A DNA stretch of 64,000 nucleotides, taken from positions 1 through 64,000 of the forward strand of contig NZ_RXHJ01000004.1 in NCBI RefSeq assembly GCF_003955685.1. The letters are read 5' to 3'. A model generated the notes under the pieces. That model was given only the letters and a program-made list of their open reading frames with translations. It was not told the origin of the DNA and did no database searches. Positions within the stretch are counted from its first letter, which is position 1, and every line of letters starts with the position of its first letter. The position numbers and the translations under genes are program-made. This DNA comes from Corynebacterium hylobatis (lineage in GTDB: Bacteria; Actinomycetota; Actinomycetes; Mycobacteriales; Mycobacteriaceae). Positions 1-64,000 of the stretch are shown piece after piece.

Positions 1-116
1 ACCGGCCGATTGTGCTTTCAGGTCCGGTGTCCGCACCCCAGTATGCCCGCCCGTGACACGTTCCGCTCGCGCCCACGCCTGTAATCCCGGTCGCACTCCC
101 CCCGAACCGGGCAGGA

Positions 117-1343
117 TCAGGGTTTAGGGTTGTCCGTTTCGGCGATGACGCGGGCCGCAGCCTCCAGCAGCATCCAGCCGGAGAGCTGGACGGACAGGTC
201 GCGTTCGTCGATACGCAGGACCCCCAGGGCCTCCGGGAGGGTGGAGGGAGCCAGCCCGTAGTTGTGGGGCAGGCGGGCATCCGCCGTCCAGTCAGTGGCG
301 AAGACCGGCAGGCCGTCAACCTCCAGGCGACGGTTCCACACGGATTCCGCGGAGACCAGCACGAGGCGGGCGGCGATCTTCTTGGCGGCCCGGTTCGCCG
401 GACTGTCCGAGGGCAGGCGTACCGCGACGTCCGCGAGGTAGCGGGCGAGAATCCCCTTGAACAGACCGCCATCGCCGTCACCGGTCTGCCAGTCGATGAC
501 CCCGGCGGGGGTGGCCATGTGCACGGCCACGGCCTGCACGAGGGAACGCACGCGGGTGATGTAGGGCATCGCCTCGTCGATCGCCTCGGCATCCGCCACC
601 CCGGCAATGCGGTCGGCGTGGTCGAAACCCGCCTCCCGGCGCAGAGCCAGGGCGATCTCCAGGTTCGCACCCAGGACCACCCCCTGACAATAGGGGTGCA
701 CGTCGCGGACCAGCTCAGGACCGTGCATCCGCATGCGCATGCCGTCCATCACCAGACCCTCATCATCAATGAGGTGGTCATGGATCCACTCCATGATGGT
801 GCGGGCCGTGTCGAGCCGCCCGGTGCGGGCCATCATGATCGCTGCCGGACCGTTGGAGGGGACGTTGTAGAACATCTCCCCCGTACGCCACGGCAGGACA
901 CCAGTCAGGGAATCGATACCCTCGATGAGATCCTTCTCCAGGGCGGTGACGGCCTTAGGCATGGGCACCTCCGGCAGGGAACCGGCACGGCGCAGCGCCA
1001 GTGCCAGCCACGCCTTGTCGTCGTAGTAGCGGTTGCCGGTCAAGGGGCCGAGGTTGCGGGCCTGGATGCCGTTGACGGTGTAACGGATGAACTTCCGGCG
1101 GGCCCGGGTGGGGCGGCGCACCGCCGCATCGACCAGACAGTCCAGGTAGTGGGCCTGCCACCAGTAGTGCCAGTGGTGGAAGAGACCTTCTTTGCTTGTC
1201 GGTGGCCAGCTGACCACCGCGAGGTTGGTCCGTGGCATCCCCCACACGCGCCGGGCGTGGCGCTCATTGATGGCGGATTCCGCCAGGTCGGCGCGGTGCG
1301 CCCAGGTTTCCTGCACGTTAGTCTCGTCGCTCCCGAGGGTCAT
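117..1343 (-). CDS. GH76-type glycoside hydrolase (alpha-1,6-mannanase-like)
   Basis: The 408-residue protein resembles the GH76 (alpha/alpha)6-barrel family, whose members act on alpha-1,6-mannans. The clearest motif is YYDDKAW at residues 106-112, the acidic pair typical of the family, within an aromatic-rich N-terminal half. No signal peptide or membrane segment is visible, so a cytoplasmic location is inferred; a role in turnover of mannan or lipomannan-type glycans is speculative. It starts at an ATG. On its strand a TATCAT -10-like box (1374 to 1369) lies about 25 bases upstream. A 6-bp inverted repeat (CCCGGT 86-91, ACCGGG 106-111) lies just beyond the stop and is a weak terminator candidate. 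The 116 bases before the stop hold nothing else recognisable. Confidence 0.75.
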   Translation of the reverse strand: MTLGSDETNVQETWAHRADLAESAINERHARRVWGMPRTNLAVVSWPPTSKEGLFHHWHYWWQAHYLDCLVDAAVRRPTRARRKFIRYTVNGIQARNLGPLTGNRYYDDKAWLALALRRAGSLPEVPMPKAVTALEKDLIEGIDSLTGVLPWRTGEMFYNVPSNGPAAIMMARTGRLDTARTIMEWIHDHLIDDEGLVMDGMRMRMHGPELVRDVHPYCQGVVLGANLEIALALRREAGFDHADRIAGVADAEAIDEAMPYITRVRSLVQAVAVHMATPAGVIDWQTGDGDGGLFKGILARYLADVAVRLPSDSPANRAAKKIAARLVLVSAESVWNRRLEVDGLPVFATDWTADARLPHNYGLAPSTLPEALGVLRIDERDLSVQLSGWMLLEAAARVIAETDNPKP

Positions 1344-1394
1344 GATGTTACAGTTTCTTCATCACACTATGATAACGATTTCTCGGGAGTCGCG

Positions 1395-2048
1395 TCACCA
1401 GGCGTTTCCGAGTTCCCCGTGCTGACGGACCCAGGCATGCATGGCGATCCCTGCGGCGACCCCCGCGTTGATGGAGCGGGTGGAGCCGAACTGCGCGATC
1501 GAGCACGTCATCAGCGCACCCTCGGCGGCCTCCGGGGTGATACCCGGCCCCTCCTGGCCGAACAGCAGGAGACATTCCCGCGGCAGGGTGGCCGTCTCCA
1601 GCGGGATCGAGCCGGGGGTGTTGTCGATGGCCACCACCGTCAGGTCATTGCGGATCGCCCAGACCAGCAGGGAATGGACATCCGGATGGTGCATGAGGTG
1701 CTGGTAGCGGTCGGTGACCATCGCACCGCGCCGGTTCCACCGCCGGCGTCCGACGATGTGGACCGTGTCCACCGCGAAGGCGTTGGCGGTGCGCACGACG
1801 GTGCCGATGTTGGCGTCGTTCTCGAAGTTCTCGATCGCCACGTGTAGCGGATGCCGCCGCTTATCGATGTCCGCCACGATCGCCTCGCGCGTCCAGTAAC
1901 GGTAGGCGTCCACGACGTTGCGGCGGTCACCGTGCTCGAGCAGCTCCGGGTCATAGCGTTCGCCGGTGGGCCACTCCCCTTCCCAGGGGCCGACCCCGTG
2001 CCTGCCCTCACCCCACTCAGTGGGACCCTTAAGCGAGTCCAAGATCAT
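1395..2048 (-). CDS. TrmH/SpoU-family RNA 2'-O-methyltransferase
   Basis: This 217-residue SPOUT-class methyltransferase should transfer a methyl group from S-adenosylmethionine to a ribose 2'-OH in tRNA or rRNA. All three family motifs are visible: ENFENDANIGTVVRTANAF near residues 73-91, LLFGQEGPGI at 161-170 and SIAQFGSTRSINAGVAAG at 183-200, which form the trefoil-knot cofactor site. The ATG at 2048 was chosen because the longer reading frame only overlaps pyrE. With this start the gene overlaps the 3' end of pyrE by 20 bases, which suggests translational coupling. The substrate nucleotide cannot be deduced from the sequence. Confidence 0.85.
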   Translation of the reverse strand: MILDSLKGPTEWGEGRHGVGPWEGEWPTGERYDPELLEHGDRRNVVDAYRYWTREAIVADIDKRRHPLHVAIENFENDANIGTVVRTANAFAVDTVHIVGRRRWNRRGAMVTDRYQHLMHHPDVHSLLVWAIRNDLTVVAIDNTPGSIPLETATLPRECLLLFGQEGPGITPEAAEGALMTCSIAQFGSTRSINAGVAAGIAMHAWVRQHGELGNAW

Positions 2049-2583
2049 CCAGGCCCAGCAGGTGGCGGTACTCCAGACCCTCCGCGCGGATGACCTCATC
2101 GGCCCCGGTCGCCCGGTCGACGACGGTCGCCACACCGACGACCTCCGCGCCGATCTCACGCAGCGCGGCGACAGCGGTCAGCGGGGAGTTCCCGGTGGTC
2201 GTGGTGTCCTCCACCACGAGCACCTTCTTCCCCACCACATCCGGACCCTCCACGCGGCGCTGCATGCCGTGTTTCTTGGTCTCCTTGCGCACAACGAAGG
2301 AGTCGACGGGGCGGCCTCCGGCGTGCATGACGGCGGTGGCCACCGGATCCGCGCCCAGGGTCAGGCCACCGACGGACACGAAATCCCAGTCTGCGGTGAG
2401 CTCGCGCAGGAGCTCACCGATCAGGCGGGAGGCCCGGTTGTGCAGGGTCGCCCGACGCAGGTCGACGTAGTAGTCGGCTTCCTTGCCGGAGGACAGGGTC
2501 ACTCTGCCGTGGACCACGGCAAGTTCCTTGACCAGCTCAGCCAGTTCGGCGAGCTTCTCCTGGTTGACGGCGGGGTTCGTCAT
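2029..2583 (-). CDS. pyrE: Orotate phosphoribosyltransferase
   Basis: PyrE converts orotate and PRPP to orotidine 5'-phosphate in de novo pyrimidine synthesis. The 184-residue length is normal for the short actinobacterial form. The PRPP-binding motif VLVVEDTTTTGNS sits at residues 121-133, and the family features SSGKEADYYVDLRR (31-44) and RKETKKHG (99-106) are present. The start MTNPAVNQEK was selected over a much longer open frame because homology begins there. It is followed by the overlapping methyltransferase gene and preceded by a membrane-anchored protein on the same strand. Confidence 0.95.
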   Translation of the reverse strand: MTNPAVNQEKLAELAELVKELAVVHGRVTLSSGKEADYYVDLRRATLHNRASRLIGELLRELTADWDFVSVGGLTLGADPVATAVMHAGGRPVDSFVVRKETKKHGMQRRVEGPDVVGKKVLVVEDTTTTGNSPLTAVAALREIGAEVVGVATVVDRATGADEVIRAEGLEYRHLLGLDDLGLA

Positions 2584-2660
2584 GACGCGGGGTCCTCCTG
2601 GGGCCGAAGAAGAATATCTGTTGTCAACCAGCATAGATTCACGGCCCACCCGGGGGTCGA

Positions 2661-3821
2661 TCAGGCCTTCGGCCCGTCCCCGAATATCGAGGGACCACGG
2701 CGCAGATCCCGAGGCATCTGCACGCCCCGGGGATGGTCGCGGTGTGAGCCGTCCGCGATCGGGGCGACTTCGTCTGCTCCCACGGTGGATGGTTCCACCA
2801 CACCCCGGGCGACCGGCAGCCGCCGACTGGGCATGTCGAGCGGTTCCTCCGGGCGCTGCACGAGGGGCCGTTCCCCGACTTCCGCCCCACCTGCGACCAG
2901 TTCCAGCACCCCGAAGCCGGGCTTGGGTGGATCGGCCATCTGGCGGGTGGGGTCCATGCCGTCCAGCTGGAGGACATGCGTCGCGGTGGTGCGCGGGGGC
3001 AGTGCGCGGGCAGCATCGGCGAGCAGGGCGAGCGGGGCGAGCATCTGCTCCCAGTCCCCGGAGTGGGAGCCACGCCCGGTCTGGGCAAGGACCCAGTCCG
3101 ATTCCAGCCACACGGCGGTGACAATCGCCGGCAGCTGTCCGAAGGCCGTGGTCACCCGCTCATCCACCAGTCGCTCCGCCACACCCGTGTCCGTGGCCAG
3201 CACCCGGAAATCCTCCAACGTGAACGCCTCGATGAGGTCCGGAGAGGACTCCTGCTCGGGTGTGCCCACCCGGCGCGCGTCAATGACCACGTCCGAGGCC
3301 GCACCCCGGCGCACCGCCATGACGTTCACCCCACCCAGGTCCATGAGCACCATCTCGTGGCCGAAAGCCTGTCCGCTGACGATGTCCTTCGCGGCCGCGC
3401 CGCTGGCGGCGGCCCCGCGGGACCATTCGTCGTTGAGCCAGTCGTCGGAACGGGAGAACTCGAAGCCCTTGTCCTCGGCCCAGGAACGGCGCTCCCGGCG
3501 CAGGGAGCCGGGCAGGGTCAACCCGGTGCGCCGCTCCGGTACAGCCGTCGGGACAGGGGGTGGCGGGGCGGGGGCTTCGGGCTCAGTGGTCTCCTCCCCC
3601 GTCGATTCCGGTTCCACGACTGCTACGGGTTCCGGCTCAGCCACAGGCTCACGCATCGGCTCCGGCTCCACTGCCGCGTTCACGGGAGCCTCCTCCGGGA
3701 AGGTCTCCGTCGCGGGCGCAGGTTCGGACCGGTCCGCGGTCCGCTGACGGGCGTCGAGACGCCACAGCAGAGCCGCCGCACCGGCGGCGAGTGCAGCGAG
3801 AGCAAAGGCAATGATGGACAT
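2661..3821 (-). CDS. Membrane-anchored conserved hypothetical protein
   Basis: The 386-residue protein has one N-terminal hydrophobic segment (about residues 2-19, SIIAFALAALAAGAAALLW), then a Glu/Pro/Ala-rich linker (about 35-90) and a soluble C-terminal domain of roughly 280 residues that I do not recognise. The single anchor and acidic linker suggest a membrane-tethered protein. The ATG at 3821 is preceded by GAGGG; TTG and GTG starts four and one codons upstream are possible. A TATTGT box about 12 bases before the ATG would give a very short leader. It sits upstream of pyrE on the same strand, separated by 77 bases. No function is claimed. Confidence 0.7.
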   Translation of the reverse strand: MSIIAFALAALAAGAAALLWRLDARQRTADRSEPAPATETFPEEAPVNAAVEPEPMREPVAEPEPVAVVEPESTGEETTEPEAPAPPPPVPTAVPERRTGLTLPGSLRRERRSWAEDKGFEFSRSDDWLNDEWSRGAAASGAAAKDIVSGQAFGHEMVLMDLGGVNVMAVRRGAASDVVIDARRVGTPEQESSPDLIEAFTLEDFRVLATDTGVAERLVDERVTTAFGQLPAIVTAVWLESDWVLAQTGRGSHSGDWEQMLAPLALLADAARALPPRTTATHVLQLDGMDPTRQMADPPKPGFGVLELVAGGAEVGERPLVQRPEEPLDMPSRRLPVARGVVEPSTVGADEVAPIADGSHRDHPRGVQMPRDLRRGPSIFGDGPKA

Positions 3822-3892
3822 CACCCTCGACAATAGTGCGCAGGAGTCCCTCCGCGGGGATGATGCACGTTCATCGGTTCGCCGCAGATCCG

Positions 3893-4732
3893 CTAGAGGC
3901 CGCGCTCAACCGGGTTGGCGGGGTCAGCGGACCACTGGGACCAGCCGCAGACATAATGCGCGGCGACACCCAGCCCGGCATGGTCCATGGCGGCCAGCAA
4001 CAGGGCGGAATGGTTGCCGGAGCCGGAGTAGACGATGGCCCCCTCAGCGGAGGTGATGCCGTGGCCCGCGAAGATCTCCCGGACCTCCTCCCGAGGGCGG
4101 ATCAGCTGGTCCTCATCGTAGAACTCGTCCGCGGGGATGTTCACCGCACCCGGGATGTGCCCCGCCTTGAGGTCCAGGATCTCGCGCTGACCGGCGAAGC
4201 GGCGGGGCTCGCGCGCGTCGATGAGCAGCCCACCTGCGGCCGCATGCTCACGCACATCGTCCATGTCAGCGACCGGCAGCGCCCCGGCCTTCACGGTGCC
4301 GCCGTTGGGTGTGACGAAGTTGCCCGGACCGCCGACGATCGGCAGGTTACGGCGGTCCCAGGCGCGCAGACCGCCGTCCAGGACCTGCACATCACTCAGT
4401 CCCGCCCAGCGCAGCATCCACCACGCCCGGGCGGCCATGAGCCCACGACCCTCGTCGTAGACCACGACCCGACTGTGGTCGCTCAGACCCCAGCGCCGGA
4501 ACCAGTCCTGCAGCTGGTGTGGTTCGGGCATGGGGTTGCGTCCCTGGCCGGAACCGGGAACACCTGCCAGGGCGGAGGCCGGGTCGCAGAACAGGGCGGT
4601 CGGCACATGCTCAGACTTGAATCGACGGTAGCCCGCCCCCTCCTGCGGTGCCCAGAAAGCCCCGAGAACGGTCTGTCGACGGGCATGGTAGATGTCGTCG
4701 CGCAGGTCCTGTGCAGTCACAAAAGTGCTCAT
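3893..4732 (-). CDS. Two-domain rhodanese-like protein lacking the active-site Cys
   Basis: The 279-residue protein has the two-domain architecture of thiosulfate/3-mercaptopyruvate sulfurtransferases: an N-terminal domain with VVVYDEGRGLMAARAWWMLRW and a C-terminal domain with LIDAREPRRFAG and HIPGAVNIPADEF. In the family the catalytic loop normally reads CGSG at the end of a YCGSG motif. Here the loop reads YSGSGNHSA with Ser at residue 236 (codon 4025-4027), so the persulfide-forming Cys is missing. The protein may be a non-catalytic sulfur carrier, a regulator or an enzyme with altered chemistry. The start MSTFVTAQDL is an ATG. The MFS gene begins 58 bases away on the opposite strand. Confidence 0.85.
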   Translation of the reverse strand: MSTFVTAQDLRDDIYHARRQTVLGAFWAPQEGAGYRRFKSEHVPTALFCDPASALAGVPGSGQGRNPMPEPHQLQDWFRRWGLSDHSRVVVYDEGRGLMAARAWWMLRWAGLSDVQVLDGGLRAWDRRNLPIVGGPGNFVTPNGGTVKAGALPVADMDDVREHAAAGGLLIDAREPRRFAGQREILDLKAGHIPGAVNIPADEFYDEDQLIRPREEVREIFAGHGITSAEGAIVYSGSGNHSALLLAAMDHAGLGVAAHYVCGWSQWSADPANPVERGL

Positions 4733-4777
4733 ACCCCGGGAGTGTAGAGGGGGTTCTGCTCGACCGCAGAATCCACA

Positions 4778-4783
4778 TATGAT
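4778..4783 (+). promoter_or_regulatory. -10 box (TATGAT), probable leaderless start
   Basis: TATGAT matches the corynebacterial TAnnnT -10 element and lies six bases before the GTG start at 4790. Transcription would therefore begin at or next to the start codon. No convincing -35 is seen. Confidence 0.5.
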
Positions 4784-4789
4784 ATTCCT

Positions 4790-6136
4790 GTGCGGCCATT
4801 CCACCATGTGCTGGTGAACACCCTGCTCGCGAACGTCACTACGAGCTTCCTCTGGTTCTGCCTCGCCTTCTGGATCTACCTGGAGACCCGTAACGTCGGC
4901 CTGACCGGCGTGATCAACGGCCTGTACATGGCTCTGCTGGCGGTCGGTTCGGTTTTCTTCGGCTCCGTCGTCGACCATCACCGCAAGAAGACGGTCATGG
5001 TCTTCGCCGCGACCACCACGCTGGTGTTCTTCACCCTCGCCGCGCTCGTGTGGATCCTGTGGGTCGATCCGGGACAGGTGCGTGCCGACGACCCCGCCAT
5101 CATCGCCTTCGCCACCCTCGTCCTGGTCGGCGCCGTGGTCGAGCAGATGCGCAACATTGCCCTGTCCACGACGGTGACGCTGCTGGTGCCTGAGGCCGGG
5201 AGGGACCGGGCCAACGGTCTGGTCGGCATGGTGCAGGGCATCGCCTTCTTCATCACCTCGGTGTTCTCCGGGCTGTCGATCGGCTACCTGGGCATGGAGA
5301 CCTCCCTGTGGATCGCCCTGGGGCTGACGGTCCTGGCCCTGGTCCACCTGCTGCCCATCCGGATCCGGGAGATGAACATCGTCACCGCCGCCGATCCGGA
5401 CGGTGTGGGGGACGTGACCACCGCCGGTCTCGATCTGCGCGGATCCTGGGTGGCCATCCGGATTGTGCCGGGATTGCTGGCGTTGATCCTGTTCTCCTCC
5501 TTCAACAACCTCATGGGTGGGGTCTACACCGCGCTCATGGACCCCTACGGCCTGGAGATGTACGGCCCGCAGCTGTGGGGCGTGGTCCTGGCGGTGACCT
5601 CCGCCGGATTCATCCTCGGCGGGCTGGCGGTGTCGAAGGTCGGTCTGGGAAAGAACCCGGTACGGACCCTGCTCCTGGTCAACCTCGTGGCCGCCCTTGT
5701 CGGCGGGATATTCACGTTGCGGGAATGGTGGTGGATCTTCGCCCTGGGCATGCTCGTCTTCATGTCGATCACGCCCGCCGCCGAGGCCGCCGAGCAGACG
5801 ATCCTGCAGCGGGTGGTGCCCTTCCTCCAGCAGGGCCGGGTCTTCGGCCTGGCGATCGCAGTGGAGATGGCCGCCAACCCGGTGTCGGGGATCATCGTGG
5901 CGGTGGTGGCGCAGTCCTATGTCATCCCGTGGATGACCACCCCTTCCGGTCGTGGCACGTTCGGCTGGCTGCTCGGCGAGGGCAGTACCCGCGGGATGGC
6001 GCTGATGGTGGTGGCCGCCAGTCTGGTGATGCTGGTGGTGGTCATCCTCGCCTTCTTCTCCCGCCCCTACCGCCGGCTCTCGGAGTATTACGCGAACACG
6101 AGCCAGGACGTGGCGGGCCAGGCCGCGCAGAGCTGA
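4790..6136 (+). CDS. MFS-family permease
   Basis: The 448-residue integral membrane protein shows about 11-12 hydrophobic segments and the loop GSVVDHHRKK (about residues 58-67), a major facilitator superfamily motif A variant of the type G-x-x-x-D-x-x-x-R/K. It resembles the large group of actinobacterial MFS proteins related to macrolide and drug efflux permeases, but the substrate cannot be read from sequence. The start is a GTG; an ATG at 4779 is in another frame that closes within 14 codons. No Shine-Dalgarno is present, in keeping with a leaderless transcript. It is divergent from the rhodanese-like gene. Confidence 0.85.
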   Translation: MRPFHHVLVNTLLANVTTSFLWFCLAFWIYLETRNVGLTGVINGLYMALLAVGSVFFGSVVDHHRKKTVMVFAATTTLVFFTLAALVWILWVDPGQVRADDPAIIAFATLVLVGAVVEQMRNIALSTTVTLLVPEAGRDRANGLVGMVQGIAFFITSVFSGLSIGYLGMETSLWIALGLTVLALVHLLPIRIREMNIVTAADPDGVGDVTTAGLDLRGSWVAIRIVPGLLALILFSSFNNLMGGVYTALMDPYGLEMYGPQLWGVVLAVTSAGFILGGLAVSKVGLGKNPVRTLLLVNLVAALVGGIFTLREWWWIFALGMLVFMSITPAAEAAEQTILQRVVPFLQQGRVFGLAIAVEMAANPVSGIIVAVVAQSYVIPWMTTPSGRGTFGWLLGEGSTRGMALMVVAASLVMLVVVILAFFSRPYRRLSEYYANTSQDVAGQAAQS

Positions 6137-6151
6137 GAGCCGGCCGACTAC

Positions 6152-6544
6152 TCAAGGTGCGATCTGCACGACGCCCTGCTCCGCCAGGTCGGCCAGGTAG
6201 GCCCGGATCCCCTCCCCCGGTGCGTCCGGGGGCAGATTGAGGACCAGCAGATCGGGCAGCGGATGTTCCAGACGGCAACCCATGGCCGCCAGACGCCGGC
6301 GGAGGGCGGGGAGGAAGGGGGTGTCGACAAGTAGGCGCAGGGTGGTGTTGCCGCCGGGCACGACCACGCGGTCGATATGGAGGCGGCCGCCGACGGTGAC
6401 GCAGGAGACGATGTCACCGAGTGCGAGCCCCTCGGCCACGACCGGGATGGAGTGCAGGACATAATGCCCGCCACCCAGCGGATCAGCGGCGAGTTCCTCA
6501 GAGTCGACACCCGGCAGTGCCACCGGTGCGATGAGAATGACCAT
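6152..6544 (-). CDS. DUF4265-like small protein
   Basis: The 130-residue soluble protein has the pattern of the DUF4265 family: PLGGGHYVLHSIPVVAEGLALGD at about residues 22-44, followed by a VxVGGRLHIDRVVVPGGN strand region. No catalytic motif is apparent and the family function is not known. It starts 10 bases after the stop of the GlgC-like gene, so the two are probably co-transcribed. The start MVILIAPVAL is an ATG. The gene converges on the MFS gene with a 15-base gap. Confidence 0.65.
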   Translation of the reverse strand: MVILIAPVALPGVDSEELAADPLGGGHYVLHSIPVVAEGLALGDIVSCVTVGGRLHIDRVVVPGGNTTLRLLVDTPFLPALRRRLAAMGCRLEHPLPDLLVLNLPPDAPGEGIRAYLADLAEQGVVQIAP

Positions 6545-6554
6545 GTCGGGTGCG

Positions 6555-7730
6555 CTACGGGGTGAGCGCGTCACCCTGGTCGGTGGATGAGCCATCGCCC
6601 AGGACGGTGATGTTGCCGGGGCCCGGTTTCGTCCGGCCGACGCGCCCGGTGGGGATGGTGGCCCCGTGGTCGGCGATGACGGACTCCAGGTGTGCTCCGG
6701 CCGGGACGACGGTATCGCCGATGAGCACCGAGCGCGACACTTTCGCCCCCTTCTCCACCGTGACCCCGGGGCCGATGAGGCTGTGCTCGACCTCGCCGGC
6801 GATGCGGGCCCCGGGGCAGACCATGCTGTCGGTGACGGAGGCGCCCGCCTCGATGCGGGCCGGATAGCTGACGGCCAGATTGCCCAGCACCGGCCAGTCA
6901 GGGTGGTCGAGCCGGATACCGGTGCCCTCGATGAGCTCCATGTGCGCCCGGAAATAGGCGTCGATGGTGCCCAGATCCCGCCAGTACCCGTCCATCCGGT
7001 ACTCGTGCGTTCGGCCCTGGGCCACCAGGTGCGGGACGATCGTCTCACCGTAGTCCCCCAACCGGGAACCGTCGGCGCCCGGGTCGTCGCCGAGGAGCTC
7101 GTCGATGGCCCGGCCCAGCGCCTCGAAACGGTAGATGAAGACCTCGGTGGCGACAACCTGACCGGCCGGTTCCTGCGGTTTGTAGTCGTAGGAGGTGACC
7201 ACCCCCTGCCCGTCCGAGCTGACCACACCGTAACGGGAGGGGTCCTCGTCGATCTCCGTGGTGACGATCGTCAGGTCGCTGCCGCGTTCCCGGTGCTGCG
7301 CCAGTGCGGGGCGGAGATCCAGCTGGTAGAGATGGTCGGCGCTGAGCACCACGACGGTGTCCGCCCCGAACTCCGCCAACGCATCCAGCTGCTGGAACAG
7401 CGCATGGCCGTTGCCCTCGGAGAAGCCGTCCCTGTCATTGCCGTCCCGCTCCCCGGGCGGCAGGATCCGCAGTCCCCGGCGGGTGCCGTCCATGTCCCAC
7501 GGTCGGCCGCCGGCCAGATGCCGGTTGAGCAGACCCGGACGGTACTGCTCGACGATCCACACGTCACGCAGGCCCGAGTGGGCCAGGTTGGAGAGTGTGA
7601 CGTCGATGAGCCGGTAGGAACCAGCCAACGGTACCGCCGGTTTCGGGCGGGAGTCGGTCAGCGGGGACAGTCGGCTGCCGCGCCCACCCGCAAGGATGAG
7701 GGCGACCACGGTGGGGGCATCGTCGTTCAT
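6555..7730 (-). CDS. GlgC-like sugar-phosphate nucleotidyltransferase
   Basis: The 391-residue protein has the layout of ADP-glucose pyrophosphorylase: an N-terminal nucleotidyltransferase with ILAGGRGSRLSPLTDSRPKP (12-31) and LSADHLYQLD, the sugar-phosphate region DGYWRDLGTIDAYFRAHMEL, and a C-terminal left-handed beta-helix of hexapeptide repeats (about 285-370). It should make an NDP-glucose-type donor from a sugar 1-phosphate and NTP. It is slightly shorter than classical GlgC (about 400-430 residues), and glycogen genes are not adjacent, so a glycogen role is unproven. It probably forms an operon with the DUF4265-like gene. Confidence 0.8.
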   Translation of the reverse strand: MNDDAPTVVALILAGGRGSRLSPLTDSRPKPAVPLAGSYRLIDVTLSNLAHSGLRDVWIVEQYRPGLLNRHLAGGRPWDMDGTRRGLRILPPGERDGNDRDGFSEGNGHALFQQLDALAEFGADTVVVLSADHLYQLDLRPALAQHRERGSDLTIVTTEIDEDPSRYGVVSSDGQGVVTSYDYKPQEPAGQVVATEVFIYRFEALGRAIDELLGDDPGADGSRLGDYGETIVPHLVAQGRTHEYRMDGYWRDLGTIDAYFRAHMELIEGTGIRLDHPDWPVLGNLAVSYPARIEAGASVTDSMVCPGARIAGEVEHSLIGPGVTVEKGAKVSRSVLIGDTVVPAGAHLESVIADHGATIPTGRVGRTKPGPGNITVLGDGSSTDQGDALTP

Positions 7731-7782
7731 GAGGACATGGTACGGCGGTTCACCCGTCGCCTGCGGAGCGGTGCGGACGCGC

Positions 7783-8070
7783 TCAGTGCTCCCGCAACGC
7801 CGTGATCAGCTCATCCTTCTTCATCGAGGAACGGCCCGCAATGTCCAGCTCGGCGGCCCGCTTCCGTAGTTTGTCGACGGTCCAGTCCTCGTAGCTGCCG
7901 GCCCGGCCGCCCTTCTCGCCCACCTCCTCCCGGGAGGTGTTCGCCGCAGCGTTGGCGATGCGGGCGGCCTTCTCCTTGCTTGCACCGTCCTCCCGCAGGG
8001 ATTCGTAGAGCTCGCCGTCCTTGACCGACGGTCCGCCCGGGGTTTTCTCGGGGTTCTTGTCCTGTGCCAT
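7783..8070 (-). CDS. Small Rho_N/SAP-like protein
   Basis: The 95-residue charged protein ends in a Rho-termination-factor N-terminal (SAP-like) helix-extended-helix: WTVDKLRKRAAELDIAGRSS followed by MKKDELITAL (about residues 63-92). The N-terminal half is lysine- and glutamate-rich with a KAARIANAAANTS helix. Such domains usually contact nucleic acids. The family is common beside stress genes in actinobacteria, and here it follows clpB on the same strand after a 69-base gap that holds a hairpin. The biological role is not known. Confidence 0.7.
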   Translation of the reverse strand: MAQDKNPEKTPGGPSVKDGELYESLREDGASKEKAARIANAAANTSREEVGEKGGRAGSYEDWTVDKLRKRAAELDIAGRSSMKKDELITALREH

Positions 8071-8096
8071 GACACCGAGGGTAGTGGCGGAACGAC

Positions 8097-8129
8097 GAAG
8101 TGCGCGGCCGTGTGAGGACCGCGCACTTC
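8097..8129 (-). terminator. Hairpin after clpB
   Basis: GAAGTGCGCGG pairs with CCGCGCACTTC around an 11-base loop, beginning 11 bases past the clpB stop. There is no U-tract on the minus strand, so termination strength is uncertain. Confidence 0.5.
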
Positions 8130-8139
8130 AGCAGCGCTT

Positions 8140-10701
8140 TTAGCGGGCCCGGCCGACCTCCAGAGCCTCACCGCCGTCGGCGACATCGACGTGGACGGTG
8201 TCGCCGTCCCGGATGTCACCGGCGAGCAGCTCCTTCGCCAGCCGGTCACCGATCGCCTGCTGGATGAGGCGACGCAGCGGCCGGGCGCCGTAGGCCGGGT
8301 CGTAGCCGCGGTCCGCGAGCCAGGACTTCGCCGCATCGGAGACATCCAGACTCAGGCGGCGGCCCGCCAGGCGGGCGGCCAGCTGGTCGATCTGGATGTC
8401 CACGATGTGGGTCAGCTGCTCCCGGGACAGCGGGTCGAAGATGACCACGTCATCGAGACGGTTGATGAACTCCGGCTTGAAGGTCCGCTTCACGGCCTCC
8501 ATCATCTGCTCGCGGGTACCGCCGGCGCCCAGGTTCGAGGTGAGGATGAGGATCGTGTTGCGGAAGTCCACCGTGCGGCCCTGACCGTCGGTGAGACGGC
8601 CCTCGTCGAGCACCTGCAGCAGCACATCGAAGACATCCGGGTGCGCCTTCTCCACCTCGTCGAAGAGCACGACGGTGTAGGGGCGGCGGCGGACCGCCTC
8701 AGTGAGCTGACCGCCGGCGTCGTAGCCGACGTAACCCGGAGGGGCACCGACGAGACGGGCGACGGAGTGCTTCTCGCCGTACTCGGACATGTCGATGCGC
8801 ACCATGGCGCGCTCATCGTCGAAGAGGAACTCCGCCAACGTCTTCGCCAGCTCCGTCTTGCCCACACCGGTGGGGCCGAGGAAGAGGAAGGAACCGGTCG
8901 GACGGTCCGGGTCAGCGACGCCGGCGCGGGCACGGCGGGTCGCGTCCGAGACCGCCTGCACCGCCTCGTGCTGGCCCACCACCCGGTTGCCCAGGACCTT
9001 CTCCATGGCCAGCAGCTTCTCGGTCTCACCGGCGAGCATCTTGCCCGCCGGAATACCCGTCCAGGCGGAGACGACCTCGGCGATGGTGTCGGGGGTGACC
9101 TCCTCGCTGAGCATGGCGTTGTTGGCCCCCTCGGCGACCTCGGCCTCGGCAGCCTCGACCTCCTTCTCCAGCTCCGGGATCCGGCCGTAACGCAGCTCGG
9201 CCACACGGCCGTAGTCGCCGTCACGCTCGGCGATCTCGGATTCCTGGCGCAGCTTCTCCAGCTCCTCCTTGGCACCGCGGACCTTGTCGATGGAGGACTT
9301 CTCGTTCATCCACCGGGCCTTGAGCTCCCCGAGCTTCTCGCGCTCGTCGGCGAGCTCGGAGCGCAGCTTCTCCAGACGGTCCCGGGAGGCGGCGTCGGTC
9401 TCCTTCTCCAGGGCAACCTCCTCGATCTCGAGGCGGCGGACGATGCGCTCCAGCTCGTCGATCTCCTGCGGAGAGGAGTCGATCTCCATGCGCAGCCGGG
9501 AGGCGGCCTCATCGACCAGGTCAATGGCCTTGTCCGGGAGGAAACGGTTGGTGATGTAGCGGTCCGACAGGGTCGCGGCGGCCACCAGCGCGGAGTCCTG
9601 GATGCGCACGCCGTGGTGGACCTCGTAGCGCTCCTTGAGTCCGCGGAGGATACCCACGGCATCCTCGACGGAGGGTTCGCCGACGTAGACCTGCTGGAAA
9701 CGGCGCTCCAGGGCGGCATCCTTCTCGATGTACTTGCGGTACTCATCCAGGGTGGTGGCACCGACCAGGCGCAGCTCACCACGGGCGAGCATCGGCTTGA
9801 TCATGTTGCCCGCATCCATGGCGGACTCGCCGGAGGCGCCGGCGCCGACGATGGTGTGCAGCTCGTCGATGAAGGTGACGATCTGACCGTTGGAGTTCTT
9901 GATCTCGTCCAGGACGGCCTTGAGCCGCTCCTCGAACTCACCCCGGTACTTCGCACCCGCGACCATCGAACCCAGGTCCAGCGAGACCAGGGACTTGCCC
10001 TTGAGGGACTCCGGTACATCCCCGGCCACCATCCGGCGGGCCAGCCCCTCCACGATGGCGGTCTTGCCCACGCCGGGCTCACCGATGAGCACCGGGTTGT
10101 TCTTGGTGCGGCGCGAGAGCACCTGCACGACGCGGCGGATCTCCGAGTCCCGACCGATGACCGGGTCGATCTTGCCTTCCCGCGCGCGGGCGGTGAGATC
10201 GGTGGAGTACTTCGCCAGGGCCTGGAACTGGCCCTCCGGGTCCTGGGTGGTCACCTTGGTGGAACCGCGCACGGAGGGGAACGCCCCCTTGATGGCGTCG
10301 TAGGTGGCGCCGCGACCGGTCAACAGTTTCGCGGCATCGGAGTCCCCGCGGGCAATACCCGCCATGAGCACCTCGGTGGAGACATACTCGTCACCGAGCT
10401 CACCGGCCAGTTCCTGGGCGGCGGTCAGGGAGTTGAGTGCGTCCCGGTTGAAATTGGGGTTGGCCAGGTTGGCCCCGGCGGCCTTCGGGTAACCGTCGAC
10501 CAGTTCCCGCGCCTCACGGGCGACGGTCTCCGGATCAACACCGGTCGCCTTGAGCACCGGCGCGGCGATGCCGTCCTGCTGTTCCAGGATGGCGGCCAGC
10601 AGGTGCGCCGGGCGGATGTCCGGGTTGCCGTTGGCGGAGGCCTGCTGCAGTGCAGCCTGCAGCGCCTCCTGGGTCTTGGTGGTGGGATTGAACGAGCTCA
10701 C
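8140..10701 (-). CDS. clpB: ATP-dependent disaggregase ClpB (Hsp100)
   Basis: ClpB is a hexameric AAA+ machine that extracts proteins from aggregates together with DnaK. At 853 residues the length is normal. The order is a Clp_N domain (about 1-145), NBD1 with Walker A GEPGVGKT (about 206-213), the coiled-coil M domain (about 405-525), and NBD2 with Walker A GPTGVGKT (about 608-615) and arginine-finger/sensor regions to the C-terminus. It lacks a ClpP-binding loop, as expected for ClpB. The start is a GTG ([10 protein letters not shown]) with GGAAA upstream. The upstream region carries two HspR-type operators overlapping a SigH-type promoter. Confidence 0.97.
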
Positions 10702-10740
10702 GCCACGTTTCCTTTCTCTTTTTATTCGTCAACTACCAGT

Positions 10741-10769
10741 AGTAACGCCTCAAGAGTTGAGTCTGTTCC
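10741..10769 (-). promoter_or_regulatory. SigH-type promoter of clpB
   Basis: On the minus strand GGAAC (10769 to 10765) is separated by 18 bases from GTTAC (10746 to 10742). This matches the heat- and oxidative-stress sigma consensus GGAA-N17-20-GTT known for corynebacterial SigH. The -35 lies inside the first HAIR operator. Confidence 0.6.
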
Positions 10770-10776
10770 ACTCAAG
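10756..10776. promoter_or_regulatory. HAIR operator 1 (HspR site) of clpB
   Basis: GTTGAGT-N7-ACTCAAG differs by one base from the HAIR consensus CTTGAGT-N7-ACTCAAG and overlaps the SigH-type -35. Confidence 0.75.
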
Positions 10777-10785
10777 GGAAAAATA

Positions 10786-10806
10786 TTTGAGTCAGGCGCG
10801 CTCAAG
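10786..10806. promoter_or_regulatory. HAIR operator 2 (HspR site) of clpB
   Basis: TTTGAGT-N7-GCTCAAG is a second, slightly degenerate HAIR element nine bases beyond the first. Two sites suggest cooperative repression by HspR. Confidence 0.6.
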
Positions 10807-10844
10807 TTTAGTCCGTGCAGCGGGACCCCGGCAGTCCCCCGACG

Positions 10845-12206
10845 TCAGCTGTCCGCGGCGGCGGCCGCCTTCCGCTGTCGGCCCGGCGTCCTCTTCATGA
10901 CGATCGGCACCACCAGCACGGCCACCGCAATGAGCAGCGACAGCCAGCCGAAACCGGCCGTCAGTCCCACCAGGACCGCGATGGGGGCGAGGATCGTCAT
11001 ACCGATCTCGAAGGGGGCGAAACCGACGTAGGCGACGCCGTACTCGTTGAGAGTGCCGGACTTGAGCTTCGGGTCGACGATCTTGAGCAGTGCGATGCCC
11101 GTGGCGACGGCCGCGGTGGCCCAACCCCAGGAGAAGATGCCGCGCTCGAGCCACTTCTCGCCGAAAAATTCCGGGGAGAGGAAGAAGAAGACCAGTACGC
11201 AGTAGACGATGCCCAGCACGAAGAGGATGAGGAGAGGAATCCAGTAGTCCGCGATCGCGGCCGGGACGATGGAGGCCACACCGAAGGCGATGAGGTAGTC
11301 GGTGGCCGCACCGGACATGGAGCTGACGGTGGGCTTGTCCAGGAGGTCCTTCCGTCCGAGCGCCCCAAGCAGGATGCGGCCGAGCAGGCCGATCACGAAG
11401 GCCATGGCGAAGAGCGGGATGGAGACGCTGGGGAAGAGGTCGTTGATGAATCCGTTGACCAGGTAGGCGATGAGCACCGTCAGCAGCACGAAGCCCAGAT
11501 GGAGGGCGAGCGGCTCGATCGCGGAAGGGTTGGTCGTGGCCCTGCCGATGGAGGGACGGGCCTTGAGGTCATCGATGTACCCCGAACGCAGGTCCCAGGG
11601 CAGCTTCTTCGGCATGGTCGATGTGCGCCCGGTGCGGATGCCCCAGCTGGTGAAGATGAGTCCGCCGACGATGGCGGCGAGCGTGCCCACCGTGGCGGAC
11701 ATGAATCCCAGGGAACTGGCCGCCACCGCTCCCGCACCCTCCAGGGAGCTTCCCACCGCGGCGGCGGTGCCGAAGCCACCGACGAAGCCGACGGGCAGCA
11801 TCATGCCGAACCAGTCCTCCGTGCCGAAGACCGGCTGGAAGAAATAGACGCCGAGGAGGATGAACAGTCCCCACTGCCCCATGAACATGCCGGTCGAATA
11901 GGACCACATGTTCTTGGCGCCGGTGCGCACCGAGGAGGTCAGGTCCATCGAATAGGCCATGGAGGCGAAGACGAAGGCGATGAGGATCGAGGTGTAGGAG
12001 CCGATCTGATCGGAGAAGTTGATCCAGCCCAGGACCTGCGGCCCGAAGATGAGGCCGAGGAGCCCGGCCGTGATCGAGGCGGGGATGAGCAGTCGCTGGA
12101 ACAGGCCGACCTTCCGCCGGAGCAGGTTTCCGATGATCATGAGCAGGGAGATCCAGCCCACGTCAACGAGCAGACTGTAAGGGGTGTAGTCCACGGCGTT
12201 ATCCAT
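10845..12206 (-). CDS. GltS-like sodium:glutamate symporter family permease
   Basis: The 453-residue membrane protein has about 12 hydrophobic segments and resembles the ESS (GltS) family of Na+/glutamate symporters. Characteristic glycine-rich stretches occur in each half: VGFVGGFGTAAAVGSSL at about 140-156 and a small-residue reentrant-like region near 290-320. Family proteins are usually about 400 residues, so this is a long variant with an extended central loop (WDLRSGYIDDLKARPS). Glutamate as substrate is inferred only from the family. The ATG at 12206 has GGAAAG just upstream, directly next to a strong leader hairpin. Confidence 0.75.
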   Translation of the reverse strand: MDNAVDYTPYSLLVDVGWISLLMIIGNLLRRKVGLFQRLLIPASITAGLLGLIFGPQVLGWINFSDQIGSYTSILIAFVFASMAYSMDLTSSVRTGAKNMWSYSTGMFMGQWGLFILLGVYFFQPVFGTEDWFGMMLPVGFVGGFGTAAAVGSSLEGAGAVAASSLGFMSATVGTLAAIVGGLIFTSWGIRTGRTSTMPKKLPWDLRSGYIDDLKARPSIGRATTNPSAIEPLALHLGFVLLTVLIAYLVNGFINDLFPSVSIPLFAMAFVIGLLGRILLGALGRKDLLDKPTVSSMSGAATDYLIAFGVASIVPAAIADYWIPLLILFVLGIVYCVLVFFFLSPEFFGEKWLERGIFSWGWATAAVATGIALLKIVDPKLKSGTLNEYGVAYVGFAPFEIGMTILAPIAVLVGLTAGFGWLSLLIAVAVLVVPIVMKRTPGRQRKAAAAADS

Positions 12207-12215
12207 TTCTTTCCG

Positions 12216-12259
12216 GCGCGGACCAGCCGGTGGACGGGTGGGTCCAGGCTGGTCCGCGC
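12216..12259 (-). promoter_or_regulatory. Leader hairpin upstream of the GltS-like gene
   Basis: A 13-bp perfect stem (12216-12228 with 12247-12259, GCGCGGACCAGCC and its complement) encloses a second 5-bp stem (TGGAC/GTCCA). It ends nine bases before the ATG, against the GGAAAG ribosome-binding site. It may affect translation or mRNA stability; whether the transcript covers all of it is not known. Confidence 0.45.
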
Positions 12260-12329
12260 ATATTCTGTGTCGGCCCTCACTCTAACCCGACCGCCCGACC
12301 GCGCCCGACCTGCCCCGCCGCCACCGTTG

Positions 12330-12357
12330 TTGACATATCACCAATAACTGTTAGGGT
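12330..12357 (+). promoter_or_regulatory. Promoter, probable leaderless start
   Basis: TTGACA (12330-12335), a 16-base spacer and TAGGGT (12352-12357) form a good vegetative promoter. The expected start of transcription falls at or just before the ATG at 12365. Confidence 0.6.
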
Positions 12358-12364
12358 GGGTATC

Positions 12365-13537
12365 ATGAACTACCGCGCCATCATCATCGGCGCCGGTCAG
12401 GCAGGCCTGGCGGCCGCCCACGAACTCCACCGCCGAGGCTTCACCACCGGCCCCGACTCCGACGTCCTCATCCTCGACGCCAACGACGGCCCGGGCGGGG
12501 CCTGGCGGCACCGCTGGGACTCCCTCACGCTGGGCAGGTCCCACGGCATCGCCGACCTCCCCGGCCTGGCCATGGCCCGCCCCGATCCGCAGGTCCCGGC
12601 CTCCACCCTCGTCGCCGACTACTACGGCTCCTACGAGGAGGAATTCGGCCTGCAGGTCATGCGGCCGGCCCCCGTCCGCCGCGTGGAGCCGGTCCACCCG
12701 ACCGACCCCGACTCCCAGCTGCAGGTCACACTGATCGACGGTCGCAGCTTCACCGCCGACATGGTCCTCAACGCCACCGGCACCTGGGACAACCCCTACA
12801 TCCCCTATATCCCGGGCATCGAGAGCTTCCGCGGCCGCCAGCTGCACACCAGGGACTACACCCGCAAGGAGGACTTCGCCGGCCTGCGCACCCTGGTCGT
12901 CGGCGGCGGCCTGTCCGCCGTGCAGTTCCTCCTCGAGCTGGCCCCGGTCACCGAAACCATCTGGGCGACCCGCCGCCCGCCGAACTTCACCGCCCGGGAA
13001 TTTGACGCCGGCTGGGGCCTGGCCGTGGAGAAGGCCGTCCGTGAACGCACCCACTCCGGTCTGCCCGCCGCCTCCGTGGTGCGCACCACCGGCATCCCGC
13101 AGATCCCCGACTACCTCAACGGTGTCGCCGACGGGACGCTGATCTCCCGGGGCATGTTCGACCGCATCACGGAGAACGGTGTCGTGTTCAGCGAGCCCGA
13201 CAGCCAGCATGCGGAGGGTCACGGGCCGTCGAGAAGCAATGAACTGCAGGTGCCGGAGTCCTGGGACCCGCTGCCCGCCGGGACGGAACTGGAGGTCGAT
13301 GTCATCTTCTGGAACACCGGCTTCCGCCCCGCCATGCGCCACCTCGCCCCCATGCGTCTGCGCAGCCCGGAGGGCGGCATACTCCTGGCCGATGAGGTCA
13401 CCCCGGCGCGCGACAACCGGGTCCTGCTCGTCGGTTACGGATCCAACGCCTCCACCGTCGGTGCGACCCGCGCGGGCCGTCTCGCCGGCCGCCGGGCCGC
13501 CCGCCACCTCGAACAGAAAGTAGTATCAGCAGCGTGA
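12365..13537 (+). CDS. FAD-dependent monooxygenase/oxidoreductase
   Basis: The 390-residue flavoprotein has an N-terminal FAD-binding Rossmann motif IIIGAGQAGLAAAHELHRRG (residues 6-25) and a second dinucleotide motif LVVGGGLSAVQFLLEL near 178-193. This is the two-dinucleotide pattern of the CzcO/flavin-containing monooxygenase-like group. The substrate is not evident. The ATG at 12365 is where the FAD motif starts properly and where the promoter places the transcript start. The next gene begins inside its stop codon (GTGA overlap), so the two flavin-type enzymes are translationally coupled. Confidence 0.8.
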   Translation: MNYRAIIIGAGQAGLAAAHELHRRGFTTGPDSDVLILDANDGPGGAWRHRWDSLTLGRSHGIADLPGLAMARPDPQVPASTLVADYYGSYEEEFGLQVMRPAPVRRVEPVHPTDPDSQLQVTLIDGRSFTADMVLNATGTWDNPYIPYIPGIESFRGRQLHTRDYTRKEDFAGLRTLVVGGGLSAVQFLLELAPVTETIWATRRPPNFTAREFDAGWGLAVEKAVRERTHSGLPAASVVRTTGIPQIPDYLNGVADGTLISRGMFDRITENGVVFSEPDSQHAEGHGPSRSNELQVPESWDPLPAGTELEVDVIFWNTGFRPAMRHLAPMRLRSPEGGILLADEVTPARDNRVLLVGYGSNASTVGATRAGRLAGRRAARHLEQKVVSAA

Positions 13538-14601
13538 AAGCCTTCGGATTCTTAAGTTTCGGCCACTACGCCATCGGCAACCAACCCGGCCCCGACGCCG
13601 GTGAAACGCTCAAGCAGGCGCTTGAGCTGGCGCAGGCCGCCGACGAGATCGGCGTCAATGGCGCGTATTTCCGCGTCCACCACTTCGCTCCGCAGGGGGC
13701 TTCCCCGATGCCGTTGCTGGGCGCCATCGCCGGCTCCACGAAGCACATCGAGGTGGGCACCGGCGTCATCGACATGCGTTATGAGAACCCCCTCCACTTC
13801 GCGGAGGAGGCCGCGGCGTTGAACCTGCTTGCCGACGGCCGCATCGCCCTCGGGGTGTCCCGGGGGTCACCGGAGCCGGCCCGGCGCGGCTGGGAGGCCT
13901 TCGGCTACCAGGCGCAGCAGGACAGCGGCGCGGACATGGCGCGGGCGAAATTCGAGCGCTTCCTCAACGCCATCGACGGCTACGGCGTGGCCGAGGCAGC
14001 CCCGGCGGAGGAGCAGTACCCGCGGATGTACCAGCCGGGCACCCCGCTGCCGGTCTTCCCGCATTCCCCCGGCCTACGCCGCAACATCTGGTGGGGCGCA
14101 GGCTCCCACTCCACCGCCGAGCAGGCCGCCTGCGACGGGGTGAACCTCATGAGCTCCACTCTGGTCTCCGAGGCGGACGGTTCCACCCTCGGCGACATCC
14201 AGGCCGAGCAGATCGCCCGCTACCGGGCCGCCTGGGCCGAGGCCGGCCACGACTGGACCCCGCGGGTGTCCGTCTCCCGCTCGGTCTTCCCCATCGTCGA
14301 TGATCGTTCCCGTGAGCTCTTCGGCCTGCAGGCCACCGGCCGTGACCAGATCGGCTCTCTGGGCGAGGGAGCCCCGGTGACCTTCGGTCGCACCTATGCC
14401 GCGGAGCCGGACGTGCTCATTGAACAGCTGCGTGCCGACGCCGCTGTCATGTCCGCCGACACCCTCATGCTCACCGTCCCCAACCAGATGGGTGTGGAGG
14501 TCAACCTGTCCATCCTGGAGGCCTTCGCCGGGCACGTCGCCCCGGCGCTGGGCTGGATCCCCGCGGACCGGGGGCCGGTGGAGGGTTACCCCATCGGCTA
14601 G
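13534..14601 (+). CDS. Luciferase-like (LLM class) flavin-dependent oxidoreductase
   Basis: The 355-residue TIM-barrel protein belongs to the bacterial luciferase-like monooxygenase superfamily, whose members use reduced FMN or F420. Typical segments are AYFRVHHFAPQGASPMPLLG (about 46-65), VGTGVIDMRYENP and the LLADGRIALGVSRGSP strand. The start is a GTG overlapping the upstream flavoprotein stop by four bases, which suggests a two-component system in which one protein could supply reduced flavin, though this is inference. The stop overlaps the convergent substrate-binding protein gene by four bases. Confidence 0.8.
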   Translation: MKAFGFLSFGHYAIGNQPGPDAGETLKQALELAQAADEIGVNGAYFRVHHFAPQGASPMPLLGAIAGSTKHIEVGTGVIDMRYENPLHFAEEAAALNLLADGRIALGVSRGSPEPARRGWEAFGYQAQQDSGADMARAKFERFLNAIDGYGVAEAAPAEEQYPRMYQPGTPLPVFPHSPGLRRNIWWGAGSHSTAEQAACDGVNLMSSTLVSEADGSTLGDIQAEQIARYRAAWAEAGHDWTPRVSVSRSVFPIVDDRSRELFGLQATGRDQIGSLGEGAPVTFGRTYAAEPDVLIEQLRADAAVMSADTLMLTVPNQMGVEVNLSILEAFAGHVAPALGWIPADRGPVEGYPIG

Positions 14602-15557
14602 GAGTGCTGGTCCACGAAGTCCCGGGCGATGACCGGGGCCTCGGCCTTCTCCTCACCGATGTTGCGCAGATTCATCTCCACCAGCGCCTCGGTGTTCAGG
14701 TGCTCATTGATGCCGTTGATCGCGTCGATCGCCTCCTGCGGCAGCTCACCGGCCCGCATGAGCGGGACGACGTTCTGCGGGAGGATGAGCATCTCGGGGT
14801 CCTCGAGGGTGACCAGGTCCACCTCGTTGCCCGCCGAGTCCAGCAGTGGTGAGGTGGTGTAGATGTCCGCCACCTCGGCGGTGCCCGCCAGCAGGGCGAC
14901 CACGGTCAACGGGCCACCGCCGTCAGAGATCGGCACCATGGAGATCTTCTCCGCATCCACCCCGTAGACCTCGCTCAGGCCGGTGGGGCCGTAGGGGCGC
15001 TGCTCGAACTCCGGATTCGCCGCGATGCGCACCTGGTCGAGGTTGTTCAGGTCCGCGAGGGTGACCAGCTCGTATTCCTCGGCGAGTTCCCTGGTCACAC
15101 GGTAGGCGTCCTTGGACTCACCCTCCGCGTACTCCCCCACCTCCGTGCCGTCCGGCAGGTTGTCCTGCAGGAGGGCGTAGACCTCATCTGCGTCCGAACC
15201 CGCGGCCAGCTCAGCGTCCCCCTCCTCGGTGAGGAAGTACTGGGTGAGGTTGCCGGTGTACTCCGGTACCAGGTCGATGCTGCCGCCCTCCAGGGCCCGG
15301 AGGTAGACCTCGCGCGAACCGATGCCGGAGCTCAGTTCCACCTCGAAGCCGGCGTCCTCGAGTGCCACGGCCCAGATCTGGCCGATGATCTCGGATTCGG
15401 GGAAGTTCGCGGTGCCCAGGACGATCGTGTCCGTCTCCCCCTGCGGGGTGGTACCGGTGGGATCAGAGGCCACCGGATCCTCGGAGGTGCAGGCGGTCAG
15501 CGCCAGCCCCAGGAGGGCGGCGGCTGCGGTCAATGTGCGGGGGGAACGGATTTTCAC
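14598..15557 (-). CDS. Osmoprotectant ABC transporter substrate-binding lipoprotein
   Basis: The 319-residue protein begins with a lipoprotein signal peptide ending in the lipobox LTAC (Cys about residue 22) and continues as an OpuAC/ProX-type periplasmic-binding protein (TIVLGTANFPESEIIGQIWA; DLVPEYTGNLTQYFL). Family members bind glycine betaine, choline or related compatible solutes. The start is a GTG that overlaps the upstream permease stop by four bases; longer frames have no homology. It is the last gene of a four-gene operon (ATPase, two permeases, binding protein). Confidence 0.88.
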   Translation of the reverse strand: MKIRSPRTLTAAAALLGLALTACTSEDPVASDPTGTTPQGETDTIVLGTANFPESEIIGQIWAVALEDAGFEVELSSGIGSREVYLRALEGGSIDLVPEYTGNLTQYFLTEEGDAELAAGSDADEVYALLQDNLPDGTEVGEYAEGESKDAYRVTRELAEEYELVTLADLNNLDQVRIAANPEFEQRPYGPTGLSEVYGVDAEKISMVPISDGGGPLTVVALLAGTAEVADIYTTSPLLDSAGNEVDLVTLEDPEMLILPQNVVPLMRAGELPQEAIDAINGINEHLNTEALVEMNLRNIGEEKAEAPVIARDFVDQHS

Positions 15558-16228
15558 GGGACACTTCCTCTGGGTTTGACTTGTCGTTGCAGGACCGCCA
15601 GAACCAGATCGACCACGAGTGCCAGAGCGGTGACCAGCAGGGCTCCCGCCAGCATCTGCGGGTAGTCGCGCAGCGCCAGACCGTCGATGAGGTACCTGCC
15701 CAGTCCTGACAGTCCAATGTAGGCGACCACTGTGGCTGTCGCCACAACCTGGACAACGCAGGAACGCAGGCCGCCGACCATGACCGGGGCGGCCAGCGGC
15801 AGCTCCACACGGCCGAGAACCTGCCACTCGTTGAAACCGCTGGCCCGGGCGGAATCGGTCACCGCCGGTGGCACGGCGGTCAGTCCCGCCACCGTGCCGG
15901 CGAGCAGGGGCGGGACCGCCAGGACCACCAGGACGATGGTGGCGGGTACGACAGGCATGCGCACCCCGATGCTCATCTCCACCGTCAGCCAGGTCAGCAG
16001 CCCCAGGGAGGGCAGGGCCCGCAGGGCACCCGAGACCGCGAGCACGGCGTCGGCGCCGCGGCGGGTGTGCCCCACCCACAGCCCCAGCGGCAACGCGATG
16101 AACAGGGCTATGCCCACCGCGAGCCCGGTGTAGAGAAGATGGTCGAGCAGGCGTTGGGCGATCCCGCCGGGTCCCGCCCAGCGGGCGGGGTCGGTGATGA
16201 TCTCCCAGGCGACGCTGAGGTGGTTCAA
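15554..16228 (-). CDS. Osmoprotectant ABC transporter permease (second)
   Basis: The 224-residue permease has about five to six transmembrane segments and the binding-protein-dependent EAA-type loop near ARASGFNEWQVLGRVELPLA. I place the start at the TTG at 16228: it follows a strong GGAGG at five bases and overlaps the previous stop as TTGA. A GTG at 16246, six codons upstream, lacks a Shine-Dalgarno. Together with the other permease it should form the membrane channel of an OpuC/ProU-type importer. Confidence 0.85.
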   Translation of the reverse strand: MNHLSVAWEIITDPARWAGPGGIAQRLLDHLLYTGLAVGIALFIALPLGLWVGHTRRGADAVLAVSGALRALPSLGLLTWLTVEMSIGVRMPVVPATIVLVVLAVPPLLAGTVAGLTAVPPAVTDSARASGFNEWQVLGRVELPLAAPVMVGGLRSCVVQVVATATVVAYIGLSGLGRYLIDGLALRDYPQMLAGALLVTALALVVDLVLAVLQRQVKPRGSVP

Positions 16229-16869
16229 CCGATCCTCCTCTGCCACGGCAGGAGCAGGCGGCCGAGGAGGACCAGGGCGGCGTCGAAAAGCACGGCGAGC
16301 ACGACCGTCCCCGCCAGACCGACGAGGATCTGGGTGGGGAAGGAACGCTGGAAACCCTCCGTGAACAGGGTGCCCAGGGAGGCCACCCCGATGAGCGCGC
16401 CCACGGAGATGAGGCTGATCGTGGAGGCGGAGACCACCCGGATGCCGGCGAGCAGCCCCGGCCCGGCCAGGGGCAGGTCCACGCTGAGCACGCGGCGCCA
16501 GGGGCGGTGGCCGATGGCGACGGCGGCCTGGCGGGCGCTGTCCGGCACAGTGTCGAAGGCGTCGGCGCTCGCCCGGACCTGCAGGGCGATGCCGTAGAGG
16601 GTCATGGCGGCGATGACGTTGACCGGCGAGAGGATCGAGGTCCCCAGCACCAGCGGCATGGCCACGAACAACGCCAGGGAGGGGATGACGTAGAGCAGCC
16701 CCGTGGCGATGACCACCACCTCACGCAACCGACGGTGACGGTGCGCGAGCCAACCGACGGGCAGCGCCAGGAGGAAGGAGGCGACGATCGGCGGCCAGGC
16801 GAGGTTGACGTGCGCCCAGGCCAGATCGAGGATCCGCTCCGAGTTGGTCCACACCCAGTCCCATCTCAT
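16225..16869 (-). CDS. Osmoprotectant ABC transporter permease (first)
   Basis: The 214-residue permease has about six hydrophobic segments and the conserved region PDSARQAAVAIGHRPWRRVL, the ATPase-contacting EAA-type loop. It is paralogous to the following permease. The ATG start overlaps the ATPase stop by four bases, and its stop overlaps the next start, so the operon is tightly coupled. Confidence 0.87.
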   Translation of the reverse strand: MRWDWVWTNSERILDLAWAHVNLAWPPIVASFLLALPVGWLAHRHRRLREVVVIATGLLYVIPSLALFVAMPLVLGTSILSPVNVIAAMTLYGIALQVRASADAFDTVPDSARQAAVAIGHRPWRRVLSVDLPLAGPGLLAGIRVVSASTISLISVGALIGVASLGTLFTEGFQRSFPTQILVGLAGTVVLAVLFDAALVLLGRLLLPWQRRIG

Positions 16870-17672
16870 TCCAGCACCCCCCGCACACGCCCGTCCCGGT
16901 CGACCAGCACCTGCTGGCCCTCGTGCTCCCGGATGCTCAGCAGGCGGGCGTCACCACCGGTGAACTCCCGGACCACCTCGGTGGCGGGGGAGGTGATGAA
17001 GTCCTCGGCGCTGCCCACCTGCTGGACGGTTCCACCCTCCCCCAGCAGGACGATCTCATCACCCAGGCGGAACGCCTCGTCGATGTCGTGGGTGACCATG
17101 AGGATGGTCGTCTCGGTCGACTCCTTGATGGCCAGCACCTCCTCCTGCAGACCGCGACGCACCACGGGATCCACGGCACCGAAGGGCTCGTCCATGAGCA
17201 GGATGTCGGGATCGGCCACCAGGCCGCGGGCCACGCCGACGCGCTGGGCCTGCCCGCCCGACAGTTCCGTCGGATAACGCGAACCCAGGGCCGGGTCCAG
17301 ACCCACCAGCCGCAGCATCTCCGCGGCACGTTCGCGGGCCGCCACCCGCCCCGCCCCGCTGAGGCGGGCCACAGCGGCGATGTTCTCGGCCACCGTCCGG
17401 TGCGGCAGCAGACCACCGTGCTGCATGACGTAGCCGATGGAGCGGCGCAACCCGACCGCGTCCCCGCCGCCGATGTCCTCCCCGCGGACGAGCACCCGGC
17501 CGGAATCCGGGGAGACCATGCGGTTGACCATGCGCAGCAGGGTGGTCTTCCCGCAGCCGGAGGGGCCGACGAACACGGTGGTCGTGCCGCGGTGGACCCG
17601 GTGGCTGAAGCCTGCGACGGCAGGCCGGGGACTGCCCGGATAGGTCTTGCTGACGTTGTCGAACTCGATCAT
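16866..17672 (-). CDS. Osmoprotectant ABC transporter ATPase
   Basis: The 268-residue ATPase shows Walker A GPSGCGKTT (about residues 37-45), signature LSGGQAQRVGVARGL (about 136-150), Walker B ILLMDEPFGAVDP and the switch His in VTHDIDEAF. It energises uptake by the two permeases. The ATG at 17672 (MIEFDNVSKT) is the natural start; a longer frame adds 12 residues without homology. It is the first gene of the operon and divergent from the alpha/beta hydrolase gene. No CBS domain pair is present, unlike OpuAA, so CBS-based osmosensing is not expected. Confidence 0.9.
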   Translation of the reverse strand: MIEFDNVSKTYPGSPRPAVAGFSHRVHRGTTTVFVGPSGCGKTTLLRMVNRMVSPDSGRVLVRGEDIGGGDAVGLRRSIGYVMQHGGLLPHRTVAENIAAVARLSGAGRVAARERAAEMLRLVGLDPALGSRYPTELSGGQAQRVGVARGLVADPDILLMDEPFGAVDPVVRRGLQEEVLAIKESTETTILMVTHDIDEAFRLGDEIVLLGEGGTVQQVGSAEDFITSPATEVVREFTGGDARLLSIREHEGQQVLVDRDGRVRGVLE

Positions 17673-17701
17673 GCCTGTGTTCTCCCCACGGTCGGTGGCC
17701 G

Positions 17702-17731
17702 GTGACAACCGAGTTTAGGTCGGCGTAGGGT
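17702..17731 (+). promoter_or_regulatory. Promoter of the alpha/beta hydrolase gene
   Basis: GTGACA (17702-17707), an 18-base spacer and TAGGGT (17726-17731) precede the GTG at 17753. Confidence 0.45.
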
Positions 17732-17752
17732 CGGGGGTGTGAGGAGGTGCCC

Positions 17753-18766
17753 GTGACCCGCCCACCAGAATCTCGCCGACGGAGGATCTTGGCCTGGCTG
17801 GCGTTCACCTCTGTCAGCGTTGTGGCAATCGCCTCCACCACCGCGCTGCTGCTCTCCGGCCCCGAGGTGGGCCATTGGCGCAGCGCCGGGGTCCAGGCGA
17901 CCTACGCACAGGCACACGCGGAACTCATTGCGCAGCTGCCCGCACAGCCCGAGCTTCTCGACGTCCCCGTCACCCACGGCACCGTCCGCGTCCTCCACTG
18001 GCCGGGTGGGGGTGACGGTGCGGAACAGGAGCCGGTGCTGCTGATCCCCGGGCGTTCCTCCGGTTCGGCACAGTGGGTGGAGAACCTCCCCGGGTGGATC
18101 GGCACCCGCCCCATCTACGCGCCTGATCCGCTGGGGGACGCCGGCTTCTCCGCCCAGCGGCTGCCCTTCACCGGTATCGGCGACCAGGCCGATGCCTGGG
18201 CGGAGGTCATGGACGGCCTGGGGATCGACGCGGCCCACGTGGTCGGCCACAGTTTCGGTGCCGCCCAGGCCGCCAACCTCGCCGTCCGGCATCCGGAGCG
18301 GATCCGCTCCCTGGCCCTGTTCGAACCGGTGATGGTGCTCGACTCCCCACCTGCCTCCGTCTACTTCTGGGCCACCGTCGCCTCCCTGCCGCTACCGGCC
18401 GCCTGGCGCGAGGAGGCCCTCGCCCGGATCGGGGGCACCACCGCCGATGAGGTGCGTGGGGCAGGCCCCATGGCGGCGCTCATCGACGCCGCCACCAAGG
18501 GCTACGCCGCTGCGCTGCCCACCCCCGGGGTACTGCCCGAGGAGCAGTGGCGGGCGCTCACCACCCCGGTGCGGGTGGACCTGGGTGGCCGGCAGTCACT
18601 CAGTGGTTCCGGGGCGGCCGAACGTGCCCGGGAGCTGCTCCCGCAGGCCACCGTCACCGTCTGGCCCGAAGGCACCCACTCCCTGCCCATGGATCAGCGG
18701 GCGGATTTCGACCTGATCCTGCCCCGATTCTGGGCGGAAGCCGGGTCAGCGGCGACCGGGGACTGA
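17753..18766 (+). CDS. Exported or membrane-anchored alpha/beta hydrolase
   Basis: The 337-residue protein has a positively charged N-terminus and one hydrophobic segment (about residues 12-35, ending LLLSGPEVG), then an alpha/beta hydrolase fold with the nucleophile elbow GHSFGAAQA (Ser about 168), an oxyanion region LLIPGRSSGSAQW and a likely catalytic His in EGTHSLPM near the C-terminus. The substrate is unknown. The second of two neighbouring GTGs was chosen because GAGGAGG lies five bases before it; the first GTG (17747) abuts that sequence. Confidence 0.75.
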   Translation: MTRPPESRRRRILAWLAFTSVSVVAIASTTALLLSGPEVGHWRSAGVQATYAQAHAELIAQLPAQPELLDVPVTHGTVRVLHWPGGGDGAEQEPVLLIPGRSSGSAQWVENLPGWIGTRPIYAPDPLGDAGFSAQRLPFTGIGDQADAWAEVMDGLGIDAAHVVGHSFGAAQAANLAVRHPERIRSLALFEPVMVLDSPPASVYFWATVASLPLPAAWREEALARIGGTTADEVRGAGPMAALIDAATKGYAAALPTPGVLPEEQWRALTTPVRVDLGGRQSLSGSGAAERARELLPQATVTVWPEGTHSLPMDQRADFDLILPRFWAEAGSAATGD

Positions 18767-18779
18767 ACCGGCAGGCACA

Positions 18780-19955
18780 ATGGTGGACATGGATTCGGCG
18801 ACTCTTCTCGATACCGGTGCCGCCCTGCGGGAACGCAGCGGCGAGTTCCGGGACGTGGTGCAGCAGCGCTTCTACCAGGAGGTCCTGGAGGCCCGGCAGG
18901 CCTTCCCCATATCCCTGCGCCACACCCATGTCGAGCTCGCCGCCGCCTGTGCCTGGGTCCTCGAGCGCACCCCGCGCACCGGGGCACTGCCCGCACAGAT
19001 CCTCGACCGGCTGCGCCAGCTCGGCCGGGACCACCGCCGCTACGGCTTCCCCGCCGAGATCTACCCCGCCTTCGCCACCGCTCTGGACCACGGGCTGCAC
19101 ACGTTGGAGGTCCCCGCCGCCGACGCCGCCGCCCGCGCCCTGGCGAGCGTGTGCAAGGTCATGGCCGATGCTGCCCGGAAAACCGACGCACAAGGAGAGG
19201 CCCCGGCCTGGTCCGCTGAGGTTCTCGGCGTGCAGCGGCGCACCCGCCACATCAGCGTCGTGCGTCTGGAGGCCGGCGTACCCGTCCCCTACCGCGCCGG
19301 CCAGCACCTGCCCGTGACCACCACCTACCTGCCCGGTGTATGGCGGATGCTCTCCCCCGCCCTGCCGCCCAACGACTTCGGCCAGCTGGAGTTCCACATC
19401 CGGACCCTGGCGGATTCCGACATATCCCAGCTCCTCGCCCTGCCCAAACCAGGCGACTACTGGCTCTTCGGAACCCCCCGCGGTGACCTGCAGGTCAGCG
19501 GGGAACGCGACGTGCTCATGATCGCCCACGGCACCGGGCTGGCCCCGCTGCGCGCGATCCTCTTCGACATGCTCGACTGGGAGGAGCGTCCCCGGGTCCA
19601 CCTGTTCGTCGCGGCCGACTACCCCGGCGAACTCTACGACCTCATGGGCCTGTGGAACCTGGCGGTGGTCAGCTCCTGGCTGTCGGTGGTGCCCGTCGTC
19701 GAACACCCGAGGGACGCGTGGTGGGTCGGCGCCACCGAGGATTCCCGCACCCCGCGCGGCCTGCACCTGCAGGAGACCGGACAGGTCGGCGAACTGGTGG
19801 CCTCCTACGGCGCGTGGGCCGACCGGGAGGTCCTGGTCGCCGGTGATCCGGAGGGGGTCCACAGCACCGTCGCGGCACTCATCGCCGGTGGCACCCCGGC
19901 CGACCACATTCAGGCGGAGGCCTGGGAACCCACCGAGGAGTGGCCACACCCCTGA
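18780..19955 (+). CDS. Globin-ferredoxin reductase fusion (flavohaemoglobin-like)
   Basis: The 391-residue protein joins an N-terminal globin domain (about 1-135) to an FNR-type FAD/NAD(P) reductase (about 143-385), as in flavohaemoglobins that detoxify NO. The probable proximal haem His is H85 in RDHRRYGFPAEIYP. The reductase has YRAGQHLPV (171-179) and the NAD(P) motif HGTGLAPLRAI (250-260). The FAD motif, RxYS in classical Hmp, reads RMLS (189-192), so the flavin-stacking Tyr is replaced by Leu. NO dioxygenase activity is therefore uncertain. The start is an ATG at 18780; a second ATG at 18789 is possible. Confidence 0.8.
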   Translation: MVDMDSATLLDTGAALRERSGEFRDVVQQRFYQEVLEARQAFPISLRHTHVELAAACAWVLERTPRTGALPAQILDRLRQLGRDHRRYGFPAEIYPAFATALDHGLHTLEVPAADAAARALASVCKVMADAARKTDAQGEAPAWSAEVLGVQRRTRHISVVRLEAGVPVPYRAGQHLPVTTTYLPGVWRMLSPALPPNDFGQLEFHIRTLADSDISQLLALPKPGDYWLFGTPRGDLQVSGERDVLMIAHGTGLAPLRAILFDMLDWEERPRVHLFVAADYPGELYDLMGLWNLAVVSSWLSVVPVVEHPRDAWWVGATEDSRTPRGLHLQETGQVGELVASYGAWADREVLVAGDPEGVHSTVAALIAGGTPADHIQAEAWEPTEEWPHP

Positions 19956-19961
19956 GCCCGC

Positions 19962-20765
19962 CTACAGCACCGGCAGTGTCTTCCGGGCCTTGGTCACCTC
20001 GTCCATGTCCAGGTCCATGACGATGATCTCCGGCTCGTAACCGGCCTCCGCTTCCCGACGCCCCGTCGGCCCCACCACGCACGAATGGCCGATGCCCGTC
20101 GGGCCGCTGGACTGCCCCGCCTGCTCCTGGCCACCCGGGCGGGCCTGACCGGCCGCGACGATCCACGAGGTGGAGTCCAGCGCCCGGGCCGCGGTGAGGG
20201 TGCGCCACTGGTAGAGCTTCTCCGGGCCGTCCATCCAGCTGGTGGGCACCACGATCACCTGAGCACCCCGGCGCGCCAGATCCTGGAACTGCACGGGGAA
20301 ACGGATGTCGTAGCAGGTGGCCACGCCCACGGTAACCCCGTCCACCTCGAAGGTGACCAGCTCGGAGCCGGGTTTGACGGTGTCGGACTCCCGGTAGTCG
20401 AAGGCATCGAAGGTGTGGATCTTGTCGTAGCCCAGGTGGACGTCCGGGCCGGTGACCAGGGCCGTGTTGTACACGCGGTGGAAGGCCCGGCCCTCGCGTT
20501 CGACGGTGTCAGCGGGGCGGAACATCCCGGCGACGACGGTGACCCCGAGCTCCCGGGCCAGCTCGCGTAGGCCGGTGGCGTAGAGGCCGTCCAGCTCCTG
20601 GGCCTGGCTGTCCAGCCGGCCGGCACCGAAGGCATGGCTGGCGGCCTCCGGCAGCACGATGAGGGTGGCACCCCGGGAGGCGGCCTCCCGGATCTGGTCC
20701 CGGGCCAGGGCGAGGTTGTCCACGATATCCCCGCCGGAGGTCAACTGCACGATTCCGATTCGCAT
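19962..20765 (-). CDS. Nitrilase-superfamily carbon-nitrogen hydrolase
   Basis: The 267-residue enzyme has the Glu-Lys-Cys triad of the nitrilase superfamily: Glu40 in LIVLPEA, Lys115 in LGYDKIHTFDAF and Cys151 in VGVATCYDIRFP. It should hydrolyse an amide or related C-N bond. The DKIHTFDAF and CYDIRFP context resembles the Nit/omega-amidase branch, but the substrate is not certain. The start MRIGIVQLTS is an ATG; a longer frame lacks homology. It converges on the globin-reductase gene with a 6-base gap and is divergent from the small helical protein at 20856. Confidence 0.85.
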   Translation of the reverse strand: MRIGIVQLTSGGDIVDNLALARDQIREAASRGATLIVLPEAASHAFGAGRLDSQAQELDGLYATGLRELARELGVTVVAGMFRPADTVEREGRAFHRVYNTALVTGPDVHLGYDKIHTFDAFDYRESDTVKPGSELVTFEVDGVTVGVATCYDIRFPVQFQDLARRGAQVIVVPTSWMDGPEKLYQWRTLTAARALDSTSWIVAAGQARPGGQEQAGQSSGPTGIGHSCVVGPTGRREAEAGYEPEIIVMDLDMDEVTKARKTLPVL

Positions 20766-20794
20766 GGCACCCACAGTATGTGGATGGGCGGTGG

Positions 20795-20803
20795 TTATCC
20801 ACA
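20795..20803 (+). promoter_or_regulatory. Solitary DnaA box (TTATCCACA)
   Basis: TTATCCACA matches the strongest DnaA-binding consensus exactly and lies in the 90-base divergent promoter region. A single 9-mer can occur by chance. Confidence 0.35.
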
Positions 20804-20855
20804 GGTTCGCGGGCACCCGGTTGGCGTGGCCGCGGTCACGGCCCACACTGACGGC

Positions 20856-21110
20856 ATGAACCAGATACAGCTGACCGCAGCCACCTTCGACCACCTGAGC
20901 TCCCTGCTGCGCCCCATTTCCGAACCCCCGTCGCCGGAGCTACCCCCAGGTTCGCGTACCGCCGCGGCCCTGCACCGCGCCGGGATCGCCTGGACCGGTA
21001 CCCACCGCCGGGCGGATGAGGCGCTGCGCGGGCATGTCCGGGAGGTCTGCGATCTCCTCTCCCGTGCCCGGGACCACGATTCCCGGCTCGCTGCCCGACT
21101 GGATATCTGA
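20856..21110 (+). CDS. Small helical partner of the DUF1023 hydrolase
   Basis: This 84-residue, mostly helical protein has no recognisable motif. Its size, helical composition and position directly before a DUF1023 hydrolase resemble the small proteins that precede such hydrolases in mycolic-acid bacteria, some of which look like type VII secretion partners; that link is inference. The ATG start is supported by codon use and by the one-base TGATG overlap with the next gene. It is divergent from the nitrilase-family gene. Confidence 0.6.
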   Translation: MNQIQLTAATFDHLSSLLRPISEPPSPELPPGSRTAAALHRAGIAWTGTHRRADEALRGHVREVCDLLSRARDHDSRLAARLDI

Positions 21111-22303
21111 TGCGTATCGACGCCCCTTCCCTGCGCCACGCCGCCCGACGCCTCACCGTCGACGCCGACTGGCTCGTGGGGCAGGCGGAATGGCTGTCCC
21201 GCAGTTTCGATGAGCTGCCCGCCACCGGTTTCCGGGGTCAGGCCGCGGAGGCCGCGGTGAACCGCCTCCATGTTCTGGCCCGGCCGATGACGGCCCCACC
21301 TGCTCAGATGCTGCGGGTGGCGCAGGTGTTGTCGGTGACGGCCGGGCTGCAGGAGGAACTGGACGCCGCGGAGGTACGGGCCCGTGGGCTGGTCGCCGGC
21401 TATGCGGGGGCTGCCGACGCGCTCAGTCTGCTGCTGCATAATCTCCGCGTGCTGGGAGATCTGCTCGACTACGCCTGCGCCCGGCAGATCGATCTGCTGT
21501 GCACCCCGGTGCAGGTTGAGGAGCCGACCCGCCTCGGTGACACCCCGGACCTGGAGGTGGCGGCCGTCCATGAGCTCAACCTGCTCACCGCGCCTGAGGC
21601 TGTGCAACTGCTGGCCCTGGAACAGCCTGACCTGCAGATCCTGGAGGTGGCTGACGGGCGCCTGGTGGCCGCGGTGGGCGATCTCGCCACGGCCCCGTCG
21701 GTGACCACCATCGTGGCCGGGGTGGGCTCCTCCGATCCTGCAGGGCTGCCGGTCCACCTCAACCGGGCGCGCACTGTCGCCGCCGCCACGGGTGGGGCGG
21801 CGGTCCTGTGGCTGGGCTACCACGCCCCGGTGCAGGCTACCCATGCACTCGCACAGGAACCGGCCCGGGCGGCGGGCACGGAACTACAGCTCTTCCAGCG
21901 GGAGCTGACCCGGCGTTTCCCCGGTCAGCGCCGCATCGTGGTCGGCCACAGCTACGGTTCCGTAGTGGCAGGGAAGGCGGCATCGGCAGGCGGTGGGCTC
22001 TACGCGGATGACCTCATCCTCATCGGCAGCCCGGGCGCCGGTGTGGCCCGTGCCGGGGAACTGACGCTGCTGGGTGACCGGCCGCAGATCCACGCCATGA
22101 CGAACCCCTCCGACCCGATCGGAATGACCGTGACGGAGGGGGCGGGTGTCCACGGGCCGGATCCCACCGCCCCGGGTTTCGGGGCCCGGGTCTGGCCGGG
22201 TGACAGCTCCGGGGACCACAGCAGTTACTGGGCGGACCCGGTGTTTCTGGCGCGGCTGGGGGAACTGGCGGATCAGAAGAAGCCGGCGGCATCCTCGGAG
22301 TAG
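21110..22303 (+). CDS. DUF1023 alpha/beta hydrolase with WXG-like N-terminus
   Basis: The 397-residue protein has a helical N-terminal half (about 1-150) with a WXG100-like pattern, [20 protein letters not shown] at about 26-45, where FRG takes the place of WxG. A DUF1023-type alpha/beta hydrolase domain follows, with the nucleophile motif [12 protein letters not shown] near residue 280, LIGSPGAGV, and a likely catalytic His in SSGDHSSYW near the C-terminus. The architecture suggests an exported or type VII-associated esterase or lipase, by inference. It starts inside the stop of the small gene and overlaps the convergent aldehyde dehydrogenase by 31 bases. Confidence 0.75.
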
Positions 22304-23793
22304 GAGACGAGGAGGTTCTTCGTCTGCTGGTAGTGCGCGAGCATCATGAGGTGGTTCTCGCGGCCGATGCCGGACTCCTTGTAGCCGCCGAAGGCGGAGT
22401 GGGCCGGGTAGGTGTGGTACTGGTTGACCCACACGCGGCCCGCCTGGATGTCACGGCCGGCGCGGTAGGCGATGTTGCCGTTGCGGGCCCACACGCCGGC
22501 ACCCAGCCCGAAGTTGGTGTCGTTGGCGATGCGGATGGCCTCGTCGTAGTCCTTGAAGGTGGCCACCGAGAGCACCGGTCCGAAGATCTCCTCCTGGAAG
22601 ATACGCATGTCGTTGGTGCCCTTGAACACGGTCGGCTCGATGTAGAAGCCCTTGTCCAGGCCCTCGATCTGCTTGACGCTGCCGCCGGTGAGGGTCTCTG
22701 CGCCCTCCTGCGGGCCGAGCTCCAGGTAGCCGGAGATCTTGTCCATCTGCTCCTGGGAGGCCTGCGCGCCGATCTGGGTCTCGGTGTCGAGCGGATTGCC
22801 CTGCTTGATGCTCTTGACACGCTCCACGGCCAGGGCCAGGAAGTCATCGGCGATGGACTCGTGGACCAGCGCGCGGGAGGGGCAGGTGCAGATCTCACCC
22901 TGGTTGAGGGCGAACATGGCGAAGCCCTCGAGGCACTTGTCCCGGAAGGCGTCGTCCTTATCCATGATGTCCGGGAAGAAGATGGACGGGGATTTGCCGC
23001 CCAGTTCGAGGGTGACCGGGATGATCTTGTCGGCCGCGGCCTTGTTGATGATCTTGCCGACGCCGGTGGAGCCGGTGAAGGCGATCTTCGCGATGCGGTC
23101 CGAACCCGACAGTGCCGAGCCGGCCTCGTCGCCGAGGCCGTTGACGATGTTGAGCACACCGGCCGGCAGCAGATCCGCGATCTTCTCCACGAGGTAGAGC
23201 AGGGACGCCGGGGTCTGCTCTGCGGGCTTGAGCACGATGGCGTTGCCGGCGGCCAGGGCCGGGGCGATCTTCCAGGTGGCCATGAGGATGGGGAAGTTCC
23301 ACGGGATGATCTGGGCGACCACACCGAGGGGCTCGTTGAAGTGGTAGGCCACGGTGTTCTCGTCGAGCTGCGACAGACGCCCCTCCTGGGCACGCAGGGC
23401 ACCGGCGAAGTAGCGGAAGTGGTCGACGGCCAGGGGGATGTCGGCGGCAAGGGTCTCGCGGACGGATTTTCCGTTGTCCCAGGTCTCGGCGACGGCGATC
23501 TCCTCGAGGTTCTCCTCGATGCGGTCGGCGATGCGGTGGAGGATCAGCGCGCGTTCGGCTGCGGAGGTCTTCCCCCAGGCCGGGGCGGCTTTGTGGGCGG
23601 CGTCGAGGGCCAGCTCGATGTCGGCGGCCTTGCCTCGGGCGACCTGACAGAAGACCTCGCCGGTAACCGGGGTGATGTTGTCCATGTACTCGCCGTCCAC
23701 CGGGGCCACCCACTCGCCGCCGATGAAGTTGTCGTAGCGCTCAGGGTAGTTGACGATCGAACCCTCGGTACCGGGGTTGGCGTAGACAGTCAT
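22273..23793 (-). CDS. ald: NAD(P)-dependent aldehyde dehydrogenase (acetaldehyde type)
   Basis: The 506-residue enzyme oxidises an aldehyde to the acid. It has [17 protein letters not shown] (cofactor/substrate region), FTGSTGVGK, the general base in LELGGKSP, and the catalytic Cys in [11 protein letters not shown]. The length, the [21 protein letters not shown] ending and its position next to hspR match the AcoD/ExaC group and the acetaldehyde dehydrogenase Ald of C. glutamicum, from which the symbol is inferred. The start [10 protein letters not shown] has AAAGGA upstream. A TAGGGT -10 and a GlxR-like palindrome lie upstream. Confidence 0.85.
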
Positions 23794-23843
23794 GTCGGTG
23801 AGTCCTTTCACGGAGGATGTGCGGTCTGCCACCACACCCTACC

Positions 23844-23859
23844 TGTGCCCCAGGACACA
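23844..23859. promoter_or_regulatory. GlxR-like palindrome upstream of ald
   Basis: TGTG-N8-CACA fits the outer half-sites of the CRP-type regulator GlxR (TGTGA-N6-TCACA), with the fifth positions not conserved. It lies just upstream of the minus-strand -10 (TAGGGT, 23841 to 23836). C. glutamicum ald is known to respond to carbon-source regulators. Confidence 0.4.
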
Positions 23860-23939
23860 GTTGCGAAGATCTGTGGACATTATCCGCGAAGGGGGTGACT
23901 AGCAGAGTTCACAACCGCACAGGCAGGAAGGCTCCGAGG

Positions 23940-23986
23940 AAAAAGGGACCCGCGGCCACCCCCTCAGCAGGGGCGGACGCGGGCCT
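23940..23986 (-). terminator. Intrinsic terminator of the dnaK operon
   Basis: On the minus strand GGCCCGCG pairs with CGCGGGTC around an inner GC-rich stem, followed by TTTTT. It lies just beyond the hspR stop. Confidence 0.75.
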
Positions 23987-24001
23987 TGGGAAGATCCTGG
24001 T

Positions 24002-24448
24002 TCACGCCTGGCGGCGGCGCCGCACACGGCGGGGTTCCCACATCACAATCGCGGTGGAACGCGGCACGTGGACGAGTTCCCCGCCCCGGACACCACTGCG
24101 GCCGCGCAACCGTTCCTTCTCTGCACGCAGCTCCTCCACCTCAGCGCGGAGACGTTCGTTCTCCTCGGAGAGCTCGATGATCGCCTTGATACCGGCCAGG
24201 TTCACGCCCTCCTCCTGGGAGAGCTGCTGAATCCAGCGCAGGAGGGCGACATCCTTGCGGGAGTAGCGGCGCCCACCACCTGTGGTGCGGCGCGGGGTGA
24301 CCAGTCCCATGCGGTCGTAGGTGCGCAGGGTCTGGGCGTGCATGCCGGCCAGCTCGGCGGCCACCGAGATGACGAAGACCTCGCCCAGCTCCTCCGTCGA
24401 CGATTTTTCCTTGGCCTTTCCACCGGCCTTGTCACTGTCACCGATCAC
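24002..24448 (-). CDS. hspR: Heat-shock repressor HspR (MerR family)
   Basis: HspR is a MerR-type repressor that binds HAIR operators, with DnaK as a co-repressor in related actinobacteria. In this 148-residue protein the winged-helix region VFVISVAAELAGMHAQTLRT followed by YDRMGLVTPRRTTGGGRRYS (about residues 24-63) is clear, then a coiled coil (LSEENERLRAEVEELRAEKE) for dimerisation. The start is a GTG with GAGGAGG upstream at about 11 bases. It is the last gene of dnaK-grpE-dnaJ-hspR, 25 bases after dnaJ, giving autoregulation through the HAIR site before dnaK. Confidence 0.93.
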   Translation of the reverse strand: MIGDSDKAGGKAKEKSSTEELGEVFVISVAAELAGMHAQTLRTYDRMGLVTPRRTTGGGRRYSRKDVALLRWIQQLSQEEGVNLAGIKAIIELSEENERLRAEVEELRAEKERLRGRSGVRGGELVHVPRSTAIVMWEPRRVRRRRQA

Positions 24449-24473
24449 AGGTCATACACCTCCTCACACTCTG

Positions 24474-25661
24474 CTATCTGTTCCCGGACCACCCGGTGCG
24501 CGGGTTGAATCCTGAGTCCTTCTCCGCCTGCGCATAGGTGCGCAGGGCACTGGTGGCGGCGGCGTCGAGGTTCTTCGGCACCGTCACCTCCACGGTGACC
24601 AGGAGGTCACCGGCGGTGCCGCCGCTCTTGGGCACGCCTCGGCCCCGGACACGCAGGGTGCGTCCGCTGGGTGTGCCGGCGGGCACCTTCACCTTCACCG
24701 GTGCGTCGAGGGTCGGGACCGTGACGGTGTCGCCGAGGGCAAGCTCCGCGAAGGAAACGGGCACGGTCACCTCGAGGTCATCACCGGAGCGGGTGAACAC
24801 CTTGTCGGCGCGCACGTGCACGGTGACGAAGAGATCGCCGGCAGGCTTGCCCTGCGGCCCCGCTTCGCCCTGCCCGGCCAGCCGGACCTTCTGCCCGTCG
24901 ATGACACCGGCCGGGATGCGGACGGTGAGCTGGCGGGTACGTCGGACCGTGCCGGAACCGTGGCAGGTGGTGCACGGGTCCGTGATCACCTGACCCGTGC
25001 CATCGCAGTTGGTGCATGGGGCGGAGAAGCCGAAGGCACCGCGGTTCTCCGAGGTGAAACCGGAGCCGTGGCACACGGAGCATGCGGTGGGATTGCCCGA
25101 TTTCGAGCCTGAGCCGTGGCAGGTGTTGCAGGGGGCGTCGCCGGTCAGCTGAAGGGGAATCGTGGTCCCCTTGGCCGCCTCCCGGAAGTCCAGGGTGATC
25201 TCCGTCTCGACGTCCGCTCCCCGCGTCGGCCGAGCTGTGTGGCGAGCACCGCCGCCGCGGTTGAAAAGGCCACCGAAGATATCGCCCAGACCGCCGTCCG
25301 CAGAAAATCCTCCACCGGATCCTCGTCCGAAGATGTCCGAGGGGTCGAAGTCCTCCGTCTGGCGAAACCCGCCGGGGAATCCGGCGCCTCCGCCTCCGCC
25401 GAAACCACCGAAGCCGCCGGAGCGCAGCATCGACTTCAGCTCGTCGTATTCCTTGCGGCGGGTCTCGTCGCCGATGACGTCGTATGCCTCGGCCGCCTTC
25501 TTGAAGCGTTCCTCGGCGGCCTTGTCACCGGGGTTCTTGTCGGGGTGGTTCTCCCGGGCGAGCTTCCGGTAGGCCTTCTTGATGTCGTCTGCGGAGGCGG
25601 ATGAGGAGACCCCCAGATCCGCGTAGTAGTTCTTGTCTGCCCATTCGCGTTGAACAGTCAC
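24474..25661 (-). CDS. dnaJ: Chaperone DnaJ (Hsp40)
   Basis: DnaJ delivers unfolded proteins to DnaK and stimulates its ATPase. The 395-residue type I protein has a J domain (about 10-75) with the HPD motif, a Gly/Phe-rich segment, and a zinc-binding domain with four CxxCxGxG repeats: [24 protein letters not shown] and CTTCHGSG. The C-terminal peptide-binding domains follow. The start is a GTG with AGGAGG upstream. A 144-base gap to grpE contains an AT-rich stretch that could hold an internal promoter (for example the TACAGAAT region). Confidence 0.95.
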
Positions 25662-25805
25662 TGGGCATCTCCTCCTTTCTGAAACGGATTCTCTCGTTGT
25701 TCCTGTAATTATTCTGTATCACGGGTGAAAATGGGTGCACCGCCACCCGAGGGCGGCTGGAGGTGCGTCTCGGACGGCGGTGCAGGTCGGGGTGGAACCC
25801 CCGGA

Positions 25806-26464
25806 TTATTCGGCGGTGTCGGCCGGATCCGCGATGATGACCATCGCGTTGCGGACGACCTTGTCGCTGAAGCGGTAGCCGTGCCGCAGGACGGTGCCGA
25901 GCACCTTCTCCTCACCCGAGGACAGGTCCTGCACCGCCTCGTGGATCTCCGGGTCGAAGGCCTCGCCCTCCGCACCGAAGGGCTCGAGCTTGAGCCCCTT
26001 GACGGTGTCGGTGAATTTATCGGCGAAAGCCTTGAGCGGACCGTGGTCGAGGTCCCCGTGCTTGGCGGCCAGCTCCAGGTCATCGAGGATCGGCAGCAGC
26101 TGGGTCAGCACCGACGCCTTGGCGGAGTCGATGATTCCCTGGCGGTCACGTTCGGTACGCCGACGGTAGTTGGCGTACTCCGCGCTCACACGCTGCAGAT
26201 CCTCGGTGCGCTCGGCGAGCTGCGCCTCGATGTCGGAGACTTCCCCGTCGCCGTCGGCGTCGGGATCCATCGGCGGAACCCCACCCTCCGCCTCCGCGAA
26301 GGCGGCCTCGATCTCGGCCTGCAGGGCAGCGTCGATCTCGGGGTCGGCGTCCTGGGCACGGGCAGCTTCGTCGGCGGCGGCCTCGGCACGCTCAGCCGAG
26401 GTCGCCTCCGGGTCGGTGTGCTCCGGGTCTCCCGGGTTGTCGGGCATCGGGTTGGGGTCCGTCA

Positions 26465-26465
<1 letters not shown>
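25806..26465 (-). CDS. grpE: Nucleotide exchange factor GrpE
   Basis: GrpE releases ADP from DnaK. The 219-residue protein has an acidic, low-complexity N-terminus (about 1-75), a long helix ([31 protein letters not shown]) and the beta-wing ending [20 protein letters not shown], the GrpE signature. The start is a GTG that overlaps the dnaK stop by one base (TAGTG), so translation is coupled. Confidence 0.95.
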
Positions 26466-28333
<1,868 letters not shown>

Positions 28334-28365
28334 ATTGTTTTCCTCCTGTTTAAGCGGGCTTCCTT

Positions 28366-28390
28366 AAGTTGATTGCCTGAGGCTCAACTT
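28366..28390. promoter_or_regulatory. Inverted repeat in the dnaK leader
   Basis: AAGTTGA-N11-TCAACTT is a perfect 7-bp inverted repeat about 35 bases before the dnaK ATG. Its spacing differs from the HAIR N7, so it may be a hairpin or a diverged operator. Confidence 0.4.
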
Positions 28391-28413
28391 CCGGCACCCA
28401 CCCTAGCAGATGC

Positions 28414-28434
28414 CTTGAGCCGACCGCACTCAAG
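28414..28434. promoter_or_regulatory. HAIR operator of dnaK
   Basis: CTTGAGC-N7-ACTCAAG differs from the HAIR consensus at one base and lies just downstream of the SigH-type -10. Confidence 0.85.
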
Positions 28435-28446
28435 CTTACATTCCGT

Positions 28447-28475
28447 ACAACGGCGCTCCACGCAAAGTTGTTCCC
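28447..28475 (-). promoter_or_regulatory. SigH-type promoter of dnaK
   Basis: On the minus strand GGGAAC (28475 to 28470), 18 bases, then GTTGT (28451 to 28447) matches the GGAA-N17-20-GTT consensus of the stress sigma factor SigH. Confidence 0.7.
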
Positions 28476-28598
28476 GGCTGACTCAACTTATTTTGTTTCC
28501 GCTGCTCAGAGTGACCGGCCGGCCTCGCCCCAGGCGCACCCGGGGGCGCACAGCCACGCCAGCGCACGCATCCACTGCGCCGCGACGACCCGCAGTTC

Positions 28599-28703
28599 TC
28601 AGTGCAGTACCTCCACCGCGTGGTGCGTGAAGGCCTCGACGGGTTCTGCACCGGGGGCGGTCTGCGGCCCGGCGGAGAAGACGAGGACATCCATACCGCC
28701 CAT
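28599..28703 (-). CDS. Possible 34-residue small protein or gene remnant
   Basis: A 35-codon frame starting at an ATG encodes a short peptide (MGGMDVLVFSAGPQTAPGAE and a further 14 residues) with strongly GC3-biased codons like real genes of this genome. No Shine-Dalgarno is obvious and I do not recognise the product. It could be a microprotein or the remains of a larger gene. Confidence 0.25.
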   Translation of the reverse strand: MGGMDVLVFSAGPQTAPGAEPVEAFTHHAVEVLH

Positions 28704-28797
28704 AGAGCCAGACTGCCACCGCACCGCAAGAGGAAGCGCAGGATGAGGGGAGGAAACAGATCCGGGTGACAACCGCCATGGACACCCCCGCAGCCCT

Positions 28798-28803
28798 ATA
28801 CTG
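28798..28803 (+). promoter_or_regulatory. -10 box (TATACT) upstream of putA
   Basis: TATACT is a good -10 element. It implies a leader of about 180 bases before the putA ATG at 28992. No matching -35 is clear. Confidence 0.45.
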
Positions 28804-28843
28804 GCGGGGAGCGATACAGATCACGTTCTTCCGTGCCTCCCCT

Positions 28844-28859
28844 GCCCCGTGCGGGGCAT
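28844..28859 (+). promoter_or_regulatory. Small hairpin in the putA leader
   Basis: TGCCCC-GTGC-GGGGCA forms a compact 6-bp stem in the predicted 5' leader, just before an AGGAG and short GTG-started frames. Confidence 0.4.
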
Positions 28860-28872
28860 ATCCAGGAGAAAG

Positions 28873-28920
28873 GTGCCCGCCAGTGAATCCGCAGCTGACC
28901 CGCACCCGCCACGTCAGTGA
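28873..28920 (+). CDS. Possible 15-codon leader peptide upstream of putA
   Basis: A GTG-started frame follows AGGAG and encodes VPASESAADPHPPRQ, with four prolines in 15 residues. A second frame (28883-28960, 25 codons) overlaps it. Leader-peptide sensing of proline is a speculative possibility; no terminator-like alternative structure was identified. Confidence 0.2.
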   Translation: MPASESAADPHPPRQ

Positions 28921-28991
28921 CCGTCCCCCGGTGGCCATCCGGTCCAGCCGAACCGACTGAGTCCATCCCACTGACCCCAAGGACGTCCCCC

Positions 28992-31900
28992 ATGTCTGAG
29001 CTCACCACCGTCGAAACAATCCTCGAGTCCGCCGTGATCCGGGCCCGGACCTGGCTGCAGGCCAGCGCCGGCGGCGCCGGCACCTCCGCCACCGAACGTC
29101 TCGCGGACCTGGTCCGTGACCCGGCCGGGGTGTCCTTCACCATGGACTTCGTGGACCGGGTCATGCGTCCGGAGGACAACCGCACCGCTGCACAGGCCCT
29201 GCGCAGCCTGGATTCACCTCCGGAGTTCCTGGGCCGGCTCAACCAGGCCGCACTGCGGCTGGGTGGCCTGCTGGGACCGAAACTGCCGGGCATCGTCCTA
29301 CCTGCCGCCCGCACGAGAATGCGGCAGATGGTGGGGCACCTGGTGCTCGACGCGGACGGCAAGGCGCTGAATAAGCTGCTGGACAAGGCTGCTGCGGAAG
29401 GCAACCAGCTCAACCTCAACCTGCTCGGTGAGGCGGTGCTGGGCGACGGTGAAGCCGACCGGCGGGCCGAGCGCACGATGCAGCTGATCGACAACCCGCG
29501 GGTGACCTACATATCCGTCAAGGCCTCCAGCCTCTGCGCCCAGCTCAACCCCTGGGACCTGGAGGGCAACCTGATCCGCCTGAAGAACCAGCTGCGGCCG
29601 ATGTACCGCGCGGCGCACGCCAACGGCACCTTCATCAACCTGGACATGGAGGAGTACAAGGACCTGCGGATGACCATCCGCCTGTTCACGGAACTGCTCA
29701 GCGAGCCGGAGTTCACCGACCTGCAGGCCGGCATCGTCCTGCAGGCCTACCTGCCCGATTCCTTCGCCGCCCTGCAGGAGCTGGCCGAGTTCGCGGAACA
29801 GCGGGTCGCCGGCTGCGGCGCCCCCATCAAGATCCGTCTGGTCAAGGGCGCGAACCTCTCGATGGAGAAGGTCGAGGCGGAGGTCCACGGCTGGGAACAG
29901 GCCCCCTACGCCACTAAAGCGGAGGTCGACGCCAACTACGTCCGACTCATCGACTTCATCCTCCGGCCTGAGCACGTTGCCAACGTGCGCATCGGGGTGG
30001 CCAGCCACAACCTGTTCACTGTGGCGCTGGCCTGGGAGCTCGGACTGGCCCGCGGAGTCACGGAGCAGATTGATGCGGAGATGCTGCAGGGCATGGCCCC
30101 GGAGCAGCAGAAGGCGGTGCAGGCGGAGGTCGGCCGGATGATCCTCTACACTCCGGTCGTCCACGCCGAGGATTTCGACGTCGCCGTGTCCTACCTGGTG
30201 CGCCGTCTCGAGGAGAATGCCACGGAGGAGAATTTCCTCCATGCCCTCTTCGCCCCTGACATCGAGCCGCCGAGCCCGATGGACCTGCAGGAGCAGGCCC
30301 TGCGCCGGGCCGTGGCCGAGCGGGAGAGCACCTCCGCGCAGCCGCGCCGGAAGCAGGACCGGCAGACGGAGCGGGGCCGCCAGGCGCTGCAGACGGGACG
30401 GTTCCGCAATGAACCGGACACGGATCCGGCCCTGCGTGTCAACCGGGCCTGGGCGCTCGACGCACTCGCGGCCGAGCCCTATCGCCTGCGGGCGGAGGAG
30501 ATCACCGACCCGGCGGTCGTCGACAAGGCTGTGCAAAGGGGACGTGAGCTGGCCACCGCCTGGGCCCAGCGCAGCGGCGCGCAGCGCGCCGAGGTACTGG
30601 ACGCCATCGCCGATGAACTGGCGGACGCCCGCGGGGCACTGGTCACCGTGATGGCCCAGGAGGCCGGCAAGACCATCGACCAGTCGGACCCGGAGATCTC
30701 CGAGGCCATCGACTTCGCCACCTACTACGCCGAATCCGCGCGTAACCTCGACCGCTCCCGTTCCCGTTTCACCCCGCATGCGCTGACGGTGGTGGTGCCC
30801 CCGTGGAACTTCCCCGTCGCCATCCCCACCGGCGGGGTGCTGGCCGCGCTGGCAGCGGGTTCCGCGGTGATCATCAAACCGGCACCGCAGACCGTGGCCT
30901 GCGCGGAGGTGCTGGTCGACGCGGTGCACCGCGGGCTGGCCAGGCACGGCGTGGACACGGACCTCGTCCAGTTCCTGCCCGCCGATGAGGCGGAGGCCGG
31001 GCAGCGTCTGATCTCCCATCCGGACGTCGACCAGGTCATCCTCACCGGCGCGACAGAGACGGCCGCCCTCTTCCGGTCCTGGCGCCCGGAGATGAAACTG
31101 AGCGCGGAGACCTCCGGAAAGAACGCGATCATCGTGACCCCGGCCGCGGATCCGGACCTGGCGGTCGCCGATATCCTCCGCTCCGCCTTCGGGCACTCGG
31201 GCCAGAAGTGCTCGGCGGCCTCGCTGGTCATCTTCGTCGGCGCGGCGGGGCGGTCGAAGCGGCTGCGGACGCAGCTTCTCGACGCCGTGGGTACCCTCCG
31301 CGTCGGCCCCGGAACCGATATCTCCACCACCATGAACGGACTGATCGAACCCCCCGGGGAGAAGCTGCACCGCGGCCTGAACCAGCTCGACTCCGGCCAG
31401 GACTGGCTGCTGGAGCCCCGCCGCCTCGATGAGGAGGGCCGCTTCTGGTCGCCCGGTGTGCGCGACAACGTTCGCCCCGGCTCCTGGTTCCACACCAACG
31501 AGTGCTTCGGCCCGGTCCTGGGCATCATGTACGCCGCGACGCTGGATGAGGCGATCTCCTGGCAGAACTCCACCGGTTACGGGCTGACCGGTGGCATCCA
31601 CTCCCTCAACGACGCAGAGATCGACCACTGGATGGACAACGTTGAGGTGGGCAACGCCTACGTCAACCGCGGCATCACCGGCGCGATCGTGCAGCGGCAG
31701 TCCTTCGGCGGCTGGAAGAAATCCGTCATCGGCCCCGGAGCCAAGGCCGGCGGCCCGAACTACGTGGCCCAGCTGGGTACCTGGTCCGACGGGGAACCCG
31801 ACCACGCGCAGGTGGAGCTCTTCCCCGCTGTCAACGATCTGCTTGATCGTGCCGCCGCAGAACTCTCCCCGGCTGACCTTGCGTGGCTGCGCACCGCCGC

Positions 31901-32318
31901 CGAACTCGATGAACTGTCCTGGCGGGAGGAGTTCAGCCGCGAACACGACCTGACGGGGCTGCGCAGTGAGGCAAACATCTTCCGCTACCGCCGGCTCCCG
32001 GAACCGCTGCAGGTGTGGGTCGGGCCCGGTGCCGCCGGGCGCGACCTGTGGCGGCTGCGGATGGCGGGTCTGCGGACAGGCACCGGCATCGAGGTCATCG
32101 AGGGCACCAGTCTCAGCCCGGGCAGCCGGGTGCGGGCCCTCGGGAAGGTTGATCCGGCGCTCTACGCAGCCGCCGCGGAGAACGGCTCCGTCATCCTCGA
32201 CCAGCCTGTGCTCGCCGACGGCCGCCGGGAGCTGCTCCCCTTCCTGCTGGAGCAGGCCGTCACCGTGACCCTGCACCGCTTCGGCGTGCTGCGGCCGGTC
32301 GGCTCCGTGCGCGGCTGA
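28992..32318 (+). CDS. putA: Bifunctional proline dehydrogenase / P5C dehydrogenase
   Basis: PutA oxidises proline to glutamate in two steps, using FAD and then NAD+. The 1108-residue protein has the proline dehydrogenase barrel (about 80-400) with VSVKASS-type, NLDMEEYKDLRMT, IRLVKGANLSMEK and VASHNLFTVALA motifs. The P5C dehydrogenase domain (about 500-1000) has VVVPPWNFPVAIPTG, ETSGKNA and the catalytic Cys at about residue 740 in HSGQKCSAASLV. A C-terminal extension of about 100 residues follows. There is no N-terminal ribbon-helix-helix domain, so it should not autorepress like E. coli PutA. The ATG (MSELTTVETI) has AAGGA upstream; a longer frame would read into the leader. Confidence 0.93.
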   Translation: MSELTTVETILESAVIRARTWLQASAGGAGTSATERLADLVRDPAGVSFTMDFVDRVMRPEDNRTAAQALRSLDSPPEFLGRLNQAALRLGGLLGPKLPGIVLPAARTRMRQMVGHLVLDADGKALNKLLDKAAAEGNQLNLNLLGEAVLGDGEADRRAERTMQLIDNPRVTYISVKASSLCAQLNPWDLEGNLIRLKNQLRPMYRAAHANGTFINLDMEEYKDLRMTIRLFTELLSEPEFTDLQAGIVLQAYLPDSFAALQELAEFAEQRVAGCGAPIKIRLVKGANLSMEKVEAEVHGWEQAPYATKAEVDANYVRLIDFILRPEHVANVRIGVASHNLFTVALAWELGLARGVTEQIDAEMLQGMAPEQQKAVQAEVGRMILYTPVVHAEDFDVAVSYLVRRLEENATEENFLHALFAPDIEPPSPMDLQEQALRRAVAERESTSAQPRRKQDRQTERGRQALQTGRFRNEPDTDPALRVNRAWALDALAAEPYRLRAEEITDPAVVDKAVQRGRELATAWAQRSGAQRAEVLDAIADELADARGALVTVMAQEAGKTIDQSDPEISEAIDFATYYAESARNLDRSRSRFTPHALTVVVPPWNFPVAIPTGGVLAALAAGSAVIIKPAPQTVACAEVLVDAVHRGLARHGVDTDLVQFLPADEAEAGQRLISHPDVDQVILTGATETAALFRSWRPEMKLSAETSGKNAIIVTPAADPDLAVADILRSAFGHSGQKCSAASLVIFVGAAGRSKRLRTQLLDAVGTLRVGPGTDISTTMNGLIEPPGEKLHRGLNQLDSGQDWLLEPRRLDEEGRFWSPGVRDNVRPGSWFHTNECFGPVLGIMYAATLDEAISWQNSTGYGLTGGIHSLNDAEIDHWMDNVEVGNAYVNRGITGAIVQRQSFGGWKKSVIGPGAKAGGPNYVAQLGTWSDGEPDHAQVELFPAVNDLLDRAAAELSPADLAWLRTAAELDELSWREEFSREHDLTGLRSEANIFRYRRLPEPLQVWVGPGAAGRDLWRLRMAGLRTGTGIEVIEGTSLSPGSRVRALGKVDPALYAAAAENGSVILDQPVLADGRRELLPFLLEQAVTVTLHRFGVLRPVGSVRG

Positions 32319-32350
32319 CAATCGATTTCTCTGGCAGAATTGAAAATCTG

Positions 32351-33760
32351 ATGAGCACACCGAAGAGCCCCCACAATCCCGGCGAGACGGGGACCGACAC
32401 CCACGACCTCGCCGAGGCCGTCTCCGACTTCGCCGAGCTGTCCGACAACCCGCAGGACGTCACCAGCCCCCAGGACAGTGATGACGTCACCGACCGCGCG
32501 GTGTTCATCGGCCGGGACGGCCGCTGGGCCGCCGGCTGGGCCCTGCGTTTCGTCATCTTCGTCGCCGCGGCCTACATCCTGGGCCAGATCCTCGGCTTCG
32601 TGTGGGCCGGCATCCTGCCGGTCCTCCTTGCGCTGCTGGTCGCCACCGTTCTGTGGCCGCCGGTGAAACTCCTGCGGGATAAGCTGCGCTTCCCCGCTGC
32701 ACTGGCCGCCGCGGTCGTCCTCGTCGGATTCTTCGCCATCATCGGCGGCATCTTCGCCGCGATGGCCCCGACCATCCGCAACCAGGGCCGTGACCTGATC
32801 GATCAGGCTTCCGTGGGTTTAAGTCAGTTGTCAGAGTGGGTCCAGGGACCGCCTTTCAACGTTGATCTGGGGCAGTTCGACCAGGTGCTCAACGACATCA
32901 CGGGTTTCCTCCAGGACCAGTCCTCCCAGATCGCCTCCGGCGTCTTCACGGGGCTGAGCGCGGCGACCTCCGTCGCAGTCACCCTCGTGGTGATGCTGGT
33001 GCTGACGTTCTTCTTCCTCAAGGACGGCGACCGTTTCCTGCCCTGGCTGCGCAAGTACACCGGCGCCAACGCCGGCTGGCACCTCACCGAGGTGCTCACC
33101 CGCACCTGGAACACACTGGCCGGTTTCATCCGGACGCAGGCGATCGTGTCCTTCGTCGACGCCCTGTTCATCGGCATCGGCCTGATGCTCCTCGGCGTGC
33201 CGCTGGCCTTCGTCCTGGCCGTGATCACCTTCTTCGCCGGCTTCATCCCCATCGTCGGTGCCTTCACCGCCGGTGCGCTGGCCGTGATCATCGCTCTGGT
33301 GACCAACGGTGTGACCAACGCCCTGTTCGTGCTGCTGCTGATCATCGCGGTCCAGCAGCTCGAGGGCAACATCCTCCAGCCGGTCCTGCAGTCCAAGGCC
33401 ATGAACCTGCACGCCGCTGTGGTCCTGCTGGCCGTGACGGTCGGCTCCACACTCTTCGGCATCGTGGGGGCATTCCTCGCCGTGCCGGTCGCCGCGACAG
33501 CCGCGGTCTTCTTCCGCTACCACTCCGAGCTGGTGGCCCTGCGTGCCGGGGAGATCACCATCGACGACATCGAGATCGCCACCGCCCGGGGCGGCAACAT
33601 CACCTCCTGGGAGACATTCACCGCTGTCCGGGAGAAACTGATCTCCATGGGCAGACGGAAGCCCTCTGACGAGGACGCCGGGGACACCACAGACGCCGAC
33701 AGGGAAAAAGCCCCGGCCGAGGCCAGGGCTGAAACCGGGGACACCGCTAAACCGGAGTGA
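32351..33760 (+). CDS. AI-2E family transporter (PerM-like permease)
   Basis: The 469-residue protein has about eight membrane segments in the AI-2E transporter (UPF0118) arrangement. These include the central region TLVVMLVLTFFFLKDGDRFL, FIPIVGAFTAGALAVIIAL and the conserved QQLEGNILQPVLQSKAMNLH. The N-terminus (about 1-60) and C-terminus (about 395-469) are hydrophilic, acidic extensions. Family members export diverse small molecules or ions; the substrate here is unknown. The ATG start is 33 bases after putA. Its 3' end overlaps the convergent nucleosidase by 14 bases. Confidence 0.85.
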   Translation: MSTPKSPHNPGETGTDTHDLAEAVSDFAELSDNPQDVTSPQDSDDVTDRAVFIGRDGRWAAGWALRFVIFVAAAYILGQILGFVWAGILPVLLALLVATVLWPPVKLLRDKLRFPAALAAAVVLVGFFAIIGGIFAAMAPTIRNQGRDLIDQASVGLSQLSEWVQGPPFNVDLGQFDQVLNDITGFLQDQSSQIASGVFTGLSAATSVAVTLVVMLVLTFFFLKDGDRFLPWLRKYTGANAGWHLTEVLTRTWNTLAGFIRTQAIVSFVDALFIGIGLMLLGVPLAFVLAVITFFAGFIPIVGAFTAGALAVIIALVTNGVTNALFVLLLIIAVQQLEGNILQPVLQSKAMNLHAAVVLLAVTVGSTLFGIVGAFLAVPVAATAAVFFRYHSELVALRAGEITIDDIEIATARGGNITSWETFTAVREKLISMGRRKPSDEDAGDTTDADREKAPAEARAETGDTAKPE

Positions 33761-34340
33761 CCACAGCTTCCTCGAGGAGACGGACCGCCTTGGCCAGCTG
33801 GACCGCGCCGGGGTCGACGGCGTCAGCCCAACCCGGGGCGGTTTCCTCGTCCGCGCGGTCCGAGATCTGCTTGAGCAGCGTCACCGGGACATTGAAACTG
33901 TGCGCCACGGCGCACACGGCGTAGCCCTCCATGTCCACCAGGCCGGCGTCCTGCGCCAGGCGGTCGCGGGTGACGGAGTCTTCGACGAAGGTGTCGCCGG
34001 TGGCCAGCTGGGCCGTGGGGAAACGCCCGGAGATCTCCGGTTCGAAGGCGATCGGCAGGGCCACGCCGGTGACACCGGGGACCTCTGCGGACATGAAGTC
34101 GTGCTTGTGCACACGGTCGATCTCGTAGACGCCGTTCTCATGGTCATCCCGCAGCGCTCCGGCGGTGCCGATGTTGATGATCCGGGAGGGCAGCTTCCCG
34201 GCGGCACGACGCGCGGACAGCTCGAGCGTCAGGTTGATCGCGGCGGGCAGGGTGCCCACTCCGGTGATGAGGACATCGGAGCCCTCGGGCAGGTGGGCGG
34301 CTTCACCGGGGACAGCGGCAACGAAAAGGGGTGCAGTCAT
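33747..34340 (-). CDS. MTA/SAH-type nucleosidase
   Basis: The 197-residue phosphorylase-fold protein resembles 5'-methylthioadenosine/S-adenosylhomocysteine nucleosidase. INIGTAGAL (about 66-74), the purine-site motif VDMEGYAVCAVA (about 138-149) and the catalytic Asp region ISDRADEE (about 161-168) match the family. It is shorter than E. coli Pfs (232 residues), and the exact nucleoside may differ. The ATG at 34340 begins MTAPLFVAAV; a longer frame has no homology. Confidence 0.75.
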   Translation of the reverse strand: MTAPLFVAAVPGEAAHLPEGSDVLITGVGTLPAAINLTLELSARRAAGKLPSRIINIGTAGALRDDHENGVYEIDRVHKHDFMSAEVPGVTGVALPIAFEPEISGRFPTAQLATGDTFVEDSVTRDRLAQDAGLVDMEGYAVCAVAHSFNVPVTLLKQISDRADEETAPGWADAVDPGAVQLAKAVRLLEEAVVTPV

Positions 34341-34424
34341 GGGTGGAAAGTGTACGTCGTCCACGGTGGATTGCCTACCTGGAGTGACCGGGTTCGCACC
34401 GGAGGCCAGCAGGCTGATACGCCA

Positions 34425-34462
34425 CCGCCGCCCCACGCGAAGATGATCGCGTGGGGCGGCGG
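34425..34462 (-). terminator. GC-rich hairpin after the resorcinol operon
   Basis: A 16-bp perfect stem (34425-34440 with 34447-34462) and a 6-base loop lie 23 bases past the dioxygenase stop. There is no U-tract. Confidence 0.6.
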
Positions 34463-34484
34463 AATGGGGTGAATACGGGGTGAA

Positions 34485-35393
34485 TCAGGCCTGGGCGGGT
34501 GCGAGGACGATGTCGAAACGGGTCTTCGCCCAGTCCTGCTCACCCAGCTCCCGCCCGTCAGGCGTCGGGGTGCCGGCCGGCTGCTGCGCAAAGGTCTTGA
34601 TCAACGAGTCCTTGACCCCGAAGACGGAGTCACCGATCTCCAGCTGGGGGTCACCCTCGACGAAGATATGGGTGACCAGGGTGCGCTTCTCAGGTGCGGT
34701 GACCATGAAATGCAGGTGCGCGGCACGCACCGGGGAACGGCCCACCGCCTCCAGCATCTTGCCCACCGGCCCGTCATGCGGGATCGGATACGGCACCGGG
34801 GTCAGCCCCCAGAACCGGTAGGTGCCGTTCTCATCGGTGAACAGGTGCGCGCGTGCCGACATCCGTCCGTCGTCGTACTGGACGTCGTAGAGGCCGTCCT
34901 CGTCGCACTCCCACACCTCGATCCGCGCACCCGCGATGGGTTGGCCGTCGGTGTCGGTGACGGTGCCCTCGATCCAGGCGGGCTGACCTTCGGCACCGAA
35001 GGAGATGTCCCCACCGAGAGCCACCTCGGGGGCGTCATCCAGGAAGAAGGGGCCGAAGACGGTGGCCTCGGTGGCATCCTCATAGGCCTGGTTGTTCACC
35101 GCGATGGTCTGCATCGACGCGCCGAGGGTATCGGAGAGCAGGACGAACTCCTGGCGTTTGTCATCGGTGATGTGTCCGACGGCGGTGAGGAAGTCGATGG
35201 CCTTATTCCATTCTTCTTCCGTGAGGCGCACATCCCGGATGAAGTCATGCAGATGGGTGGTCAACGACTGCATGATCTGCTTCAGGCGCGGATTCTCGCA
35301 GTTGTCGAAGGAGGCGACAACCCGCTCGACGAGTTCCTCCTCCACCTCCTGCTGGGCCGCGCTGATACCGGTCTGGGTGGTTGCCTGCGTCAT
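34485..35393 (-). CDS. rolD: Hydroxyquinol (intradiol) 1,2-dioxygenase
   Basis: Intradiol ring cleavage of hydroxyquinol to maleylacetate is expected. The 302-residue protein has an N-terminal helical dimerisation region and the catalytic beta-sandwich. The Fe(III) ligands typical of the family are visible as Tyr in GLYDVQYDD, Tyr in the [16 protein letters not shown] region, and two His in AHLHFMV. The [11 protein letters not shown] motif is characteristic. Its operon with maleylacetate reductase and an aromatic hydroxylase identifies hydroxyquinol rather than catechol as substrate. The symbol is by analogy to C. glutamicum rolHMD. Confidence 0.85.
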
Positions 35394-35420
35394 TATTCTT
35401 CAGCTTCCTTTTCTGGTGTC

Positions 35421-36512
35421 TTACTGTGCGTACTGCACATCGCCGGTGAGCACGGCCGGGTCATCGCCGTTGAGTGCGGCCGTGAGCAGTGCGGTGAGGT
35501 TGTCGGCGGTGATCTCCCGCGGGTTGTTCGCCGGGAGTTTCTCCAGGACGATGCACACGGTCTCCGGGATACCCTCGGCAGTGAAGCCGTAGTCAGACAG
35601 CTTCTGCGGTGCGTCGACCTGTTCGCGCAGTTTCTGCAGCCCCTCGAGTGCCGTGCCGGTGCCGAAGGCCGCGGCGGCACGCGCCTCGGCCTGCGGTGCG
35701 TGAGGGGCGTTGAAGGCCAGTACATAGGGCAGGACCGTGGCGTGGGTCTGGGCGTGCGGGAGGTTGAAGGTCCCGCCCAGCACATGGCAGATCTTGTGGT
35801 GCAGCCCGGATCCCGCGGAGGCGAACGCCACCGCGGACAGGTAGGCGCCGTAGAGGGCCTCATCCCGCCCGGCGATCGACTGCGGATCAGCGACGATCTT
35901 CGGCAGCCCGGCCGACAGGGCGCGGATGCCTTCGGCAGCCAGGGCGGCGTTGATCGGGTCGGCCTTCGGTCCCCACAGCGAGTCGATGCAGTGGGCCATG
36001 CCGTTGAGCCCGGAGGCCACGGACATGTCCACCGGCAGGGACAGGGTCAGTGCGGAGTCGTAGATCACGGTGGCAGGCAGGACCTTGTGGTCGACACCGG
36101 TGGTCTTACGTGCGGCCTCGGTGAGACCCCACACGTTGGTGGCCTCGGAGCCGGCGTAGGTGGTCGGTACCGCGATGATCGGGATGCCCGTGGTCAGGGC
36201 CACCGCCTTGGCCAGGCCGGTGGTGGAACCCCCGCCGACGCAGACGAGCAGGTCCACACCATTGTCGGTGGCTTTCCGGCGGGCGGTCTCGGCGACCTCG
36301 ACGGGGACGTGCATCACCACGTCCGAGTGCCAGACCGCGACGTCGATACGCGCTGCGACCTGCTCGGCGATCTCGACTTCCCGTTCCCCGGCGATGACCA
36401 TGACCTTGCCCGCACCGAGGCGCTCAACCTCGGCGGACAGGTGGTCGGCTGCCTGACCGTGACCGAACAGCACCCGCTGACCGAGGGTGACGTGCTCAAA
36501 ACTCAATGACAT
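35421..36512 (-). CDS. rolM: Maleylacetate reductase
   Basis: The 363-residue iron-containing-alcohol-dehydrogenase-fold enzyme should reduce maleylacetate to 3-oxoadipate with NAD(P)H. The nucleotide region VCVGGGSTTGLAKAVAL (about 90-106), IPIIAVPTTYAGSEAT and the metal-region equivalents GLNGMAHCIDSLWG and GLHHKICHVLGG are present. It lies between the hydroxylase and the dioxygenase genes, consistent with the resorcinol pathway. The start is an ATG. Confidence 0.87.
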   Translation of the reverse strand: MSLSFEHVTLGQRVLFGHGQAADHLSAEVERLGAGKVMVIAGEREVEIAEQVAARIDVAVWHSDVVMHVPVEVAETARRKATDNGVDLLVCVGGGSTTGLAKAVALTTGIPIIAVPTTYAGSEATNVWGLTEAARKTTGVDHKVLPATVIYDSALTLSLPVDMSVASGLNGMAHCIDSLWGPKADPINAALAAEGIRALSAGLPKIVADPQSIAGRDEALYGAYLSAVAFASAGSGLHHKICHVLGGTFNLPHAQTHATVLPYVLAFNAPHAPQAEARAAAAFGTGTALEGLQKLREQVDAPQKLSDYGFTAEGIPETVCIVLEKLPANNPREITADNLTALLTAALNGDDPAVLTGDVQYAQ

Positions 36513-36554
36513 GTTGTCTGACCTTTCCGTGGCTTATGGGCTCTGGGGAGATTA

Positions 36555-38180
36555 TTACTGGACGAGTGTCGGCTGCGGGCTCAGGTGCAGCAGCTGACCG
36601 AGCCTGTCCAGCTGCGTCTGCAGCTCAGAGGCATCGGCGGCGGTGGCGTAGACGTAGAAGTCCGGGCGGGTGATCACGTAAGCGGCACCGGCTCCGTCCA
36701 GCCAGCGGCTGTAGACACCCTCACTATCCACGACATCGACCTGGTCCGCGTGGTGGCCGACGCTGACGGTGGTGGCCCCGATCGTCTCGAGGGTGGCCAG
36801 CTGTCCGGCGTCGAGCACGGCTGCCGGATCGGTGTTGAGGCCGATGACGGTCCAGCCGCGGCCGACGACATCATCGAACCGGCCCTTGCGTCCCTGGTAT
36901 TCAACGAGGCCCTGCTTGGCCAGCTCACCGCCATGGGCGGCGTCCTGGATCCAGATGCCCGGCCCCAGGTGGGCGACGTCGGTGTTGACGGGGGTGCCGT
37001 CGGAGTTAGCGAGTTCGGCGATCATGCGCTCATCGCGCTTCGCGGCCTCCTCCTCATCGGTGATGCAGATGACGTCGCCGAGCCCCATGGAGAAGTCGAT
37101 GTAGTGGCGGACGTGCTCGCGGCGCTCCTCGCCGTAGGAGTCCAGCAGGTCATCATCGGCCTTGCCGTCGAGGACGAGGTCCAGGCGCCAGGCCAGGGCC
37201 AGGGAGTCCCGGACGCCGGCGCACATGCCCTCACCAGCGAAAGGAGGCATGAGGTGGGCGGCGTCGCCGGCGATGAACGCCCGGCCTGAGCGCCACTGCT
37301 CAGCCCAGCGGGACTCGAAACGGTAGATCGCGGAACGCTCCAGGATCGCCTTGTCGGGAGTGACGCCCCAGGGTTCCAGCAGCTTCCAGGCGTTCTCCTC
37401 GCTGGCCAGCTCCTTGAGGTCCTCGCCCGGCAGTGCCATGAACTCCCAGCGGCGGCGCCCCGGGCCGCCGGGGACGATGGTGGTCGGGCGCTTCGGGTCG
37501 CACAGCTGCCAGTGGTCCGGACCGTACTCCAGTTCCTGGGTCGGCTTGAGATCCAGGATCAGCCAGTCGAAGAAGAAGCCGAGATCATTCATCTCCATGC
37601 CGAGGGAGTTGCGGATGAAGCTGTTCGCGCCGTCGGAGCCGACGGCGTACTTCGCACGGATCTGCGCCTGCTCGGCGTCCGGGTTCTCCACCTCCGGGTT
37701 GTCGGTGATCTCGCCGTACAGGGTGACGGACTCATCATCCTGCTGGAGGTCGGTGACCTTCCAGCCGCAGCGGATCTCGACGTTGTCCATTGTCTCGGCG
37801 ATGCCGCGCAGACGCTTCTCCAGGTCCGGCTGGTAGAACCAGTACCGCGTGCGCCAGCCGGAGTCGGTGATGGAGGTCCAGTCGACCTCCATGAGGGACT
37901 CGCCCTCGGCGTTGCGCCAGGAGTAGAAGTCCGTGTGGTGCTCGATGGCGGCGTCGTTCTCGGAGTCGATGTCGATGTAGCCGAGGATGCGGGCGATCTC
38001 GTGGTCGAAGGTCACGGCGCGGGGACGCTCGTAGAAGGTGGGCCATTTCTCCACGATGATGGCGCGGTGGCCCTTCTTGCCGAGCAGGACGGCGAGCAGG
38101 GTGCCGACCGGACCGCCGCCGACGATCACGACGTCCGTGTCAAAGTTCTGGTTGTCTGCTGTGTTGCCGTTGAGTGACAT
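36555..38180 (-). CDS. rolH: FAD-dependent aromatic hydroxylase (resorcinol hydroxylase-like)
   Basis: The 541-residue class A flavoprotein hydroxylase has the GxGxxG motif [21 protein letters not shown] (about 17-37), the DG motif [13 protein letters not shown] and the GD motif [19 protein letters not shown]. It resembles MhpA-type enzymes. Because it shares an operon with hydroxyquinol dioxygenase and maleylacetate reductase, resorcinol to hydroxyquinol is the best assignment; 3-hydroxyphenylpropionate is an alternative. The ATG at 38180 has GGGAG upstream, and a longer frame runs into the operator region. Confidence 0.83.
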
Positions 38181-38233
38181 GGGCGCGTCTCCCTTTTTGA
38201 TGTGATCTGGAACATGTTGTCTGGCACACATTG

Positions 38234-38247
38234 TGAATCATCATTCA
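38234..38247. promoter_or_regulatory. Probable RolR operator
   Basis: TGAAT-CATC-ATTCA is a perfect inverted repeat in the divergent region between the hydroxylase and TetR genes, followed by another ATTCA and a GATTCA (38259-38265 area). Overlapping repeats of this kind are described for the RolR operator. Confidence 0.55.
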
Positions 38248-38321
38248 TTCATGGACAAGGATTCACCTTTGCGGCCACCCCCGACCACCCCCGGGGCATG
38301 GGTGTGACCTGGGCGATCATT

Positions 38322-38327
38322 TACGGT
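38322..38327 (+). promoter_or_regulatory. -10 box (TACGGT) of the TetR gene, probable leaderless
   Basis: TACGGT fits TAnnnT and ends seven bases before the ATG at 38334. No Shine-Dalgarno precedes the ATG. Confidence 0.4.
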
Positions 38328-38333
38328 GAACGC

Positions 38334-38960
38334 ATGACGAAAACCGACGACCGGCGAAGCAGGCGCCGCGAACAGACCCGGGCGCGGCTTATCGACGCCG
38401 CACGCACGTTGATGGCCGAGCGCGGGTTCAACGAGGTCGGCATCGCCGAGATCACCGAGGCCGCTGACCTGGGCACGGGCACGTTCTACAACTACTTCTC
38501 CTCCCGCGAGCAGATGCAGGCCGCCGTCGCCGAGGATTCGGTGGAGAAGGTCGGTGACATCCTCGACCGTGAGGTCTCCAGCCTGGAGGACCCGGCCGAG
38601 GCCTTCGCCGGGTCACTGCGCCACCTGGTCCGCCATGCGCTCAGCGACCGGGTGTGGGGAGGATTTCTGGTCCAGATGGGCGCGGCCCACCCGGCCCTGG
38701 TACGCATCCTCGGCCCCCGCGCGCGACGGGATCTGCTGCGGGGACTGGAATCCGGCCGGTTCACCATCGACGACCTGGACCTGGCCACCACCTGCACCTT
38801 CGGCTCGCTCATCGCCTCGATTCAGCTGGCGATGGATTCGGAGCCCCGCGAAGACCGCGACCAGATCTTCGCCCGCGCGATGCTGCGGATGGTCGGCGTT
38901 CCCGCCGGGGAGGCCGCCGAGGTCGCGGCACGCCCCCTCCCCGAGATCGACCTCACCTGA
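38334..38960 (+). CDS. rolR: TetR-family regulator (RolR-like)
   Basis: The 208-residue protein has an N-terminal TetR HTH (TRARLIDAARTLMAERGFNE, IAEITEAADLGTGTFYNYFS, about residues 13-55) and a helical ligand-binding C-terminus. It is divergent from the rolHMD-like operon, as in C. glutamicum, where RolR represses resorcinol genes and is released by resorcinol. The ATG at 38334 begins MTKTDDRRSRR; a longer frame would include the operator. It converges on the large LuxR-type gene with a 4-base gap. Confidence 0.8.
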   Translation: MTKTDDRRSRRREQTRARLIDAARTLMAERGFNEVGIAEITEAADLGTGTFYNYFSSREQMQAAVAEDSVEKVGDILDREVSSLEDPAEAFAGSLRHLVRHALSDRVWGGFLVQMGAAHPALVRILGPRARRDLLRGLESGRFTIDDLDLATTCTFGSLIASIQLAMDSEPREDRDQIFARAMLRMVGVPAGEAAEVAARPLPEIDLT

Positions 38961-38964
38961 GCGT

Positions 38965-41289
38965 TCAGCCCGCCTGGCGCAGGCTCTCCACCCAGGTGGC
39001 AACCTGGGTGCGGGAGTTGAATCCGAGCTTGTTGAGGATCCGTTCAACATGCCCCTCAATGGTGCGCGGGGAGAGCACCAGCTTGCCGGCTATCTGACGG
39101 TTGGTCAGCCCCTGGGAAACCAGTTCCACCACCTCCCTCTCGCGGCCGCTCAGCGGGTTGTCCCCCACCGCGCCCGCGGGCTCGGCCTGCGGTGCCCTCC
39201 TGCCCAGGGCCACCGCGATCGCCTCGGTCTTGCTGTCACGCGCCCCCTGCTCCACCCCCTCCGGTGAACGCTCCCCGAGAGCTGCCCGGATCTCGGCGGC
39301 AGAGGCCTCTGAAACCGCGGCGATGTGCGGGCCGAAGGCCTGGATGCTCGTCCCCAGCTCCTGCCAGACGGCGCTGGCGGCGTCGGCAAGCTCCCTTCCC
39401 CTCTCGAAGTCACCGGCCGAGACCGCGATCCACGACAGCAGCTCGACGCTCATCGCCGTGCAGATACCGTCCTGGAAATTCTGCTGGATCCCCAGGGCAC
39501 GGGTGGCCGCCTCCGTCGCCGCGGGATAATCACCCAGCCGCCAGTGGCAGACCCCGGAGATCCACCACAGGTACGACTGATTCCGCTGCTCCCCGTGACG
39601 CTCCGCGATCGCCATCGCCGCGCTACTGATCCGCAGCCCCTCCTCAGGCTCACCCCCGAAGATCTGCGCCATCACCAGCTGGAACATCGCCGTGAGCTGC
39701 GGGACGGTCCGGCCATGGCCCTCATGCTCAGCGATGACCTTCCGGAACTGCTCCGTGGCTGCCACCAGATCCCCGGTGAACACACGGTGCTGGGCCTGCC
39801 AGTGCTGCGCGAAGACCTCCATCTCCGGATCCGGCAACGAACGCGCGATGGACAGCGACACCTCAAGATGATCGGCCGCATCCTGGTGGTCGCCCTGGAT
39901 CAGGGCCACCCACCCGGCCACCCAGGAGGCGGATCCCCGCGCATGCGCAGACAGCTCCGGGTGGCGGAGGATCCGCTCCAGCCAGCCCCGGCCGTCACTG
40001 AGGAACCCACCCGCTATCCAGTGGTAACGCAGGGCAACGGCGATCCGGGCAGCCACATCCTGCTCACCCGGGGTATCCAGCGACCACCTGAGTCCGGCCA
40101 GCAGGTTCGGTCTCTCCGCGCGCGTGGCCGCGAGGGACTCCGCCTGGTCCGGACCATTCCAGGCCGCAAGCCTTGCCTCGACACGCGCCAGATAATGATC
40201 CCGGTGCCGGCGGTGCAGTTCATCCCGCTCCGCAGCATCGGTGAGCAACTGGCTCCCGTATTCGCGGACCGTCATCAGCTGGCGGTAGCGGATCCCCTCC
40301 CCCGTCCGCTCCGTCTGCAGGAGGGACTTGGACACCAGTTGATCCATCAGATCGAAGACCTCGAACATGTCCAGTTCCCCGAAGCCGCAGACCGCCTCCG
40401 CAGCGTCAAGATCCAGGGCATCCGGGAATACCGACAACCGGCGCCACAACAGTTGTTCAGCCTCGGAACACAGCTCATAACTCCAGTCGATCAGGGCCTG
40501 CAGGGTCTGCTGGCGTGGCAGGGTGGTCCGGTCGCCGCGGCTGAGCAACTGAAAACGCTGGTCCAGCCGGTCCAGCAACTGGCCCGGGGTCAGCGACCGC
40601 AGTCGCGTGGCCGCCAACTCGATCGCCAGCGGAATTCCATCCAGGCGGATACACAACTGCGCCACGGACTCCCTGTTCTCCGGAGTCACCGAAAAATCCG
40701 GTACTAGCTGGCGCGCCCGGTCCACCAGCAGTATCACCGCCTCAGAACCCTCAATGCCCACGCCCCCGCTGTCCGACGACGGCGTCGACAGAGGCGCCAC
40801 GACGCGGACCGATTCGGCGACGATGTGCAGCGGCTCCCGGCTCGTGGCCAGGATCCGCACCCCCGGTGCCGCCGCCAGCAGACGGTCCACCAGCTCGGCG
40901 GCCTCCTGGAGCACATGCTCACAATTGTCCAGGACCAGCAGGACCTCCCTGTCCCGGAGATAATCCACCACGCGTTCCAGGGCCACCCGGTTTGACTGGT
41001 CGGGCACCCGCAGGGCCGTCGCCACCGCCGGGGCGACCCGGTCACCGGTACGCAGACTGTCGAGTTCGACCAACCAGACCCCGTCGCGGAAGCTCCTCCT
41101 GGAGCGCTCGGCGATCTCCAGCGCCAGGCGGGTCTTGCCCACTCCCCCGGGTCCCGTGAGAGTGACCAGTCGGGTATCCGCCAGGACCGCCCTGATCTCG
41201 GCGAGCTCCCGGCGTCTGCCGATGAAACTCGTCGTCGAGATTTTCCCGAGGGTGGAACCCCTGCTGGGAGCACCAGAATTTCCGGACAC
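38965..41289 (-). CDS. Large ATP-binding LuxR-family (LAL/AfsR-like) regulator
   Basis: The 774-residue protein has an N-terminal NTPase with Walker A LTGPGGVGKTRLALEIAERS (about 44-63) and Walker B EVLLVLDNCEHV (about 114-125), a helical TPR-like middle (about 330-690) and a C-terminal LuxR HTH (about 708-770: LSGREREVVELVSQGLTNRQ, LSPRTIEGHVERIL). Such proteins are activators switched by ligand and ATP. The start is a GTG with GGAAGG upstream. It is divergent from BVMO module 1, which is its most likely target; the rol genes already have their own regulator. Confidence 0.85.
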   Translation of the reverse strand: MSGNSGAPSRGSTLGKISTTSFIGRRRELAEIRAVLADTRLVTLTGPGGVGKTRLALEIAERSRRSFRDGVWLVELDSLRTGDRVAPAVATALRVPDQSNRVALERVVDYLRDREVLLVLDNCEHVLQEAAELVDRLLAAAPGVRILATSREPLHIVAESVRVVAPLSTPSSDSGGVGIEGSEAVILLVDRARQLVPDFSVTPENRESVAQLCIRLDGIPLAIELAATRLRSLTPGQLLDRLDQRFQLLSRGDRTTLPRQQTLQALIDWSYELCSEAEQLLWRRLSVFPDALDLDAAEAVCGFGELDMFEVFDLMDQLVSKSLLQTERTGEGIRYRQLMTVREYGSQLLTDAAERDELHRRHRDHYLARVEARLAAWNGPDQAESLAATRAERPNLLAGLRWSLDTPGEQDVAARIAVALRYHWIAGGFLSDGRGWLERILRHPELSAHARGSASWVAGWVALIQGDHQDAADHLEVSLSIARSLPDPEMEVFAQHWQAQHRVFTGDLVAATEQFRKVIAEHEGHGRTVPQLTAMFQLVMAQIFGGEPEEGLRISSAAMAIAERHGEQRNQSYLWWISGVCHWRLGDYPAATEAATRALGIQQNFQDGICTAMSVELLSWIAVSAGDFERGRELADAASAVWQELGTSIQAFGPHIAAVSEASAAEIRAALGERSPEGVEQGARDSKTEAIAVALGRRAPQAEPAGAVGDNPLSGREREVVELVSQGLTNRQIAGKLVLSPRTIEGHVERILNKLGFNSRTQVATWVESLRQAG

Positions 41290-41472
41290 AGTTCGCCTTC
41301 CTTCCTGTCGGCGGCGCTACGGGGACAGCCCCGGAGATCCACCCAACGTTAGCGCCCACCCGTATCCCGGACGAGGACCATCACCGGCAGTCCCCGTGCG
41401 CGCATCCGCAGCTACCCGGGTACCTCCGCATACATCCAGGCCATAGGGACCAGGGAGGGATCGGGTGGCGTT

Positions 41473-41478
41473 TAGGGT
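41473..41478 (+). promoter_or_regulatory. -10 box (TAGGGT) of BVMO module 1
   Basis: TAGGGT is the same -10 variant seen upstream of 12365 and 17753. Transcription would start near 41485, giving a leader of about 70 bases. Confidence 0.4.
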
Positions 41479-41558
41479 GATTCCACCCATGACTTCAATC
41501 ACACCGGACCATATCGTATTGCTCCAGACACACCCCTTCAGCCCGTCAGGAGCAGCAC

Positions 41559-43241
41559 ATGTCCCACTCTCAGACCCACGATGTGATCGTCATCGGCGCC
41601 GGATTCGCCGGCCTCTACTCCGTGCACAAGCTGCGCGACCAGATGGGCCTGGACGTCACGGCCTTCGAGGCGGCCTCCGGCGTCGGCGGCACCTGGTTCT
41701 GGAACCGCTACCCCGGCGCCCGCTGCGACATCGAGAGCATCCACTACTCCTACTCCTTCTCCGAGGAGCTGCAGCAGGAATGGAACTGGCCCGAGCGCTA
41801 CGCCGGCCAGCCCGAGATCCTGGACTACCTCAACCACGTCGCCGACCGCTTCGACCTGCGCCGCAACATCCAGTTCAACACCCGGGTGACCTCCATGGTG
41901 TGGGACGAGGAGAACTCCTTCTGGCGCGTGGGCACCGACGACGGAAAGACCACCACCGCCCGCTACGTCATCTCCGGCGCCGGCAACCTCTCCGTCCCCA
42001 AGGAGCCGGACTTCCCCGGCGTGAAGGATTTCCAGGGCGACGTCTACGTCACCGGCAACTGGCCGCAGGAGCCGGTCGATTTCACCGGCAAGCGCGTCGG
42101 TGTCATCGGCAACTGGCCGCAGGAGCCGGTCGATTTCACCGGCAAGCGCGTCGGTGTCATCGGCACCGGCTCCTCCGGTATCCAGGCGATCACCGAGATC
42201 GCCAAACAGGCCGGCCACCTAACCGTCTTCCAGCGCACCCCGAACTTCGCCACCCCGATCGGCAACGGTCCGATCGATCCGGAGCTCTACGCCGACCAGA
42301 AGGCCCGCTACGCGGAACTCCGGAAGGAGGCCCGCAACCACGTCCAGGGCGTCCCCCTCGAGGCCCCGCTGCCTTCCGCCATCGAGGTCAGCGCAGAAAA
42401 GCGCAAGGAGGTCTACGACAAGCGCTACGCCCAGGGTGGCTTCCGCATGTTCCTGTCGACGTTCGCGGACATTTACCACAGCAAGGCATCCAACGACACC
42501 GCCGCCGATTACATCCGCGGGAAGATCCAGGAGCGCGTGGTGGACCCGGCAGTCGCCGAGCTGCTCAGTCCCACCGACCACCCCTACGCCGCCAAGCGCC
42601 CCGCCTTCGAGAACGGCTACTTCGAAGCCTTCAACCAGGACAACGTGGAGCTGGTGGACGTCAAGTCCAACCCCATCGAGCGGGTCACCGCCACCGGACT
42701 GAACACCACCACCGACGAGTACGAATTCGACGTCCTGGTCCTGGCCACCGGCTTCGACGCCATGACCGGTCCCCTGATGGCGATGGGCATCGTGGGCAGA
42801 AACGGCGAGCGTCTGCAGGACAAGTGGGCCGATGGACCGGAAACCTACCTGGGCATCACCGTCAACGGCTTCCCCAACCTCTTCCTCATCACCGGCCCGC
42901 AGAGCCCCTCGGTGCTCTACAACATGCCGCTGGCCATCGAGGACCACGTGGACTTCGCCACCGCGGCCATCGCCCACCTGAACGAGCACGATCTGGCCAT
43001 CATCGAGGCCGACGCCGAGGCAGAGAAGGCCTGGGTGGATCACGCCAACGAGAAGGCCGCGGAATCCCTGCTGCCCGAGGCGAACTCCTGGTTCATGGGC
43101 TCCAACATCCCGGGCAAGCCACGCCGCTGCCTGGTCTACGTGGGCGGCGCACCGACCTACCGCGCAATCTGCGATGAGGTGGTGGCCGAAGGCTACCGCG
43201 GCTTTGAACTCTCCCCGGCCGTGGAACTGGCCCAGCTCTGA
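41559..43241 (+). CDS. Baeyer-Villiger monooxygenase 1 with internal tandem duplication
   Basis: The 560-residue flavoprotein belongs to the BVMO family (ketone plus O2 plus NADPH to ester or lactone). The first Rossmann motif VIVIGAGFAGLYSVHKLRD (residues 10-28), GGTWFWNRYPGARCD and the NADPH loop GTGSSGIQAI (202-211) are typical. Two features are abnormal. The fingerprint FxGxxxHxxxWP reads FQGDVYVTGNWP (158-169), with Val164 in place of His. An 18-residue unit starting GNWPQEP is present twice in tandem (166-183, 184-201), directly before the NADPH loop. Activity is therefore doubtful. The ATG has AGGAG upstream; the esterase gene follows after 58 bases. Confidence 0.87.
   Translation: MSHSQTHDVIVIGAGFAGLYSVHKLRDQMGLDVTAFEAASGVGGTWFWNRYPGARCDIESIHYSYSFSEELQQEWNWPERYAGQPEILDYLNHVADRFDLRRNIQFNTRVTSMVWDEENSFWRVGTDDGKTTTARYVISGAGNLSVPKEPDFPGVKDFQGDVYVTGNWPQEPVDFTGKRVGVIGNWPQEPVDFTGKRVGVIGTGSSGIQAITEIAKQAGHLTVFQRTPNFATPIGNGPIDPELYADQKARYAELRKEARNHVQGVPLEAPLPSAIEVSAEKRKEVYDKRYAQGGFRMFLSTFADIYHSKASNDTAADYIRGKIQERVVDPAVAELLSPTDHPYAAKRPAFENGYFEAFNQDNVELVDVKSNPIERVTATGLNTTTDEYEFDVLVLATGFDAMTGPLMAMGIVGRNGERLQDKWADGPETYLGITVNGFPNLFLITGPQSPSVLYNMPLAIEDHVDFATAAIAHLNEHDLAIIEADAEAEKAWVDHANEKAAESLLPEANSWFMGSNIPGKPRRCLVYVGGAPTYRAICDEVVAEGYRGFELSPAVELAQL
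42054..42161 (+). repeat. Perfect 54-bp in-frame tandem duplication
   Basis: Two identical 54-bp units (42054-42107 and 42108-42161) encode the same 18 residues, from GNWPQEP to KRVGVI. The paralogue at 57045-58697 has a single equivalent segment (GSWPHEG to KRVAVI), so this is a recent duplication. Confidence 0.95.
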
Positions 43242-43299
43242 CCCCTCCACCCCGTCCGGAACGCCGGCTCAGCCGGCACCAGCTGAAAGGAAACAACCC

Positions 43300-44238
43300 A
43301 TGACAGTGGACAGTGCCGTCCAGACCCTCATCAACGGACTTGCGGAGCAGGGCCAGAAACCCTTCGGGGAGATCTCCGTGGCGGAAGGCCGGGCAGTGGT
43401 GGCCTCCTTCACCGGCCTGCAGAAGCCCGCCCGGGAGGTGGCGCGGGTGGTCGACAAGATTATCGACGGTCCCGGCGGTGAGCAGCACCTGCGGATCTTC
43501 ATCCCGGAGAACCAGGGGGCAACCCCGCTCCCCGTGGTCGTCTACTACTACGGCGGCGGGTTTGTGGCGGGCAGCCTCGACGTCGCCGAGGAGTCCAACC
43601 GGGCCCTGGCCAATGACACGGGCGCAATCGTGGTCGCCGCCAGCTACCTGCTGGCTCCCGAGCATAAATTCCCCGCAGCCACCGACGACACCTTTGCCGC
43701 ACTGCGTTGGACTGCGGAACACATCAGCGAATACGGCGGTGACCCGGCACGCATCGCCGTGATGGGCGACAGCGCGGGTGGCAACCTGGCCGCGGTGGCC
43801 GCACAGCGGGCCCGCGATGAGGGCGGCCCGGAGCTGGCCGCACAGGCGCTGATCTACCCGGCCATTGACGCCAACGCCGATACCGAGTCCAAGCGCGAAT
43901 TCGCCGAAGGCTACGTGATCAGCACCGCTGACATGGATTATTTCTGGGGGCAGTACCTCAACTCCCCCGAGGAGGTGGAGGACCCGCGCGCCACCCCCTC
44001 CCGGGGCAATCTGGCAGGCCTGCCGCCGGCCCTGGTGCTCAGCGTCGAGTACGAGGTCCTGCGGGATGAGGCGGAGAACTACGCCGACCAGCTGTCAGCT
44101 GCGGGAGTGTCCGTGGAGAAGGTACGTCTGCCCGGCCTGATCCACGGCGTCTACAACATGTCCGGGGCGATCCCCCGCTGGACCGAGATCCACGAGACCA
44201 CCGTCGACTTCCTCCGGGATAAACTGCAGGTCAATTAA
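43300..44238 (+). CDS. Hormone-sensitive-lipase-type esterase 1 (YGGG variant)
   Basis: The 312-residue alpha/beta hydrolase has the nucleophile elbow GDSAGGN, a likely Asp in SVEYEVLRDE and a His in LPGLIHGVYNM, all typical of the HSL esterase family. The oxyanion motif, HGGG in the family, reads YGGG (Tyr84). It would hydrolyse the ester made by the preceding BVMO. The ATG at 43300 has GAAAGGA seven bases upstream, and a longer frame overlaps the BVMO. A strong terminator follows. Confidence 0.87.
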   Translation: MTVDSAVQTLINGLAEQGQKPFGEISVAEGRAVVASFTGLQKPAREVARVVDKIIDGPGGEQHLRIFIPENQGATPLPVVVYYYGGGFVAGSLDVAEESNRALANDTGAIVVAASYLLAPEHKFPAATDDTFAALRWTAEHISEYGGDPARIAVMGDSAGGNLAAVAAQRARDEGGPELAAQALIYPAIDANADTESKREFAEGYVISTADMDYFWGQYLNSPEEVEDPRATPSRGNLAGLPPALVLSVEYEVLRDEAENYADQLSAAGVSVEKVRLPGLIHGVYNMSGAIPRWTEIHETTVDFLRDKLQVN

Positions 44239-44251
44239 GTCTTGCCCTCTG

Positions 44252-44283
44252 AAAACCGCTGATGGGAACATCAGCGGTTTTTT
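44252..44283 (+). terminator. Intrinsic terminator after BVMO module 1
   Basis: A 13-bp perfect stem (44252-44264 with 44269-44281), a GGAA loop and a run of Ts. It ends the BVMO-esterase operon. Confidence 0.9.
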
Positions 44284-44339
44284 CGTGTCTCCCGTCCATC
44301 CGGGCACTTTACCGGGCCGAGTGGAAACACAGACCCACA

Positions 44340-44367
44340 TTGGTGACCCGTCAACATATGTTATGAT
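44340..44367 (+). promoter_or_regulatory. Promoter of the aldehyde dehydrogenase gene
   Basis: TTGGTG (44340-44345), a 16-base spacer and TATGAT (44362-44367). The palindrome AACATATGTT (44353-44362) overlaps the spacer and the edge of the -10 and may be an operator. Confidence 0.5.
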
Positions 44368-44415
44368 AGTACTTGTCTTTCAAATTGGAGACTTTATTAG
44401 GAAAGGGCAATTACT

Positions 44416-45807
44416 ATGGCTTATCAGACCCTCAACCCCTACACCGGAGAAGTTCTCAAGACTTTCGAGGACGCCACCGAGGAACAGATCGAGGCGGCCA
44501 TCGCCGGTGCCCAGGAGGCATTCCTCAACTGGCGTAACGAGCCGGTGACGGAGCGCGCCGCACTCCTGAAGCGCGCCGCGGACGAACTGCGCGCCAACTC
44601 CCGCAGTTATGCCGAGATCCTCACCCTGGAGATGGGCAAGCTCATCGGCGAGGCCGAGGCCGAGGTCGAACTCTCCGCGAAGATCCTCGAGTACTACGCC
44701 AAGTTCGGCCCCACCCACCTGACGCCGCGTTACCTGCCGGCGGAGGGCTTCGGCGACACCGATGTAGCCCTGGTCAATGAGCCGTTGGGTGTCCTCTACG
44801 CCATCGAACCGTGGAACTTCCCCTTCTACCAGGTCATCCGCATCTCGGCGCCGCAGCTGATGGCCGGCAACACCATCGTGCTCAAGCACGCCGCGAACGT
44901 CCCCCAGTCGGCCCTGGCCATGGAGAAGCTCTACAGGGACGCCGGCGCACCAGAGGGCCTGCTGACCAACATCTTCGCCAACCACGACGCCACCGACCGG
45001 ATCCTCGCCGACCCGCGCATTAAGGGTGTCGCGCTGACCGGTTCCGAGCGCGCCGGTTCCGTCGTCGCCGCCACCGCGGCGAAGAACCTGAAGAAGTCCA
45101 CCCTGGAGCTCGGCGGTGCTGATGCCTTCATCGTCCTCGAGGACGCGGACATCGAGAAGGCCGCCCGCTGGGCAGCATTCGGCCGCCACTGGAATGCCGG
45201 CCAGGTCTGTGTGTCCTCCAAGCGCCTGATCGTGGTGGATTCTGTCGCCGATGAGTTCATGGAGGCCTACCGCGGACATGTGGAGAAGCTCGTCGCCGGT
45301 GACCCCATGGACCCGGAGACCACCCTGGCACCCCTGTCCTCCCAGCAGGCCGCCGATGACCTGGCCGCCCAGGTGGAGATGGCCCGGGGGGAGGGCGTCA
45401 CCGTCGAGACGATCGGCGCTGAGGTCCCCGAGCAGGGCGCCTTCTTCCGGCCGACGCTGCTCACCGACATCCCGGCCGGTTCGAAGACCGCGCACACCGA
45501 GTTCTTCGGTCCCGTCACACAGCTCTACCGCGCGAAGGACGAGGACGAGGCTGTGGACATCGCCAATGACAGCCCCTTCGGTCTCGGTGGTTCGGTCTTC
45601 TCCGAGGACATCGACCGTGCCAAGAAGGTTGCCCGCCGCATCGACACCGGCATGGTCTACATCAACCAGCCCACCGGCGTGAAGGCGGACATCCCCTTCG
45701 GTGGCGTGAAGAACTCCGGCTACGGCCACGAGCTCATCGATCTGGGTATCAAGGAGTTCATCAACCAGAAGGTCGTCGTGGTCAGCGACATCGACGGTTC
45801 CTTCTAG
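44416..45807 (+). CDS. NAD(P)-dependent aldehyde (succinate-semialdehyde-type) dehydrogenase
   Basis: The 463-residue enzyme has EPWNFPFYQVIR, the cofactor loop ALTGSERAG, the general base in LELGGAD, and the catalytic Cys in NAGQVCVSSKR. The sequence TLNPYTGEVLKTF at the start and the overall pattern resemble the GabD/SSADH group, but substrate range in this group is broad. It has its own promoter after a terminator, so it is controlled separately from the BVMO module although it could oxidise aldehydes from it. The ATG has GAAAGG upstream. Confidence 0.83.
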   Translation: MAYQTLNPYTGEVLKTFEDATEEQIEAAIAGAQEAFLNWRNEPVTERAALLKRAADELRANSRSYAEILTLEMGKLIGEAEAEVELSAKILEYYAKFGPTHLTPRYLPAEGFGDTDVALVNEPLGVLYAIEPWNFPFYQVIRISAPQLMAGNTIVLKHAANVPQSALAMEKLYRDAGAPEGLLTNIFANHDATDRILADPRIKGVALTGSERAGSVVAATAAKNLKKSTLELGGADAFIVLEDADIEKAARWAAFGRHWNAGQVCVSSKRLIVVDSVADEFMEAYRGHVEKLVAGDPMDPETTLAPLSSQQAADDLAAQVEMARGEGVTVETIGAEVPEQGAFFRPTLLTDIPAGSKTAHTEFFGPVTQLYRAKDEDEAVDIANDSPFGLGGSVFSEDIDRAKKVARRIDTGMVYINQPTGVKADIPFGGVKNSGYGHELIDLGIKEFINQKVVVVSDIDGSF

Positions 45808-45935
45808 CCCTGGACAAGCGGCGTCAACGAGCATCAGGGACGAAACATCTCGCCACGCCTGAACCGGTGAACAGCGACGTTGCGCGTCGGCATCACCCGG
45901 ACCGGTCAGATGTTGCGCGCCCTCCCCGTCCAGAC

Positions 45936-45978
45936 AAAAACCGTCGGCCCCGGAACCATCAGGTTCCGGGGCCGACGG
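45936..45978 (-). terminator. Intrinsic terminator of the cys operon
   Basis: A 17-bp perfect stem (45941-45957 with 45962-45978) and ATCA loop. On the minus strand it is followed by TTTTT (45940 to 45936). Confidence 0.9.
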
Positions 45979-46002
45979 CCTCACTTCATTTGTCCAACCG
46001 GA

Positions 46003-46938
46003 TCAGGACACGCGTGCCTTCTCCGTCTGCGGGGCGGACTGTTCGTCGGTGGTCTCCACGGGCGGCAGGGCCGCCAGGTTCGCACGGTAGCGGCGGAAAC
46101 CCAGCCAGGTCAGTCCGATGCCGACAATGACGATCACCAGCTGGAGGAGACCGAAGTTGAAGTCCTCCAGGCCGGCAGCCTCGAGCACCTTCGGCAGGTT
46201 GAGGGTGACGATGAGGGTGCCCACCAGGCCGCCGAGGACGGTGGCGTTGACCCGGGAGATCATCCAGGCACCGATCGGTGCGGCGATCGCACCACCGATC
46301 AGCAGCGCCAGCACGGCGGCGAGGTTGGCCACGAGGTCGTCCCACAGGCCGACGACGAAGCCGAGGGTCGCGGCGACCGAGACCAGGAACTCGGCGGTGT
46401 TGACGGTGCCGACCACCTTGCGGGGCTGGGTGCGTCCCAGGGAGAGCAGGGTGGAGGTGGTCACCGGTCCCCAGCCGCCGCCACCGGAGGCGTCGACGAA
46501 GCCACCGACCAGGCCCAGCCCGCCGAGGAAACCACTGGAGTGGGGGCGACCGCTGTAGGTACGCTGCACCCGGCCGCGGCTGAAGCGCCACACCAGGTTC
46601 ATGCCGATCAGCGCCAGGATCAGAGCGGTGACCGGTGCCGCGGCCTCCATCGAGAGGTTCGACAGGAAGGTCGCGCCGGCGAAGGCACCGACGGCACCCG
46701 GCACACCGAGACGCAGGACCACACCCCAGTCGACGTTGCCGAATTTCCAGTGGCTGATGCCGGAGACCAGGGTGGTGCCCACCTCGGCGGTGTGGACCAC
46801 CGCGGAGGCCTGGGCGGGACCGAGACCCGCGAGCAGGATGAGGATGGTGGTGGAGGTGACCCCGAAGCCCATGCCCAGGCCGCCGTCGACAAGCTGGGCG
46901 GCGAGCCCCGCGAATGCGATGAGTATGAGCGTCCTCAT
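46003..46938 (-). CDS. cysZ: TauE/SafE-family sulfate/sulfite permease
   Basis: The 311-residue membrane protein has about eight segments in two repeats, including DGGLGMGFGVTSTTILILLAG and VGGFVDASGGGGWGPVTTSTL, the duplicated signature of the TauE/SafE family. It is the last gene of the cys operon and corresponds in position to the permease called CysZ in C. glutamicum, which is thought to take up sulfate. This is not the unrelated E. coli CysZ. The ATG overlaps the cysY stop by four bases. Confidence 0.85.
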   Translation of the reverse strand: MRTLILIAFAGLAAQLVDGGLGMGFGVTSTTILILLAGLGPAQASAVVHTAEVGTTLVSGISHWKFGNVDWGVVLRLGVPGAVGAFAGATFLSNLSMEAAAPVTALILALIGMNLVWRFSRGRVQRTYSGRPHSSGFLGGLGLVGGFVDASGGGGWGPVTTSTLLSLGRTQPRKVVGTVNTAEFLVSVAATLGFVVGLWDDLVANLAAVLALLIGGAIAAPIGAWMISRVNATVLGGLVGTLIVTLNLPKVLEAAGLEDFNFGLLQLVIVIVGIGLTWLGFRRYRANLAALPPVETTDEQSAPQTEKARVS

Positions 46939-47642
46939 GAGGCGGTCCTTTGCGTGAGCCGGCCGGCCACCAGGGCGGCAAGATCGGTGGTCAGGGGCGC
47001 GGAATGGGTGATGCGGGCACCGGTGGCGTCCTGGATGCGGGAGATCAGGTTGGTGATGCGGTCCAGCAGCAGCCCGTGGGTGACGAACAACGGCAGAATG
47101 TGCACGGCCTCGTGGTGGGTGGCCACCTCCACGAGGCCGGCGCCGGGGTGGCCCCCGCCGGTGGCGGGCACGATGCTGACGCCGCGGCCGGAGAGTCGCT
47201 CCAGCAGGTCGGCCAGGTCTGCGAGTCCGGCCACTCCTTCCGGGTCGGAGGTGCCCACGGGGTAGAGCACGACGTGGGCATCGTCGGGGGCGTCGGCGAG
47301 CAGCCGGATGTTGAGCACTGACGCAACCTCTTCCCCGGTGCCCAGGCCCTCCGCCAGACGCAGGTCCATGCCGGTTTCCTTCCGTGCCTGCTCCAGGACC
47401 GCCGGGGCGTCGTGCTTGGCGTGGAAGGCGTGGGTGAACAGCAGCGGCACCACGATGGCGGTGTCATGGCCGCGAGCGGCGGCCTGGCGGGCGGCGTCGA
47501 CAAGCGAGGGCTCATCGAACTCGAGGTGGGCGCTGAGGGCGTCCACCCCGGCGATCTCGCCGGCCAGGGCGGTGAGCCGGCGGACGCCGGGCTCGGCCTG
47601 GGGGTGGCGGGACCCGTGGGAGAGGGTGATCAGTGCGGTCAT
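46935..47642 (-). CDS. cysY: Sirohydrochlorin ferrochelatase-like (CbiX-type) protein
   Basis: The 235-residue two-domain protein has the CbiX/SirB signature LITLSHGSRHP (4-14) and a second His region HILPLFVTHGLLLDRI. It probably inserts iron into sirohydrochlorin to make the siroheme used by CysI. The ATG follows cysN by two bases, and its stop overlaps cysZ. The symbol follows C. glutamicum usage for this operon position. Confidence 0.85.
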   Translation of the reverse strand: MTALITLSHGSRHPQAEPGVRRLTALAGEIAGVDALSAHLEFDEPSLVDAARQAAARGHDTAIVVPLLFTHAFHAKHDAPAVLEQARKETGMDLRLAEGLGTGEEVASVLNIRLLADAPDDAHVVLYPVGTSDPEGVAGLADLADLLERLSGRGVSIVPATGGGHPGAGLVEVATHHEAVHILPLFVTHGLLLDRITNLISRIQDATGARITHSAPLTTDLAALVAGRLTQRTAS

Positions 47643-47644
47643 GG

Positions 47645-48943
47645 CTACTCCTGGCGCAGGCGGTGGCCCACGAAGCCGGCGGCGAGGGTGTTGCCGCTGG
47701 CCTGGTCGATGAGCAGCAGGTTGCCCACTGCGCCGCGGGCGGCGTATGGCTCAACGGGCAGTTCGGCGGCGCTCTCGAGGCGGACGTGGGCGATGTCGTT
47801 GAGTCCGAGCTGACCCGGCTGCAGCAGGTCACTGCGGCCGTCGAGGTCGAGCACGCGCTCCACCTCGGCGATGCGCGCGCGGACCAGGGCGGTGCCGTAG
47901 CGCAGCTTCACGGCCGCGCCTTCGACGAGCTGCTTCTCGGTCAGCCCGACCAGGGTGGCCGGGAAGGAACGGACCTCGGCGGGCCGGTCGGCGCCGGCGA
48001 TGAGATCACCGCGGGCCAGGTCGATGTCGTCGGCGAGCAGGAGCACGACGGAGTCACCGGCCACGGCCTCCTCGGTCGCACCGTCGGGGGTGTCGATGCG
48101 GGTGACCTGGGTGGTGCGACCGTGCGGCAGGTGGACGGTGTCGCCGGGACGGATGACGCCGGCACTGATGCGCCCGGCGTAGCCGCGGTAGTCGGTGGCG
48201 TGCTCACGGATGACGTGCTGGATGGGCAGACGGAAGCCGAGGTCGTGGGCGCGGCCGCGCTGCACCTCCACGGACTCCAGCAGCTGCAGCACCGTCGGGC
48301 CCGGGTACCAGGGCAGGTTCTCCGAGGGCTCGACGACGTTGTCGCCGCGCAGCGCGGAGATCGGCACGACGTGCGGGTCCTCGATGCCCAGTTCGGTGGC
48401 CAGGCCGGTGAACTCGGACTCGACGCCGCGGAAGACGTCCTCGGACCAGTCGACCAGGTCGATCTTGTTCACCGCGAGGATCACGGTGCGCACGCCCAGC
48501 AGGGCGGCGACGGTGAGGTGGCGGCGGGTCTGCTCGACGACGCCGTGGCGGGCGTCGACAAGCAGGACGACGACCTGGGAGGTCGACATGCCGGTGACGG
48601 TGTTGCGGGTGTACTGCACATGGCCCGGGGTGTCCGCGAGGATGAAGGTGCGCTCGCTGGTGGCGAAGTAGCGGTAGGCCACATCGATGGTGATGCCCTG
48701 TTCGCGCTCGGCACGCAGGCCGTCGACCAGCAGGGACAGGTCCAGGCCGTCGAAACCGCGGTCGGCGGAGGTCGCCTCCACGGAGGCGAGGGTGTCGGCG
48801 AGCACCGACTTGGTGTCGTGCAGCAGGCGGCCGACGAAGGTGGACTTGCCGTCGTCGACGGAGCCGGCGGTGCACAGACGCAGGGTCTCGCGGGTGGTCA
48901 GTTTCTCGGCGAATGTGTTCTCGGTGAATGCGGGCGCGCTCAT
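47645..48943 (-). CDS. cysN: Sulfate adenylyltransferase subunit 1 (GTPase)
   Basis: CysN is the GTPase subunit of ATP sulfurylase. The 432-residue protein has the G1 motif GSVDDGKSTFVGRLLHD (about 27-43), DTPGHVQYTRN and the NKID specificity motif, followed by beta-barrel domains. It lacks a fused CysC (APS kinase) domain, in line with the APS-reductase route indicated by CysH. The ATG overlaps the cysD stop by one base (TGATG). Confidence 0.95.
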   Translation of the reverse strand: MSAPAFTENTFAEKLTTRETLRLCTAGSVDDGKSTFVGRLLHDTKSVLADTLASVEATSADRGFDGLDLSLLVDGLRAEREQGITIDVAYRYFATSERTFILADTPGHVQYTRNTVTGMSTSQVVVLLVDARHGVVEQTRRHLTVAALLGVRTVILAVNKIDLVDWSEDVFRGVESEFTGLATELGIEDPHVVPISALRGDNVVEPSENLPWYPGPTVLQLLESVEVQRGRAHDLGFRLPIQHVIREHATDYRGYAGRISAGVIRPGDTVHLPHGRTTQVTRIDTPDGATEEAVAGDSVVLLLADDIDLARGDLIAGADRPAEVRSFPATLVGLTEKQLVEGAAVKLRYGTALVRARIAEVERVLDLDGRSDLLQPGQLGLNDIAHVRLESAAELPVEPYAARGAVGNLLLIDQASGNTLAAGFVGHRLRQE

Positions 48944-49860
48944 CAGAAGTAGCCCTCCTTCTTGCGGTCTTCCATGGCGGATTCGGACAGTCGGTCATCG
49001 GCGCGGGTGGCGCCACGTTCGGTGAGGGTGGAGGCGGAGATCTCGGCGATCACGGCCGGGATGTCGGTGGCGTCGGAGAGCACGGCACCGGTGCAGGACA
49101 TGTCGCCGACGGTGCGGTAGCGCACCTGCTTCGTCACCAGCTCCTCACCCTCGCGCGGCCCACCCCAGTCACCGGCGGTCAGCCACATGCCGCCGCGTTC
49201 GAAGACTTCACGGTCGTGGGCGAAGTAGATCGGCGGGAGTTCGATGCCGCGGGCACCGATGTACTCCCAGATGTCCGCCTCGGTCCAGTTGGAGATGGGG
49301 AAGACACGGATGTTCTCGCCCGGGAGTTTGCCGCCGTTGTACAGGTCCCACAGCTCGGGGCGCTGGCGGCGCGGGTCCCAGCCGCCGAAGGAGTCGCGCA
49401 CGGAGAAGACGCGTTCCTTGGCGCGGGCCCGCTCCTCGTCGCGTCGTGCGCCGCCGAGGACGGCGTCGTAGGCCTGCTCGGCGATGGTCTCCACCAGCGG
49501 GACGGTCTGCAGGGGATTGCGGGTGCCGTCGGGGCGCTCAACGAGGTCACCGCGGTCGATCCAGTCCTGGACCTTGGCCACCCGCAGGCGGGCGCCGGTG
49601 CGCTCGACTAGGTTGTCGCGGAACTCGATGACCTCCGGGAAGTTGTGGCCGGTGTCCACGTGGAGGAGTTCGAAGGGGACGGCCGCCGGGGCGAAGGCGC
49701 GGCGGGCGAGTTCGAATACGACGACGGAGTCCTTGCCGCCGGAGAACAGCAGCCCGATCTTGTCGAACTGTCCGGCCACTTCGCGGAGGATGTGGATGGA
49801 CTCGTTCTCGAGGTCCTTGAGGTGGGGGGAGAGTCTGGTGGTCTGGATGGAAGTGGTCAT
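48943..49860 (-). CDS. cysD: Sulfate adenylyltransferase subunit 2
   Basis: CysD makes adenosine 5'-phosphosulfate from ATP and sulfate. The 305-residue protein has the PP-loop LLFSGGKDSVVVFELARRA (about 37-55) and the family ending RLSESAMEDRKKEGYF. The ATG at 49860 overlaps cysH by four bases; a longer frame overlaps the cysH coding region and is rejected. Confidence 0.96.
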   Translation of the reverse strand: MTTSIQTTRLSPHLKDLENESIHILREVAGQFDKIGLLFSGGKDSVVVFELARRAFAPAAVPFELLHVDTGHNFPEVIEFRDNLVERTGARLRVAKVQDWIDRGDLVERPDGTRNPLQTVPLVETIAEQAYDAVLGGARRDEERARAKERVFSVRDSFGGWDPRRQRPELWDLYNGGKLPGENIRVFPISNWTEADIWEYIGARGIELPPIYFAHDREVFERGGMWLTAGDWGGPREGEELVTKQVRYRTVGDMSCTGAVLSDATDIPAVIAEISASTLTERGATRADDRLSESAMEDRKKEGYF

Positions 49861-50630
49861 GAGTGGAGCCCGCATTCTGTCTTGTTCTGTCCGGCCCAGC
49901 GGCCGGCCCTGGGGTCTTCGCCTTCGGCGACGGGGAGGGTGCAGGTGGAGCACCCGATGGACGGGTAGCCCTGCCTGGTCAGGGGGTGGATGATCAGCTG
50001 GTTGTCGTCGATGAACGTCTCGGTGTCCTCCAACGACCAGGTGATGATCGGGGAGATCTTCAGCCGGCCGGTGGCGTCCAGGCTCAGCGCCGGGGCGGTG
50101 GCCCGGGTGGGGCCGTCGGCCCTGCGCAGGCCGGTGATCCAGCCCGCGTAGGGGGTGAGGTTCACCGCCAGCGGCTCGACCTTGCGCATGCGGCAGCAGG
50201 CTGCGGGGTTGGCGCGGTAGAGGTTGGGGCCGTAGGTCTCGTCCTGCTCCGGGCGGCTGAGCCGCGGGGCGGCGGTGACCAGCAGCTGCGGATACCGGGC
50301 GTCCACCCGCTGGGCCACGTCCAGGGTCTCCGGGAAGTGGTAGCCGGTGTCCAGGAAGAGCAGGTCGGCCTCCGGCAGGTGGCGGGCGGCCAGCTCCGCG
50401 AGCACGGTGTTCTCCATGCTCATGGTCACCGCGATGCGGCCCGGGGCGTGGGTGGCGGCCCAGGTGAGGATGGTGGCGGCGTCGGCGTCGTAGAGCTCGT
50501 CAGCGTGCTTCTCGACGAGCCGCGCGTTCTCCTCCTTCACCTCAGCCGGCAGTTCACCGGTGGTCAGGGGGCCCTCGGGGCTGAGCTCCGGGTCACGGTA
50601 GGAGCGGTTGTCCAGGTTGAGCAGATTCAT
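49857..50630 (-). CDS. cysH: APS/PAPS reductase
   Basis: CysH reduces adenylylsulfate to sulfite. The 257-residue protein has the PP-loop-like region VTMSMENTVLAELAARH and the [4Fe-4S] cysteines CCRMRKVEPL and GCSTCTLPV, which mark the APS-using type, and the catalytic C-terminal Cys in TECGLHS. The ATG at 50630 overlaps the cysX stop by four bases. Confidence 0.94.
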   Translation of the reverse strand: MNLLNLDNRSYRDPELSPEGPLTTGELPAEVKEENARLVEKHADELYDADAATILTWAATHAPGRIAVTMSMENTVLAELAARHLPEADLLFLDTGYHFPETLDVAQRVDARYPQLLVTAAPRLSRPEQDETYGPNLYRANPAACCRMRKVEPLAVNLTPYAGWITGLRRADGPTRATAPALSLDATGRLKISPIITWSLEDTETFIDDNQLIIHPLTRQGYPSIGCSTCTLPVAEGEDPRAGRWAGQNKTECGLHS

Positions 50631-50893
50631 TTTTCCTCCTCCTGGAGATGTCCGTGTCGTTTCAGGGAGTTCTTGATGGCCTGGCTGGTGGAACGCGCCG
50701 GGGCCGGGCGGTGTTCGGGCGCATCCTGGCCGTAGTAGCGGACCGAGAACACACGGGTGCAGTCGCGGCAGAGCCAGCCGAAGTCCTCGATCTCGTTGGG
50801 GAAGAGGTCCTCGCCGGCGCACCAGGGGCAGTGCAGCGGGTGGTTGCGGTTGGGGTTGGGCTCACGGCGGAGCACCGGCTCGGTGAAACTCAC
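50627..50893 (-). CDS. cysX: Small zinc-ribbon/rubredoxin-like protein CysX
   Basis: The 88-residue protein has two CxxC pairs, HCPWCAGEDLF (about 21-31) and WLCRDCTRVFSV (about 39-50), forming a rubredoxin-like metal site, then a basic C-terminus. It sits between cysI and cysH, the position of the small ferredoxin-like CysX of C. glutamicum, and probably passes electrons to sulfite reductase or assists its assembly. The GTG start overlaps the cysI stop (GTGA); an upstream ATG would add 11 residues within cysI. Confidence 0.8.
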   Translation of the reverse strand: MSFTEPVLRREPNPNRNHPLHCPWCAGEDLFPNEIEDFGWLCRDCTRVFSVRYYGQDAPEHRPAPARSTSQAIKNSLKRHGHLQEEEK

Positions 50894-52572
50894 TTGAGGT
50901 CCTCCTCGTCGGCGCGTTGGACCCACTCCTGGAAGGTCTCCTCGTCCAGTCGCTGGTCACGGAAGTTCTCCACCACGCGGGTGACGTAGTCGCCCACCTC
51001 ATCGGCGAGGACCTTGTGGCCCTTGAGCTTGCGGCCGAAGTTGGCGTTGAGGTTCATCGAACCGCCCAGGTGGACCTGGAAACCCTCGACACGGTTGCCG
51101 TCCTCGTCGGTGACGGTCTGACCCTTGAAACCGATGTCCGCCACCTGGGTGCGGGCGCAGGAGTTGGGGCAGCCGTTGAGGGCGATCCGGACCGGCACAT
51201 CGATGTCACCGATGCGCTCCTCCAGCTCATCGACGAGTTCGACGGCACGGGATTTGGTGGTGGTGTGCGCCAGCTTGCAGAACTCCAGGCCGGTGCAGGA
51301 CATGATGTTGCGGCGCCACTCGGACGGCTTCGAGTACAGGCCGGTGTCATCCAGAGCGGCAGCCAGGGAGGCGAGGTTCTCGCGCTCGACGTCGAGGAAG
51401 AGCAGCTCCTTCTCCGAGGTGGTGCGGATGCGGGAGATGCCGAACTTCTCGGCGACCTCAGCGATGGCGATCAGCTGCTCACCGGTGGTGTGTCCGACGG
51501 TCGGCTTCACACCGAGGTAGAACCTGCCGTCCTTCTGCGGGTGGATGCCGATGTGGTCGCGGTAGCCGGGGTTGATCGGCTGGTGCGGGCCGTCGATGAG
51601 CTTGCGCTCGAGGTACTCGGTTTCGAGGACCTCACGGAATTTTTCAATACCCCACTCCGCCACCAGGAACTTCAGCCGGGCGCGGTTGCGCAGGCGGCGG
51701 TAACCGTAGTCGCGGTAGACCTTGGCCACCGCGGCCCACACCTCGGGGACCTCGTCCAGTGGGATCCAGGCACCCAGGGACTGGGCGAGCATCGGGTTGG
51801 TGGACAGGCCACCGCCGACGTAGCACTCGAAACCGGGGCCGTGCTCAGGGTGTACGGAGCCGATGAAGGAGACGTCCTGGATCTCGTGGGTGACGTCCTG
51901 GCGCGAGTGTCCGGAGATGGCGGACTTGAATTTGCGAGGCAGGTTGTGGAGCTCGGGATCCGGCAGCCAGCGACGCTGGATCTCCTCGATCGCCGGGGTG
52001 GCGTCGATGATCTCCTCAGCGGACACACCGGCCACGGGGGAGCCGAGGATGATGCGCGGCACGTCGCCGCAGCCCAGCTCGGAGTTGAGGCCGACAGACT
52101 CGAGCTTCTCGAAGATGGCCGGAAAGTCCTCGATGCGCAGCCAGTGCAGCTGGATATTCTGCCGGTCAGTGAAATCGGCGGTGGAGCGGGCGTAATCGCG
52201 GGAGACCTCACCGACGGCACGCAGCTTCTCCGGGCTGACCAGGCCGCCGTCGAAGCGCACGCGCATCATGAAGTACTTGTCCTGCATCTCGGAGTCCGGG
52301 ATCTGGCCGGTCAGTTCCGTACCCAGATCCTGGCGACGCTGCGTGTAGATGCCCAGCCACTTGAAACGCGGGGCGATGTCATCGGCCGGGATCGAATCGA
52401 AGCCCTGCTTGGAGTAGATGTCGATGATCCGCTGCTTGACGGCCAGGACATCACCGTCCTGCTTGACCTCCTCGACGTGGTTCAGCGGTGCGGTTCCGTC
52501 GATCTTCCACTGGCCCTCCGGCTTGCGGGCACGTGCCGGGCGCTTCCGGGGAGCGGCGGTGCTCACTGTCAT
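50890..52572 (-). CDS. cysI: Ferredoxin-type sulfite reductase
   Basis: CysI reduces sulfite to sulfide with siroheme and [4Fe-4S]. The 560-residue protein carries the cluster cysteines in SCTGLEFCKLAHTTTK and LNGCPNSCARTQVADIG, and two nitrite/sulfite reductase half-domains. The ATG at 52572 has GGAGAAG upstream; a longer frame to 52698 is an open extension through the regulatory region. It is the first gene of cysI-X-H-D-N-Y-Z and divergent from fpr. Confidence 0.95.
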   Translation of the reverse strand: MTVSTAAPRKRPARARKPEGQWKIDGTAPLNHVEEVKQDGDVLAVKQRIIDIYSKQGFDSIPADDIAPRFKWLGIYTQRRQDLGTELTGQIPDSEMQDKYFMMRVRFDGGLVSPEKLRAVGEVSRDYARSTADFTDRQNIQLHWLRIEDFPAIFEKLESVGLNSELGCGDVPRIILGSPVAGVSAEEIIDATPAIEEIQRRWLPDPELHNLPRKFKSAISGHSRQDVTHEIQDVSFIGSVHPEHGPGFECYVGGGLSTNPMLAQSLGAWIPLDEVPEVWAAVAKVYRDYGYRRLRNRARLKFLVAEWGIEKFREVLETEYLERKLIDGPHQPINPGYRDHIGIHPQKDGRFYLGVKPTVGHTTGEQLIAIAEVAEKFGISRIRTTSEKELLFLDVERENLASLAAALDDTGLYSKPSEWRRNIMSCTGLEFCKLAHTTTKSRAVELVDELEERIGDIDVPVRIALNGCPNSCARTQVADIGFKGQTVTDEDGNRVEGFQVHLGGSMNLNANFGRKLKGHKVLADEVGDYVTRVVENFRDQRLDEETFQEWVQRADEEDLK

Positions 52573-52657
52573 GTCTTCTCCAGTTTCTGTACCAGTCTGT
52601 CTATTAATACTTCTCGACTCCACGTTCTCCGCTGGGCCGAGAAGTGCATTGAACGCA

Positions 52658-52673
52658 GTCTGCCGTACCAGAC
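52658..52673. promoter_or_regulatory. GTCTG-N6-CAGAC palindrome on the cysI side
   Basis: A perfect inverted repeat of McbR-like half-sites, in the inverted orientation, about 90 bases upstream of cysI. GTCTA follows at once (52675-52679). Confidence 0.4.
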
Positions 52674-52853
52674 GGTCTATGCCAACAGTTTCTTTCATTC
52701 ATCGCCCAAAGACTCGGAGGTCAAGAAGAATTTAATGCATTTGACGTCGAGTTATACTAAATCCAACAGCATGAATGGAAAGGAAGAATCCGAGGCGTAC
52801 CGCACCAGATCCACTCCACCCCTTGGCACCCAAACAGAATAGTGCTAACTTCA

Positions 52854-52869
52854 CAGACCAACCGGTCTA
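52854..52869. promoter_or_regulatory. McbR-like box upstream of fpr
   Basis: CAGAC-N6-GTCTA differs by one base from the McbR consensus TAGAC-N6-GTCTA and ends just before the fpr ribosome-binding site. Confidence 0.6.
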
Positions 52870-52884
52870 CGAAAGGACTTGATC

Positions 52885-54264
52885 ATGACCAGCCAGCAGA
52901 CTCTGCGCGTCGCAGTCATCGGCGCGGGCCCCGCCGGAATCTACGCATCCGACCTGCTCATCCGGAACGAGGAGCACGAGATCTACGTGGATCTCTTCGA
53001 GCAGATGCCCGCCCCCTTCGGCCTGATCCGCTACGGCGTTGCCCCGGACCACCCGCGCATCAAGGGCATCGTGAAGTCGCTGCACAACGTGCTCGACCGT
53101 CCGCGGCTGCGCCTGCTGGGCAACATTGAGGTGGGCAGGGACGTCACCGTCGATGAACTGCGTGAGTACTACGACGCAGTCGTCTTCGCCACCGGTGCCG
53201 TGCGCGACCGCGCCCTCAACATCCCCGGTGTCGAGGCTGGGGGTTCCTTCGGTGCCGCCGACTTCGTCGGTTTCTACGACGGCAACCCGCGCTTTGACCG
53301 CGACTGGGACCTCTCCGCCGAGCAGGTCGCCGTGATCGGTGTCGGCAACGTGGGCCTCGACGTCGCCCGTGTCCTGGCCAAGACCGCTGACGAGCTCAAG
53401 GTCACCGAGATCCCCGACAACGTCTACGAGAGCCTGAAGAAGAACCAGGCGAAGGAGGTCCACGTCTTCGGCCGCCGCGGCCCCGCCCAGGCGAAGTTCA
53501 CCCCGCAGGAGCTCAAGGAACTCGACCACTCCCCCACCATCAACGTGGTCGTCGATCCGGAGGACATCGACTACGACGAGGCATCCGAGGAGGCCCGCCG
53601 TGGCTCGAAGTCCCAGGACCTGGTCTGCCAGATCCTCGAGGGCTACGCCATCCGTGAGCCCAAGGACGCCCCGCACACCCTGCAGATCCACCTCTTCGAG
53701 TCCCCGGTCGAGATCCTGGAGAAGGACGGCAAGGTCGTCGGTCTGCGCACCGAACGCACCGAGCTCGACGGTAACGGCGGAGCGAAGGGCACCGGTAAGT
53801 TCACCGACTGGCCCGTCCAGGCGATCTACCGCGCGGTCGGTTACGAATCCGACCCGATCCCCGGCGTGCCCTTTGATGAGAAGAAGGCCGTCATCCCCAA
53901 CGACGGCGGCCACGTTCTGGCGGAGTCCGCGGGTTCCCCGGTCCCCGGCCTCTATGCCACCGGCTGGATCAAGCGTGGCCCGATCGGCCTGATCGGCAAC
54001 ACCAAGTCGGATGCCAAGCAGACCACCGACATGCTCGTCGCCGACGCCTCCGCCGACCTGCTCACAGGACGTACCCATGAGGACGCCGACGCGATCATCT
54101 CCCTGCTTGAGCAGCGCGAGATCGCCTACACCACCTGGCAGGGCTGGTACCAGCTCGACGCCGAAGAGCGCGCCCTGGGTGAGGCCGAGGGCCGCGAGCG
54201 CAAGAAGATCGTCGACTGGGAGGAGATGGTGCGCCACGCCCGTGCGGTGCCCGTCTGCGTCTAA
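52885..54264 (+). CDS. fpr: Ferredoxin/adrenodoxin-type NADP+ reductase
   Basis: The 459-residue FprA-type flavoprotein should pass electrons from NADPH to ferredoxin for sulfite reductase. FAD-binding VAVIGAGPAGIYASDLLI (about 9-26), the PFGLIRYGVAPDHPRIK segment, NADPH-binding VAVIGVGNVGLDVARVL and the C-terminal GWIKRGPIGLIGNTKSDA motif are all present. The ATG at 52885 has GAAAGGA seven bases upstream; a TTG two codons earlier is less likely. It is divergent from cysI and shares its control region. Confidence 0.94.
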   Translation: MTSQQTLRVAVIGAGPAGIYASDLLIRNEEHEIYVDLFEQMPAPFGLIRYGVAPDHPRIKGIVKSLHNVLDRPRLRLLGNIEVGRDVTVDELREYYDAVVFATGAVRDRALNIPGVEAGGSFGAADFVGFYDGNPRFDRDWDLSAEQVAVIGVGNVGLDVARVLAKTADELKVTEIPDNVYESLKKNQAKEVHVFGRRGPAQAKFTPQELKELDHSPTINVVVDPEDIDYDEASEEARRGSKSQDLVCQILEGYAIREPKDAPHTLQIHLFESPVEILEKDGKVVGLRTERTELDGNGGAKGTGKFTDWPVQAIYRAVGYESDPIPGVPFDEKKAVIPNDGGHVLAESAGSPVPGLYATGWIKRGPIGLIGNTKSDAKQTTDMLVADASADLLTGRTHEDADAIISLLEQREIAYTTWQGWYQLDAEERALGEAEGRERKKIVDWEEMVRHARAVPVCV

Positions 54265-54291
54265 CTGACTGTTTCAGGACGCGCCACACAT

Positions 54292-54337
54292 AAAAGCGCG
54301 GTACGGCAGGGAAGAGCCCCTGCCGTACCGCGCTTTT
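54292..54337. terminator. Bidirectional terminator fpr / remnant gene
   Basis: A 20-bp perfect stem (54292-54311 with 54318-54337) with AAAA/TTTT ends and a 6-base loop serves both convergent genes. Confidence 0.9.
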
Positions 54338-54340
54338 CTG

Positions 54341-54892
54341 TCATTGCCGGCAGGTCACCCGCGCCAGGCGAGCCAGATCCACGACCCTCTCCGGTTCGGC
54401 CTCCTCCGTGCGCCGCAGTCCTCTCGCCAGGATCTGCAGGACATCCGGGGTGGGGTTATGGGGCAGGGGCGGGAGCACCACCAGCCCGGTGCTGCGTTCC
54501 CAGCCGATGGCACCGAGTATTTCTGCGATGTAGAACTCCCACTCGTGGAAGGGGAGTCCCGAACCGGCGACGATCAGGGTGATCCAGCCGGCGTCCTCAT
54601 TGAATCTCTTCCGCGTTGCCACGGGGAGTTTGGCCGCGAACAGTTTTCCGTTCCCGGGGGCGCCACTGAGCAGTGCCCTGCCCGCTTTACTGGGCAGCAG
54701 CGTGCCTTTACGGAGATAGACAAAGCCGAGCTGCCGGCAGAGCTCATGCAGCAGGGCCACAGGGTAGACCCGGCCCTCGCGGTTGAGTTTGCCGATGTAC
54801 CACTGGTCGAGCCCCAGTGCGTGACTCAGTTCGCTGACCTGCGCCGGTGGGATCTTGCCCGTCTGGGTGAGTTTCAGTCCGTCCCCTACCAC
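54341..54892 (-). pseudogene. C-terminal remnant of a pRiA4b ORF-3/IS1096-passenger-like gene
   Basis: The 183-residue frame (GTG start, no Shine-Dalgarno) resembles only the C-terminal part of a family annotated as plasmid pRiA4b ORF-3 or IS1096 passenger: VGDGLKLTQTGKIPPAQVSEL, then a region with IGKLNREG and RKGTLLPSKAGRALL. The same frame stays open about 20 codons further upstream (PAEAIEPFTQFLQ precedes the GTG) until a TGA, with no start codon there, so the N-terminal part is missing. It is probably a decayed gene. Function of the family is unknown. Confidence 0.55.
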
Positions 54893-55096
54893 CTGGAGAA
54901 ACTGCGTGAACGGCTCAATGGCTTCCGCAGGCAGGTCCGGTGGAGTTCCCGATCAAGGAATCAACCACCCTGGCGCACGGCGTGCACGGCCGGAGACCAT
55001 TACCACTCCCCCGATGCATGGGCCAAAGTCCCCCACCCGCGCGATCCGCGGCAGCAACCCCGAGGGAGATACCGGCGAACGCCTACCTCCCGGCCC

Positions 55097-55118
55097 GGAT
55101 GTTTCACGGGAAACATCC
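55097..55118. promoter_or_regulatory. parS-like palindrome
   Basis: GGATGTTTC-ACGG-GAAACATCC is an inverted repeat with 9-bp arms. Its core TGTTTCACGGGAAACA differs at one central base from the canonical parS TGTTTCACGTGAAACA bound by ParB. Confidence 0.5.
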
Positions 55119-55261
55119 GCATGAAAGCAGCATCCACCAGTAGCCGACCAGGCAGCTTTTTGAGGTCGGGAAAGATGAATAAACGGGGGTATGGCGGGGG
55201 TGAGGAGAGTTATCAAGTGGTACCCCACGCCATACACGATTGCGATCCCCCTGACATAGAG

Positions 55262-55299
55262 CGGAGAAAGTGGTATATCCCACATTTCTCCGTATTTTT
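55262..55299 (+). promoter_or_regulatory. Terminator-like hairpin in the DASS transporter leader
   Basis: CGGAGAAA (55262-55269) pairs with TTTCTCCG (55285-55292), with an inner TGG/CCA pairing, followed by TATTTTT. It lies about 75 bases before the ATG and could be an attenuator or the end of an upstream transcript. Confidence 0.45.
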
Positions 55300-55372
55300 C
55301 TGTCCCATACCCGGGTGTGGAGGCATGACATGCCTCAAGTCCGGGACCGCATCCATGGAGGACTCCGATCCC

Positions 55373-56953
55373 ATGACAGCAGTCGAGAACAAACCACCCA
55401 CCGCCCTCAAGACCGGCGACGTCGTGGAGGTGGGCAACCGGAAGGAGGCCAACCGCCAGATACGCGGCATCTTCATCGGCCTCATCCTGGCCACCCTCGT
55501 CTGGTCGATCTTCCCGGAAGGCGCGGTTGACTCCGTCAACGCGACCTACGGCACCGAGGACACCAACTACACCTATGCCTCCATGCGCCTGACCGCCGCA
55601 GTCGCAGTCCTCATGGCCGCCTGGTGGGTGACCGAGGCGATCCCACTTGCGATCACGGCGCTACTACCTCTGATCATCTTCCCGATCGCGCAGATCATCC
55701 CCTTCGAGACAATCGCCTCCCCCTTCGCCTCCCTCACCATCTTCCTGTTCATGGGCGGATTCATCCTGGCGCTGGGTCTGCAGCGGTGGAACCTGCACCG
55801 CCGCCTCGCGCTGCACGTCATCCTGCTGGTGGGCACGAAACCGAAGCAGATGATCGCCGGTTTCATGCTGGCCACCGCCCTGTTGTCGATGTGGGTGTCC
55901 AACACCGCCACCGCGGTGGTCATGCTGCCGATCGGCACCTCCGTCCTGGCACTCACCGCCGAGGTTGTGGGAGGCCACAAGAACCAGAAGAAGTTCGCCT
56001 CCGGACTGATGCTGGCGATCGCCTATTCCGCATCCATCGCCTCGGTTTCCACCATCATCTCCACCCCGCCGAACGCCATGCTGGCCGCGTACATGGCCTC
56101 CACCCACGGCATCGAGATCGGTTTCGCCCAGTGGATGATGGTCGGCCTGCCGCTGGCCATGGTCTTCCTCGTCCTGGCCTGGCTCGTGCTCACCACCGTC
56201 TTCAAACCCGAGATGACCGAGATCCCCGGTGGCAAGGAGATGATCCGCGCAGAGCTAGCCAAGATGGGCCCGATGACTCTCGGGGAGAAGCTCACGGGCG
56301 CAGTCTTCCTCGGCGCCGCCCTGTCCTGGGTCTTCCTCCCCTTCATCTTTGACTGGATCGGCGCAAATATCCAGATCGCGGATGCCGCGATCGGACTGAC
56401 CGCCTCAGCACTGCTCTTCCTCATCCCGGTCAACCGCGGTGGCACCCGCCTGCTGGACTGGAAGTCGGCGAATAAACTGCCCTGGGATGTCCTGCTCCTC
56501 TTCGGCGGCGGACTGGCCCTGTCGAGAATGTTCACGGAGTCCGGACTGTCCCTGTGGATCGGTGAACTCGCCTCCGGCTTCGGCGGACTGCCCACCATCA
56601 TCCTCATCTTCGTCATCGCCGTGCTCGTGCTGGTGCTCACCGAGTTCACCTCCAACACCGCCACCGCAGCGACCTTCCTGCCCATCATGGGTGGCGTCGC
56701 CGTGGGCATGGGCCTGACTGAATACGGCGAGCAGAACGTCCTGCTCCTCATCCTGCCCGTGGTCCTCTGCGCCACCTGCTCTTTCATGCTGCCGGTGGCC
56801 ACCCCGCCGAACGCCATCGCCTTCGCCTCCGGTTACGTCCGGATCGGTGACATGCTCAAGGGTGGTTTCTGGCTCAACGTCATCGCGCTGTTCCTGGTCA
56901 CCCTGACCACCTACTTCATCGCGGTGCCGGTTTTCGGACTCGTGCTGCCGTAG
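55373..56953 (+). CDS. DASS-family dicarboxylate:sodium symporter
   Basis: The 526-residue membrane protein has about 12 hydrophobic segments. It carries both SNT motifs of the divalent anion:Na+ symporter family, SNTATAVVMLPIG in the N-half and SNTATAATFLPIM in the C-half, with ISTPPNAML and VATPPNAIAFA following each. It should import C4-dicarboxylates such as succinate or malate with sodium. The ATG at 55373 follows GGAGGA at about ten bases; an ATG six codons upstream (55355) is an alternative. It converges on BVMO 2. Confidence 0.87.
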   Translation: MTAVENKPPTALKTGDVVEVGNRKEANRQIRGIFIGLILATLVWSIFPEGAVDSVNATYGTEDTNYTYASMRLTAAVAVLMAAWWVTEAIPLAITALLPLIIFPIAQIIPFETIASPFASLTIFLFMGGFILALGLQRWNLHRRLALHVILLVGTKPKQMIAGFMLATALLSMWVSNTATAVVMLPIGTSVLALTAEVVGGHKNQKKFASGLMLAIAYSASIASVSTIISTPPNAMLAAYMASTHGIEIGFAQWMMVGLPLAMVFLVLAWLVLTTVFKPEMTEIPGGKEMIRAELAKMGPMTLGEKLTGAVFLGAALSWVFLPFIFDWIGANIQIADAAIGLTASALLFLIPVNRGGTRLLDWKSANKLPWDVLLLFGGGLALSRMFTESGLSLWIGELASGFGGLPTIILIFVIAVLVLVLTEFTSNTATAATFLPIMGGVAVGMGLTEYGEQNVLLLILPVVLCATCSFMLPVATPPNAIAFASGYVRIGDMLKGGFWLNVIALFLVTLTTYFIAVPVFGLVLP

Positions 56954-56984
56954 CCGCAGGCGCCCCGCGGCGTCGATAAGCGAC

Positions 56985-57025
56985 AAGGGCCCTGCCCCCG
57001 GACTGTCTCCGGGAGCGGGGCCCTT
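56985..57025. terminator. Hairpin between the DASS transporter and BVMO 2
   Basis: AAGGGCCC pairs with GGGCCCTT around an imperfect GC-rich stem (CCCGGA/TCCGGG). There is no T-run; a bidirectional terminator is plausible. Confidence 0.6.
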
Positions 57026-57044
57026 CACCGTCGGGTCAGCCCGG

Positions 57045-58697
57045 TCAGGAGGCCGGAACCGTGGCGAGCACCTCGTGGGCCTCGACACCGACCTGGCCCG
57101 AGGTGAGGAAACCCTCGTACCCGGCGGCGGCGACCTGGCGGCAGATCTCCCGGTAGGTGTCCAGTCCACCCGCGTAGGGCATGAACACCCGCGGTTTACC
57201 GGGAATGTTGGCACCCATGTACCAGGAGGCGGTCTCCGGGTAGAGGGTCTGGGCCGCGATGGCGTTGACCTTCGCGATCCACTCCTCCTGGGCCTCAGCT
57301 GAGGCCTCGATGCGCTCGATACCCTCGTTCTCCAGGTCGAGCAGCATGTCGGAGATCCAGTCCACGTGCTGCTCGATGGAGACGATCATGTTGGTCAGCA
57401 CCGAGGGGCTGCCCGGGCCGGTGACCGTGAACAGGTTCGGGAAACCCGCCACCGCGAGGCCGAGGTAGGACTTGCCGCCCTCCGCCCAGGCCTCATTGAG
57501 GCTCAGACCGTTGCGACCCTGGACGCCCAGGCGCAGCAGCGGACCGGTGATTGCATCGAAGCCGGTGGCCAGAACCAGCACATCGACCTCATACTCCTTC
57601 CCGCCCACGACCGGCCCGCGGGCGCCGATGCGCTCGATGGGGGTGCTGCGCACATCCACCAGGTCGACATTCTCCCGGTTGTAGGTGGCGTAGTAGTCGG
57701 TGTCCACGCAGATGCGCTTGGTGCCGATCGGGTAGGCCTGCGGGGAGATCAGCTCCGCCTTCTCCGGATCCTGGACGATCTCGCGGATCCGCTCACGGAC
57801 GTAGTCGGCGGTGATCTGGTTGGCGGCGTGATCGCTCATCGTGTCGGTGAAGGCGTTCATGAAGGTCGGACCGCCCTGCTCCCAGCGGCGGTCGAGCTCG
57901 GCGCGGACCTCCTCCGGCGGCAGCTCCAGGGCCGCACCGACCGGGGGCTTGACGATGACGCCGGCCGGGGTCTCCCGGACCTTCTCCCGCAGGGCCGGGT
58001 AGATGCGCTTGATCAGTGACATCTCGTCGACGCCGAGCTTGCGGTTGCGGGCGGGCACCGTGTAGTTCGGGGTGCGCTGGAGGACCGTGACGTGCGCGGC
58101 CTGCTGCGCGATGGCCGGGATGGCCTGGATGCCGGAGGAACCGGTGCCGATGACGGCAACCCGCTTACCCGCCAGGTCCACGCCCTCATGCGGCCAGGAA
58201 CCGGTGTGGTAGACCTCGCCGGCGAAGCCCTCCAGCCCCTTGAATTCGGGGACCTGGGAGGCTGACAGGCAGCCCACCGCGGTGACAACGAAGCGGGAGG
58301 TGGTGGTCTCCCCATCACTGGTGGTGGTGATCCACAGCCCGGCCTCCTCATCCCAGACCATGGAGGCGACCTCGGTGTTGAAGGCGTAGGACTCTCGGAT
58401 GCCGAGCTTATCCGCAACAAAGCCGGCATACCGGAGGATCTCGGGCTGGGTGGCCCAACGCTCGGACCAGGTCCACTCCTGCTGGATGTCGTCGTCGAAG
58501 GAGTAGGAGTAGACGATGGATTCGGCGTCGCAACGCGCGCCCGGGTAGCGGTTCCAGAACCAGGTGCCGCCCACATCAGAGCCGCGTTCAAAACCCTGGA
58601 CACTCAGACCGTTCTTGTCGCGCAGCAGGTGCGTGGCGTAGATGCCTGCGAAACCTGCACCGACGACAACAACATCGACATGTGCTGACCTGCTCAT
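57045..58697 (-). CDS. Baeyer-Villiger monooxygenase 2
   Basis: The 550-residue flavoprotein has all BVMO hallmarks: VVVVGAGFAGIYATHLLRD (8-26), GGTWFWNRYPGARCD, an intact fingerprint FAGEVYHTGSWP (FxGxxxHxxxWP) and the NADPH loop GTGSSGIQAIPAI. It should insert oxygen into a ketone; the substrate is unknown. It is similar to BVMO 1 over its full length but lacks the 18-residue duplication. Its ATG overlaps the stop of the esterase by four bases, so the two are coupled. Confidence 0.9.
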   Translation of the reverse strand: MSRSAHVDVVVVGAGFAGIYATHLLRDKNGLSVQGFERGSDVGGTWFWNRYPGARCDAESIVYSYSFDDDIQQEWTWSERWATQPEILRYAGFVADKLGIRESYAFNTEVASMVWDEEAGLWITTTSDGETTTSRFVVTAVGCLSASQVPEFKGLEGFAGEVYHTGSWPHEGVDLAGKRVAVIGTGSSGIQAIPAIAQQAAHVTVLQRTPNYTVPARNRKLGVDEMSLIKRIYPALREKVRETPAGVIVKPPVGAALELPPEEVRAELDRRWEQGGPTFMNAFTDTMSDHAANQITADYVRERIREIVQDPEKAELISPQAYPIGTKRICVDTDYYATYNRENVDLVDVRSTPIERIGARGPVVGGKEYEVDVLVLATGFDAITGPLLRLGVQGRNGLSLNEAWAEGGKSYLGLAVAGFPNLFTVTGPGSPSVLTNMIVSIEQHVDWISDMLLDLENEGIERIEASAEAQEEWIAKVNAIAAQTLYPETASWYMGANIPGKPRVFMPYAGGLDTYREICRQVAAAGYEGFLTSGQVGVEAHEVLATVPAS

Positions 58698-59644
58698 CGG
58701 ACGACCTCCTTGGCTACCTGCTGGCGGATCTTCTCGCCCATGCGCTCGACCACGGCGGCGCTGGAGGGCAGGATGTTGAACATGTTGAGGAAGCCGTGCA
58801 TCTGGCCCTCGAAGACCTCGGTCTCGACGGTGACGCCTGCCTCGGCGAGGCGGGCGGCGTAGGCCTCGCCCTCATCGCGCAGCACATCGTGCTCGGCGAG
58901 GATGACGAAGGCCTCCGGCAGTCCGGCCAGGGACTCCGCGTGCAGCGGGGCGACGTCCTGCTCAGTGCGGCGCTCAGCGGGGACGTAGTGGTTCCAGAAC
59001 CACACCATCGACTCGGTGGTCAGCAGCAGCTGGTTCTCCGGGTCGAGGTAGCTGGGGCGGGTGAAGTCGGCGTCGGTGACCGGATAGACCAGGACCTGGT
59101 AGTCGATCTGCGGGCCCTCAGCCTCGCGGGCACGCAGGGTCATCGCGGCAGCCAGGTTGCCGCCGGCGCTGTCACCGGCGACGACCAGCGGGGCACCGGT
59201 GACGGCGAGCTGATCACGGTTCTCATCGGCCCACTGCAGGGCGGTCCAGCAGTCATCGGCCGGGGCGGGATAGGCGAATTCCGGTGCCTTGCGGTAGTTG
59301 ACCAACACGACGGTGTGGTCGGTGTGCTGGGCCAGCTGGCGGCCGATGGTGTCGTAGGCGGCAATGTCACTGACCACCCAGCCACCACCGTGCAGGTAGA
59401 CGATGATGCCCTGGGGCTGGGCGGAGGGCTTGAGCACACGGACCTGGAAGGGCTCCTGACCCGCGCCGCTGCTCAGCTCGAGGTTCTCCACTTCGGCCAT
59501 CTCGACGCCCGGGCCGATGAGGTCGAGGGTGCCCAGGGCACCGATGCGCGCCTCCTCCGGGGTGGATTCGTGCATCGGCCTGGCATCCGGGTTGGCCGCC
59601 TGCGCCTGGGCCAGGAACTGCTGGGTTGCTTGATCAATAGCCAT
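58694..59644 (-). CDS. Hormone-sensitive-lipase-type esterase 2
   Basis: The 316-residue alpha/beta hydrolase has the complete HSL signatures: oxyanion motif YLHGGGWVVSD (about 83-93), nucleophile GDSAGGNLAAA, a probable Asp in ILAEHDVLRDE and His in FEGQMHGFLNM. It is the first gene of an operon with BVMO 2 and should hydrolyse the ester it makes. The ATG start (MAIDQATQQF) lies downstream of a palindromic operator candidate. Confidence 0.9.
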   Translation of the reverse strand: MAIDQATQQFLAQAQAANPDARPMHESTPEEARIGALGTLDLIGPGVEMAEVENLELSSGAGQEPFQVRVLKPSAQPQGIIVYLHGGGWVVSDIAAYDTIGRQLAQHTDHTVVLVNYRKAPEFAYPAPADDCWTALQWADENRDQLAVTGAPLVVAGDSAGGNLAAAMTLRAREAEGPQIDYQVLVYPVTDADFTRPSYLDPENQLLLTTESMVWFWNHYVPAERRTEQDVAPLHAESLAGLPEAFVILAEHDVLRDEGEAYAARLAEAGVTVETEVFEGQMHGFLNMFNILPSSAAVVERMGEKIRQQVAKEVVR

Positions 59645-59707
59645 TGTCTGTCCGACTCCTCGTTCTCGTCCTCCGGTATGCCGGAAAGACCCGATTCAGA
59701 ATGTGAT

Positions 59708-59724
59708 TCAAGTCATTTACTTGA
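59708..59724. promoter_or_regulatory. Operator-like palindrome upstream of BVMO module 2
   Basis: TCAAGT-N5-ACTTGA is a perfect inverted repeat about 65-80 bases before the esterase ATG, with a direct GATTCA repeat (59693-59698, 59705-59710) beside it. It could bind the adjacent PucR-type regulator. Confidence 0.5.
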
Positions 59725-59805
59725 TCTGAAGGAGACGTTAATCACTCATGAGCGTGCAGTCATCGGGCAAATGGCGAATGTTTGCCAGGAAAAAGTGACA
59801 ATTGG

Positions 59806-60951
59806 CTAAGTTGCCAGCAGGACGCTGCCCCGGGGACGCCGGTCAGAGACTCCCGGACGGAATTTCTCGGCGTTGCGGTCCAGGCGATAGAGGGTCAGAC
59901 CGATGAGGAGACGGGTCCGGCCGTAGATCTCCCGCAGCGGGAAACCGAGCACCCCCTCCGCAGCCTCCACCCGGTGCGCCACTGTGTTGTGGTGCATGTG
60001 CACCAGCTGGGCAGCCTGCCGGATCGACTCTGTGGCGGCCACCGCCTCGAGCACGTTGAGGGTATCGGGCAGCCCCTCCTCGGCCAGTCGGGCGATGGCC
60101 TGGACATCCGCGAGATCCTGCACTCCACGCCGGTCCACCGCATCAGCCAGGATCCGCAGGCTGCCGACCTTGCAGATATCCACCACGACCGCATCGATCA
60201 TCCGGTAGCGGGCACGGTGGTTGGGGCTGGGCAGTGAGAAGCGCACGGCCGTCCGGGCCCCCTCCCAGGAGTCGCGGACCCGCTCCGGGGGCAGCGACTC
60301 CCCGAGACCGACGGAGAGTCCCGCCGGAACTCCGGTGTCCAGCTCGGGCCTGCGCCGCAGGATGAGGACCAGCAGCTCCCCCAGGCGGACCATTGGTGCG
60401 GCACCCCCACCAGACAGCACCTCCGCGAGACGCGCCGCACCCTCCGGATTGCGCCCCACCCCCGCGATGGCCACCACCGTCAGCATCCGGGCACCGTCCA
60501 GGCCCAGGAGATGGAGCATCTCCCGGCGCCGCTCGGCACTACCTGACGTGCCGAGCAGGATCCGGACCCGGTCCCCCGTTTCATCCACGACCCGTACCTC
60601 GACCTCACTGCGGACAAGGAGTTTCGCGGCGTGCACGAGCCGCTGTCCGACGAAACGCTCCGCCCACTCCGGCAGTGGAGGGTCGAGACGAAAATCCACC
60701 TCATCCACGTCCGGCACAGCGTCGCCGGGCTCCCGGCGGATTCGGACGGACTGCCCGTCCGGCGAACCGGCGAAGCGGCCCCCGAAGACATCGGCCTCGA
60801 CCCTCCGCCCCAGCGTCGCGGCGACGGAACCGAGAAAATCCTCCAGCGGCACCCGCTTCTCCACCAGGGAGTCAACCGCTCCTGAGAACTCGAACACGTC
60901 CTCCACGAGCCGGTCCCGCGACTCAAAGAGCTGAGGTTTCACAAATGGCAC
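59806..60951 (-). CDS. PucR/CdaR-type transcriptional regulator
   Basis: The 381-residue protein ends in a PucR-type HTH: AVAATESIRQAAQLVHMHHN, then TVAHRVEAAEGVLGFPLRE (about 303-345). A GGDEF-like central segment and an N-terminal sensory part precede it. Such proteins are usually activators of catabolic genes. It lies upstream of the esterase-BVMO operon on the same strand with a 161-base gap and is its likely regulator. The start is a GTG (MPFVKPQLFE); a second GTG nine bases downstream is possible. Confidence 0.8.
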   Translation of the reverse strand: MPFVKPQLFESRDRLVEDVFEFSGAVDSLVEKRVPLEDFLGSVAATLGRRVEADVFGGRFAGSPDGQSVRIRREPGDAVPDVDEVDFRLDPPLPEWAERFVGQRLVHAAKLLVRSEVEVRVVDETGDRVRILLGTSGSAERRREMLHLLGLDGARMLTVVAIAGVGRNPEGAARLAEVLSGGGAAPMVRLGELLVLILRRRPELDTGVPAGLSVGLGESLPPERVRDSWEGARTAVRFSLPSPNHRARYRMIDAVVVDICKVGSLRILADAVDRRGVQDLADVQAIARLAEEGLPDTLNVLEAVAATESIRQAAQLVHMHHNTVAHRVEAAEGVLGFPLREIYGRTRLLIGLTLYRLDRNAEKFRPGVSDRRPRGSVLLAT

Positions 60952-61161
60952 TGGCCCTCACCTTTTCCCGTGACTTGCATCACTGCTGATCACCGCAGTC
61001 TAGCCTCGGGCGATCATGCATACGGGGAAACGAACTGAAGATGCCAACGCATTACTCAAGACCTGTTACGCAAACGATGTCAATCGCTTACCGTCTTGTC
61101 CCCTACCCTCAGAAGTGATCGTCGCTACACTGGAGAAAAACCACAACGGAAGGAAAATGAC

Positions 61162-61245
61162 ATGCGTGGAAGCGGATTAATCTGGACCATCGTCGGCATT
61201 CTGTTGATTGTCGCTCTGCTGATCTGGATCTTCTCAGTTATGTAA
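61162..61245 (+). CDS. 27-residue single-span membrane peptide
   Basis: The frame starts MRGSGLIWTIVGILLIVALL and ends in seven more mostly hydrophobic residues (IWIFSVM): a short basic N-terminus and one transmembrane helix. It is preceded by GGAAGGAAA about seven bases before the ATG and followed by a strong hairpin terminator, which supports a real monocistronic gene. Function is unknown. Confidence 0.6.
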   Translation: MRGSGLIWTIVGILLIVALLIWIFSVM

Positions 61246-61263
61246 GACGGCACTCGGATACCG

Positions 61264-61309
61264 CCGGAAAACGGCTGGTGGGCAGGAATGCCCACCAGCC
61301 CATTTCCGG
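61264..61309. terminator. Hairpin terminator after the small peptide gene
   Basis: A 12-bp perfect stem (61273-61284 with 61289-61300) with a GGAA loop, extended by an outer CCGGAAA/TTTCCGG pairing. It lies between convergent genes. Confidence 0.8.
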
Positions 61310-61321
61310 TTCACCGGCCCC

Positions 61322-61747
61322 TCAGAGCCGCTCCCATTCCTCCACCGGGCCCGCCACCATTCGGAACAGTGGGTGGGTCTCCGGAAAATCCGACAGAGCC
61401 GCAATCCGCGCCGGATCCCGGACCTCCAACTTGGCGCGCAGGTGGCCCGCTTCAAAAGTCAGCTGACCGTCGGTCACCTCCATCGGAGCCACCGGCGAAC
61501 CGGCCACCAGAATTTTGGTGGGGTTGAAGTTGTACCCACGCGCCGTCGCCTCGTCATGCAGCCCCTGCAGATAGGCACCGACCGCCGCCAAAGGATCCTC
61601 CTGTGCGCGGAAACGAAGCAGCTGGGGATGGTTGCGATAGCCGGTGGTTGCACCGGTGAGGACCTTCTGCGCCAGGAGAGTTTCCCGCCAACACGCGACC
61701 AACCCCTTCTGGTCCAGGTATCGGGGGTGCAGGGACCAGATTCTCAT
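61322..61747 (-). CDS. Pyrimidine-dimer DNA glycosylase-like protein
   Basis: The 141-residue protein matches the Pyr_excise (T4 endonuclease V-like) family, beginning MRIWSLHPRYLDQKGLVACW, with WRETLLAQKVL and GYRNHPQLLRF. The T4 enzyme removes UV-induced pyrimidine dimers, but the chromosomal family is mostly uncharacterised, so repair activity is inferred. The ATG start fits the family N-terminus exactly. Confidence 0.75.
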   Translation of the reverse strand: MRIWSLHPRYLDQKGLVACWRETLLAQKVLTGATTGYRNHPQLLRFRAQEDPLAAVGAYLQGLHDEATARGYNFNPTKILVAGSPVAPMEVTDGQLTFEAGHLRAKLEVRDPARIAALSDFPETHPLFRMVAGPVEEWERL

Positions 61748-62209
61748 GGGACCAGGTTATCCCACCTGTTTCGCCGGCTATCGGACAGGCAGAGAGGTCG
61801 GGACCTCAGGGCCCAACCTTAACCTCACTAACCCCTCACTCAGGACCAAGCGAGCAGACAGGTCGACACCTTTTCGACCCCCGGTCGGCCGTGGGTCGAT
61901 TCCGGTAGGAATACCGAACTTCCCCGGGGTGAACGTCACTACACTGTCACTTTCTAGACTTACTGGTGCTAAAAATATAGACTGCTCAGTACATAAAGTG
62001 GGAGACCAGGCCCGCAGGAGCACCCACTACCCTTGCTCATTGTGCTCCCGGACTCAGCGAGGAACATTTGGACCGCTTTCCAGTGTGGAGAAAAGTTGTC
62101 GGACAGATAGCCTCAACACTCAGAGCTCGTCATGCGGTACACGTACCTCACTCCCTCCCGCAGTTCCCGACATCATCCCAAAACCCTGCAGTAAGAAACG
62201 GCATCGATC
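61748..62209. other. 462-base divergent intergenic region
   Basis: No coding frame is supported. An AT-rich stretch (about 61960-62000) may contain promoters, and a short palindrome GGTAC-AC-GTACC lies at 62136-62147. A TAA at 62192 in the frame of the next gene fixes its start at 62210. Confidence 0.55.
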
Positions 62210-64000
62210 ATGGACGGCACCTCAACAGATAAGAAAAAGAACAGCCAGCCCCTTTCCCCGCCCGGTTCAGCGCTCCCGGCCCCCGGCAGTGCCGTTCCTG
62301 CACCCGGTGGTGCTGTTCCCGCCCCTGGCGGCGCTGTTCCGGGTGCCGCTGTCCCTGCACCCGGTGGCGCTATCCCGGCCCCCGGCGGTGCTGTCCCCGC
62401 CCCTGGCGGCGCTGTTACGGGTGCCGCTGTCCCTGCACCCGGTGGCGCTATCCCGGCCCCCGGCGGTGCTGTCCCTGCTCCTGGCGGTGCTGTTCCGGGT
62501 GTCGCTGTCCCTGCTCCTGGCGGTGCTGTTCCGGGTGTCGCTGTCCCTGCTCCTGGCGGTGCTGTTCCGGGTGTCGCTGTCCCTGCTCCTGGCGGTGCTG
62601 TTCCGGGTGTCGCTGTCCCTGCTCCTGGCGGTGCTGTTCCGGGTGTCGCTGTCCCTGCTCCTGGCGGTGCTGTTCCGGGTGTCGCTGTCCCTGCTCCTGG
62701 CGGTGCTGTTCCGGGTGTCGCTGTCCCTGCTCCTGGCGGTGCTGTTCCGGGTGTCGCTGTCCCTGCTCCTGGCGGTGCTGTTCCGGGTGTCGCTGTCCCT
62801 GCTCCTGGCGGTGCTGTTCCGGGTGTCGCTGTCCCTGCTCCTGGCGGTGCTGTTCCGGGTGTCGCTGTCCCTGCTCCCGGTGGCGCTATCCCGGCCCCCG
62901 GCGGTGCCGCTGTTCCCGCCCCCGGCGGTGCTGTCCCGGCCCCCGGCGGCGCTGTCCCTGCTCCCGGCGGTGCTGTTCCGGGTGCCGCTGTCCCTGCTCC
63001 CGGTGGCGCTGTCCCCGGCGGCGCCGTTCCCGCCCCTGGCGGTGCAATTTCAACTACCGTGCCGACGCCTCCAGGTGCTACCGTGCCCGCGCCCGGATCC
63101 AGCGGCTCAGCACAGCAGGACGCGATCCCTGTCGACGGTGAAACCCGGAAGCAGCCCAGGCAACGCTCCGTGCGAACACAGCTGCTGACTCCGTTAACCC
63201 GGAAGCAGTGGTCCATCACGGGCGGTTTCATCCTTCTTGTTCTCATCGTCGGCGCCGCTATCGCCACGCTTGCTGCACGCTGGCTGGTGGGACTTGAGCC
63301 TGTGGCGGAGTTCATCACCCGCTATCCAGGCGAATATGAGCTGCCCGAAAACACTCCGACCGGTATCCCCGCCTGGGTGGGTTGGCAGCACTTCTTCAAC
63401 ATGTTCTTCCTTTTCCTGATCATCCGGACTGGAATCCAGATCAACCGGGAGCGCAGGCCCCGGGGTTACTGGCGGTCGAAGCGGGGAGGGAAGAAGATCA
63501 GTCTGATCCTGTGGATACACCTGGTCCTGGATCTGCTGTGGATCGTCAATGGTGCGGTGTTCTACATCCTGCTATTCGCCACCGGGCACTGGGCACGGAT
63601 CGTACCCACCAGCTGGGAGGTCTTCCCGAACGCAATTTCCGCTGGCCTTCAGTACCTGTCCCTTGACTGGCCCACCCACAATTCCTGGGTCAACTACAAC
63701 AGTCTGCAGGAACTCGCCTACTTCATCACCGTCTTTATCGCCGCCCCCCTGGCGATCCTCACAGGCCTGCGGCTGTCCGAGTACTGGCCGAAGAACAACA
63801 AGGCACTGAGCAATGCTTTTCCGATCGCTCTCGCCCGAGGGGTACACCTGCCCGTGATGGTCTATTTTGTGATTTTCACGGTTATCCATGTGATCCTGGT
63901 ATTCGCCACCGGAGCTCTGCGCAACCTCAACCACATGTACGCCGCGCAGGACTCCACAAACTGGACGGGCTTTGGTCTCTTCGTTCTGTCCCTGGCCGCG
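62210..64000 (+). CDS. Cytochrome b561-like membrane protein with Pro/Ala/Gly repeat N-terminus (partial)
   Basis: The frame runs from an ATG at 62210 through the window end (597 codons, 3' end missing). Residues about 20-285 are a low-complexity tract of PAPGGAV-type repeats. A basic linker follows, and from about residue 333 a multi-span domain with the His residues expected of di-haem cytochrome b561/hydrogenase b-type subunits: GWQHFFNMFFLFLI, LWIHLVLDLLWIVNG and HLPVMVYFVIFTVIHVIL. Basic residues before the first helix suggest the repeat tail is cytoplasmic. An in-frame stop at 62192 fixes the start; the Shine-Dalgarno is weak. Redox partner and role are unknown. Confidence 0.75.
   Translation, partial: MDGTSTDKKKNSQPLSPPGSALPAPGSAVPAPGGAVPAPGGAVPGAAVPAPGGAIPAPGGAVPAPGGAVTGAAVPAPGGAIPAPGGAVPAPGGAVPGVAVPAPGGAVPGVAVPAPGGAVPGVAVPAPGGAVPGVAVPAPGGAVPGVAVPAPGGAVPGVAVPAPGGAVPGVAVPAPGGAVPGVAVPAPGGAVPGVAVPAPGGAVPGVAVPAPGGAVPGVAVPAPGGAIPAPGGAAVPAPGGAVPAPGGAVPAPGGAVPGAAVPAPGGAVPGGAVPAPGGAISTTVPTPPGATVPAPGSSGSAQQDAIPVDGETRKQPRQRSVRTQLLTPLTRKQWSITGGFILLVLIVGAAIATLAARWLVGLEPVAEFITRYPGEYELPENTPTGIPAWVGWQHFFNMFFLFLIIRTGIQINRERRPRGYWRSKRGGKKISLILWIHLVLDLLWIVNGAVFYILLFATGHWARIVPTSWEVFPNAISAGLQYLSLDWPTHNSWVNYNSLQELAYFITVFIAAPLAILTGLRLSEYWPKNNKALSNAFPIALARGVHLPVMVYFVIFTVIHVILVFATGALRNLNHMYAAQDSTNWTGFGLFVLSLAA
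62471..62866 (+). repeat. Eleven perfect copies of a 36-bp coding repeat
   Basis: Eleven identical tandem 36-bp units, each encoding VPAPGGAVPGVA, are flanked on both sides by related but diverged repeats (about 62270-62470 and 62867-63060). The unit length keeps the reading frame. Copy number may vary by slippage. Confidence 0.95.

Follow-up and report, generated by a model that had tools for sequence, protein, structure and literature searches.

Type I Baeyer-Villiger monooxygenases (BVMOs) are defined by four sequence motifs, as laid out in excerpts of PMC9044951 and likewise in excerpts of PMC9552169 and PMC10682829. The best solved relative of the enzyme described here is phenylacetone monooxygenase (PAMO; 1w4x and mutants), which displays the same two-Rossmann fold but has one copy of the segment in question, with 14 residues from the WP to GTGSSG and a His in the fingerprint, whereas the host enzyme has 32 residues and a Val. 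OTEMO (3uov and others) is a solved BVMO with extra residues at exactly the same linker site; its six additional residues compared with PAMO are, however, of unrelated sequence and involve no duplication, while the host enzyme carries 18. With regard to gene order, an excerpt of PMC6215540 describes the acmA-acmB operon of Gordonia sp. TY-5, whose products convert acetone to methyl acetate and further to methanol and acetate. The same pairing of a BVMO gene with an esterase gene is found twice in our window, though the first pair is followed by an aldehyde dehydrogenase gene, and the excerpt on the operon does not speak of a duplication. With regard to the duplication itself, the 57-bp dop duplication of Mycobacterium tuberculosis Erdman, in the excerpted part of PMC12817950, is a tandem duplication of similar size in a related actinomycete, for which changes in copy number are reported; it is described there as promoter variation, whereas that of the host is situated mid-gene, within coding sequence.

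The window, a stretch of 64,000 nucleotides from Corynebacterium hylobatis, belongs to a draft genome of 3.07 Mb in 45 contigs with a completeness of 99.97%. The gene under study and two of its motifs are located as follows.

41559-43241, plus strand: BVMO-like flavin monooxygenase gene, 560 aa, open frame, carrying the duplication
42030-42065, plus strand: BVMO2-type fingerprint FQGDVYVTGNWP, with Val in place of the His of the pattern (pattern as excerpted from PMC9044951)
42162-42179, plus strand: GTGSSG, the glycine-rich loop of the NADPH Rossmann fold, intact

The product falls into the FMO-like class of Pfam and finds its best PDB match in PAMO (E 3.1e-180). The first Rossmann motif GxGx2[GA] is present as GAGFAG at residues 13-18, with its three glycines kept in 53 of 53 alignment rows, the BVMO1 motif [GA]GxWx4[FY]P[GM]x3D as GGTWFWNRYPGARCD at residues 43-57, and the second Rossmann motif GxGx2[GA] as GTGSSG at residues 202-207. 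The cofactor and catalytic positions D57, R226, T227, K346 and R347, which we take to correspond to their PAMO counterparts, are likewise present and constant throughout the 53 rows. The BVMO2 motif FxGx3Hx3W[PD] is broken in FQGDVYVTGNWP, as Val (V164, window positions 42048-42050) occupies the His position, and the same Val is seen in Corynebacterium lemuris. With three motifs present and the BVMO2 His missing, we call the enzyme BVMO-like rather than a strict member by pattern; its homology and fold place it among the BVMOs, and an NADPH- and O2-dependent oxidation of a ketone to an ester or lactone is predicted from its sequence. The 53 close-clade rows, the enzyme itself included, show Leu (36), Val (4), Met (4), Gln (3), Ser (3), Phe (1), Ala (1) and His (1) at the fingerprint position, the single His being that of the window's own paralogue, while His is found in 40 of 56 alignments to mostly more distant loci. 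Such a clade-wide alteration of the fingerprint may point to a difference in cofactor use or chemistry.

The original prediction had been that this gene contains two identical in-frame copies of a 54-bp unit at 42054-42161, and this was confirmed by Tandem Repeats Finder (42048-42165, period 54, 2.2 copies, 98% matches), by exact comparison and by the open reading frame.

42054-42107, plus strand: copy 1 of the unit, encoding G166-I183, which loops out in the predicted structure
42108-42161, plus strand: copy 2 of the unit, encoding G184-I201, which makes up the native strand ahead of GTGSSG in the predicted structure
42053-42165, plus strand: full exact stretch of period 54 (54 + 59 bases, by exact comparison), inside which the unit can be placed anywhere

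Comparison at period 54 gave 59 consecutive matches and thus six possible registers, of which 42054-42161 is one and is in frame; the duplicated peptide GNWPQEPVDFTGKRVGVI appears twice ahead of GTGSSG. A scan for exact arrays with a unit of 15-400 bp across 321 kb, made up of the window, 197 kb from elsewhere in the host genome and 60 kb of the nearest relative, revealed, besides the duplication, only one 36-bp array in the same window, so the duplication is not a product of chance; the same scan of 582 kb of other organisms' loci returned two short 15-bp arrays. Copy number is read here from one draft assembly, and its 45 contigs would leave some room for an assembly or sequencing artefact over a genome that is in truth single-copy. 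We give this a very small chance, as the exact stretch of 113 bp would fit into one 150-base read, if that read length applied, and the 197 kb of other host-genome stretches contained no second such duplication. Short-read assemblers collapse such repeats more often than they create them.

The ends of the unit suggest how it arose, being marked by the arms of an imperfect direct repeat.

42048-42057, plus strand: GTCACCGGCA, upstream arm of the imperfect 10-bp direct repeat, found by DNA search, putative slippage site
42156-42165, plus strand: GTCATCGGCA, downstream arm of the same repeat, found by DNA search, also present at 42102-42111

The two arms follow GTCA[C/T]CGGCA, with 9 of 10 bases alike and CGGCA identical. 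The traits expected of slippage or microhomology, namely exact copies placed head to tail, short homology at the ends and a single-copy state in relatives, are all seen at this locus, and replication slippage or another microhomology-driven event is the likely route; slippage between the two near-identical repeats would yield a 54-bp tandem duplication that stays in frame. A mobile element was also considered and set aside, given two copies only and nothing else suggestive. In sum, a known kind of event has affected a known kind of enzyme, and judged from sequence, to the extent that the assembly can be trusted, the duplication is real and lineage-specific.

Orthologues (E <= 1e-185) occur in 3 of 242 Corynebacterium genomes: the host itself, C. 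lemuris YIM 101645 (locus L008; protein 97% identical) and one at 70%. The surroundings of the gene share 14 kb of common gene order with C. lemuris at 93% DNA identity. Among these three orthologues, the duplication is confined to the host, so that the search for single-copy alleles in close relatives, which had been proposed as a check, found one copy in each of the other two. The original prediction had also called the event recent from the identity of the copies. With 63 of 1629 bases differing between the host gene and that of C. lemuris, 54 bases would remain unchanged with a chance of 12% even for a duplication dating back to the split, and copy identity alone is therefore weak evidence of recency. 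A better argument comes from positions 42101 and 42155, where both copies have T, against C in C. lemuris as well as in the 70% orthologue and G in two Rhodococcus loci. A derived T common to both copies places the duplication, by parsimony, after the split from C. lemuris, and the claim of recency holds on this one site together with the single-copy C. lemuris orthologue. The simplest order would be the split from C. lemuris, the C-to-T change and then the duplication, as read by parsimony from one third-codon site.

At the protein level, a search with residues 166-210 gave at least 120 matches, and none of the 55 aligned proteins had the two-copy form; the database was clustered at 90% identity, so a two-copy protein within the C. 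lemuris cluster could be hidden. One of the aligned proteins (P0166) has a single extra residue in the region. A literature search on Baeyer-Villiger monooxygenases and tandem duplication led, judged by title, to plant gene families only, and one on Corynebacterium lemuris found no paper naming the species. The MoxY isoforms were considered as a parallel and dismissed, since the isoforms described in the excerpt of PMC6315744 differ at their termini and not at this site.

Selection on the gene appears unchanged. Its dN/dS against C. lemuris is 0.140, compared with 0.087-0.177 for five neighbour genes; two further neighbours gave about 0.11 and 0.08 on shorter pieces, below the value of the BVMO-like gene. 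Of the 18 amino-acid differences from C. lemuris, 7 fall on the host branch, 4 on the C. lemuris branch and 7 are unassignable, and neither dN/dS nor these branch counts gave a sign of relaxed selection or decay in the gene. Since a mutation this young would hardly leave a trace, the absence of decay is no proof of function, and none would be visible even if the enzyme were dead.

Of 96 relatives checked, 95 share a single length for the segment between the fingerprint and the NADPH loop, which makes the 18 additional residues of the host enzyme extreme. The AlphaFold2 model shows copy 1 as disordered (residues 168-184 with pLDDT <50) and copy 2 as the strand 197-201 directly before GTGSSG, while the remainder still matches PAMO in a structure alignment that omitted the low-confidence stretches. 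Low pLDDT in the insert is partly built in, as the alignment there consists of gaps only. The insert had been predicted to lie in the strand leading to GTGSSG; this applies to one register of the repeat only. The sequence is intact on either side of the insert, and it is copy 1 that the model shows as disordered rather than in the strand. In the modelling with and without the insert, likewise proposed beforehand, the NADPH strand is rebuilt from copy 2 and the fold is kept, but pLDDT drops below 50 also at 58-60, 143-147, 399-402 and 510-523, which is not the case in the control model. Across the insert, Pfam domains are matched over a shorter length or with a lower score (PF13738, 60.7 vs 68.9 bits). 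Extra residues at this site are seen elsewhere too: two gammaproteobacterial loci (L036 and L037) each contain two neighbouring BVMO genes, all four with five additional residues after the W/Y-P of the fingerprint. Given these and the six of OTEMO, a disturbance by the insert is plausible rather than certain.

Taking sequence and model together, we lean towards a young and private duplication, born of slippage, that left the enzyme little affected. It would have added a disordered loop of 18 residues just after the BVMO fingerprint, with copy 2 rebuilding the NADPH-binding strand in the model; with copy 1 looped out and copy 2 in its place, the enzyme would likely still fold, its activity being somewhat lower or unchanged. 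A mild loss of activity and an easy loss of one copy would go along with this, and the allele would have no function of its own. The allele is probably private, recent, and neutral or mildly harmful, although the single segment length in 95 of 96 relatives means that the cost of 18 additional residues may be more than slight. The same constancy of length would also fit an outcome in which the duplication broke the linker between the fingerprint and the NADPH fold and thereby inactivated the enzyme, leaving a very young pseudogene with its frame still open. This harsher outcome, which we regard as unlikely, would also agree with the lower model confidence at the four further places and with a second enzyme of this kind, 52% identical, 13.8 kb away with a hydrolase gene of its own.

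57045-58697, minus strand: single-copy BVMO paralogue, 51-52% identical, 13.8 kb between the genes
58694-59644, minus strand: alpha/beta-hydrolase gene just upstream of the paralogue, Abhydrolase_3 E 2.8e-71

The existence of this nearby paralogue with a single copy had been part of the original prediction, and it is indeed there.

An adaptive insert, in which a new loop gave the enzyme a different cofactor handling or substrate range and was favoured by selection, seems quite improbable. According to the excerpt of PMC9044951 the fingerprint is part of the linker that joins the FAD domain to the NADPH domain, and natural variation by a few residues is seen in the segment behind it, both of which would suit such a role, but a second lineage with the two-copy form was not found among the proteins compared and altered selection was not seen in the gene. 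As 54 is divisible by three, the frame survives whether a copy is gained or lost. Instability of the repeat as such is plausible by analogy with related actinomycetes: in M. tuberculosis Erdman, promoter tandem repeats including one of 57 bp underwent copy-number change at a frequency of 10^-2 to 10^-3 per chromosome (excerpt of PMC12817950), and 38-bp direct repeats drove precise deletion between them at about 1000-fold over background in Mycobacterium smegmatis (excerpt of PMC3519483). From there to a reversible switch, by which the exact repeat collapses and re-forms and cells alternate between an active one-copy and an inactive two-copy enzyme, is speculation, and we deem it very unlikely. 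A phase-variable locus should keep its repeat across related lineages, whereas this one is confined to a single lineage and the two other orthologues in the 242 Corynebacterium genomes lack it; furthermore, both copy-number states are in frame, and re-duplication from one copy would depend on the 9/10-base match alone. An equally small probability attaches to the duplication being a first step of loop evolution, in which one slippage event gave the enzyme a second copy of the strand entering its NADPH domain, and with it a reversible change in the length of the FAD-NADPH linker, in frame in either state, that would toggle how the cofactor is handled.

If the duplication is real in culture, it amounts to a natural experiment, with a one-copy orthologue at 97% identity set against the two-copy form. 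The pair would allow a direct measurement of how an 18-residue insert in the FAD-NADPH linker affects a BVMO-like enzyme, and the collapse rate of a perfect 54-bp coding repeat in Corynebacterium would become measurable. The wider meaning is small, unless one form proves to be more active than the other or both occur within the same population.

Downstream of the BVMO-like gene, two further genes follow on the same strand.

43300-44238, plus strand: alpha/beta-hydrolase (esterase-like) gene directly downstream, Abhydrolase_3 E 3.8e-69; start set at ATG 43300, with a longer frame opening at 43174
44416-45807, plus strand: aldehyde dehydrogenase gene, Aldedh E 1.7e-140

The hydrolase gene is likely in the same transcription unit as the BVMO-like gene; a simple consensus scan of 41200-44500 found no sigma-70-type promoters or terminators. 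BVMO and hydrolase genes are thus paired twice in the window (41559-45807 and 57045-59644), the first pair being followed by the aldehyde dehydrogenase gene, and in three proteins (P0152, P0179 and P0219, the last partial according to its source) a BVMO and a PF07859 hydrolase domain are joined in one chain. On the other side, 34485-38960 contains genes for an intradiol dioxygenase, an iron-containing alcohol dehydrogenase, an FAD-binding monooxygenase of the aromatic hydroxylase type and a TetR regulator, presumably a cluster for aromatic-ring degradation. A LuxR/ATPase-type regulator at 38965-41289 points away from the BVMO-like gene. Towards the end of the window, where the minus-strand frame 62173-63318 had no Pfam match, the 36-bp array covers 62312-63045 with about 20 copies, more than 11 of them in a perfect stretch of 410 bp at 62468-62877.
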